Source: Microthrixaceae bacterium
Lineage (GTDB): Bacteria; Actinomycetota; Acidimicrobiia; Acidimicrobiales; Acidimicrobilacustridaceae
Length of the DNA stretch: 34,187 bases
Assembly (NCBI GenBank): GCA_947446975.1
Contig: CANFHM010000023.1
Span: forward strand, 1 to 34,187
Reading direction: 5' to 3'
Below the pieces are notes generated by a model, which saw nothing but the letters and a program-made list of their open reading frames with translations, searched no databases and was not told the origin of the DNA. The translations under genes were made by a program, and so were the position numbers. Below, piece by piece: positions 1 through 34,187 of this stretch (within the stretch, counting starts at the first letter, position 1; each line of letters opens with the position of its first letter).

Positions 1-1
1 C

Positions 2-142
2 AAGATCATCTACGCCGGCTACTTCCCGGCCGGGCTCAGCTACGACCGGATCTTCGCGGAACTCCCGAACGTGCCGTTCAAGGACGAGGTGTGGCCGAAG
101 TTCCTGCGTGACAACGCTCGCAGGGTCCTCAAGCTCGACTGA
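2..142 (+). CDS. Amidohydrolase-family protein, C-terminal end (5' truncated)
   Basis: Only the last 46 codons lie in the window; the reading frame runs from the window edge to TGA at 140-142. The tail (KIIYAGYFPAGL, then PFKDEVWPKFLRDNARRVLKLD split as DEVWPKFLRDN and ARRVLKLD) resembles the end of amidohydrolase-2 / TIM-barrel metal-dependent hydrolases. In that family a final helix ends in a 'NA.R...L' pattern after the last barrel strand. The metal ligands would be upstream, outside the window, so the substrate cannot be guessed. It converges on the acyl-CoA dehydrogenase, with a hairpin between them. The family call rests on the C-terminal pattern alone and is moderate. Confidence 0.55.
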   Translation, partial: KIIYAGYFPAGLSYDRIFAELPNVPFKDEVWPKFLRDNARRVLKLD

Positions 143-170
143 GCGCGGAACACACAGGGGATCTCACGGG

Positions 171-205
171 GACGAGCGGCGCCAGTGGGCGCCACTCGGC
201 TCGTC
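171..205. terminator. Bidirectional hairpin between convergent genes
   Basis: GACGAGC (171-177) pairs with GCTCGTC (199-205), and GGCGCC (178-183) pairs with GGCGCC (188-193) around an AGTG loop, leaving a 5-base bulge at 194-198. It lies between the two stop codons of convergent genes and directly abuts the stop of the minus-strand gene. There is no U-tract, which is usual in very G+C-rich actinobacteria. Confidence 0.55.
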
Positions 206-1438
206 CTAGGCCTTGAGGATGTCCTTCCAGGGAAGGTCCTTGTCGGGCTGCGAATCACGGGGAAGCCCGAGACCACCTTCGGCGATCATGTTGCGATGCA
301 CCTCGTTGGTGCCACCGCCGATCCGTGAGGCGAACTGCGAGAGCACGGCGTTCTGCCAGAACCCGGAGTCGGGGGCGTCGGCGCGGTCGAGCATGCCGGC
401 GGCCCCCTCGATCTCGAGTGCCAGGCTGGTCTTGATCTCGGCCGACTGCGTCATGAAGTTCTTCATGACCGACGGATGCGGCGGACGGCCGGTGCCGTTC
501 ATGATGAAGGTCTGCATGCGCAGACCCATGAGCGACAGCATGCGCTCCCGGGCGTAGATGTCGGCGAGTCCCTGACGCACCACGGGGTCGTCGGTGCGAC
601 CGAAGCGTCGTGCCGTGTCGAGCAGTGCGGAGAAACCAGCGACACCGCCACCGCCGCCGCCGATCAGACCGGCCTCGCTGGTGAGCACCGTGCGGGTGAC
701 CGGCCAGCCGTTGTCGATCTCGCCGATGACGTTCTCGACGGGGATGGCCACATCGTTGAAGAAGACCTCGTTGAAGTGCGACTGGCCGTTGGCCTGACGC
801 AGGGGACGCACCTCGATACCCGGGGTGTGCATGTCGACGATGAAAAAGGTGATGCCCTTGTGCTTGGGCGCATCGGGGTTCGAGCGGGTGATCAGGATGC
901 CGAAGTCGGCATGCTGCGCCTCGGAGTTCCAGACCTTCTGACCGTTGACGATGAACTGATCGCCGTCGCGCACCGCACGGGTGCCGAGCGCAGCCAGATC
1001 GGATCCGGCTCCGGGCTCGCTGAACAGCTGGCACCACAGCTCATCACCACGCAGGAGCGGCTTGAGATAGCGCTCCTGCTGGGCGGCGTTCCCGTGACGC
1101 ATGATCGGCGGACCGACGAGCGAGAGCGCAGCGTTGAGGAAGCCGGCGGTGACGTCGTAGGCCGCCACCTCCTGACCGAAGATGATCGAATCCGAGGCGG
1201 TGCCGCCGCGTCCGCCGAACTCCTTCGGCCAGGTGATACCCGCCCAGCCGTTGTCGAACAGCGTGCGCTGCCAGGCCTGGCACCGGGCCATGTAGGCCTC
1301 CGCAGCCTCATGGCTGTCGTCGACCGGTCCCCGTGACCAGTCGGCGTCCGTACCGGTCTTGCGCGAGGCGTTCGCGTCGAGGAAGGCACGGATCTCCGTG
1401 CGCAGGGCGGTCTCTTCCGGGGATTCGTCGAAGTTCAC
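206..1438 (-). CDS. Acyl-CoA dehydrogenase family protein (FadE-like)
   Basis: A 410-residue flavoprotein of full family length, predicted to oxidise an acyl-CoA to the 2,3-enoyl-CoA in the cytoplasm. The N-terminal helical domain has the NGWAGITWPKEFGG segment (about 63-77). The FAD/substrate motif QLFSEPGAGSDLA is at about 137-149. The C-terminal motif GGGTNEVHRNMIAEGG, typical of the FAD-contacting helix, is at about 374-389. The start is GTG at 1438, supported by a TAGAGT hexamer at 1447-1452 eight bases upstream and no Shine-Dalgarno, so a leaderless mRNA is likely. The gene is divergent from the lipoprotein at 1529 and convergent with the amidohydrolase. Substrate class (fatty acid, steroid side chain, aromatic) cannot be read from the sequence. 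Confidence 0.9.
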   Translation of the reverse strand: MNFDESPEETALRTEIRAFLDANASRKTGTDADWSRGPVDDSHEAAEAYMARCQAWQRTLFDNGWAGITWPKEFGGRGGTASDSIIFGQEVAAYDVTAGFLNAALSLVGPPIMRHGNAAQQERYLKPLLRGDELWCQLFSEPGAGSDLAALGTRAVRDGDQFIVNGQKVWNSEAQHADFGILITRSNPDAPKHKGITFFIVDMHTPGIEVRPLRQANGQSHFNEVFFNDVAIPVENVIGEIDNGWPVTRTVLTSEAGLIGGGGGGVAGFSALLDTARRFGRTDDPVVRQGLADIYARERMLSLMGLRMQTFIMNGTGRPPHPSVMKNFMTQSAEIKTSLALEIEGAAGMLDRADAPDSGFWQNAVLSQFASRIGGGTNEVHRNMIAEGGLGLPRDSQPDKDLPWKDILKA

Positions 1439-1446
1439 GGCACGGG

Positions 1447-1452
1447 ACTCTA
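1447..1452 (-). promoter_or_regulatory. -10 element of the acyl-CoA dehydrogenase
   Basis: TAGAGT on the minus strand, 8 bases before the GTG start at 1438. It fits the TANNNT pattern seen before most starts in this window. Confidence 0.5.
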
Positions 1453-1516
1453 GATGGCCCCTGCAGTGGATCCGTAACCGACACGGGATGGCGAGAGGGC
1501 GGCACGGGGAGCGGCA

Positions 1517-1522
1517 TAGTGT
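1517..1522 (+). promoter_or_regulatory. -10 element of the chagasin-like lipoprotein gene
   Basis: TAGTGT ending exactly 6 bases before the GTG at 1529. The predicted transcription start falls on or next to the start codon. Confidence 0.55.
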
Positions 1523-1528
1523 GCCGAC

Positions 1529-2122
1529 GTGGTCCTCGCCCCCCGCCTCCGCCGAGACGTCGTCTCCGTCGTCGCAGGGCTCCTGATGCTGGCGATCATC
1601 GCCACCACCCTCGGTTCCTGCGGGGGCTCCGGATCGGGTTCATCGGCGGCGGGCTCCGATCCCTCCACCACCGCCGATCCCGCACTCGTCGATCCGCTGG
1701 CACCGACCCGGTTCTCGGATCCGACCCAACCGGTGCCGGTGACGCTCGGTGGACGCTTCGACCTCGTCGTCCCCGCTGATCCCACACGCGGATGGCGGTG
1801 GGTGCTCGAACCGGTGGACACCGCCGTCGTCGTGCCGCTGGCCAGCGAGTTCCTCGATGATCCGGAACTCCTCGTCTCCACCTCCTCGACCACCAGCAGC
1901 ACGAGCAGCACCCTCGAGCCCACCGTCACCTGGATCCCCACGACCACCACCACGATCGACCCCGACTCCCCCGAGGCGGCGCCGCTGGTGCAGGTGATCT
2001 CGTTCGCCGGTCGTTCCGTCGCCACCACCGAGATCCATCTGCGCTACGAACGGATCGGCGGCTCGGGCGCTGCACCGCGCCGCACCACGTTCACCGTGGT
2101 CGTGCGCCCGCCCTCGTCCTGA
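1529..2122 (+). CDS. Lipoprotein with chagasin-like (inhibitor I42) domain and Ser/Thr-rich insert
   Basis: A 197-residue predicted secreted lipoprotein. The N-terminus has arginines, a hydrophobic stretch (about 12-27) and a lipobox-like LGSC ending in Cys, followed by a Gly/Ser linker. The mature part resembles chagasin-type cysteine-protease inhibitors (I42): 'VTLGGRFDLVVPADPTRGWRW' (two parts: VTLGGRFDLVV and PADPTRGWRW) matches the strand and NPTTGYxW loop of that family. The end (TEIHLRYERIGG, then FTVVVR) matches the last strands. Between them lies a low-complexity Ser/Thr stretch (STSSTTSSTSST ... TTTTTI), unusual within this fold. Start is GTG 1529, six bases past TAGTGT. If the fold call is right it would bind papain-like proteases outside the membrane; the target is unknown. 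Fold call moderate, lipoprotein call good. Confidence 0.6.
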   Translation: MVLAPRLRRDVVSVVAGLLMLAIIATTLGSCGGSGSGSSAAGSDPSTTADPALVDPLAPTRFSDPTQPVPVTLGGRFDLVVPADPTRGWRWVLEPVDTAVVVPLASEFLDDPELLVSTSSTTSSTSSTLEPTVTWIPTTTTTIDPDSPEAAPLVQVISFAGRSVATTEIHLRYERIGGSGAAPRRTTFTVVVRPPSS

Positions 2123-2123
2123 C

Positions 2124-2570
2124 TCAGTCGGGGGCCCCGCCGGCCGAGCGTTCCGCCCGGAGACGTTCGAGATCCTCCGCCAGTTCGAATCCCGGAGCGA
2201 CGCCGTCATCGAACCCGAGCGGGGTCATGGCGAGATCGATCGCCACCCAGATGGTGCGCGAGAAAGGGAAGAACAGCACCGGCACCACCAGCGCGCTCAG
2301 CGCGGTGCCCACGCCGATCGGGACGATCGGAGGATCGGGCCAGGTGACACCGACCCCGATGGCGAGGATGAGGATCACCACCGTCTGGACGAGGCAGATG
2401 TTGAGGAACCAGGAACCGAGCCACTGACCCGGCTCGCGCCGGAAGTTCAGACCGCATCCCGGGCAGGCCGGCGCCATGAGGACCCACCGCCGGAAGATGT
2501 GCCCGTGCGCACACAGCGGACAGCGACGCAGCGCGCCGCGCCGCAGAAGTGTCGATGCCGGGACGCCCAT
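2124..2570 (-). CDS. DUF983 family membrane protein (first of two)
   Basis: A 148-residue protein with two CxxC pairs, CPLC at 17-20 and CPGC at 36-39, which probably form a zinc ribbon. Two hydrophobic segments follow (about 54-77 and 83-103), then the conserved FFPFSRTIWVAIDL segment. This order is characteristic of DUF983 proteins, whose function is unknown. Start ATG 2570 puts the first CxxC near the N-terminus and has CACACT six bases upstream. It is divergent from the DUF2332 gene (start 2634). A clear paralogue lies at 4302-4781 on the other strand, sharing the GH(I/L)F.RW and FFPFS(R/K)TIW segments. Confidence 0.8.
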   Translation of the reverse strand: MGVPASTLLRRGALRRCPLCAHGHIFRRWVLMAPACPGCGLNFRREPGQWLGSWFLNICLVQTVVILILAIGVGVTWPDPPIVPIGVGTALSALVVPVLFFPFSRTIWVAIDLAMTPLGFDDGVAPGFELAEDLERLRAERSAGGAPD

Positions 2571-2576
2571 GACCCA

Positions 2577-2582
2577 AGTGTG
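2577..2582 (-). promoter_or_regulatory. Probable -10 element of the first DUF983 gene
   Basis: CACACT on the minus strand, 6 bases before ATG 2570. The same hexamer and next bases (CACACTTGG) precede the small gene at 16662, also at 6 bases, so it may be a variant of TANNNT. Confidence 0.35.
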
Positions 2583-2620
2583 GCGCGGCACCCACCCCGG
2601 AGCCCGCCTCGGGGGGCCGA

Positions 2621-2626
2621 TAACCT
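2621..2626 (+). promoter_or_regulatory. -10 element of the DUF2332 gene
   Basis: TAACCT, 7 bases before the GTG at 2634. It supports 2634 over in-frame starts further upstream, which would run into the divergent DUF983 gene. Confidence 0.5.
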
Positions 2627-2633
2627 CCCCACG

Positions 2634-3779
2634 GTGAGCGCCGCCATCCCGATCGACGAACTGCGGGCCCAGTTCATCGAGCTCGCCGATCAGGACTTCG
2701 CGGGCTACTGCCCGATCTACGACCGCCTCGCCCGAGCGCTCTCCGGGGACACCGACGCGCTCGCGTGCATCACCGAGCACCGACCCGGCTCGACCCGCAC
2801 GGCGGTGCTGCTGCTGGGCGCCACCCACGATCTCGTGCTGCAGGATCCCGGGAGCGGACTCGCCGCCATCTACCGCGGCGACAGCGACGCTGATCCCTGG
2901 CCGGAGTTCCGGGCCCTGCTGCTCGGACGGGCGGCGGACATCGCGACGACGATGCGCACCCGCACCACGCAGACCAACGAGGTGGGTCGCAGCGCCAATC
3001 TGCTCGCGGTGTATGCGTCAGTCTCCCGGGCGCTCACCCGCCACGGCGATGATCGACCCCTCTCCATCATCGAGATCGGTCCCAGCGCCGGCCTCAACCT
3101 CCTCGCCGACCGCTTCCATGTGGAGTACGTCCGCGGCGACAGCATCGTGTCCTCGGCCGGCCGATCGACCTCACCGGTGCACCTGCGCTGTGAACTCCTC
3201 AGCGACACGCACTTCCCCGGCGTCACGGGCATGCACGAGATCGTCGGGCGGGGTGGCGTCGATCCCGCCCCCGTCGACATCACCGATCCGGCCGATGCCC
3301 GTTGGCTGCGGGCCTGTGTCTGGCCCGGGGTGCCGGATCGACCGGAACGACTGGCGGCCGCCATCGACCTGGCCCGACAGGACCCACCTCGGCTCCTTCG
3401 CGGCGATGCCGTCGCCGACCTCGGCGAGATCCTGCGCTCGGTCCCCGACGATGTGTTCCCCATCGTGACCTCGACATGGGTCCTCGCATACCTGCCCCGG
3501 GAGGACCGCACACAGGTCTGTGCGCTCATCGACGAGATCGGCGCCAGCCGGGATCTGGCGTTCGTCACCGGCGAGGCCGCCAGCGTCACCCCGTGGATCC
3601 CGCCGATCGACGCCGAGCGCCTCCCGCCGGGCGCCGAGGAGGGCACCCCGACCGTGTTCGGTGTGCGACTGTGGCTCGGGGGACAGAGCCGGACATGGGC
3701 TCCGGCGGTGTGCCACCCTCACGGACGATGGATGGCGTGGCTCGAGGACGAACCACCGACGGAGGAACCACATGGCTGA
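2634..3779 (+). CDS. DUF2332 family protein
   Basis: A 381-residue soluble protein. Its length and features match DUF2332: a glycine-rich EIGPSAGLNLL segment (147-157), which looks like the SAM-binding loop of a Rossmann-type methyltransferase, a central STWVLAYL strand, and a C-terminal HPHGRWMAWL block. The family has no established function; a methyltransferase-like fold is inference from the glycine motif. The start is GTG 2634, seven bases after TAACCT. The stop overlaps the Nudix start by 8 bases, so the two are probably translated together. It is first in a plus-strand run to 7006. Confidence 0.75.
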   Translation: MSAAIPIDELRAQFIELADQDFAGYCPIYDRLARALSGDTDALACITEHRPGSTRTAVLLLGATHDLVLQDPGSGLAAIYRGDSDADPWPEFRALLLGRAADIATTMRTRTTQTNEVGRSANLLAVYASVSRALTRHGDDRPLSIIEIGPSAGLNLLADRFHVEYVRGDSIVSSAGRSTSPVHLRCELLSDTHFPGVTGMHEIVGRGGVDPAPVDITDPADARWLRACVWPGVPDRPERLAAAIDLARQDPPRLLRGDAVADLGEILRSVPDDVFPIVTSTWVLAYLPREDRTQVCALIDEIGASRDLAFVTGEAASVTPWIPPIDAERLPPGAEEGTPTVFGVRLWLGGQSRTWAPAVCHPHGRWMAWLEDEPPTEEPHG

Positions 3780-4290
3780 CTGGGTGCTGAAGCGGACTGC
3801 GGCGAGGGTGGTCGTGCTCGACCAGCACGGACACACGCTGCTGCTGCGGGCAAAGGATCCCGCCGATGCGTCGAAGGGCCACTGGTGGGAGATCCCCGGC
3901 GGCGGGATCGAGCACGGCGAGACGAGCGCCGAGGCGGCCCGACGCGAGCTCTTCGAGGAGACCGGCATCGTGGAGGCCGAGATCGGACCCTGCGTCTGGA
4001 CCCAGCACTCGAAGTTCACCTTCGCCGGCTGGAAGTTCGACCAGCACGAACATGTGCACATCGCCTGGACCGATCGCATCGACCTCGACACCATCCGGCC
4101 CGGCGGTCTCGAGATGTTCGAGGCGATGGCCTTCGGTGGACACAACTGGTGGCAGCTCGATGAGCTCCTCGCCTCCGAGGATGCAGTGCTGCCCCGACGG
4201 CTCCGGGAGTTCCTGCCCGATCTCGTCGCCGGTCGGCTCCCCGCCACGCCACTCGACATCACCCATGTCGATCCCTCGATCGACTTCTGA
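3772..4290 (+). CDS. Nudix hydrolase
   Basis: A 172-residue Nudix-domain protein. The Nudix box is complete at residues 44-66 and fits GX5EX7REUXEEXGU: G44, E50, R58-E59-L60, E62-E63, G65-I66. The two glutamates before the last glycine bind the catalytic divalent metal. The family cleaves nucleoside diphosphates linked to another moiety; the substrate here is not evident. ATG 3772 follows a GGAGG ribosome binding site (about 3761-3765) inside the end of the DUF2332 gene, which it overlaps by 8 bases. This is one of the minority of genes with a clear Shine-Dalgarno, as expected for an internal operon gene. The DUF983 gene follows 11 bases later. Confidence 0.9.
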   Translation: MADWVLKRTAARVVVLDQHGHTLLLRAKDPADASKGHWWEIPGGGIEHGETSAEAARRELFEETGIVEAEIGPCVWTQHSKFTFAGWKFDQHEHVHIAWTDRIDLDTIRPGGLEMFEAMAFGGHNWWQLDELLASEDAVLPRRLREFLPDLVAGRLPATPLDITHVDPSIDF

Positions 4291-4301
4291 ACGCTGCACC
4301 G

Positions 4302-4781
4302 TTGACCTCCACGACCCCCGGGGATCAGCCCATCGCCGACTCCCCCGAGCCGTTCGACATCGACGCCCACCGACTGGTGGCGTTCCTGCGCGGGTGCCGC
4401 AAGCACTGTCCGGTCTGCAACCAAGGCCACCTCTTCACCCGTTGGTTCACCTTCGCCGAGCGCTGTCCTCGCTGCGACCTCCGGTTCGAGCGGATCGAGG
4501 GACACTGGACGGGTGATCTCGGGATCAACACGATCGTGAGCTTCGGGACGCTGCTCATCGCACTCATCGTCGGGTTCCTGCTCAGCTGGCCCGATGCACC
4601 CGGCGTGGGTCTCTTCATCGTCGCCGTGTCGATCGCGGCGTTCGTGCCGCTGGTGTTCTTCCCGTTCTCGAAGACCATCTGGCTCGCCATCGACCTGATC
4701 TTCCGTCCCCTCGAACCCGGTGAGGTCCGTGCCGGGTTCGGCCCCCAGCGGGGCGACGCCGGGAGTCGACCCGTAGGCTGA
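4302..4781 (+). CDS. DUF983 family membrane protein (second of two)
   Basis: A 159-residue DUF983 protein with CPVC (36-39) and CPRC (55-58) probable zinc pairs, two membrane segments (about 76-95 and 101-120) and the FFPFSKTIWLAIDLIFRPL signature. It is paralogous to the protein at 2124-2570 but has about 20 extra N-terminal residues. The start is uncertain: TTG 4302 sits 11 bases after the Nudix stop and gives the full N-terminus, whereas GTG 4377 would still keep both CxxC pairs. It lies between the Nudix and flavoprotein genes in the same direction. The GGR-type gene starts 7 bases past the stop, and its -10 hexamer overlaps the last codons here. Function unknown. Confidence 0.78.
   Translation: MTSTTPGDQPIADSPEPFDIDAHRLVAFLRGCRKHCPVCNQGHLFTRWFTFAERCPRCDLRFERIEGHWTGDLGINTIVSFGTLLIALIVGFLLSWPDAPGVGLFIVAVSIAAFVPLVFFPFSKTIWLAIDLIFRPLEPGEVRAGFGPQRGDAGSRPVG
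4774..4779 (+). promoter_or_regulatory. -10 element of the GGR-type flavoprotein gene
   Basis: TAGGCT, 9 bases before ATG 4789, inside the end of the upstream DUF983 gene. It suggests the flavoprotein can be expressed apart from the upstream operon. Confidence 0.4.
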
Positions 4782-4788
4782 GGCCACC

Positions 4789-6063
4789 ATGAAGCTGCTC
4801 CATGACACCGCCGAACCGACCGTGGAATCCCCCGCCCGGGTGGTCGATGTCCTGGTCGTGGGCGCCGGTCCGGCCGGGATCGCCGCCGCCATCACCGCCC
4901 ATCGAGCCGGCTCCAGTGTGCTCGTCATCGATCGGGCGACCTTCCCCCGCGACAAGATCTGCGGTGACGGACTCACCACCGCAGCACTGCGCGAACTCGA
5001 CGCCCTCGGTCTCGATCCGGCCACGGTGCCGTCATGGATCGATGTGCACGACGCCCTGGTCCGATCTCCCAGCGGGCATGAGGTCGTGTTCCCCTTCCCG
5101 GAGGGTGCCGGTCTCTACGGCGCAGTGTGTCGCCGTCGTGATCTCGACCTCGCGCTCGTGCAGCACGCCCGGGCCCTCGGGATCGAGATCCTCGAGGGAG
5201 TCAGCTTCACCAGTCTCACCGAGACCCCCGAACGCAACCTGACCGAGGTCGACGGGCTCGGCCGGGTCGAGTCGGCATGGGTCATCGCGGCCGACGGCAT
5301 GTGGTCGGCGGTGCGCAAGGCGGTGGGCGCCGCCCAGCCCGGGTACCGCGGCGAATGGCATGCGTTCCGTCAGTACTTCCGATCCGTGTCACCGCAGGCC
5401 GCATCGCAGTTGGTGGTGTGGTTCGAACCTGATCTCCTGCCGGGCTACGCGTGGTCGTTCCCCCTCGGCGACGGCTCGGCCAACGTCGGGTTCGGGATCC
5501 TCCGGGGCAGTTCGTACTCCGTGCCGGCGATGGCGGCGGTCTGGCGGGATCTCCTCCAACGGCCCCATGTGCACGAGTTCCTCGGTCCCGATGCCGTGGC
5601 GGAGGGACCGCACCGGGCCTGGCCAATCCCTGCCCGCGTCGATGCGATCACTCTGACCCATCACCGCACCCTGTTCGTCGGCGATGCCGCTGCGGCCACC
5701 GACCCGATGACCGGGGAGGGCATCGGTCAGGCGCTCGCCACCGGACGATGGGCCGCCGAGGCCATCACGTTGAACCCGTCGAACCCGGTGCGGGCCTGTG
5801 GGGAGTACGAGCACACCGTGCACGACGAACTGGCCGTCGATCATCGCTTCGCCGAGCAGCTCACCGGGATCCTGCGGCGCCCATGGGGTGCCCGGGGTGC
5901 CGTGCGCGTGGCCGGCGCCACCGCCTGGACCCGACGCAACTTCGCCCGGTGGTTGTTCGAGGACTACCCGCGGGCCCTCATCCTCACCCCCCGGCGCTGG
6001 AAGCGGCACATGTTCACCGGTGCGGGCGCCTACCGTGGGCGCCGTGAAGACACGACTGACTGA
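4789..6063 (+). CDS. Geranylgeranyl-reductase-family FAD-dependent oxidoreductase
   Basis: A 424-residue FAD protein of the PHBH-fold geranylgeranyl reductase group. The dinucleotide-binding GAGPAG is at 25-30 after a VDVLVV strand. The FPRDKICGDGL block typical of this family is at 52-62. The second FAD motif GDAAAATDPMTGEGIG is at about 298-313. Relatives saturate isoprenoid double bonds, for example in menaquinone or archaeal-type lipids. A menaquinone-reductase (MenJ-like) role is plausible for an actinobacterium, but no men genes are nearby, so I give no symbol. Start ATG 4789; -10-like TAGGCT lies 9 bases upstream. The 3' end overlaps the next gene by 20 bases and contains that gene's promoter. 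Confidence 0.8.
   Translation: MKLLHDTAEPTVESPARVVDVLVVGAGPAGIAAAITAHRAGSSVLVIDRATFPRDKICGDGLTTAALRELDALGLDPATVPSWIDVHDALVRSPSGHEVVFPFPEGAGLYGAVCRRRDLDLALVQHARALGIEILEGVSFTSLTETPERNLTEVDGLGRVESAWVIAADGMWSAVRKAVGAAQPGYRGEWHAFRQYFRSVSPQAASQLVVWFEPDLLPGYAWSFPLGDGSANVGFGILRGSSYSVPAMAAVWRDLLQRPHVHEFLGPDAVAEGPHRAWPIPARVDAITLTHHRTLFVGDAAAATDPMTGEGIGQALATGRWAAEAITLNPSNPVRACGEYEHTVHDELAVDHRFAEQLTGILRRPWGARGAVRVAGATAWTRRNFARWLFEDYPRALILTPRRWKRHMFTGAGAYRGRREDTTD
6031..6036 (+). promoter_or_regulatory. -10 element of the nitronate-monooxygenase-type gene
   Basis: TACCGT, 7 bases before GTG 6044, inside the coding region of the upstream flavoprotein. Confidence 0.45.
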
Positions 6064-7006
6064 CATCCTCGAGGTCGAACATCCGGTGATGCTCGCCGGC
6101 ATGGGCGGCGTGAGCTACAGCACCCTCGTCGCCGCGGTGAGCGAGGCCGGTGGTTTCGGCTGCATGGGCGCCTCCACCATGAGCATGGAGCGCATGGAGG
6201 CGGAGATGTCCGCCGTGCGCGCCGCCACCGACAAGCCCTTCGGTGTGGATCTCCTCACCGCCATGCCCGGCGACATGCCGGCGCAGGTGCAGTCGATCAT
6301 CGATCATGGCGGACGGGTCTTCGTGGCCGGACTCGGCGTGCCCCGCGATGTCGTCGAGCTCTGCCACGACAACAACGTCCTCGTCGCCAGCATGTGCGGC
6401 AAGGTGCGCCATGCCGTCGCTGCGGTGGCCGCCGGCTGCGATCTCGTCATCGCCCAGGGCACCGAGGCCGGTGGCCACACCGGCACCGTGGCCACCATGG
6501 CCCTCGTCCCCCAGATCGTCGACGTCGTCGAGGGGACGGTCCCGGTCGTGGCCGCCGGTGGCCTCTTCGATGGTCGCGGCCTCGCCGCCGCACTCACGCT
6601 CGGAGCCGATGGCATCTGGGTGGGCACCCGGTTCATCGCCACACCCGAGGCCTATGGCACGCCGGGCTACAAGGACCGTCTGCTCACCATGGCCGAGGAC
6701 GACACCGTCATCACCAAGGGTTTCACCGGCAAGACCTGCCGGGTGGCCCGCAACTCCTACACCCAGTACTGGGACGAGCATCTCGACGAGATCCAGCCCT
6801 TCCCGGCCCAGTTCATCCGCTCGATGAACGAGGGAGCGAACCATCTCGGCGCCGGACCCGACACCGAGGTGGATCCGGACCGCGAGTTCTGGCCGGCCGG
6901 TCAGGGGGTCGGCGCCATCGACGAACTGGTCCCTGCCGGGGACCTGGTGCATCGGTTCGTGGCCGAGGCCGAAGCGGTGCTCGATCGGGTCAGCGCGCTG
7001 CGCTGA
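6044..7006 (+). CDS. Nitronate monooxygenase family FMN protein
   Basis: A 320-residue FMN-dependent TIM-barrel protein of the nitronate monooxygenase / 2-nitropropane dioxygenase family. The N-terminal HPVMLAGMGGVS block (13-24) contacts FMN. AQGTEAGGHTG (137-147) carries the family's conserved histidine. AAGGLFDGRG and GADGIWVGTRF (about 170-197) form the phosphate-binding end of the barrel. Such enzymes oxidise alkyl nitronates or, in some members, act as enoyl reductases or dehydrogenases. GTG 6044 is chosen because the family's first strand begins here and TACCGT lies 7 bases upstream; the frame is open upstream but overlaps the flavoprotein. It converges on the F420-type gene ending at 7031. 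Exact substrate unknown. Confidence 0.85.
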   Translation: MKTRLTDILEVEHPVMLAGMGGVSYSTLVAAVSEAGGFGCMGASTMSMERMEAEMSAVRAATDKPFGVDLLTAMPGDMPAQVQSIIDHGGRVFVAGLGVPRDVVELCHDNNVLVASMCGKVRHAVAAVAAGCDLVIAQGTEAGGHTGTVATMALVPQIVDVVEGTVPVVAAGGLFDGRGLAAALTLGADGIWVGTRFIATPEAYGTPGYKDRLLTMAEDDTVITKGFTGKTCRVARNSYTQYWDEHLDEIQPFPAQFIRSMNEGANHLGAGPDTEVDPDREFWPAGQGVGAIDELVPAGDLVHRFVAEAEAVLDRVSALR

Positions 7007-7030
7007 CCCGACTGCTGCACCGGACCCGGT

Positions 7031-8062
7031 TCAGCTCGTCCAGTCCTTGAGCTTCTCGATGATGTCGGTCGGGTTGCCGCCGACCGGGACGACGTTGAGC
7101 ACGGTGACGCCGGATTCGGCGAAGGCGGCGATGCGCTCCTTCACCCAGCTCTCGGGACCGCACAGGTTGATCATCCGGAGGAACTCGGCCGGCACCGCGG
7201 CAGCGGCCTCGTCCTTCTTGCCGTCGAGATAGAGGTCCTGGATGAGCTTCGCCTCGGCCTCGTAGCCGTAGCGGCACATGAGGTCGTTGTAGAAGTTGCG
7301 ACCGCGAGCACCCATCCCACCGACGTACAGCGCCACCATCGGACGCGAGTACTCGGCGATGCGGGCGGCGTCCTCACCGATGGCCACGATGCCACCAGCG
7401 GTGATCTCGAGCGGGCCGAGCTCGGCTGAACGCTTCGCCGCACCTGCGGCGAGATCAGCACCCCACACATCGGCGGCCCGCTCGGGCAGATAGAGGATGG
7501 GCATCCAGCCGTCGGCGATCTCGGCGGTGAGCTGCACGTTCTTCGGGCCCAGCGAGGCGATCCAGATCGGGATGTCGGGACGCAGCGGCTTGGCGATGAT
7601 CTTCAGCGGCTTGCCGAGGCCGGTGCCCTGATCGGCCGGAAGCGGGAGCGTGTAGTACTTGCCCTCGTAGGTGACCGGCTCGCGCAGCCAGACCTTTCGG
7701 CAGATCTCGATCATCTCTCGGGTGCGACCCAGCGGAGCGTCGTACTTGACCCCGTGGAAACCCTCGATGACCTGCGGGCCCGACGCCCCGAGGCCGAGGA
7801 TGAAACGACCATCGGTGAGCGAGTCCATCGATGCCGCGGTCATGGCCATGAGGGTCGGGGTGCGGGTGAAGATGGGCAGGATGCCGGCACCGATCGTGAT
7901 GCTCTCGGTGGTGGCGGCGAGATAGCCCATGAACGTGGGCGCATCGAAGCCATAGGCCTCGGCGACCCACGCGATGTCGAGGCCCGCCTTCTCGTACTCG
8001 CTGACCTTCCGGGCCGACTCCTTGAAGCCACCCGAATAGTCGATCTGCATCCCGAGTCTCAT
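7031..8062 (-). CDS. LLM-class F420-dependent oxidoreductase
   Basis: A 343-residue luciferase-like TIM-barrel protein. It starts with MRLGMQIDYSGGF, followed by the family's EKAGLDIAWVAEAYGFDAPTF region, GAGILPIFTRTP (the strand and loop facing the F420 isoalloxazine in relatives), GRFILGLGASGP, and PIWIASLGPKN. F420 rather than FMN is inferred from closeness to actinobacterial LLM oxidoreductases; no F420 enzyme is assayed here. ATG 8062 follows a peculiar A-rich leader with four GAACA repeats and no TANNNT hexamer at the usual distance. It lies 65 bases downstream of the small gene at 8451-8128 in the same direction, probably co-transcribed. It is one of four LLM-class genes in the window. 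Confidence 0.87.
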   Translation of the reverse strand: MRLGMQIDYSGGFKESARKVSEYEKAGLDIAWVAEAYGFDAPTFMGYLAATTESITIGAGILPIFTRTPTLMAMTAASMDSLTDGRFILGLGASGPQVIEGFHGVKYDAPLGRTREMIEICRKVWLREPVTYEGKYYTLPLPADQGTGLGKPLKIIAKPLRPDIPIWIASLGPKNVQLTAEIADGWMPILYLPERAADVWGADLAAGAAKRSAELGPLEITAGGIVAIGEDAARIAEYSRPMVALYVGGMGARGRNFYNDLMCRYGYEAEAKLIQDLYLDGKKDEAAAAVPAEFLRMINLCGPESWVKERIAAFAESGVTVLNVVPVGGNPTDIIEKLKDWTS

Positions 8063-8074
8063 CTGGTTCCGATC

Positions 8075-8094
8075 TGTTCTGTTCTGTTCTGTTC
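8075..8094. repeat. Pentanucleotide repeat (TGTTC)x4 in the leader of the LLM gene
   Basis: Four perfect TGTTC units (GAACA on the coding strand), ending 12 bases before ATG 8062. They sit in a 65-base intergenic stretch full of further GAAC units and poor in G+C compared with the flanks. Such a repeat could change length by slippage and alter the leader. Confidence 0.85.
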
Positions 8095-8127
8095 GTTGGT
8101 TGATTCGTTCGTTCTCGAACGGTGCGT

Positions 8128-8451
8128 TCAGTGACCGGCGGGGGCGTCGGCGAGATTGGCGAGCGCTTCAGCCCGCATGGCCTCGCGCTGGGCGAGACGC
8201 TCCGCCTCCAGCCGGGCGGCCTCGGCCGCCTTCTGCTGCGCCGCCCACACCTTGCGATCGCACAGCTGTGCGGCGTCGAGGTTGGCGAGCTCACCGCCGT
8301 TGTCGAAGGCCACGTGGTAGCGGATCCAGGTGACGCCCGAGACGATCCAGATCTTGCCCGGCGTTCCCGCGGGGACACCCGGCAGATCGACGGCGGCGAC
8401 GACCTTCTGGCGACGCTTGAAGACCTTGGTGGTGCTGATCGTGGCTCTCAT
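8128..8451 (-). CDS. Small protein with SH3-like segment and charged helix
   Basis: A 107-residue protein, not recognised as a named family. Residues 16-50 (KVVAAVDLPGVPAGTPGKIW, then IRYHVAFDNG) look like a small beta-barrel of SH3/KOW type, with the 'P.GT.G' turn and 'V.FDNG' ending. Residues 68-100 are Ala/Glu/Arg-rich and probably a long helix or coiled coil. ATG 8451 has TAGCAT eight bases upstream and fits the leaderless pattern; an upstream in-frame extension would cross that promoter. It precedes the LLM gene in the same direction and is divergent from the SDR gene at 8610. No function can be claimed. Confidence 0.7.
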   Translation of the reverse strand: MRATISTTKVFKRRQKVVAAVDLPGVPAGTPGKIWIVSGVTWIRYHVAFDNGGELANLDAAQLCDRKVWAAQQKAAEAARLEAERLAQREAMRAEALANLADAPAGH

Positions 8452-8459
8452 GACCGGCG

Positions 8460-8465
8460 ATGCTA
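8460..8465 (-). promoter_or_regulatory. -10 element of the SH3-like small gene
   Basis: TAGCAT on the minus strand, 8 bases before ATG 8451. Confidence 0.45.
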
Positions 8466-8550
8466 CCCAACGGTAACCCGGCCCGGGGATTCCCCGACCC
8501 GTGCCGGGCGACGCCGTCGACCGATTCGGTGACCGTGCCGCTGTCATGAC

Positions 8551-8556
8551 TACGCT
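8551..8556 (+). promoter_or_regulatory. Probable -10 element of the SDR gene (leadered)
   Basis: TACGCT, about 53 bases before ATG 8610. Unlike most genes here it implies a 5' leader of about 45 bases, consistent with the strong GAGGAGG ribosome binding site (about 8597-8603) before the start. Confidence 0.4.
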
Positions 8557-8609
8557 TCGCCGGTTCCATCACTCTCATCCCGGCGCCGCTGCGCGCGAGG
8601 AGGCCCCCC

Positions 8610-9518
8610 ATGACTGACATCGGATTCGACGGCAAGGTCGCGATCATCACCGGCGCCGGCGGCGGCCTCGGCCGTGAACATGCGCTCGAGCTCGCCCGAC
8701 GCGGCGCCCGGCTCGTGATCAACGACCTCGGCGGTTCCGTCGGCGGCGAGGGTGGCGACGCCGGACCGGCCCAGCGGGTCGCCCAGGAGATCATCGATCT
8801 CGGTGGCGAGGCCGTGGCCGACACCAACTCGGTGGCCACCGCTGACGGCGGCAAGGCTGTCGTCCAGACCGCGGTCGACGCGTTCGGCACCGTCGACATC
8901 GTCGTCAACAACGCCGGCATCCTGCGTGACAAGTCGTTCCACAACCTCACCCCCGAGATGATCGAGGCCGTCATCGACGTGCATCTGCTCGGCGCCTTCT
9001 ACGTCACCCAGCCCGCCTACCAGATCATGAAGGAGAAGGGCTACGGCCGCATCGTGTCCACCTCCTCGAACTCCGGAGTGCTGGGCAACTTCGGCCAGGC
9101 CAACTACGGCGCCGCCAAGATGGGTCTCGTCGGCTTCACCCGGGTCATCGCCATCGAGGGTCGCAAGAACGGCATCAAGGCCAACGCCATCGCTCCCGTG
9201 GCGCTCACCCGCATGACCGAGGAGATGTTCGGTTCCGTCGGCGAATCGCTCGATCCGAAGCTCGTCAGCCCGCTCGTGGCCTATCTGGCCTCCGAGGCCT
9301 GCGATGTCAGCGGTGAGGTCTACTCGGCCGCCGGCGGCATCATCTCGCGCTTCTTCATCGGCCTCACCCCCGGGTACTACAACCCGAACCTCACCGCCGA
9401 GGACATCGCCACCAACTGGGACATCATCCGTGATGAGGAGGGCTACATCGTGCCCGACGACTCCAGCGGCGAGATCTCCAAGATCGTCAAGACCGTGCTG
9501 GGCGGCGGCGCCGCCTGA
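8610..9518 (+). CDS. SDR-family (3R)-hydroxyacyl-CoA dehydrogenase-like protein
   Basis: A 302-residue short-chain dehydrogenase. Cofactor motif TGAGGGLG is at 14-21, NNAG at 100-103, and the catalytic triad is S153, Y166 and K170. The insert after the second strand (INDLGGSVGGEG, 37-48) and the length over 290 residues match the dehydrogenase part of the peroxisomal multifunctional enzyme type 2 (HSD17B4-like). A role in oxidising a (3R)-hydroxyacyl-CoA during beta-oxidation of fatty acids or steroid side chains is therefore plausible. The C-terminal region has the expected extra segment but no hydratase domain. ATG 8610 has a strong Shine-Dalgarno, GAGGAGG. It ends 12 bases from the convergent SnoaL-like gene. 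Confidence 0.87.
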   Translation: MTDIGFDGKVAIITGAGGGLGREHALELARRGARLVINDLGGSVGGEGGDAGPAQRVAQEIIDLGGEAVADTNSVATADGGKAVVQTAVDAFGTVDIVVNNAGILRDKSFHNLTPEMIEAVIDVHLLGAFYVTQPAYQIMKEKGYGRIVSTSSNSGVLGNFGQANYGAAKMGLVGFTRVIAIEGRKNGIKANAIAPVALTRMTEEMFGSVGESLDPKLVSPLVAYLASEACDVSGEVYSAAGGIISRFFIGLTPGYYNPNLTAEDIATNWDIIRDEEGYIVPDDSSGEISKIVKTVLGGGAA

Positions 9519-9530
9519 ACCCAGCTGCGC

Positions 9531-9980
9531 TCAGGCCCCGGTCCCGTCATCGGGATCGAGGCCGTGCGACGCCATCACCGGTGAGCCATGGTGGGCCAGC
9601 AGGCGCCACCGGTGTTCGTCGCGCTCGTCCCGCTCGAAGATGTTGAGCGCGGCGATCGAGGCACCGCCGTCATCGGACAGCAGGTTCTCGACACAGGTGA
9701 CCCATGCGAGATCACCGGCGATGACGACATCGGCCTCGGTGACGATGAACTGCAGCTGCTGGGGGCCGTTGAACAGCGCCGCCCAGGAGGAACCGACCGC
9801 CGCCCAGCCGTGCAGGGCGGTCCAGCCGGGATGCACGCACGACACGCGATCGTCGTGGGCCCAGATGTCCGACATCCGGTCGAGGTCACGGGTCTCGAAG
9901 GCCTCGTAGAACTCACGATTGGCGTCGAGCACCTCGTAGCGGGCCGGTTCGTAGGCGGGGAGGACCTCATCATGCGACAT
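9531..9980 (-). CDS. SnoaL-like / NTF2-fold protein
   Basis: A 149-residue single-domain protein of the SnoaL/DUF4440 kind (NTF2 fold). The helical start ANREFYEAFETRDLDRMSDIWAHDD (two parts: ANREFYEAFETRD and LDRMSDIWAHDD) precedes HPGWTALHGWAAV, a block typical of SnoaL_3 members. The end (ALNIFERDE ... RWRLLAHHGSPV) matches the last strands. Members are enzymes or binding domains for small ligands; nothing shows which. ATG 9980 is preferred over GTG 9989 because TACGGT (9988-9993) overlaps that GTG and lies 7 bases before the ATG. The start is 30 bases from the divergent hydrolase start, so the two promoters overlap. Confidence 0.78.
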   Translation of the reverse strand: MSHDEVLPAYEPARYEVLDANREFYEAFETRDLDRMSDIWAHDDRVSCVHPGWTALHGWAAVGSSWAALFNGPQQLQFIVTEADVVIAGDLAWVTCVENLLSDDGGASIAALNIFERDERDEHRWRLLAHHGSPVMASHGLDPDDGTGA

Positions 9981-9987
9981 CTGCGGC

Positions 9988-9993
9988 ACCGTA
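9988..9993 (-). promoter_or_regulatory. -10 element of the SnoaL-like gene
   Basis: TACGGT on the minus strand, 7 bases before ATG 9980. Confidence 0.5.
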
Positions 9994-9997
9994 GCGC

Positions 9998-10003
9998 CAT
10001 GAT
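9998..10003 (+). promoter_or_regulatory. Possible -10 element of the alpha/beta hydrolase gene
   Basis: CATGAT ends exactly 6 bases before ATG 10010. It departs from TANNNT at the first base. TAGCGC at 9992-9997 is an alternative, with poorer last base and longer spacing. Confidence 0.3.
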
Positions 10004-10009
10004 GGAACG

Positions 10010-10831
10010 ATGCGAGTCCGCTCCAGCGACGGTGTCCACCTGAAGGTCCACGATCTCGGCGGCGATGGGCCTCCCCTGCTGTTCGCCCATGCCACCGGCT
10101 TCCACGGCCGGGTGTGGGAGCCCCTCGCCTCCCATCTCCCGCAGTTCTCGAAGTGGTCGCTCGACATGCGGGCCCACGGCGATTCCACCGTTCCCGCCGA
10201 TCGACCCCTCGAATGGGAGGGGTTCGCCGATGACGTGCTCGCGGTCATCGATGCGCTCGGACTCGAATCCCCGTATGGAGTCGGACACTCCAAGGGCGGT
10301 GCGGCCATGCTGCTCGCCGAGCAGCGCCGACCCGGGACCTTCCGGGCCCTCTACCTCTACGAACCCGTCGTGATGCCCCCGGAGTACGCGATCGGTCGGA
10401 ATCCCGACAACCCGCTCTCCCAGGGCGCCCGACGTCGCCGTGACACCTTCGACAGCGTCGAGGCGGCGATGGAGAACTACGCGTCGAAGCTCCCGTTCTC
10501 CACCCTGCACACCGATGCGCTCCGGGCCTACGTCGACCACGGCTTCGCCCCCACCGACGACGGGCTCATCACCCTGAAGTGCCGACCGGAGAACGAAGCC
10601 GAGGTCTATGCGCACGGCACGGCGCATCAGGCCTTCCTCGAACTCGGATCGGTGCGGTGTCCGGTCACGATCGCCCTCGGGATCGAGGAGACGGTGCCGG
10701 CGGTGTTCGGTCGGGCGATCGCCGACAACCTCGCCGACGCCATCGTGGAGTCCATCCCGACGCTCGCCCACTTCGGCCCGCTCGAGGATCCCGGGCTCGT
10801 GGCCGGCTCGATCGTCGCCGCATTCGCCTGA
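10010..10831 (+). CDS. Alpha/beta hydrolase
   Basis: A 273-residue alpha/beta-hydrolase-fold protein of full length. The oxyanion-hole strand LLFAHATGFHG is at 23-33, the DMRAHGDS block at 52-59, the nucleophile elbow GHSKGG at 92-97 (Ser94), and the catalytic histidine near 254 in TLAHFGPLEDP. No signal peptide is seen, so it is cytoplasmic. The charged cap region (about 135-185) resembles lipases/esterases and C-C hydrolases equally, so the substrate is open. The start at ATG 10010 gives the family's normal N-terminus. The SnoaL-like gene is divergent from it, with 29 bases between starts. The nuclease gene follows 56 bases later under its own -10 element. Confidence 0.85.
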   Translation: MRVRSSDGVHLKVHDLGGDGPPLLFAHATGFHGRVWEPLASHLPQFSKWSLDMRAHGDSTVPADRPLEWEGFADDVLAVIDALGLESPYGVGHSKGGAAMLLAEQRRPGTFRALYLYEPVVMPPEYAIGRNPDNPLSQGARRRRDTFDSVEAAMENYASKLPFSTLHTDALRAYVDHGFAPTDDGLITLKCRPENEAEVYAHGTAHQAFLELGSVRCPVTIALGIEETVPAVFGRAIADNLADAIVESIPTLAHFGPLEDPGLVAGSIVAAFA

Positions 10832-10875
10832 CGCTGCGCCGGCGGGCATCCGCACCGGCTGTCACAGCCCGCACC

Positions 10876-10881
10876 TAGCGT
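10876..10881 (+). promoter_or_regulatory. -10 element of the RecB-like nuclease gene
   Basis: TAGCGT, exactly 6 bases before ATG 10888. Confidence 0.55.
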
Positions 10882-10887
10882 TGCGCC

Positions 10888-11715
10888 ATGGCTCTTCCGC
10901 TCCCCTCGTCACTGTCACCCTCCAAGATCTCCTCGTTCACCGACTGCCCGCTGGCGTTCCGGTTCGAGGCCATCGAGCGGATCCCGTCCCGGCCCACCGA
11001 GGCCACCGTCAAGGGCACGCTGGTGCATTCGGCCCTCGAGCGGCTCATGACCCTCGACGCGCCCGCTCGCGATCGGGCCGCCGCCCACCGCTGTCTCGAC
11101 GAGGCCCGGGCCGCCCTGCCCGAGGACCCGGAATGGATCGAACTCGCCCTGCCGGCTTCCGAGCATGCCGCGTTCTTCACCCACGCCGGGCAGCTCGTCG
11201 ACGCGTATCTCGGACTCGAGGATCCCACCACCATCGACGCATCGGGGCTGGAGCTGCACCTCGAGCACACCGACCCGAGCAGCGGCATGCTGCTGCGCGG
11301 CATCATCGACCGCCTCGAGACCGACCCGCACGGCACGCTGGTCGTCACCGACTACAAGACCGGCAGGTCACCCAATCCCAGGTACGCCCAGTCCCGCATG
11401 GTCGGCGTGCACGTGTACTCCTATCTCGTCGAGAAGAACTACGGCCACCGGCCCGGCCGTGTGCAGCTGCTCTACCTCGGTGATCAGAAGGTCATCGCCG
11501 AGGAGCCCACCGAGCAGTCCACCCGGGCGATCGAGCGCAAGGTCGGCGCCATCTGGGACGCCATCACGAGATCCTGCGAGCGCGAGAACTTCCAGGCGCG
11601 GGTCTCCCCGCTGTGCAACTGGTGCGACTACCGCGAGTTCTGCCCCGACAAGGGCGGCTCACTGGAACTCGGTCTCGAGACCGCCGCAGCACTGCGGGCC
11701 GCCCGCGGGGACTGA
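10888..11715 (+). CDS. Solo PD-(D/E)XK nuclease, RecB/Cas4-like with Fe-S cysteines
   Basis: A 275-residue stand-alone RecB-family nuclease. SPSKISSFTDCP (10-21) carries the first cysteine, C20. GTLVHSALE (43-51) gives His47, GIIDRLE (138-144) gives Asp141, and VVTDYKTG (152-159) gives Asp155 and Lys157, completing the PD-(D/E)XK metal site. C243, C246 and C252 in CNWCDYREFC, with C20, match the four-cysteine iron-sulphur staple of AddB and Cas4. It therefore probably degrades or trims DNA ends. It has no helicase domain and no cas or add genes beside it. Start ATG 10888 is six bases after TAGCGT. A PAP2 gene follows with its own promoter. Confidence 0.85.
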   Translation: MALPLPSSLSPSKISSFTDCPLAFRFEAIERIPSRPTEATVKGTLVHSALERLMTLDAPARDRAAAHRCLDEARAALPEDPEWIELALPASEHAAFFTHAGQLVDAYLGLEDPTTIDASGLELHLEHTDPSSGMLLRGIIDRLETDPHGTLVVTDYKTGRSPNPRYAQSRMVGVHVYSYLVEKNYGHRPGRVQLLYLGDQKVIAEEPTEQSTRAIERKVGAIWDAITRSCERENFQARVSPLCNWCDYREFCPDKGGSLELGLETAAALRAARGD

Positions 11716-11746
11716 CCTCCCCGTGCTCCACCCGGCCACCCTCCCC

Positions 11747-11752
11747 TAGAGT
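11747..11752 (+). promoter_or_regulatory. -10 element of the PAP2 gene
   Basis: TAGAGT, exactly 6 bases before GTG 11759. Confidence 0.55.
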
Positions 11753-11758
11753 CCTTCC

Positions 11759-12340
11759 GTGATCCCCCCCGAGACCGACGCTCCGCTCGACCCGCCGGTC
11801 GTGCACCACACAGCCATCGATCGCTTCGACGCCATGGTCGACGGCTGGTTCGACCACCTCCGGGGGACCGAACCGGCGGACCGGATCCTCTACGCCCTCA
11901 CCGAACTCGGCGACTTCGGCCTCATCTGGGTCCTGCTCGCCTTCGTCCGCGGTCTGCGATCGGAGGCCGACGAGCGGGCGGCGTGGCGCTTCGCCGCAGC
12001 GCTCGCCGCCGAATCCGTGATCATCAACGGCCTGATCAAGCCGCGGTTCAAGCGCGAACGCCCCGTCACCCAGCAACCACGGCCGCACAGGATGCGCATC
12101 CCGCTCACCACCAGCTTCCCGAGCGGACACTCCAGCACTGCGATGGTCGCCGGCCTCCTGCTGAGCCAGCGGGCGGGCCGACCCACGAAGATCGCGCTGT
12201 TCAGCCTCGGTGGGCTCGTCGCGGTGAGCCGCATCCACGTCCGCATCCACCATGCTTCCGACGTGGCCGGCGGGATCACGATCGGGCTCCTCCTCGGCGC
12301 CCTGGCCCGCCGGGTCTGGCCGCTCTACCGCAGCCGCTGA
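11759..12340 (+). CDS. PAP2-superfamily membrane phosphatase
   Basis: A 193-residue type-2 phosphatidic-acid-phosphatase-like protein. All three active-site motifs are present: KX6RP at 94-102, PSGH at 121-124, and SRX5HX3D at 157-168 (His164 nucleophile, Asp168). Hydrophobic segments at about 52-64, 77-92, 124-137 and 145-156 and one near 168-183 make it a membrane enzyme with the active site on the outer face, as in relatives that dephosphorylate lipid phosphates such as undecaprenyl or phosphatidylglycerol phosphate. Which lipid is not evident. GTG 11759 is supported by TAGAGT six bases upstream. The DsbA-like gene lies 68 bases downstream. Confidence 0.88.
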   Translation: MIPPETDAPLDPPVVHHTAIDRFDAMVDGWFDHLRGTEPADRILYALTELGDFGLIWVLLAFVRGLRSEADERAAWRFAAALAAESVIINGLIKPRFKRERPVTQQPRPHRMRIPLTTSFPSGHSSTAMVAGLLLSQRAGRPTKIALFSLGGLVAVSRIHVRIHHASDVAGGITIGLLLGALARRVWPLYRSR

Positions 12341-12408
12341 ACTCCGGGCCGTTCCACCCCGGGTCGCCCACCGGGAACATCCGCACCCGACGACAGGTTG
12401 ACCCCACC

Positions 12409-13008
12409 ATGACCACACACTTCGGCATCACCTGGGACTATCGCTGCCCGTTCGCCCGCATCGTCCATGCCCATATCGTCGAGGGCATCCTCGACGGAGC
12501 CGACTGGCAGGTCGAGTTCGTCCCCTTCTCCCTCGGACAGGTCCATGTCGAGGATGGCGAGGCGCCGATCTGGGAACGCCCGCAGGACGACACCGGGATC
12601 CTCGCACTGCAGGCAGCGGTCGTGGTTCGCGACACGCAGCCCGATGCGTTCCCCCGGGTGCACCGCGCGCTGTTCGAGGCCCGTCACGCCGCGGGCGCCC
12701 AGCTCCGCGACGAGCCGGTGCTGCGTTCGATCCTCGAATCGGCGGGCGTCGATCCCGACCCCGTGTTCGCCGAGGTCGCCACCGGACGTCCCCTCGGGAT
12801 CGTCCGGGATGAGCACACGAGGGTCGCCACCGAGCTCGATGTGTGGGGTGTCCCCACCTTCATGGCCGGCGGACGGGCCGCATTCGTGCGCCTCATGGAT
12901 CTCCCGGTCGACGCCGCCGACGCCCGTCGGTCGATCGAGCGCATCGTCGAGATGCTCACCGGATGGCCGGCGCTCAACGAGTTCAAGCACACCAGCCTCG
13001 ACCGCTGA
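12409..13008 (+). CDS. DsbA-family thioredoxin-fold protein with a single active-site cysteine
   Basis: A 199-residue protein resembling cytoplasmic DsbA/FrnE-like oxidoreductases. The N-terminus FGITWDYRCPFARIVHAH holds the expected motif as C13-P-F-A16, so the second cysteine of CxxC is missing. The helical insert and the cis-proline segment DVWGVPTFMAGG (about 144-155) are as in the family. There is no signal peptide. Loss of the resolving cysteine suggests a monothiol mechanism, such as a mycothiol-linked reductase, an isomerase or a glutathione-transferase-like role; this is inference. Start ATG 12409 has no TANNNT at six bases; CAGGTT nine bases upstream is weak, so it may be read with the PAP2 gene. 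A strong hairpin follows. Confidence 0.72.
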   Translation: MTTHFGITWDYRCPFARIVHAHIVEGILDGADWQVEFVPFSLGQVHVEDGEAPIWERPQDDTGILALQAAVVVRDTQPDAFPRVHRALFEARHAAGAQLRDEPVLRSILESAGVDPDPVFAEVATGRPLGIVRDEHTRVATELDVWGVPTFMAGGRAAFVRLMDLPVDAADARRSIERIVEMLTGWPALNEFKHTSLDR

Positions 13009-13045
13009 GTCGGGCCGGGGCCGGGCGGCGCGGGGCCGGGCGCGA

Positions 13046-13074
13046 CGAGGGCGCGGCACGGAGCCGCGCCCTCG
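13046..13074. terminator. Strong bidirectional terminator hairpin
   Basis: A perfect 12-bp stem: CGAGGGCGCGGC (13046-13057) pairs with GCCGCGCCCTCG (13063-13074) across an ACGGA loop. It sits between the convergent DsbA-like gene (stop 13008) and the 57-residue gene (stop 13109). No U-tract is present. Confidence 0.75.
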
Positions 13075-13108
13075 GTCGGACATCGATGCACGGGCGCTGC
13101 CCGGGCGA

Positions 13109-13282
13109 TCAGTTCGAGGTGAGCACCGGAGCGTCGTGCTTCAGGATCGTGCGGACGTCGAGCAGGAGATCGGCGACCTCACTGGTGCTCACGAGCTCAC
13201 GGTTGAGCATCTCCCCGAGTGCCCCATCGATGATGGAGAGCGCCTCGGCGATGGTGGTGTCGAGCTCGTGAGTTTCGGTCAT
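13109..13282 (-). CDS. 57-residue acidic protein of unknown function
   Basis: A small protein of 57 residues beginning MTETHELDTTIAEAL and ending in APVLTSN, probably two short helices (about 9-27 and 33-48). Evidence that it is real: ATG 13282 has a good ribosome binding site (AGGAG, spacing 5), a TACGAT -10 element lies about 58 bases upstream, and a strong terminator hairpin follows its stop. The minus-strand frame stays open far upstream, but that part is antisense to the LLM gene at 13478 and is not coding. I do not recognise the family. The promoter overlaps a palindrome at 13356-13373, so it may be controlled by a repressor. Confidence 0.65.
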   Translation of the reverse strand: MTETHELDTTIAEALSIIDGALGEMLNRELVSTSEVADLLLDVRTILKHDAPVLTSN

Positions 13283-13339
13283 GGTGTCTCCTGTCGTGGC
13301 CTGAGCCGCTCGCAGACGATGGGTTGGACTGCTCCACGC

Positions 13340-13345
13340 ATCGTA
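13340..13345 (-). promoter_or_regulatory. -10 element of the 57-residue gene (leadered)
   Basis: TACGAT on the minus strand, giving a predicted leader of about 50 bases that includes the AGGAG ribosome binding site. Confidence 0.4.
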
Positions 13346-13355
13346 GGGGCAATGG

Positions 13356-13373
13356 TGTGACACGCGTGTTTCA
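13356..13373. promoter_or_regulatory. Candidate operator palindrome
   Basis: TG-N2-ACACGCGTGT-N2-CA: a perfect 10-bp core with matching outer TG/CA. It lies where the -35 of the minus-strand promoter (-10 at 13340-13345) should be, in the divergent region before the LLM gene at 13478. The length and symmetry suit a dimeric repressor; no regulator gene is adjacent. Confidence 0.35.
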
Positions 13374-13463
13374 GAGACGTCATTTCTTCGCGCGGATCGA
13401 GATGGCCGGATCCGGCGTCCGACCCCGCCCATCACCATCGGGTCCGGTGTCACCGCCCGGCGA

Positions 13464-13469
13464 TAGCGT
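13464..13469 (+). promoter_or_regulatory. -10 element of the LLM gene at 13478
   Basis: TAGCGT, 8 bases before ATG 13478. Confidence 0.5.
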
Positions 13470-13477
13470 CGGCGGCC

Positions 13478-14479
13478 ATGAGCGACTCCGTGTCCCCCAC
13501 ACCACCCATCGGCGTCACCTTCGCCAGCTTCTCGGCACTCGGGCCACAGGCCGGACTGCGGGCCGCCGCCCGTGCGGTCGAGCTCGGCTACTCCTCGTTC
13601 TGGGTCGCCGAGACCGTCGGGATGGAGGCGTTCGCCACCCTCGCCTCGATCGGCGCGGCGCAACCATCGCTCTCGTTGGGCACCGGAGTGCTGGCCCTGC
13701 AGCTGCGCACACCGGCGGTCACCGCGATGGGCGCCGCCACGCTCCAGGCGCTGCATCCCGATCGCGACATCCTCCTCGGCGTCGGCATCTCCTCGCCCGC
13801 CGTGGTGTCGCGCTGGCACGGAGCGGACTACGGCGACCGGCCGCTGGCCCAGACCCGCGAGTACCTCACCCTGCTGCGCGAATGCCTGAGCGGCGAGAAG
13901 GTCACCTTCGACGGCGACTTCTACCGGGTCAAGGGGTTCCGACTCGGCGTCGATCCCGGTGAGCGGCGGCCTCGCATCATCCTCGCCGCCCTCAATCCCC
14001 GCATGCTCGAACTGGCCGGCGAGCTCGCCGACGGCGTGCTGCTGAACTATCTGCCGGCCTCGCATATCGCCTGGTCGGTCGAACAGGTGCGCCGGGGCGG
14101 CGACGCCACCGTGTACGCCTACGTGCACGTCGGCGTCACCGACCGGGAACCGAATCTCGATCGTGGCCGCCGCGACATCTTCTCCTACGCCGTGGTCGAC
14201 TCCTACGCCAAGAACTTCATCCGGGCCGGATTCGCCGATGAGGTCGCCGAGATCCGCGAACGTCACGCCGCCGGCGATCGCGATGGCGCCGTCGCCGCCG
14301 TCTCCGATCGGATGGTCGACGCCATCGACGTGCTCGGCGACGCCGACCATGTGCGCGACACGGTCCGGGCCTACATCGACGCCGGTATCGAGGTCCCGGT
14401 CATCATGCCGATGCCCTGGGGCACCGACCGTCAGCAGGTCATCGACGACACCATGCTCGCTGCGGCAGCGGCCCGCTGA
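13478..14479 (+). CDS. LLM-class F420-dependent oxidoreductase
   Basis: A 333-residue luciferase-like TIM-barrel protein. Family landmarks are GVTFASFSALGPQAG (12-26), the ELGYSSFWVAET helix-strand, LGTGVLALQLRTP, ILLGVGISSPAVVSRWHG, and the phosphate-side RPRIILAALNPRMLELAGE. F420 use is inferred from the family. It is a relative of the minus-strand gene at 14833-15804: both share a (S/T)GEKVT segment, a GFRL segment, a (I/L)(V/L)AAL segment and a DG...N(Y/W)L segment. The start ATG 13478 is eight bases after TAGCGT. The 107-residue gene begins one base after its stop, so the two probably form one unit. Confidence 0.87.
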   Translation: MSDSVSPTPPIGVTFASFSALGPQAGLRAAARAVELGYSSFWVAETVGMEAFATLASIGAAQPSLSLGTGVLALQLRTPAVTAMGAATLQALHPDRDILLGVGISSPAVVSRWHGADYGDRPLAQTREYLTLLRECLSGEKVTFDGDFYRVKGFRLGVDPGERRPRIILAALNPRMLELAGELADGVLLNYLPASHIAWSVEQVRRGGDATVYAYVHVGVTDREPNLDRGRRDIFSYAVVDSYAKNFIRAGFADEVAEIRERHAAGDRDGAVAAVSDRMVDAIDVLGDADHVRDTVRAYIDAGIEVPVIMPMPWGTDRQQVIDDTMLAAAAAR

Positions 14480-14480
14480 C

Positions 14481-14804
14481 ATGCCCCCCGCACGTCGCCC
14501 CCTCTCCCGATCGACCCCGACCGAGCCGGTTCCGGTGGGCCTCACCGATCCTGCGCTGGCCGAGCTCGGTGTGGCCATCGGCGATCCGGTCCGCTTCCGA
14601 CGACGCGACACCGAGCGCTGGAAGGATGCCACCGTGTCGAAACGGGAGGCCGATGGCAGCATCAGCGTCCGTGATTCCCGGGGTGGCCTGCGAGCCCTGC
14701 CCATCGAATCCATCGAGGTCAGGACGGTGGGTCCCCGCGGCGGGATCCTCTGGGAGCCGCTCGTCGAGCGCGCCGCCCGGACCGAACAGATGCGTCTGAT
14801 CTGA
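14481..14804 (+). CDS. Small basic protein, possibly SH3-like
   Basis: A 107-residue protein not matching a family I can name. The segment IGDPVRFRRRDTERW (about 40-54), followed by SVRDSRGG and ALPIESIEVR, reads like the strands of a small beta-barrel. The end WEPLVERAARTEQMRLI is probably a helix. The first 18 residues are rich in Pro/Arg and likely disordered. It starts one base after the LLM stop with no spacer, so translation is probably coupled. Codon usage matches its neighbours. It separates two related LLM genes that face each other. No function can be claimed. Confidence 0.65.
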   Translation: MPPARRPLSRSTPTEPVPVGLTDPALAELGVAIGDPVRFRRRDTERWKDATVSKREADGSISVRDSRGGLRALPIESIEVRTVGPRGGILWEPLVERAARTEQMRLI

Positions 14805-14832
14805 CCCGCGGCCCGATCCGACGGTGGGGCAC

Positions 14833-15804
14833 CTACCGGGGGACGAGCTCGAAGGCCGAGGTCCACACATCGACACCCGCCATGCCGAGCACGGCCAGCG
14901 CCGGGGTGGTCACCCCGTTGTCGATGTAGCGCTGGATATGGGCGCGGCACTGCTCGGGCGAGCCGTGCACGATGAGCGCGTCCACGACCTCATCAGGGAT
15001 GAGCTCGAGCGCCTTCGCCCGATCGCCGGCGGCCCAGGCATCCCACATCCCCTGCAGCAGCGGCCCGCGCCCCAGCCACTCGTGGAAGGCCCGGTACACC
15101 GGCACGTTGAGATAGGCGGCGATGGCGAAGCGGGCCTGGGCCCGCACGGTGTCGGTGTCCTCGGAGGGCACGACGAAGATCCGCGCCACGATCTCCTTGT
15201 CATCGCCGTGGGCTCGGACGATGGGCGCCACCCGGGCGACATCATCGGCCGACAACCAGTTGATGATCGCCCCATCGCCCTCCCGGCCGGCGAGGTTGAG
15301 CATGCCCTCACGCAGTGCGGCCACCAGGATCGGGACGGGACGTTCGGGCACGGCGGTGAGACGGAACCCTCGGATCGAGAAGGTCTCGTACTGCTCGGTG
15401 ACCTTCTCGCCCGTGAGCGCCGACCGCACGAATCGCAGGGTGTCGCGCATGCGCTTGTAGGGCTCGTCGAACGCGACACCGTTCCAGCGGGAGACGATGA
15501 CATCGGAGGAGGTCCCGATGCCGAGCACGAACCGTCCCGGCGCGGCCTGCGCCATGGCCGCGGCACTCTGGGCGATGAGGGCGGGTCCCCTGGTGAACAC
15601 CGGGACGATGGCCGTGCCGAGTCGCATCGACGGCGCCCACTGCGATGTGAGGGCCAGCGGCGTGAAGGCGTCGGTGCCGTCGGTCTCGGCCGACCATGCA
15701 TCGGTGTACCCCGCGGCGGCGAGCTCCTCGATCCACTCGCGCTGGTCGTGCAACGGCACGCGATCGACAGGGATGGTGATGCCGTAGCCGCGATATGCAC
15801 TCAT
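14833..15804 (-). CDS. LLM-class F420-dependent oxidoreductase
   Basis: A 323-residue luciferase-like TIM-barrel protein. Landmarks are GYGITIPVDRVPLHD near the N-terminus, AAGYTDAWSAETDGTDAF, LGTAIVPVFTRGP (the F420-facing strand in relatives), FVLGIGTSSDVIVSRWNG, and PILVAALREGMLNLAG. It is more similar to the gene at 13478-14479 than to the other two LLM genes in the window. Its start at ATG 15804 is 4 bases after the stop of the thioesterase gene, so the two probably share a transcript from the promoter at 16589. That pairing suggests an acyl-CoA-linked or lipid-related substrate, which is inference. Confidence 0.87.
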   Translation of the reverse strand: MSAYRGYGITIPVDRVPLHDQREWIEELAAAGYTDAWSAETDGTDAFTPLALTSQWAPSMRLGTAIVPVFTRGPALIAQSAAAMAQAAPGRFVLGIGTSSDVIVSRWNGVAFDEPYKRMRDTLRFVRSALTGEKVTEQYETFSIRGFRLTAVPERPVPILVAALREGMLNLAGREGDGAIINWLSADDVARVAPIVRAHGDDKEIVARIFVVPSEDTDTVRAQARFAIAAYLNVPVYRAFHEWLGRGPLLQGMWDAWAAGDRAKALELIPDEVVDALIVHGSPEQCRAHIQRYIDNGVTTPALAVLGMAGVDVWTSAFELVPR

Positions 15805-15808
15805 GGAG

Positions 15809-16582
15809 TCAGCCCTTCCAGGGTCGGATCATGGCGGACTGGCTGGCGGTGCCCATCAGGGTGCCGTCCTCCGCCCAGAGATAGAGATGGCCGTGTCCGA
15901 ACCCCCGGGCCACGGCCTCGATCCGCACGTCGAGCAGGACCCATTCGGACTGGACGATGTTGACGATGCGGATGGTGTTGTCGAGGCTGTTCGAGTTGAT
16001 CTCGGTGGTGACGGCCTGTCCGAGCCCCATCGGGACGAAGTCGCCGAGCACGGCCAGCGAGGCCGCCGACATCTCGAGCAGTTCGGGCATACGGGTCCAG
16101 ATCGCCGTGCGACCGGATCCCGGTTCCTCGATGGCGATGCGCTGTTCGAGTCGGCTGGAGATGGTGGCGCCGGGATCGAAGCGCAGTTCGCGGCGGGGGC
16201 AGTCGGCCGGGCCCGGGACCGACGGGGCCGTGATCCACTGACCCTCCTCGGGCATCTCCCGGGAGCCCAGTGAGGCGTTGACCGTGAAGATGGGGGTGTC
16301 GCCCACCTGACCGGTGACGCGGGCCTGGGTGGTGGTGCGGCCGGCGGCGAGGATCTGCACATCGAGGTCGACGACCGATGGCGGCTTGGTGAAGTTGAGG
16401 TACTGGGCACAGGCCCACACCACGGGGCGGTCGGTGGTCTGCTCGAGCACGTCGATGGCAGCACCGAGGCCGCAGCCGCCGAAGAGGGTGCCCAGACCGC
16501 TGCAGATGCCATCGGTGACGGGCAGGTACCAGCGCATCGGGTTGTGCGTGGGTCGGATGCCCAGCCATTGACGAGAGTCCAC
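15809..16582 (-). CDS. Acyl-CoA thioesterase-like (double hot-dog) protein
   Basis: A 257-residue protein with two hot-dog-like halves. The first half contains LFGGCGLGAAIDVLEQTTDRP (two parts: LFGGCGLGAAIDVLE and QTTDRP), the usual helix of TesB/PaaI-type folds, then WACAQYLNFTKPPSVVDL. The second half ends in WVLLDVRIEAVARGFGHG and LMGTASQSAMIR, the closing strands of TesB-like thioesterases. It probably hydrolyses an acyl-CoA. GTG 16582 is chosen over upstream in-frame starts because TACGCT lies exactly six bases before it and homologous sequence begins here. It is first in a unit with the LLM gene and divergent from the small gene at 16662. Confidence 0.75.
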   Translation of the reverse strand: MDSRQWLGIRPTHNPMRWYLPVTDGICSGLGTLFGGCGLGAAIDVLEQTTDRPVVWACAQYLNFTKPPSVVDLDVQILAAGRTTTQARVTGQVGDTPIFTVNASLGSREMPEEGQWITAPSVPGPADCPRRELRFDPGATISSRLEQRIAIEEPGSGRTAIWTRMPELLEMSAASLAVLGDFVPMGLGQAVTTEINSNSLDNTIRIVNIVQSEWVLLDVRIEAVARGFGHGHLYLWAEDGTLMGTASQSAMIRPWKG

Positions 16583-16588
16583 ATGGTG

Positions 16589-16594
16589 AGCGTA
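16589..16594 (-). promoter_or_regulatory. -10 element of the thioesterase-LLM unit
   Basis: TACGCT on the minus strand, exactly 6 bases before GTG 16582. It decides the start of the thioesterase. Confidence 0.55.
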
Positions 16595-16649
16595 AACCCC
16601 GGCGGGGGCCGGACCGGCCACGGCGAGGGTGACTGTCACACCCGATCCG

Positions 16650-16655
16650 CACACT
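16650..16655 (+). promoter_or_regulatory. Probable -10 element of the small gene at 16662
   Basis: CACACT, 6 bases before ATG 16662; the same variant hexamer and spacing as before the DUF983 gene at 2570. Confidence 0.35.
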
Positions 16656-16661
16656 TGGTGC

Positions 16662-16985
16662 ATGGAGACACAACTGACACTCGTCGACCATCACCCCACC
16701 ACCGCTGCCGCCGGTGGCCCCGGCATGTCCGGCACCGCTGCGGACGGCCCCACCGTCAACGGCTCGGAACCGCCCCGCCCCGACTGGCGCCTCGACGACG
16801 CCTCGAAGGCCCGGGGACGCGCCGGGATCGCCCTCGCCCGTGAAGCACTGGCCATGGCCCGACGCGGGCGCCCCGCTGTCGATACCCGCCCGATCGATGC
16901 CCCCGACCTCGAAGCCCGCCCCCGAACCACCGATGCGCACCGCAACGCCGATGATCCGACCATCAGCCACTCCACCGCCGCCTGA
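16662..16985 (+). CDS. Small protein of unknown function (107 residues)
   Basis: A 107-residue protein starting METQLTLVDHH. After a Gly/Pro-rich, probably disordered stretch comes a compact helical core, WRLDDASKARGRAGIALARE (about 47-66), followed by ALAMARRG. The rest is polar and rich in Pro, Asp and Arg. The 'WRLDD...GR.GIA.ARE.L' core looks like a short conserved motif, which supports a real gene despite the weak flanks; I recall similar small actinobacterial proteins but cannot name a family. ATG 16662 is six bases after CACACT. A small hairpin follows the stop. It is divergent from the thioesterase gene. Confidence 0.6.
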   Translation: METQLTLVDHHPTTAAAGGPGMSGTAADGPTVNGSEPPRPDWRLDDASKARGRAGIALAREALAMARRGRPAVDTRPIDAPDLEARPRTTDAHRNADDPTISHSTAA

Positions 16986-17004
16986 GCACCGCTGCCGCCG
17001 GTGC
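16986..17004 (+). terminator. Weak hairpin after the small gene
   Basis: GCACCG (16986-16991) pairs with CGGTGC (16999-17004) across a 7-base loop directly after the stop codon. The short 6-bp stem makes this a low-confidence terminator. Confidence 0.3.
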
Positions 17005-17065
17005 ACATGTCGTCCCGATCCCTGCCCGCGGGCCGAGCACTGGATGGCGCGGGCCCGGGCGCGCC

Positions 17066-17071
17066 TACGAT
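17066..17071 (+). promoter_or_regulatory. -10 element of the thiolase gene
   Basis: TACGAT, exactly 6 bases before ATG 17078. Confidence 0.55.
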
Positions 17072-17077
17072 GTCGCC

Positions 17078-18256
17078 ATGCGTGATGTCGTGATCGTCGA
17101 TGCCGTTCGCACCCCTGTGGGGCGCCGCAACGGAGGCCTGTCCACCATGCACTCAGCCGATCTGCTCGGCGAGTCCTTCACGGCGCTCTTCGAGCGCACC
17201 GGCGTCGACCCCGCCATCGTGGGTCAGGTCGTCGGTGGCTGTGTGAGCCAGATCGGTCAGCAGGCGTTCAACGTCGCCCGCACCGCATGGCTCAGCGCCG
17301 GTCTCCCGCTCGAGGTGGCGGCCAGCACGGTCGACGCCCAGTGCGGTTCCAGCCAGCAGGCCGCCGACATCGCCTTCGCCCTGGTGGCCTCCGGTGTCGT
17401 CGACGTCGCCGTCGCCGGTGGTGTCGAGGTCATGAGCAAGGTGCCGATCGGCTCGAACGTCGCCCGTCCGCTCGATCTCGGTGTGCCGGTCCCGAAGAGC
17501 TACTTCGCCCAGTACGAGTACACCAGCCAGTTCGAGGGCGCCGAGCGGATCGCCAAGAAGTGGGGCATCACCCGGGCCGACACCGATGCCTTCGGTCTGC
17601 GCTCCCAGCAGCTCGCCGCGCAGGCCTGGGCCGAGGATCGCTTCGCCACCCAGCTCGTCGAGGTCGATGCGCCGAACCTCGGCGAGGACGGCAAGCCCGA
17701 CGGCACCACCCACCATGTGGCCCGCGACGAGGGTCTCCGCGACACCACGCTCGAGACGCTCGCCGGACTCAAGTCCGTCGTGGGCGAGGATGGCGTGCAT
17801 ACCGCCGGGTCCTCCTCGCAGATCTCCGACGGCTCCTCCGCCGTGCTGATGATGACCGCCGAACGCGCCGCCGAGCTCGGCCTCACCCCCATCGCCCGCA
17901 TCGTCGACACCTGCCTCGTCGGCGTCGACCCCGTGCTCATGCTCACCGGTCCGATCGACGCCACCCGGGCCCTGCTCGAGCGCAACGACCTCACCCTCGA
18001 CGACATCGATCTCTTCGAGATCAACGAGGCGTTCGCCTCGGTCGTCCTCGCCTGGCAGCGCGAGCTCGATGGCGACCTCGACAAGGTGAATCCCAACGGC
18101 GGCGCCATCGCGCTGGGCCATCCGCTCGGCGGCACCGGCACCGTGCTGCTCACCAAGGCGGTGCACGAACTGCAGCGCTCCGGCGGCAACCGGGCCATCA
18201 TCACCATGTGCTGCGGTGGCGGGCTCGGCACCGGCACACTGATCGAACGCATCTGA
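17078..18256 (+). CDS. Thiolase family protein (acetyl-CoA C-acyltransferase)
   Basis: A 392-residue thiolase of normal length. The nucleophilic cysteine is C89 in DAQCGSS. The NEAFA motif is near 315, His348 lies in GGAIALGHPLGGTG, and the second catalytic cysteine is C378 in MCCGGGLGTG. These give the Cys-His-Cys set for thiolytic cleavage of a 3-ketoacyl-CoA or for the reverse condensation. With the acyl-CoA dehydrogenase (206-1438), the SDR (8610) and two thioesterases it suggests acyl-CoA catabolism, but these genes are not one operon. ATG 17078 is six bases past TACGAT. The stop codon lies in a 14-bp tandem duplication, and a strong hairpin follows. Confidence 0.92.
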   Translation: MRDVVIVDAVRTPVGRRNGGLSTMHSADLLGESFTALFERTGVDPAIVGQVVGGCVSQIGQQAFNVARTAWLSAGLPLEVAASTVDAQCGSSQQAADIAFALVASGVVDVAVAGGVEVMSKVPIGSNVARPLDLGVPVPKSYFAQYEYTSQFEGAERIAKKWGITRADTDAFGLRSQQLAAQAWAEDRFATQLVEVDAPNLGEDGKPDGTTHHVARDEGLRDTTLETLAGLKSVVGEDGVHTAGSSSQISDGSSAVLMMTAERAAELGLTPIARIVDTCLVGVDPVLMLTGPIDATRALLERNDLTLDDIDLFEINEAFASVVLAWQRELDGDLDKVNPNGGAIALGHPLGGTGTVLLTKAVHELQRSGGNRAIITMCCGGGLGTGTLIERI

Positions 18257-18267
18257 TCGAACGCATC
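18240..18267 (+). repeat. 14-bp tandem duplication across the thiolase stop codon
   Basis: Two perfect adjacent copies of TGATCGAACGCATC (18240-18253 and 18254-18267), followed by TGA. The first copy encodes the last residues of the thiolase and the second begins with its stop codon region, so the protein end is unchanged by the duplication. Confidence 0.85.
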
Positions 18268-18273
18268 TGAACG

Positions 18274-18305
18274 TCGAGCAGCACCGCGGAGTCGGTGCTG
18301 CTCGA
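18274..18305 (+). terminator. Strong terminator hairpin after the thiolase
   Basis: A perfect 13-bp stem: TCGAGCAGCACCG (18274-18286) pairs with CGGTGCTGCTCGA (18293-18305) over a 6-base loop, 18 bases past the stop codon. There is no U-tract. Confidence 0.75.
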
Positions 18306-18391
18306 AGGTTCCTCCCCATCGCTGCTCCGGCGGCCTCCCAACGTCAGCATCCGTGTGGCCCGGCCCACGGATCGATCCCGTGGAGTCCGCC

Positions 18392-18988
18392 ATGCGCCTC
18401 ACCCGAAAGGAACGACACGCGCTGCTGCGCCGTCGGTTCCTGCTCTCGCTCCTCGTCGTCATCGCGCTGCTCGGCACCGGCCTGGCCCTGCGCTGGTGCT
18501 ACCTCTCCCTGCTGGATCCGCCAGCGGAACCCTTCGCGGCACAGCCCACCGTGGTGAAGGTCATCGACGGCGACACCATCGATGTCCGGGTCGGGCGATC
18601 CACCGTTCGGGTGCGGCTGCTCGGCATCGACACCCCCGAGACCAAGGATCCCCGCAAGCCCGTGCAGTGCTTCGGCGCCGAGGCATCGCATCGCACCGCC
18701 GAGCTTCTTCCCAGGGGAACCATCGTCCATCTCGAGTCCGATCGTGAGACCCACGATGTGTTCGGGCGCACCCTCGCCTATGTGCATCGCGCCGATGGCC
18801 TCTTCGTGAACCTCTCGCTCGTCACCGATGGCTACGCCGATGTGCTGACGATCGCCCCCAACGGCGCCCACAGCGCCGAGTTCATCGCTGCGGCTGCCGC
18901 CGCCCGGGCCGCTCCCCGGGGCCTCTGGGCCGCATGCGGGGGTCCGGGTCGTCCGGTGGGCACCGCTGCGTCCGGCACCGGGCGATAG
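18392..18988 (+). CDS. Membrane-anchored SNase-like (thermonuclease family) nuclease
   Basis: A 198-residue protein: a basic N-terminus (MRLTRKERHALLRRR), one membrane segment at about 16-34, then a staphylococcal-nuclease fold. VVKVIDGDTIDV (54-65) has Asp61. VRLLGIDTPET (74-84) has Arg75, Asp80 and Glu83. FGRTLAYV (124-131) has Arg126. These correspond to the calcium ligands and the catalytic Arg/Glu/Arg of the family, so the protein is probably an active nuclease held outside the membrane. Only one cysteine-poor insert (PRKPVQCFG) departs from short relatives. ATG 18392 is chosen because it precedes the basic N-terminus; GTG 18380 and 18353 are also possible. No clear -10 or Shine-Dalgarno was seen. 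Confidence 0.8.
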   Translation: MRLTRKERHALLRRRFLLSLLVVIALLGTGLALRWCYLSLLDPPAEPFAAQPTVVKVIDGDTIDVRVGRSTVRVRLLGIDTPETKDPRKPVQCFGAEASHRTAELLPRGTIVHLESDRETHDVFGRTLAYVHRADGLFVNLSLVTDGYADVLTIAPNGAHSAEFIAAAAAARAAPRGLWAACGGPGRPVGTAASGTGR

Positions 18989-18991
18989 CGT
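18986..18991 (+). promoter_or_regulatory. -10 element of the ChbG/HpnK-like gene
   Basis: TAGCGT, exactly 6 bases before GTG 18998, overlapping the end of the nuclease gene. Confidence 0.55.
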
Positions 18992-18997
18992 GACGAC

Positions 18998-19843
18998 GTG
19001 ACCACGCTCGCCGAACGTCTGGGCCACGACGCGGAGTCCCGTCTGGTCATCATCAACGCCGACGACCTGGGGCTGTGCCAGGCCGCCAACTCCGGGGTCT
19101 ACGAGGCACTCCGCCTCGGACTCGTCACGAACGCCACGCTGATGGTGCCGTGCCCGTGGGCCCGTGCCGCCGCCGCCGATCACAGCGGTGAGGACATCGG
19201 TGTGCATCTCACGCTCAACGCCGAGCACGATCGCTACCGATGGGGGCCCATCACCCACGCCCCGTCCCTGCTCGATGGGGACGGCGGCTTCCCCCGCACG
19301 ATCGCCGATCTCTGGGATCACGCCGATCTCGACGAGGTGCGCCGGGAATGCCGTGCCCAGATCGAACGGGCCATCCTCTGGGGCTTCGACATCACCCACC
19401 TCGATTCCCATATGGGCGCGCTGCAGCTGCGCCCCGAGTTCTTCGACGTCTATCTGGACCTGGCCGTGGAGTTCGCCCTGCCCATCCGACTGTCGGGAGC
19501 CTCCACCGAGAAGGCCATCGGCTTCCCGTTCCGCCAGCTGGCCGCCGATGAGGGCGTGCTGTTCACCGATCATTTCGTCCACGTCGGCGGCGTCGGCAGT
19601 CGTCGGGCCATCGAGACGGCCCTGTTCGATCTCCCGGCCGGCGTCACCGAGCTCTACGTGCACCCCGCCACCGACACGCCGGAGCTGCGGGCCCTGGACA
19701 CCGAGTGGGCCGCCCGCGTCGATGACCTCCACCTCATGTGCCACGACTCGCGACTGGAGGCGATGCTGCAGCGCAGCGGCGCCACGCTCATCAGTTACCG
19801 CCAGCTGCGCGATCTCCAGCGCAGTGGCATCGCCGCATCCTGA
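18998..19843 (+). CDS. ChbG/HpnK (YdjC) family deacetylase
   Basis: A 281-residue protein of the YdjC/ChbG-HpnK carbohydrate deacetylase family. The N-terminal strand with NADDLG (20-25) carries the metal-binding and base aspartates. GVHLTLN (about 68-74) and HLDSHMG (about 129-135) supply histidine ligands, and YVHPA (about 213-217) is the C-terminal conserved histidine. The family removes acetyl groups from N-acetylated sugars, for example chitobiose or hopanoid-linked glucosamine; the substrate here is not clear. GTG 18998 is six bases after TAGCGT. The gene converges on the GNAT gene with a long imperfect hairpin between. Confidence 0.85.
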   Translation: MTTLAERLGHDAESRLVIINADDLGLCQAANSGVYEALRLGLVTNATLMVPCPWARAAAADHSGEDIGVHLTLNAEHDRYRWGPITHAPSLLDGDGGFPRTIADLWDHADLDEVRRECRAQIERAILWGFDITHLDSHMGALQLRPEFFDVYLDLAVEFALPIRLSGASTEKAIGFPFRQLAADEGVLFTDHFVHVGGVGSRRAIETALFDLPAGVTELYVHPATDTPELRALDTEWAARVDDLHLMCHDSRLEAMLQRSGATLISYRQLRDLQRSGIAAS

Positions 19844-19888
19844 TCGCAGCACCCTGCCTGCAGCAGGCTGACCGCAGCGACCGATCAG
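19840..19888. terminator. Possible bidirectional hairpin between convergent genes
   Basis: Outer arms CTGATCG (19840-19846) and CGATCAG (19882-19888), with an inner GCCTG / CAGGC pair (19856-19868). Most of the stem between is imperfect. Its position between the convergent stops at 19843 and 19935 is the main support. Confidence 0.35.
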
Positions 19889-19934
19889 CGAGTTCTGTTC
19901 AGCCACTCCAGGTCAGCGCCGCCGGAGTCATGGG

Positions 19935-20792
19935 TCAGCTGGACAGCTCGAGCACCATGCGGCGGTACTCGCGCACCGGTGTCGCTCCGGCGGCCAGGAC
20001 GAACGCCTCGATCACCGGATCCGACACCTCCGGGACCTCCGCCAGCGGGAACTCGGCGATCATGAGATCCCGGCAGATCTGGCCGAGCAGGGCATGGCCG
20101 ATGCCCTGTCGCCGGTGATCGGCATGCACGGCGAAGGGCCCCACCCAGGTGGCCCGGGTGACCGAATGACACCCGATCCCGACGACCTGCTCCCCCACCA
20201 AAGGGTCGAGTCGCGTGGCCACATGACAGGTGCCGTGCTCGAGGGCCCGGGCCACCTCATCGGACCAGTGCGGCCAGGTGGCGGCCACGGCGATGGTGAC
20301 GGCGATCAGCTCCTCATCACTGCGGGCCCGACGGATGTCGATCCCGTCGGGCGCCGCGGAGCGGAAGGCGTTGGGCACACCGAAGGATCGGAACCCGTGC
20401 CGCTCCACGAAACCGCGGGAACCGGCCGCGAGCAGCAGCGGGCTCGAGGCCTCGACCCCCGGCCACAACGGGAACGGGAGCGCACCACCGAGTTCGAGCT
20501 GCGATGCACCACGTTCGGCAGCCCAGGTCTCGGCGACCCCGAGCAGTCGCTCCGTGGTCGCGGCATCGCCGGCATCGGCGATGAGCAGCCGCACCGATGC
20601 CACCAGCCGGGACTCGGGGCCGCGTCCGATGCCGAGCGCCACGATGCCGGCATCATCGGCGAACACGACACCCGGGTGATCGAAGCAGGCGGTGAGGAGT
20701 TCGTCGACGGTCAGGTCCTCATCGGGCATGGCGGCGATGAGTCGCTCGAGGATGTCGTCGATGCGATCGGGGCCCCACTGGGCCATGGTCAT
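19935..20792 (-). CDS. Tandem-GNAT-like acetyltransferase
   Basis: A 285-residue protein. The C-terminal half is a GNAT domain: VGPFAVHADHRRQGIGHAL, with the acetyl-CoA pyrophosphate loop RRQGIG at 227-232, then a C-terminal AFVLAAGATPV strand-helix. The N-terminal half also has a GNAT-like order (LVASVRLLIAD, AETWAAERGASQLEL, ERHGFRSFG) but lacks a clear acetyl-CoA loop, so it looks like a degenerate first domain. Two-domain GNATs include mycothiol synthase, and the gene is in one operon with a mycothiol amidase gene. I do not assign mshD because diagnostic residues cannot be checked here. ATG 20792 overlaps the upstream stop as ATGA, so translation is coupled. Confidence 0.72.
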   Translation of the reverse strand: MTMAQWGPDRIDDILERLIAAMPDEDLTVDELLTACFDHPGVVFADDAGIVALGIGRGPESRLVASVRLLIADAGDAATTERLLGVAETWAAERGASQLELGGALPFPLWPGVEASSPLLLAAGSRGFVERHGFRSFGVPNAFRSAAPDGIDIRRARSDEELIAVTIAVAATWPHWSDEVARALEHGTCHVATRLDPLVGEQVVGIGCHSVTRATWVGPFAVHADHRRQGIGHALLGQICRDLMIAEFPLAEVPEVSDPVIEAFVLAAGATPVREYRRMVLELSS

Positions 20793-21868
20793 CGCGATGC
20801 CGCCCGATCGGTGATGCGTCGTTGCGAGGCGATCGTGATGAGACCCCCGACCGCCACGGCGAGCACGCCGACGACTGCGCAGGTCAGCAGCACGGGGCGG
20901 AGCCCGGCGACCACATGGTCCACGACCGCATCGGCGGCGGCGCGATCGAGGACCCCACCGGTGAGTTCCGCGGCCGCTCGACCGCGACCAGCTCCCACGA
21001 GCACGAGCATCGCGGCGACCCCCAGCAATGCGCCGACACCGCCGCCGAGCACGGCGACCCACCGACGACGGGCGATGAGCAGACCGAGGGCGAGCAGCAC
21101 GGCGCCGATGACGAGCAGCACGACCGACGAGACCCGCAGTGCCGAGGCGGCGGAGCGCACATGGGCCAGACCCGGGGCGTCGATGAGCGGGATGGTCACG
21201 GTGATCCCCGAGAGATCGAGCTGGTCGAGGACGGTGATGCCGTGGTCGTCGAGGGCGGATCGCACCGAGGTGAGCACCGCACGCAGATCGAGGGAGAGTC
21301 CACCGGCATCGATCGTGGTGAACCGGCCCCGGCCCTCGAGATCAGCGACGAACTCGGCGTGGGCGGCGCGCACGGCGGCATCCCAGACCGAGACGAACGC
21401 GTCGGTGCGCACGACCTGCAGCACGGCCTGTTCGACGATCGAGGTGGCGCCATCGGTGAGTGGCCCGGCCAGCTGCCCGAGCGGGCCGGGGAGTGCACTC
21501 GCGATCGCCGCCTCGACATCGGAGGCGCTGACGATCTGCTCGGCGATGGCCCGTGCCACATCGCCCTGGACGATCGGATCCGTGGCGATCGCCGTGCTCG
21601 TGGCGGTCCAGGTGTCGGTGTCGAGCAACTGGTCCCTCGTCCAGATCGCCGAGACCCCGGCGACGATGCTCACGGCGGCGAGGAACAGGGCGATGATGCC
21701 GATCACGGTCCGACCGTCGAGCAACGGGTGCGTCGTGGGGGCGACGCCGGGGCGGGGCATCACCGACGGCGCCTCGCCCGATGCCGGGCCGAGATGGAGC
21801 GCAGGGGTCGATGCGAGCGTCGGCGGACCCGAGGGGGGCTGCGTGGGCGGCGAACCGGGGAAGGTCAT
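20789..21868 (-). CDS. Actinobacterial integral membrane protein of unknown function
   Basis: A 359-residue membrane protein with a Pro-rich cytoplasmic start (about 1-50), a first membrane segment at about 54-76, a large exterior domain (about 77-240), and three further segments at about 245-268, 270-292 and 325-347. The exterior domain begins DTDTWTATSTAIATDPIVQ and contains repeated 'V..A.A..I' helices. This layout, one helix, a TW..T..AI..(D/N)P.VQ start and a C-terminal helix bundle, is seen in uncharacterised actinobacterial proteins. It starts 3 bases after the mca stop, and its stop overlaps the GNAT start (ATGA). It is therefore the middle gene of the mca operon. Confidence 0.7.
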   Translation of the reverse strand: MTFPGSPPTQPPSGPPTLASTPALHLGPASGEAPSVMPRPGVAPTTHPLLDGRTVIGIIALFLAAVSIVAGVSAIWTRDQLLDTDTWTATSTAIATDPIVQGDVARAIAEQIVSASDVEAAIASALPGPLGQLAGPLTDGATSIVEQAVLQVVRTDAFVSVWDAAVRAAHAEFVADLEGRGRFTTIDAGGLSLDLRAVLTSVRSALDDHGITVLDQLDLSGITVTIPLIDAPGLAHVRSAASALRVSSVVLLVIGAVLLALGLLIARRRWVAVLGGGVGALLGVAAMLVLVGAGRGRAAAELTGGVLDRAAADAVVDHVVAGLRPVLLTCAVVGVLAVAVGGLITIASQRRITDRAASR

Positions 21869-21871
21869 GGT

Positions 21872-22723
21872 TCAGGAGATCCCGGCGAAGAGATCGTCCT
21901 CGGGAACCTCGATGTCGACCCTGCTGTGTCCGAGGATGAAGTCCTCGTAGGGGTGCACCTCACGGGCCACCTCGGGAGGGAGGCCGAACCAGAACGGGGA
22001 GGCCGGATCGACCTGCGTGGCATGGGCCCGCAGGGCCTCGAGGCGGACCTCGTAGTGGTCGGCGATGTCGATGGAGGTGGTGACCCGATGGTCCTGATCG
22101 GGGCGCTCGAACCACTCGGCCGAGTACGGGGATTCGAGGCCGAGTTCCAGGAACTTGTCATGGGTGGCGCGGATGCGCTTCATCGACCACACCGAGTAGT
22201 AGAGCTTCGACGGCGCGAACGCCTCGCCCAGCTCGGGCCGATAGGACGGATCGGCGGCGAGCTCGAACGCCGGCACCGAGATCTCATGGACCCGCAGGTG
22301 ATCGGGATGCGGATAGCCCTGCTGGTCGTCGCCGTAGGTGAGGATCACCTGGGGCCGGGTGCGGCGGATGACCGCCACGAGCGCCGCCACGGCCAGGTCG
22401 AGCTCGACGTTGGCGAAGGCCTCGGGATGTGCGTTGGCCTCACTGTCGGGCATGCCGGAGTCGCGGTAGCCGAGCAGGACGACCTCGTCGTAGCCGATGA
22501 TCTCGGCGGCGCGGCGCAGCTCGTCGAGACGCACCGCATGCAGGTTCTGGCGAACCTCGGGTCGATCCATCGCCGGGTTCAGGATGTCGCCCTCCTCACC
22601 ACCGGTGCAGGTGACGAGCACAGAACGCACCCCGCTGGCGCGATAGCGGGCCACGGTGGGTGCCCCCTTCGATGCTTCATCGTCAGGATGGGCGTGGACC
22701 GAGAGGATGCAGCGATCGAGCAT
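21872..22723 (-). CDS. mca: Mycothiol S-conjugate amidase
   Basis: A 283-residue zinc-dependent PIG-L/LmbE-family hydrolase. SVHAHPDDEASKGA at the N-terminus gives the zinc ligands His12 and Asp15, and HPDH (139-142) supplies the third ligand. The segment TCTGGEEGDILNPAMD (38-53) is characteristic of Mca and MshB, and the length and ASKGA block fit Mca better. Mca splits mycothiol conjugates of toxins into a mercapturic acid and GlcN-inositol, an actinobacterial detoxification step. MshB (GlcNAc-inositol deacetylase) is the alternative. ATG 22723 is exactly six bases after TAGCGT. It leads an operon with a membrane protein and a GNAT, and is divergent from the PEBP lipoprotein. Confidence 0.82.
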   Translation of the reverse strand: MLDRCILSVHAHPDDEASKGAPTVARYRASGVRSVLVTCTGGEEGDILNPAMDRPEVRQNLHAVRLDELRRAAEIIGYDEVVLLGYRDSGMPDSEANAHPEAFANVELDLAVAALVAVIRRTRPQVILTYGDDQQGYPHPDHLRVHEISVPAFELAADPSYRPELGEAFAPSKLYYSVWSMKRIRATHDKFLELGLESPYSAEWFERPDQDHRVTTSIDIADHYEVRLEALRAHATQVDPASPFWFGLPPEVAREVHPYEDFILGHSRVDIEVPEDDLFAGIS

Positions 22724-22729
22724 GACGGC

Positions 22730-22735
22730 ACGCTA
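22730..22735 (-). promoter_or_regulatory. -10 element of the mca operon
   Basis: TAGCGT on the minus strand, exactly 6 bases before ATG 22723. Confidence 0.55.
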
Positions 22736-22780
22736 CCGGCCCGACCTGCGGGCCGGCACCGCGGAGACGGCTCGCCGCCC

Positions 22781-22786
22781 TAGCCT
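22781..22786 (+). promoter_or_regulatory. -10 element of the PEBP lipoprotein gene
   Basis: TAGCCT, 5 bases before GTG 22792 and 8 before the in-frame ATG 22795. Confidence 0.5.
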
Positions 22787-22791
22787 CGCCG

Positions 22792-23502
22792 GTGATGCGA
22801 CGCCCTCGAGCCACCCCCACCGACGCCGCGAACCGTGCCCGTGCTCCGCGTGGGGCGAGCCCCGCACGGCTCCGTCCGGTGCTGTTCCGGGCACTGGCGT
22901 GCGTGGCGCTGGTGACCGTGATCAGCGCGTGCGGCACCAGTGGTCGTGAACTGCGGGATCCGGCGCCCGGAGCCACCGCTCCCCCGCGTCGCACGAGTTC
23001 CACCGTGTCGGCGAACAACCAGATCGGCACCGATGACTCCAGCGTGGTGCTGCGTCCCACCGGGTTCACCCTCGCAGCACCGGGCTGGGCGGCCGATGGT
23101 GTCATCCCCGTCGGCTACGGCTGCGGCGGCGCCGATCTCGCCCCGTCGCTCACGATCTCCGGGGTGCCCGACGGCACCGCCGAGCTGCTGCTGATCGCCT
23201 CGGACACCAGCGCCCCGGGGTCCACCCGATGGGTCGTCGCCCATCTCCCACCGACGATCACGGCGATCGATCCGGGTGCCCTCCCCGCCGGTTCGTTCGC
23301 GGTGACGAACTCGACCGGCACCCCTGCGTGGGCCGGACCATGTCCGCAGCCCGGTGCGTCCACGAGCTTCCAGCTCCGCCTCTATGCGCTGCGCACCCCA
23401 TCGGCGATCTCCGATGCCTCGGCCGCCTCCGCCGTGACGACCGCCCTCACCACGGCGTCGAGCGCTGCGGTGCTGCGCGGCACCTACACCCGGCCGCTCT
23501 GA
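22792..23502 (+). CDS. PEBP-family (YbhB/YbcL-like) lipoprotein
   Basis: A 236-residue predicted lipoprotein. An Arg-rich start is followed by a hydrophobic segment (about 30-46) and the lipobox VISAC with Cys47. After a polar linker comes a phosphatidylethanolamine-binding-protein domain: GWAADGVIPVGYGCGGADLAP, split as DGVIPVGYGCGG and ADLAPSLTISGVPDGT, then RWVVAHLPP, and WAGPCPQPG, which correspond to the YbhB family's ligand-site blocks (GADxSPxLxWxGVP, HWVxxNIP, GPCPPxG). The domain is thus on the outer face of the membrane. The ligand is unknown. GTG 22792 or ATG 22795 may start it; both are in frame. It is divergent from mca and convergent with the thioesterase. Confidence 0.8.
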   Translation: MMRRPRATPTDAANRARAPRGASPARLRPVLFRALACVALVTVISACGTSGRELRDPAPGATAPPRRTSSTVSANNQIGTDDSSVVLRPTGFTLAAPGWAADGVIPVGYGCGGADLAPSLTISGVPDGTAELLLIASDTSAPGSTRWVVAHLPPTITAIDPGALPAGSFAVTNSTGTPAWAGPCPQPGASTSFQLRLYALRTPSAISDASAASAVTTALTTASSAAVLRGTYTRPL

Positions 23503-23524
23503 CCACCACCCGCCCTCACCCGGC

Positions 23525-24334
23525 TCAGCGGACCGGGATGATCGCCGCCAGCTGTCGGGACTGGGCCAGCAGCTGGCCGTCGCGGGTCCAGATCTCGCCG
23601 TCCTCCTCGCAGAAGCCGTCGGCACTCATCGCCGAACGGAAGTGCACCAGGCACCAGTCGTCGTAGCCGACCGGTGGGGTCGAGCGGATGTGCACGGTGA
23701 GATCGACCGTGGTGATCCCCCATGCACCGGCCTCCCGGCTGAAGATGGCGGGCATCCAGGCATCGGCGTACGCCACGAGCAGGGCGTCGTCCACCGGTCG
23801 TGGCTCGGCGAGGCGGATCCACCCACCGATATGGGCGGCCGCACCACGGCTGAACGGGCGATGGCCGAGCGCCCAGCGCTGGTCATACCGCTCCACCATG
23901 GCGGGGATGGCGGTGGTGGGGAGGGACGGTTCGAACACCGCGATGTCGAGTTCCTCGGGCGGGGCGACGTCCGGCATCACCGGGTCGAGGAACTCCGGGC
24001 CCGGACGCTGCCGCGAGAACGCTGCCAGCACCGTGGCGATGAGTCGCTCGCCCTGGAGCAGTCGGGCCGACAGCGAGGTCATCGATCGACCGGACCGTTC
24101 CGTGGTGACCTCGATGACGACGGGGCCGGCGACGGCCTGCGACAGGTAGTGCGTCGTGAACGAGCGACAGGAGCGCTCCGGGTCGGCCACGGCCTGCACC
24201 AGTGCGTTCATCAGGACCGCGGCGAGATAGCCGCCGTTGGGGCCCGTGCTGATCCACCAGCCCTCGTCGAGCACGGCGGCGTACCGACCGGCTCCGATGG
24301 GGGTCACGGCGGTGTCGGTGTCGAATCTCGTCAT
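23525..24334 (-). CDS. Thioesterase family protein (TesB-like, double hot-dog)
   Basis: A 269-residue protein with two hot-dog halves. The N-terminal half has GWWISTGPNGGYLAAVLMNAL, split as GWWISTGPNGG and YLAAVLMNAL, the typical glycine turn and central helix, followed by FTTHYLSQAVAGPVVIEV. The C-terminal half has the matching WGITTVDLTVHIRSTPP and FCEEDGEIWTRDGQLLAQSRQ segments that end TesB-like acyl-CoA thioesterases. It probably hydrolyses an acyl-CoA in the cytoplasm. ATG 24334 is exactly six bases after TACGGT. It converges on the PEBP lipoprotein with 22 bases between stops and is divergent from the alcohol dehydrogenase. It differs from the other thioesterase (15809) and is not a recent copy. 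Confidence 0.82.
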   Translation of the reverse strand: MTRFDTDTAVTPIGAGRYAAVLDEGWWISTGPNGGYLAAVLMNALVQAVADPERSCRSFTTHYLSQAVAGPVVIEVTTERSGRSMTSLSARLLQGERLIATVLAAFSRQRPGPEFLDPVMPDVAPPEELDIAVFEPSLPTTAIPAMVERYDQRWALGHRPFSRGAAAHIGGWIRLAEPRPVDDALLVAYADAWMPAIFSREAGAWGITTVDLTVHIRSTPPVGYDDWCLVHFRSAMSADGFCEEDGEIWTRDGQLLAQSRQLAAIIPVR

Positions 24335-24340
24335 GGCCGA

Positions 24341-24346
24341 ACCGTA
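24341..24346 (-). promoter_or_regulatory. -10 element of the thioesterase gene
   Basis: TACGGT on the minus strand, exactly 6 bases before ATG 24334. Confidence 0.55.
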
Positions 24347-24431
24347 GCGACATGCGTGTGACCCGCACGAAACCCATGTGCACTAGAAAGAGCGGGGTCC
24401 CGGACAGGGATCAGCGACTCCAGGGGGGATC

Positions 24432-25475
24432 ATGAAGGCGTTCCAGCTTCTCGGTGGATCGATCGACGTCGACGCGACGACCGCACTCAACGAGGTGGCC
24501 CAGCCCGATCCCGGGCCCGGCCAGGTCCTCATCCGCATCGGCGGCGCCGGCGCCTGTCACAGCGACATCAGCCTCATGGAGTTCTCCGCCGGCGCCCGCC
24601 GGGAGGTGCCCATGACCCTCGGCCACGAGAACGCCGGCTGGATCGAGGCGTTCGGCCCCGGCACCCTGCCCACCCCGGGTCTGGAGGTCGGCGCACCGGT
24701 CGCCGTCTACGGCGCATGGGGCTGTGGGCAGTGCAGCAACTGCCGCAAGGGCATGGAGAACTACTGCCCCAACGCGGTGGGCAGCGGACCGGGACTCAGC
24801 GTCGACGGCGGCATGGCGGAGTACCTGCTCGTGCCCGCCGCCCGCTACCTCGTGCCCCTCGGCGACATGGCGCCGGTGGTGGCGGCACCGCTCACCGATG
24901 CCGGGCTCACCCCGTACCACGCCATCAAGCGCTCACTGCATCTGCTGGTGCCGGGTTCCCATGTCGTGGTGATCGGCGCCGGTGGTCTCGGCCACCTCGC
25001 CGTGCAGTTCCTGAAGGCGCTCTCCCCCGCCACGGTGATCTCGGTCGACACCCGCGAGTCGGCACTGGCGCTCGCTGCGGAGGTCGGAGCCGACCACACC
25101 GTGCTCGCCGGTCCCGATGCCGCCACCGAGATCCGCGCCATCATGGGAGGCCGGGGCGCCGAACTGGTGCTCGACATCTGCGGCTACGACGACACGCTGG
25201 CACTCGCCTCGGCGGTGGCTGGGTCACTCGGTCATCTCACCGTCGTCGGCGTCGGGGGCGGCACGCTCCCGTTCAACTTCTTCGCCATGCCCTACGAATG
25301 CTGTGTGGCCAGCACCTACTGGGGAAGCATCACCGAACTGGGTGAACTGCTGGCCCTGGCGCAGACCGGCGGGTTCACCGTGCACGCGACCCAGGTGCCG
25401 CTGTCGGAGGCCGCCGGGGTGTACCGCTCCATGGTGGGCGGCACCCTGCAGGGCCGTGCGGTGATCGTTCCCTGA
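24432..25475 (+). CDS. Zinc-dependent NAD(P) alcohol dehydrogenase
   Basis: A 347-residue medium-chain dehydrogenase. The catalytic zinc site is C42 in GACHSD and His65-Glu66 in GHENAG. The structural zinc site is complete with C98, C101, C104 and C112. The Rossmann motif IGAGGLGHLAVQ follows at about 179-190, and the acidic VDTRESAL end of the second strand suggests NAD rather than NADP; that is inference. The product converts an alcohol and an aldehyde or ketone. ATG 24432 has a G-rich ribosome binding site (AGGGGGG) just upstream, unlike the leaderless majority. A strong hairpin follows, shared with the convergent DoxX gene. Confidence 0.88.
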   Translation: MKAFQLLGGSIDVDATTALNEVAQPDPGPGQVLIRIGGAGACHSDISLMEFSAGARREVPMTLGHENAGWIEAFGPGTLPTPGLEVGAPVAVYGAWGCGQCSNCRKGMENYCPNAVGSGPGLSVDGGMAEYLLVPAARYLVPLGDMAPVVAAPLTDAGLTPYHAIKRSLHLLVPGSHVVVIGAGGLGHLAVQFLKALSPATVISVDTRESALALAAEVGADHTVLAGPDAATEIRAIMGGRGAELVLDICGYDDTLALASAVAGSLGHLTVVGVGGGTLPFNFFAMPYECCVASTYWGSITELGELLALAQTGGFTVHATQVPLSEAAGVYRSMVGGTLQGRAVIVP

Positions 25476-25484
25476 CCACGCGAA

Positions 25485-25515
25485 CATCCCGACCCTGCAG
25501 TGCCGGGTCGGGATG
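25485..25515. terminator. Strong bidirectional terminator hairpin
   Basis: A perfect 11-bp stem: CATCCCGACCC (25485-25495) pairs with GGGTCGGGATG (25505-25515) over a 9-base loop. It starts 10 bases after the alcohol dehydrogenase stop and faces the convergent DoxX gene, whose stop is at 25582. Confidence 0.75.
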
Positions 25516-25581
25516 CTCGATCGAAGCTCGTGTTGCTGTGGTCGAGAGCGGCGCCGTCCGAGAGGACCTCGCCGCCCGGCA

Positions 25582-26133
25582 TCACTTCTTGACGCTGCCG
25601 GGACGCCAGAACGTGAGCAGCTGCAGGGCCGCCCCGCCGAACCCGGCCACGGCGGTGATGATGAACCCGGGGTTGATGCCGTAGAGCTTGAGATCGATCA
25701 AGGAGTCGATCGACCACTTGCCGGCACCGGTGGCACCCAGGCAGAGCGCCACCGCTCCGAGCACGAGCACGTACTCGTAGCCGCCCCCGGCGTTGAAGAT
25801 GAAGAAGCCGTTGCTGCGATGCGCGGTGAGCCCGGCCACCACCATGATGGCGAGCATGCCGCCGGCGGCCAGCGGGGTGAGCAGACCGATGGCGAGCAGG
25901 GCGCCCGAACCGATCTCGGTGAGCGCCGCCATCCAGGCGTTGAGCAGGCCGGGGCGCACGCCCATGGACTCGAACCAGCCGGCGGTGCCGGGGATCTTCC
26001 CACCACCGAAGATCTTGTTGAGACCGTGCATGGCGAGCGTGCCACCGACCACGACACGAAGGATGAACAGGCCGAGATCGAGGCCGGGAACGGTGAAGTG
26101 TTTGTTGATCGATCCGAGGATGAGCGGGATCAC
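25582..26133 (-). CDS. DoxX family membrane protein
   Basis: A 183-residue DoxX-family protein with four membrane segments (about 18-36, 66-84, 88-104 and 119-136). Family landmarks are the FILRVVVGGTLAMHGLNKIFG start, given as LRVVVGGTLAMHGLNKI, then the GIxxP-like loop FESMGVRPG and the E(I/L)GSGALLAIGLLTPLAA helix. DoxX proteins of actinobacteria are linked to redox or thiol stress defence and respiratory enzymes, but this member's role is unknown. GTG 26133 has a GGAGG ribosome binding site at spacing 4. A TAGGCT -10 element at 26190 gives a leader of about 50 bases. It lies downstream of dnaE2 in the same direction but has its own promoter. Confidence 0.85.
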   Translation of the reverse strand: MIPLILGSINKHFTVPGLDLGLFILRVVVGGTLAMHGLNKIFGGGKIPGTAGWFESMGVRPGLLNAWMAALTEIGSGALLAIGLLTPLAAGGMLAIMVVAGLTAHRSNGFFIFNAGGGYEYVLVLGAVALCLGATGAGKWSIDSLIDLKLYGINPGFIITAVAGFGGAALQLLTFWRPGSVKK

Positions 26134-26189
26134 GATGCCTCCGGGAACTGGCGACTGCGGCGGGGTGCCGCTGCTGTGGACAGCGCCCG

Positions 26190-26195
26190 AGCCTA
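26190..26195 (-). promoter_or_regulatory. -10 element of doxX (leadered)
   Basis: TAGGCT on the minus strand, about 56 bases before GTG 26133, in the 105-base gap between dnaE2 and doxX. Confidence 0.4.
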
Positions 26196-26238
26196 GGGGT
26201 CGACCGCGTCGATGCGGTGGACTGGACCCGGACCGGGG

Positions 26239-29200
26239 TCAGCGGAAATCGCGGGAACCCGCCGCCGCCGGGACGGGGAGCAGCTCGAGCCGATCGGCGA
26301 TGACGTTGGTGACACCCTCGACCCGTTCCAGCCGGCCCCGCACCAGCAGGGCCGCCGCCGTGCGGGCCACGCGTCGGTACCGCTTCCAGAGACCGGGTGA
26401 GCAGATGACGTTGATGAGGCCGGTCTCGTCCTCGATGTTGAGGAAGGTGATGCCCGCAGCCGTGGCCGGCCGTTGCCGATGGGTGACCACGCCGCCGATG
26501 AGCACACGCGAACCCGGTTCGGCCTGCTGGAGCTCGGTGGCGGTGCACACCCCCATCGCGGCCAGATGGGAGCGGATGAACCGGGTGGGATGACCGTCGG
26601 GGGCGACACCGGTGGCCCAGAGATCGGCGGCGGCCACCTCGGCGGGGGCCAGTCCGGGCAGCGGTGGCGGATCGACCCCCACCACGATGCCCTCCAGCAT
26701 GTCGGGCCGGCTCGCCGCCACTGCGCCAGCCGACCACAGCGCCCTGCGCCGATCGAGGTGCTGGCCGCGCTGATCGGTGAGCTCGGCGAACGCCCCGGCG
26801 GTGGCCAGTGCCTCGAGCACGGCTCGACCGGGCGCCACCCGACGGTTGAGATCCTCGATGGAGCGATAGGGCCCGTCATGCTCGCGTTCGGCCACGATGC
26901 GCTCGGCGAGGTCGTCGCCCACTCCTCGCACCGAGGACAGCCCCAGCCGCACGACCGGCTGCTCGATGGACGCCGCACCCGTGGGGAACGTGTCGATGCG
27001 GAAGCGATCAGGATCGGGCTCGCCGTCGCCGCCGGTGGTCTCGAGCGAGGCCCCGGCCCGCGAGGCGTTGAGCTCGGGGGTGCGCACCTCGACCCCATGG
27101 CGCCGGGCATCAGCCACCAGCGTGTGCGGTGCGTAGAAGCCCATGGGCTGGGCGTTGAGCAGACCGGCGCAGAAGGCCGCCGGGAAGTGCCGTTTGAGAT
27201 ACGAGCTCGAGTAGACGAGATAGGCGAACGACACCGAATGGCTCTCGGGGAAGCCGAAGTTGGCGAAGGCGGCGAGCTTGTCGTAGATCTGCTCGGCGAT
27301 GTCGCCGGTGATGCCCCGCTCGGCCATGCCCTCGAACAGCCGATGGCGCAGGCGTTCCATGCGCTCGGTGCTGCGCTTGGACCCCATGGCCTGTCGCAGC
27401 TGATCGGCCTCACCGGCGCTGAACCCGGCCACGTCGATGGCCATCTGCATGAGCTGCTCCTGGAACAGCGGCACGCCGAGGGTCTTGGCCAACGAGGGTT
27501 CGAGCAGCGGATGCAGATAGGTGACCGGCTCACGGCCGTTGCGCCGACGGATGTAGGGATGCACCGAACCGCCCTGGATGGGACCGGGACGGATGAGTGC
27601 CACCTCGACCACGAGGTCGTAGAAGGTGCGGGGTCGCAGCCGGGGCAGGGTGGCCATCTGGGCCCGGCTCTCCACCTGGAACACCCCGATGGAATCGGCC
27701 TCGCACAACATGTCGTACACGGCGTCGTCCTGGGGCAGTTCGGCGAGGTCGATGCGGAAGCCATGGGCCTCGGCGATGAGATCGACGGTGTGGTGCAGGG
27801 CGGTGAGCATGCCGAGGCCGAGCAGATCGAACTTGACCAGACCCGCCGCCGCACAGTCGTCCTTGTCCCACTGCAGCACCGTGCGACCCTCGCGTCGGGC
27901 CCATTCGACGGGGCACACCTCGATGATGGGGCGATCACACACCACCATGCCGCCGGAGTGGATGCCGAGATGGCGAGGGGCGTGCTGGATCTGGGAGGCG
28001 AGGGTGACGACCGGTTCGGGGATCTCGCTGACATCGGTGGAACCGAGCGGACTCCAGCGATCGACCTGCTTGGCCCAGGCATCGGCCTGACCGGGGGCAT
28101 GACCGAGCGCCGAGGCCATGTCGCGCACCGCCGACTTGGCCCGGTAGGTGATGACGTTGGCCACCTGGGCGGCGTAGTGGCGACCATGACGGTCGTAGAC
28201 GTACTGGATGACCTCCTCGCGACGCCCCGATTCGATGTCGATGTCGATATCGGGTGGGCCGTCGCGCTCGGCCGACAGGAAGCGCTCGAACAGCAGCCCG
28301 AGGGCCACGGCGTCGGCCTTGGTGACGCCGAGGGCGAAGCACACCGCCGAGTTGGCCGCCGAGCCGCGACCCTGGCAGTAGATGTCGTTGCGGCGGCAGA
28401 ACTCGACGAGGTCGTGGACGATGAGGAAGTACCCGGGGAAGTTGAGCTGCTCGATGACGGCGAGCTCGTGCTCGATCTGGGCCCAGGCCCCCGGCACCCG
28501 CTCCCGATGGCGGGGGCCGTAGCGACGCTCGGCACCGGCCTCGGTGAGGCGACGCAGATGGGCCATCTCGGAGAGGCCGTCGGGGCAGGGATAGGGCGGC
28601 AGATCAGGGGCCACGAGGGCGAGGTCGAAGGCGCTGGCCCGACCCAGTTCGGCGGCGCGTTCGACCACGCCGGGATACCTGGCGAACCGGCGGGCCTGTT
28701 CGGCCCCGGAACGCAGATGGGCACCGGCGGCGGCGGGCAGCCAGCCATCGATCTCGTCGAGGCTGCGCCGGGCGCGCACCGCGGCGATGGCGGTGGCCAG
28801 CGGCCGCTGGGCGGGGCTGGCGTAGTGGGCGTTCATGGTGGCCACCGGATCGACCCCGACCCGCAGGGCCAGCTCGGCCAGGGCGTCGTTGCGGGCCGAG
28901 TCGAGCGGATGGCCGTGATCCCAGAGCTCGACGGCGAGATGGTCGCGACCGAAGGCCTCGACCAGTCGGGCGAGTTCGTGCTGCGCGGCGGCGGGACCGG
29001 AGCGTTCGAGCGAGGCCGCCACGGCGCCCTTGCGACAGCCGGTGAGCACCATCCAGTGCCCCTGATCGGCGGCAGGGGCGGCGGTGCCACCGAGCTGGGC
29101 CAGCTGGGCCAGCGACAGCACCGGCGCCCCCTTGGCCCCGCGCAGCTGGGCCTCGCTGATGGCCCGGGCCAGCAGGGCGTAGCCGCGTGGATCGCGGGCC

Positions 29201-29580
29201 AGCACCACGAGATGGGATTCGCCGTCCTCGAGCCCGGGGTCGGGATCGCCCACCGGAGCCCGCGAGCGACCGAGGGTGAGTTCGGCGCCGAACACCGTGG
29301 GCAGACCGAACTCCCGGGCCGCCTCGGCGAACCGCACCACGCCGTAGAAGCCGTCGTGATCGGTGATGGCCAGAGCTTCGAGACCGAGGCGCACGGCCTC
29401 CTCCACCAGCACCTCGGGGGCACAGGCACCGTCGAGGAAACTGAACTGCGAATGGCAGTGCAGTTCGGCATAGGGCGTGGTGGAGGGGCGGCGGATGAGG
29501 GAGGGCGCCTCATAGGGGGATCGCTTGCGCGACCAGGCCGGGGCGTCGGAGCCATCGCCACCGATGGGACGGGCCGGCAT
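26239..29580 (-). CDS. dnaE2: Error-prone DNA polymerase DnaE2
   Basis: A 1113-residue C-family polymerase, close to the usual DnaE2 length. The N-terminal PHP domain has YAELHCHSQFSFLDG (37-51; His41, His43) and ITDHDGFYG (72-80). The catalytic PDIDIDIE block is at 443-450 (Asp444, Asp446), and the third aspartate is Asp585 in KFDLLGLGM. A C-terminal OB fold (FLNIEDETGLINVI) closes the protein. DnaE2 rather than the replicative DnaE1 is supported by the length and by its position directly behind imuA and imuB. ATG 29580 overlaps the imuB stop as TGATG, so translation is coupled. It acts in SOS translesion synthesis. Its expression should follow the LexA box at 31943. Confidence 0.93.
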   Translation of the reverse strand: MPARPIGGDGSDAPAWSRKRSPYEAPSLIRRPSTTPYAELHCHSQFSFLDGACAPEVLVEEAVRLGLEALAITDHDGFYGVVRFAEAAREFGLPTVFGAELTLGRSRAPVGDPDPGLEDGESHLVVLARDPRGYALLARAISEAQLRGAKGAPVLSLAQLAQLGGTAAPAADQGHWMVLTGCRKGAVAASLERSGPAAAQHELARLVEAFGRDHLAVELWDHGHPLDSARNDALAELALRVGVDPVATMNAHYASPAQRPLATAIAAVRARRSLDEIDGWLPAAAGAHLRSGAEQARRFARYPGVVERAAELGRASAFDLALVAPDLPPYPCPDGLSEMAHLRRLTEAGAERRYGPRHRERVPGAWAQIEHELAVIEQLNFPGYFLIVHDLVEFCRRNDIYCQGRGSAANSAVCFALGVTKADAVALGLLFERFLSAERDGPPDIDIDIESGRREEVIQYVYDRHGRHYAAQVANVITYRAKSAVRDMASALGHAPGQADAWAKQVDRWSPLGSTDVSEIPEPVVTLASQIQHAPRHLGIHSGGMVVCDRPIIEVCPVEWARREGRTVLQWDKDDCAAAGLVKFDLLGLGMLTALHHTVDLIAEAHGFRIDLAELPQDDAVYDMLCEADSIGVFQVESRAQMATLPRLRPRTFYDLVVEVALIRPGPIQGGSVHPYIRRRNGREPVTYLHPLLEPSLAKTLGVPLFQEQLMQMAIDVAGFSAGEADQLRQAMGSKRSTERMERLRHRLFEGMAERGITGDIAEQIYDKLAAFANFGFPESHSVSFAYLVYSSSYLKRHFPAAFCAGLLNAQPMGFYAPHTLVADARRHGVEVRTPELNASRAGASLETTGGDGEPDPDRFRIDTFPTGAASIEQPVVRLGLSSVRGVGDDLAERIVAEREHDGPYRSIEDLNRRVAPGRAVLEALATAGAFAELTDQRGQHLDRRRALWSAGAVAASRPDMLEGIVVGVDPPPLPGLAPAEVAAADLWATGVAPDGHPTRFIRSHLAAMGVCTATELQQAEPGSRVLIGGVVTHRQRPATAAGITFLNIEDETGLINVICSPGLWKRYRRVARTAAALLVRGRLERVEGVTNVIADRLELLPVPAAAGSRDFR

Positions 29581-31214
29581 CAGTCGTACCAGCCCTCGAA
29601 CGACCAGCGACCGCCGACACAGGCCACCAGCGCGGCCCGGCCATCGGTGAACTGGAGCTGCAGCCGGGCCCGACGGTCGTGGGCGAGCGTGTCCCACCAG
29701 CGTTCATCGACCAGCCAGGGGCCGGCCCATGCCGCCACCGAGAGGGTCCGACCATCGGGGAGCTCGACGAACGCCGGGGGTGCGCTGAGGGCGCCGCGAC
29801 CCGACACCGCGAGTTCGCGCCGGTCGGTGTCGAGCACATGGGTGGCCCGGGGTTCGGCGGGCACGAACGCCGGTGAGGGGGCGGGCACCCGCCCGGGCCA
29901 TGGGGGCTGCGGACCATGGCCCGACCGTCGGGCGGGAGCGTGGTCGGGATCGAGGGTGAGCACCGGTGCCCGCACGACGGCGGCGAGCGGACCACGACCA
30001 CCGCGGCGTTCGGGGACGGTGACGGCGTCGGGACCGACGAGGCCCTGCACCCGGGCCAGCGTGCGGGCCGCACGGGCATCGGCGGCGGTCTCGCCACCCC
30101 AGAACCCGAGCTGCCGCCCCCGGGCCGGTCCCACCTCATCGGGGATGAGCGACAACCGGGAGATGCCGCTGGTGGGACGCAGCACGGCGGGTCCGTTCAG
30201 CCAGCCATCGAGCTGCCAGCGGACCCGGTCGGTGATGGCCCCCACCCCGAGCGCACCCTCGGCCCGCCAGAGCCGTTCATTGCACTCCCCCGTGTCGGTC
30301 TCGGCCGCGATGCACACGCGCGTGCACGACAGCCCCTCGGCCTCGAGCCCTGTATGCAGCTGCTCGGCCAGACCCCGGGCCACGAAGGCGGCGCGATCGA
30401 CGCGGTCGATGGGCGGGTCGAGCTCGATGGTGACCGAGAGATGCGGTGGCAGAGGTGCACTGCGGGGCGGATGCTCGTCGAGACCCCCGGCCAGACGATG
30501 GGCGAGCAGACCCTCGGCCCCGAACCGGGCGACCACATCGGCGGCCGGGAGTGCGGCGAAGGACCCGAGGGTGCGCAGGCCCAGACGCAGCAGCACATCG
30601 GCGAGCTCGGGCCGGGCGAGGGACTGCACCGGCATCGGGGCGAGGAAGGATCGGGAACCCCCCGGGGGCAGGACCATGGCGGCGTCGGGGTCGGCCAGCT
30701 GCCGCCGCGCCACCTGCTCGGCCACGAACCGACCATCGGCCACACCCACCCCGGCACCCTGCGGCCAGCCCAGTGCGCCGGTGACCCCACGGACCTCGGT
30801 CAGCACCGCTGCGGCCAGCGCCTGATCGCCGCCGAAGTAGCGCGAGGGCCCGCGGGTGGGGAAGGCCGCGACCCCGGGGGTGGAGAGCTCGATGCGCGGG
30901 GTGAAGCGCTCGAGCGCACCACCGACGGCATGGAACAGCCGGGCGTCGCGATCGGGATCGGACTCATGCACCTGCAGCGACGGACAGCGGGCCTGGGCCT
31001 GGCGGCGCCGGTGCCCGACCTCGATGCCCTCCGCCCGTGCCGCCGGCGTGACCGCCACCACCCGATCGGCCCGCATGACCACTGCGGCGATCTCGGGCGC
31101 AGCACCGGCGGCCATGAGCGACCACTGCGGACACACCACCACGAGACAGCGCAGGACACGATCCTGTGGCCGCGGTGCGGGCTCAGCTGACGGACGCTGC
31201 TCAGCTGACGGCAC
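29580..31214 (-). CDS. imuB: ImuB, catalytically inactive Y-family polymerase-like mutasome subunit
   Basis: A 544-residue Y-family-like protein. The first strand (RCLVVVCPQWSL) has no aspartate where active DinB-type enzymes carry the first metal ligand. The region that should read 'DE' is ELSTPGVAAFPTRGP, so the second set of ligands is missing too. Fingers and palm-like segments (VTPAARAEGIEVG, RYFGGDQAL) and a little-finger region remain. A QLGFWG motif at about 368-373 resembles the beta-clamp-binding QLPLWG of mycobacterial ImuB. It is expected to hold DnaE2 and ImuA on the clamp. GTG 31214 overlaps imuA by 14 bases and precedes the strand by about 20 residues; a later start is possible. 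An 18-bp tandem duplication lies at the start. Confidence 0.88.
   Translation of the reverse strand: MPSAEQRPSAEPAPRPQDRVLRCLVVVCPQWSLMAAGAAPEIAAVVMRADRVVAVTPAARAEGIEVGHRRRQAQARCPSLQVHESDPDRDARLFHAVGGALERFTPRIELSTPGVAAFPTRGPSRYFGGDQALAAAVLTEVRGVTGALGWPQGAGVGVADGRFVAEQVARRQLADPDAAMVLPPGGSRSFLAPMPVQSLARPELADVLLRLGLRTLGSFAALPAADVVARFGAEGLLAHRLAGGLDEHPPRSAPLPPHLSVTIELDPPIDRVDRAAFVARGLAEQLHTGLEAEGLSCTRVCIAAETDTGECNERLWRAEGALGVGAITDRVRWQLDGWLNGPAVLRPTSGISRLSLIPDEVGPARGRQLGFWGGETAADARAARTLARVQGLVGPDAVTVPERRGGRGPLAAVVRAPVLTLDPDHAPARRSGHGPQPPWPGRVPAPSPAFVPAEPRATHVLDTDRRELAVSGRGALSAPPAFVELPDGRTLSVAAWAGPWLVDERWWDTLAHDRRARLQLQFTDGRAALVACVGGRWSFEGWYD
31181..31211. repeat. 18-bp tandem duplication at the imuA/imuB overlap
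   Basis: GCTCAGCTGACGGACGCT (31181-31198) is followed by a second, 13-bp partial copy, GCTCAGCTGACGG (31199-31211). In imuB it encodes PSAEQR then PSAE; in imuA the second copy contains the stop codon. The period of 18 keeps imuB in frame. Confidence 0.8.
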
Positions 31215-31938
31215 GATCCACCGATCCGAACGGCACCAGGACCCGACCCTCGTCGGGGGCATCGGGGGCCGCGGTGACCGACCCCTCGGAGGTGGGCAGC
31301 AGCAGTGCGGCACGACGCTGCCGCGACCATCGACCCCGACCCTCGGCCTCCACGAGGACCCGACGACGACGCAGCACCCCATGACCCATGCCGAGGCCCT
31401 GCCAGCGCTGCTCGCGCACGGTGAGCGCCACATCCGGCGACCAGCGCAGCGCCCCGGACCCCTCCCCCGGGACTCCGGGCTGCACCAGCAGCACCACGGC
31501 CCCGCGCTCCCTGGCACGGGCGGCCAGCCGCCGGGCATCGGAGGCACCGATGGGAAGGCGCGTGTCGAGCACCACGAGCTCGATGCCGTCGACGAGGGCG
31601 GCCACCACCTCGACCGCACGGCGATCGGGGGGTGGGTCGATGAGCAGGAGGCGTTCGAGGGCGAGCCCGTGCTCGTCGGCGGCGAGCAGACCGAGCTCGG
31701 GCAGACCGACCACGGCGGTCCAGCAGCCCGCGGCGGAGGGTTCGGCCAGCAGGGCCAGGGCCAATGAGCTGGCACCCACCCCGAGCAGCTGCACCGAGGA
31801 CCCGCGCACGAGGGCGCCGTCGGGCAGCAGCGGCTGCAGGGCCCGACCCACGGGGAGCACCCGTTCGCCGGCCGGGACGACAGGGGCGATGGAGGCCGAC
31901 AGGCTGCGCAGGGCGGCGAGATCGACGGGGAGGTTCAT
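31201..31938 (-). CDS. imuA: ImuA-type RecA-like mutasome protein
   Basis: A 245-residue protein with a RecA-like core: a strand and loop LLGVGASSLALALL in the Walker A position lacking the GKS/T residues, then WTAVVGLPELG and a Walker-B-like LVVLDTR strand. This fits actinobacterial ImuA' (RecA-like, without an intact ATP site) more than an active recombinase. In relatives it binds ImuB and DnaE2 in the translesion complex. ATG 31938 is exactly six bases past the GATACT -10 of the LexA-controlled promoter; the open frame continues upstream only as antisense or out-of-frame sequence of the LLM gene. It is the first gene of the operon. The family call rests mainly on position and the partial core. 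Confidence 0.8.
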   Translation of the reverse strand: MNLPVDLAALRSLSASIAPVVPAGERVLPVGRALQPLLPDGALVRGSSVQLLGVGASSLALALLAEPSAAGCWTAVVGLPELGLLAADEHGLALERLLLIDPPPDRRAVEVVAALVDGIELVVLDTRLPIGASDARRLAARARERGAVVLLVQPGVPGEGSGALRWSPDVALTVREQRWQGLGMGHGVLRRRRVLVEAEGRGRWSRQRRAALLLPTSEGSVTAAPDAPDEGRVLVPFGSVDRAVS

Positions 31939-31942
31939 GCCC

Positions 31943-31970
31943 CCAGTATCGAACACCTGTTCGATACTGG
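31943..31970 (-). promoter_or_regulatory. LexA (SOS) box and promoter of imuA-imuB-dnaE2
   Basis: A 28-bp inverted repeat with 13-bp perfect arms around 2 central bases. The core TCGAAC-ACCT-GTTCGA (31949-31964) equals the mycobacterial-type SOS box TCGAAC-N4-GTTCGA. On the minus strand a TTGCCA -35 (31968-31973) and GATACT -10 (31945-31950) are 17 bases apart, with the box between and touching both. LexA binding should block the polymerase directly. The start codon is 6 bases after the -10. Confidence 0.9.
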
Positions 31971-31979
31971 CAACCGGTT

Positions 31980-32744
31980 TCAGTCCCTGATGGCGAGGAA
32001 CCGTTCGAGAGCGCTCAGATCGAAGGCACCACGGGTGCCGGTCATGAGGATGAGATGGTCGGCACCGGCCTCGAGATAGGCCTCGACGGCGTCGATCTCG
32101 TCGGCGCCGATGCCCACCGTGCGCTCGATCTCGCGGGGGTCGCGGCCCACCTCGGCGCACCACTGGTCGAGGATGGCGTTCTTGTGGGCGAAGTTCTCGG
32201 GCGGACCGAAGGTGTTCCACTGGTCGGCGTACTGGGCCGTGATGCGCAGGGTGACCTTCTCGCCTCCCCCGCCGATCATGATCGGGAGTGCCCCGATGGG
32301 CGCCGGGTTGAGGGCGGCCACGCGGGTGCGGATGCGCACGAGTGCCTCCTCGAGTGCCCGGAGTCGGGAACCGGGGGTGCCGAACTCGTAGCCGTACTCG
32401 TCGTAGTCGCGTTCGAACCATCCGGCACCGAGACCGAGACAGGCCCGCCCGTTGCTCACATGGTCGAGGGTGCGGGCCATGTCGGCGAGCAGTTCGGGGT
32501 TGCGGTACGTGTTGCCCGTGACGAGCATGCCGACCTGGGCATGTGCGGTGTCGGCGGCCATGGCGGCCAGCGTGACCCAGCCCTCGAAATGGGCGCCGTC
32601 GGGTTCGCCGTAGAGCGGGAAGAAGTGATCCCAGGTCCAGATCGAATCAGCACCCATGGCATCGGCGGCCCGCCAGGCGGTGCGCAGATCCTCCATGGTG
32701 GTGTGCTGGGGCTGCAGCTGGATCCCGAGCTTGAAGGCGGCCAT
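31980..32744 (-). CDS. LLM-class F420-dependent oxidoreductase
   Basis: A 254-residue luciferase-like protein, shorter than the other three in the window (323-343). It starts AAFKLGIQLQPQHTTMEDL and has the ADSIWTWDHFFPLYG segment, GMLVTGNTYRNP (cofactor-facing strand), GLGAGWFERDYDEYG and IMIGGGGEKVTLRI, all typical of F420-dependent LLM enzymes with the GGGG phosphate loop. F420 use is inferred. ATG 32744 is 4 bases after the stop of the NifU-N-like gene, so the two likely share a transcript. Its stop is about 10 bases from the upstream end of the imuA promoter region. The frame is open further upstream, but this overlaps the preceding gene. Confidence 0.85.
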   Translation of the reverse strand: MAAFKLGIQLQPQHTTMEDLRTAWRAADAMGADSIWTWDHFFPLYGEPDGAHFEGWVTLAAMAADTAHAQVGMLVTGNTYRNPELLADMARTLDHVSNGRACLGLGAGWFERDYDEYGYEFGTPGSRLRALEEALVRIRTRVAALNPAPIGALPIMIGGGGEKVTLRITAQYADQWNTFGPPENFAHKNAILDQWCAEVGRDPREIERTVGIGADEIDAVEAYLEAGADHLILMTGTRGAFDLSALERFLAIRD

Positions 32745-32748
32745 GGTG

Positions 32749-33081
32749 CTACTCGGCCTCGGCTGCGGGTGCCTCGAGCGAGGGCACCTCGACGCCCTCG
32801 CGGTAGTACGTGTAGAGCTCCTCGATGACCTGCTTGAGGCCGCTGGCGCCATCGGCACGCGACAGGTGCACGGTGATGACGTTGGCGTTGACATGCACCG
32901 CAGCCACACCGCCGTGCTCGAACAGGGCCCGGGCGACGCGGTCAGGTGGGCGGTCCGCCTTCACATCGTCGAGGGAACGGTACGACTCGTGTCCCATGCC
33001 GGTGAGCGCACGATTGGTCTCGAAACGGACCACATCGGGATACGGCGACGCTTTTTCGATGACGGTGACTGGCTGACCCAT
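32749..33081 (-). CDS. NifU N-terminal (Nfu_N)-like domain protein
   Basis: A 110-residue protein resembling the Nfu N-terminal domain: EKASPYPDVVRFETNRAL (9-26), then ARALFEHGGVAAVHVNANVITV, given as ALFEHGGVAAV and HVNANVITV. This is the 'DPLA..LF...GV..V......ITV' order of that domain. The C-terminal CxxC scaffold domain of full Nfu proteins is absent, and the protein has no cysteine at all, so it cannot itself hold an Fe-S cluster. The end is acidic (APAAEAE). ATG 33081 has TACGCT nine bases upstream. It precedes the LLM gene by 4 bases. Function unknown. Confidence 0.7.
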   Translation of the reverse strand: MGQPVTVIEKASPYPDVVRFETNRALTGMGHESYRSLDDVKADRPPDRVARALFEHGGVAAVHVNANVITVHLSRADGASGLKQVIEELYTYYREGVEVPSLEAPAAEAE

Positions 33082-33090
33082 AGGACCCGG

Positions 33091-33096
33091 AGCGTA
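33091..33096 (-). promoter_or_regulatory. -10 element of the NifU-N-like gene
   Basis: TACGCT on the minus strand, 9 bases before ATG 33081. Confidence 0.45.
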
Positions 33097-33104
33097 GTCG
33101 GCGC

Positions 33105-33551
33105 CTACCGACCCGCCCGAGCCGGATCCCCGGTGATGCTGCCATGTGCGTCGGCGTCGGCCTGACGGGCAACCATCCACACGCCGGCGGCCAGGGTGAT
33201 CGAGATGAGACCCAGCACCGAATGCACGATCTTGAACGGGGCGCCATGGGTGGGGTCATCGTCAAGGAACACGATCTGCGGCACCCGCACGAGCCAGACC
33301 ACCACCGTGGCGATCGCCGCGACCCGCAGCGAGCGGATCGACGCCGCCGACATGGGCGACCGCCACCCGCGCGCCAGCGCCACCAGGACCGACGCGGCGA
33401 GGACGAGCATCAGTACCGACAGCACCGTGGAGAACACCTTGCCGCCCGTGGACTCGGTGGTGGATCGCAGCGTGTTGGAGATGCGACTGGTCCAGACGAA
33501 CGCCGTCCAGACGATGAACGCGAGGAGGATGGCGCGGGCGGTTCTCGTCAT
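33105..33551 (-). CDS. Small integral membrane protein of unknown function
   Basis: A 148-residue protein with four predicted membrane segments: about 4-20, 41-60, 72-92 and 108-129. The order of polar loops (SRISNTLRSTTESTGGK and FLDDDPTHGAPFKIVH) and the GLISITLAAGVWMV last helix do not match a family I can name. The tail is polar and rich in Asp and Gly. ATG 33551 is six bases after TACCCT, so it is probably leaderless. The frame is open about 33 bases further upstream but the promoter lies there. It precedes the NifU-N-like gene by 23 bases. Confidence 0.7.
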   Translation of the reverse strand: MTRTARAILLAFIVWTAFVWTSRISNTLRSTTESTGGKVFSTVLSVLMLVLAASVLVALARGWRSPMSAASIRSLRVAAIATVVVWLVRVPQIVFLDDDPTHGAPFKIVHSVLGLISITLAAGVWMVARQADADAHGSITGDPARAGR

Positions 33552-33557
33552 GGGGCG

Positions 33558-33563
33558 AGGGTA
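33558..33563 (-). promoter_or_regulatory. -10 element of the small membrane protein gene
   Basis: TACCCT on the minus strand, exactly 6 bases before ATG 33551. Confidence 0.5.
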
Positions 33564-33608
33564 GCGGTGCCCGATCCCCAGCACCGGATCGGACCCGCCC
33601 CGAGGTCA

Positions 33609-33632
33609 GCGGTGCAGCGGTGCAGCGGTGCA
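33609..33632. repeat. Octanucleotide repeat (GCGGTGCA)x3
   Basis: Three perfect tandem GCGGTGCA units, lying 8 bases past the rnhB stop. Probably a slippage product in the gap between rnhB and the membrane protein gene. Confidence 0.8.
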
Positions 33633-33640
33633 CCGGCGAC

Positions 33641-34187
33641 TCAGAACAGTGTGGGCGGCTCATCGAACGATGGTGTCCGCGCCAACCCCGACCATGGGAG
33701 TCCGTCCATGAACGACCATGACCGTCGATGGATCGAGGTGGGACCGCCGGCTTCGAGGGCCATGCGGTGCTTCGGACACGGGTACCCCTTGTTCGCGTGG
33801 AACTCGAACCCCGGGAAGTGCTCGGCCTCCGCCCGCATCATGCGATCGCGGCTGACCTTCGCCAGGATCGAGGCCGCAGCGATGGAGACACAGGTGGCGT
33901 CCCCCTTCACGATCGTGCGGGTGATGCCACCGCCGACGAAGTCCACGGACCCGTCGAGCAGGACCCGATCGGGGGCGACACCGAGCGCGGCGAGTGCCCG
34001 TTGCGCGGCGGCTCGCAGAGCGGCCGACATGCCGAGGGCGTCGCATTCGTCGTGATCCACGACCCCGATCGACCAGGCGTCGCACCACTCGGCGATGCGA
34101 TCGAAGGATCGTTCCCGTTCGGCCTCGGTGAGCAGCTTGGAATCACGGATGCCATAGGGACGACGGTCCTTCGGAGCGACTGCGGCC
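33641..34187 (-). CDS. rnhB: Ribonuclease HII, 5' end beyond the window
   Basis: The last 181 codons of RNase HII, which cuts RNA in RNA-DNA hybrids and removes misplaced ribonucleotides. The frame enters at the right edge with APKDRRPYGIRDSKLLTEAER, split as YGIRDSKLL and TEAERERSF, which is the D-SK-L motif after the first catalytic region. VLLDGSVDF holds the third acidic position. IAAASILAKVSRDRMM and GYPCPKHRMAL match the family's AAASILAKV.RD and GY.T..H blocks. The catalytic DE.G pair is outside the window. The C-terminus is a little longer than usual (SWSFMDGLPWSG ... EPPTLF). The gene runs leftward and ends before the octanucleotide repeat. Confidence 0.9.
   Translation of the reverse strand, partial: AAVAPKDRRPYGIRDSKLLTEAERERSFDRIAEWCDAWSIGVVDHDECDALGMSAALRAAAQRALAALGVAPDRVLLDGSVDFVGGGITRTIVKGDATCVSIAAASILAKVSRDRMMRAEAEHFPGFEFHANKGYPCPKHRMALEAGGPTSIHRRSWSFMDGLPWSGLARTPSFDEPPTLF

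Follow-up and report, generated by a model that had tools for sequence, protein, structure and literature searches.

A predicted SOS-regulated ImuA'-ImuB-DnaE2 mutasome operon in an acidimicrobial genome and its likely origin by secondary fusion

The 34,187-nucleotide stretch of DNA analyzed here (the window) is contig C23 of an assembly that totals 2.35 Mb and is 88.6% complete. It very probably carries an ImuA'-ImuB-DnaE2 mutasome operon under SOS control, of the actinobacterial ImuA2/ImuB2 type, and the one-operon form is a likely secondary fusion. For Acidimicrobiia, we consider it reasonably probable that dnaE2 switches repeatedly between two equivalent states: coupled to imuB without an operator, or free-standing behind a LexA box of its own, which often sits a similarly short way from the dnaE2 start. 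The clade of the window would then have re-fused the two genes by deletion, and selection would have acted on shared LexA timing, not on operon structure or a fixed stoichiometry.

The mutasome is a known system, and joined and split LexA-controlled forms have already been described. What is apparently new is the fine-scale and seemingly reversible way in which operon and operator trade places in Acidimicrobiia, together with a well-resolved case in which an operon probably re-formed; our literature search found no account of joined/split exchange for this class. The relatives form a natural series: some encode this three-protein machine in a single coupled operon, others in two units each under LexA control. 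Hence, a testable question arises: does the ratio within the complex need operon coupling, or is common timing alone enough? The analysis also adds SOS annotation for Acidimicrobiia, for which a literature search on the class together with SOS response and LexA found nothing on the subject, judged by title.

Genes, proteins, and promoter of the operon

The preliminary description of three minus-strand genes with a 14-bp overlap, a TGATG junction, and one LexA-type box is correct in its coordinates, strand, and junctions (Table 1). Family scores and the operator likewise bear out the proposed cassette, a full set of mutasome genes under one LexA-type operator. The first gene, however, had been named imuA; its product belongs to the mycobacterial-type ImuA' family (NCBIfam NF058630, 134.9 bits, cut-off 65), encoded upstream of imuB. 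The TGATG junction is also present in a sister MAG (L188), and the closest named relatives by ImuB are uncultured Actinomycetota/Acidimicrobiales, some tagged Candidatus Microthrix, in a search that may omit records very near the window's genome.

Table 1. Features of the operon and its promoter (window coordinates)
Feature	Position	Strand	Description
-35 hexamer TTGCCA	31968..31973	-	promoter-like site; T, T, G kept in 63-65% of relatives' imuA' operator contexts
predicted LexA operator TCGAACAGGTGTTCGA	31949..31964	-	between -35 and -10, overlaps -10
-10 hexamer GATACT	31945..31950	-	last base 7 nt 5' of imuA' ATG
imuA'	31938 (ATG)..31201 (TGA)	-	245 aa; RecA-related accessory factor, actinobacterial type
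imuA'/imuB overlap	31201..31214	-	14 bp; GTG start of imuB at 31214
imuB	31214 (GTG)..29580 (TGA)	-	544 aa; Y-family polymerase homologue without catalytic Asp-Glu pair; predicted scaffold
ImuB QLGFW, beta-clamp-binding-like motif	30099..30113	-	residues 368-372; Q368 nearly invariant in 15-row alignment; motif match only
TGATG junction	29578..29582	-	one A common to imuB stop and dnaE2 start
dnaE2	29580 (ATG)..26239 (TGA)	-	1113 aa; error-prone C-family DNA polymerase, PHP domain and catalytic aspartates

On reading the ImuA' protein sequence we saw no Walker A GK[ST] motif, and the available part of one study describes ImuA2 without Walker A as a feature of the group (PMC12926913). Against PDB sequences, the best match of ImuA' was RecA, at a nonsignificant E of 0.37. 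ImuB contains a Y-family IMS domain (Pfam, 31.7 bits). E. coli Pol IV has a catalytic Asp-Glu pair, whose places are taken by G-e in the ImuB family profile and by G-V in the window's ImuB, the loss of the first Asp being assessed by eye only. Judging from its sequence, ImuB is a catalytically dead Y-family scaffold. Its QLGFW motif occupies the place of the mycobacterial clamp motif, given as QLPLWG in the accessible text of PMC10421592. In the 15-row ImuB alignment, a conserved ARVQGLLG block, a candidate for the RecA-NT-like motif of ImuB, follows the clamp motif, and the C-terminal region is conserved.

DnaE2 scores 1448.8 bits against PRK05672 (cut-off 939) and 692.6 against the DnaE1-type PRK05673, under the cut-off of 1002 for that family, and a separate DnaE1-like match lies on contig C9 of the same genome. 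C-family polymerases depend on aspartates for catalysis, and the PDIDID and FDLLGL stretches of DnaE2 align with PDIDTD and MDFLGL of Taq alpha. The two PHP stretches that are best conserved in Taq alpha also remain in DnaE2, in an alignment that stops about 110 residues short of the Taq alpha end. We assign the dnaE2 product to the error-prone C-family polymerases, not to DnaE1.

The 16-bp palindromic box of the actinobacterial LexA/SOS regulon, TCGAAC-N4-GTTCGA, is present in the operon promoter, and the predicted LexA box TCGAACaggtGTTCGA (31964-31949) is the sole exact match in the window. Sites with up to two mismatches number 10 in the window (1.21 expected), the other nine all having two. 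Genome-wide, there are 60 box sites per strand with at most one mismatch, as against 6 for the reversed pattern. The exact box occurs at seven places; on C40 and C60 it lies beside lexA in near-identical surroundings. The lexA of this genome (C60:9615-10232) has the same box type upstream. Pfam scans of two of three LexA-headed genes in this genome gave nothing; both of these genes match the third by BLAST.

The operator is widely kept. Of 120 loci, 107 have a box with at most two mismatches ahead of imuA' (mean 0.85 and maximum 10 for 60 permuted control palindromes); going by record titles, nine of the 13 boxless loci are not from Acidimicrobiia. Among the 107, the first in-frame start lies at a distance of 26 from the box in 45 loci and of 25-31 in 90.

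Between 25500 and 32400, the sigma-70-like TTGCCA-17-GATACT (31973-31945) is the only promoter-like site (0.1 expected); neither a second one, such as a dnaE2 promoter, nor a terminator-like site was found in this interval. Together with the gene overlaps, this absence is suggestive, though only that, of a single transcription unit. The mRNA is probably leaderless, because the -10 hexamer ends so close to the imuA' ATG. As for an own LexA box of dnaE2, no site with up to two mismatches lies between 28302 and 31948. The imuB stop region resembles the box, with three mismatches in the window and in one coupled relative (G204) and two in another (G213, which counts as boxed under the two-mismatch rule); we take this likeness to be a coding coincidence.

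These features suggest a mechanism in which LexA on the operator within the promoter would block transcription, and RecA-driven LexA cleavage after DNA damage would release a tricistronic, probably leaderless mRNA. The catalytically dead ImuB would dock on the beta clamp via QLGFW and bind ImuA' and DnaE2, and DnaE2 would copy past lesions, with errors. Such a division of labor is the one described for mycobacteria, with ImuB as scaffold on the clamp, ImuA' as accessory factor, and DnaE2 as polymerase, in the portions available to us of PMC10421592, PMC6511836, and PMC12926913.

Arrangement of imuB and dnaE2 across Acidimicrobiia

Compared across the class, as the preliminary description had proposed, the locus takes the one-operon form in some genomes, while many relatives have a separate, LexA-boxed dnaE2. 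The class sample comprised 198 genomes, in many of which scoring reached only some of the first-look candidates. The ImuB query matched in 144 (other Y-family polymerases at weak scores included), ImuA' in 128, and the DnaE2 query in 190 (DnaE1 included). Among the matches listed, 124 genomes have a clear ImuB and a clear DnaE2: in 29 the two matches lie less than 700 bp apart, in 61 they are 0.7-39 kb apart, and in 34 they are on different contigs, all gaps being distances between matches and not between genes. Strand and order of imuB and dnaE2 are the same in 90 of the 90 same-contig pairs among the matches listed.

The stretch upstream of dnaE2 was read in 129 genomes, leaving out G039 (no match), G113 (little upstream), and G103, G145, and G148 (dnaE2 at a contig end). 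With at most two mismatches allowed and again among the matches listed, a LexA box precedes dnaE2 in none of 15 genomes with gaps up to 70 bp, in 8 of 14 with gaps of 71-700 bp, and in 59 of 61 with gaps of at least 700 bp. Where ImuB is on another contig or none is listed on the contig, the box is present in 32 of 39. A narrower scan, to which alone the control palindromes apply, ended 20 bases before the anchor and so excluded the boxes of, for example, G172 and G180; it found the box in 55 of the 61 distant cases, compared with a mean of 0.47 and a maximum of 5 for 60 control palindromes.

In four of the six unboxed genomes at 71-700 bp (G082, G144, G176, G189), the DnaE2 match begins about 120 residues into the protein, so the genes are actually close. 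Upstream frames end as in coupled genomes, by eye, in five of the seven unboxed genomes without a listed ImuB (G055, G067, G099, G102, G165). Of the two unboxed genomes at 700 bp or more, G035 has dnaE2 behind a DUF222-HNH gene with an exactly matching LexA box close to its 5' end, the two genes overlapping according to the gene call. The other is G174, which is without explanation.

A wider tree of 86 rows pools two genome sets, and one species may occur in it twice. It contains 17 adjacent/no box, 5 adjacent/box, 41 separated/box, and 2 separated/no box rows, with 21 set aside, and the arrangement requires at least 10 changes. In eight independent pairs from this tree, a mean of 5.3 differ in the expected direction, 2.6 show no difference, and at most one is opposite, a borderline outcome (median p 0.0625, range 0.03-0.22).

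The genes between imuB and dnaE2 in 18 loci of relatives are mixed and lie on both strands. A common function of the intervening stretch was considered and rejected: no gene is shared by all 18, with one gene of these stretches covered by a Pfam scan. A similar gene of about 175 aa (by eye) follows imuB in four of the 18 (L049, L276, L281, L285), all from the window's family.

Origin of the coupled form and competing explanations

The family of the window comprises 37 genomes, with DnaE2 readable in 29. The coupled junction is present in four (the window's genome, G204, G207, and G213), and the end of imuB and DnaE2 are equally close in all of them. Among the 25 uncoupled genomes, three of which (G218, G222, G223) were scored so without imuB seen beside dnaE2, 23 have a dnaE2 box with at most two mismatches (counted by hand). 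The two others are G035, in which dnaE2 is behind another LexA-boxed gene, and G223, which has only about 140 bases upstream on its contig.

In a tree of 35 DnaE2 rows, the coupled four form one clade (support 100/99), nested among relatives with separate dnaE2; the fork with the sister group has support of only 91/92. One change is enough to explain the coupled state, and none of 500 shuffles is as low. The near relatives G083, G023, and G035 share with the window a doxX gene following dnaE2; their imuB lies 1.9-6.8 kb upstream. Among 52 loci with at least 450 bp beyond dnaE2, doxX is 3' of dnaE2 in these three and the window, which are, by coordinates, also the only family loci reaching that far.

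Nearly all distant dnaE2 genes carry their own box, abutting ones have none, and uncoupled genomes surround the coupled clade in the family; a secondary fusion by deletion is therefore the most likely origin of the clade's one-operon form. Such a deletion would have taken out whatever separates the two genes in relatives, along with the LexA promoter of dnaE2 itself and, compared to about half of these relatives, the first ~25-30 codons of dnaE2. The N-terminal motif NPP-x-PW-x-ELE is lacking in the coupled four, which keep the DGSD-x-PAWSR block after it. Among the 25 uncoupled family genomes, the motif is present in 13 (in G224 partly), absent in 11, and cut off in one. Because those 11 lack it without being fused, absence of the motif does not single out the fusion.

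An alternative that we regard as unlikely is that the one-operon form is ancestral and that relatives split it many times independently, each gaining a dnaE2 LexA box. The tight forms in other families (the 29 of 124 genomes above, among the matches listed) and the contiguous genes of Micromonospora and Actinokineospora are in keeping with it, and the constant strand and order of the same-contig pairs listed are expected of an old operon pried open. At the level of the entire class, this model may be correct. Within the window's family, however, a single origin suffices, with uncoupled genomes branching around the coupled clade.

The preliminary description had proposed a co-regulated unit in which translational coupling fixes the ratio of the proteins. 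Co-regulation stands. That overlap-based coupling sets the ImuA':ImuB:DnaE2 ratio and is maintained by selection seems to us rather doubtful. A candidate imuB start giving exactly the 14-bp overlap exists in four of the four coupled genomes (in G207 and G213 another candidate start codon sits closer to the conserved part), the imuB-DnaE2 spacing is equally close in all four, and no strong Shine-Dalgarno sequence was seen before dnaE2 on reading the sequence. Coupling may matter within this small clade. As a property of the system, a fixed ratio is not supported: there are 59 of 61 genomes, among the matches listed, in which a distant, uncoupled dnaE2 has its own LexA box. Moreover, mycobacterial ImuA' and ImuB are encoded together and localise differently, according to the accessible text of PMC10421592. 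What is conserved is most likely LexA control, not co-translation.

Acquisition of the whole cassette from a proteobacterium would account for the gene order, which is that of the proteobacterial imuA-imuB-dnaE2 operon, but is highly improbable given an imuA' of the mycobacterial family NF058630 and close matches that, among those listed, increase with taxonomic nearness in the class and broadly track family labels; this origin was set aside on the ImuA' family and the nearest relatives.

Comparison with known systems

The operon shares with the mycobacterial ImuA'-ImuB/DnaE2 mutasome the three proteins, the ImuA' family, a clamp-type ImuB motif, and LexA control. It differs in that the mycobacterial dnaE2 is at a separate locus, whereas the window has one overlapping three-gene operon. 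The proteobacterial imuA-imuB-dnaE2 operons (Caulobacter; Pseudomonas putida with lexA2) have the same gene order within one LexA-controlled unit, as far as the available text of PMC3901139 goes. Unlike the operon in the window, their imuA belongs to another ImuA group, according to the consulted part of PMC12926913, and the P. putida operon includes lexA2, while that of the window has no lexA. Erill et al. 2006 appears as earlier work in the sections available of PMC3901139 and PMC9578287.

In Streptomyces, a LexA-controlled dnaE2 also has a Y-family partner, dinP (S. venezuelae vnz_06640/06635; PMC9380542, available in part), but there dnaE2 comes first, judging from locus numbers. S. coelicolor has another inactive PolY as the partner, one that lacks both ImuB-C and ImuA, in the portion available of PMC6511836. 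The Micromonospora and Actinokineospora loci (L245, L251, L256, L259, L266) share an ImuA'-type first gene, the same order, and adjacent genes; in contrast to the window, they have no TCGAAC-N4-GTTCGA box with up to two mismatches at imuA' or dnaE2. Because imuA'-imuB-dnaE2 is contiguous in these genomes, a separate dnaE2 is not a phylum-wide rule.

An extended palindrome at the window operator

The LexA operator of the window lies within a longer near-perfect palindrome (see table), because the bases that follow the -35 element and those around the -10 element are reverse complements. An exact match to TTGCCAGTATCGAAC-N3-TGTTCGATACTGG was found in 18 of the 298 loci searched, some of the 18 being the same site.

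Palindrome and LexA boxes in the window and its own genome
Feature	Locus	Position
Palindrome CCAGTATCGAACA-GG-TGTTCGATACTGG, enclosing the LexA operator		window 31943-31970
Exact LexA box, 5′ end of reading frame	L003	C1:60355
Exact LexA box, 5′ end of reading frame	L004	C4:14015
Exact LexA box, 5′ end of reading frame	L008	C58:7290

Variation in ImuB and in the imuB-dnaE2 arrangement

ImuB as called is approximately 360 to 375 residues long in loci L070-L072 (genomes G141, G118, and G063) and also in L069 (G106). In all four loci the short protein sits in a tightly packed cassette, and its matches are confined to parts ~84-246 and ~339-544 of the query; it is a reduced ImuB. The mutasome seems to have been lost in group f21/g40 of the class sample (genomes of ~1 Mb), where, among the matches listed, there are none to ImuB and those to DnaE2 are weak, at the level of DnaE1 only.

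Directly after imuB, four genomes with the uncoupled form (L049, L276, L281, and L285), all from the window's family, carry similar genes of ~175 codons.

Outside the class, imuB adjoins dnaE2 in Micromonosporaceae and Actinokineospora (L244, L245, L250, L251, L256, L258, L259, L263, and L266). TCGAAC-N4-GTTCGA, allowing up to two mismatches, was found at neither imuA' nor dnaE2 in these nine loci, which may be controlled by a different regulator.

DUF222-type genes and LexA

At L051:3872-5172 in G035, a DUF222-HNH gene with its own exact LexA box precedes dnaE2, an arrangement that is an alternative means of holding dnaE2 under LexA.

In the window's own genome, an exact LexA-type palindrome within a reading frame judged yidC-like by eye (L006, C26:27961-27976) is probably a chance occurrence. 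The L003 reading frame matches DUF222 in a Pfam scan, and BLAST finds both the L004 and L008 frames similar to it. These DUF222-type genes look like members of the SOS regulon, to which DUF222-type genes (the 13E12 family) belong in mycobacteria.
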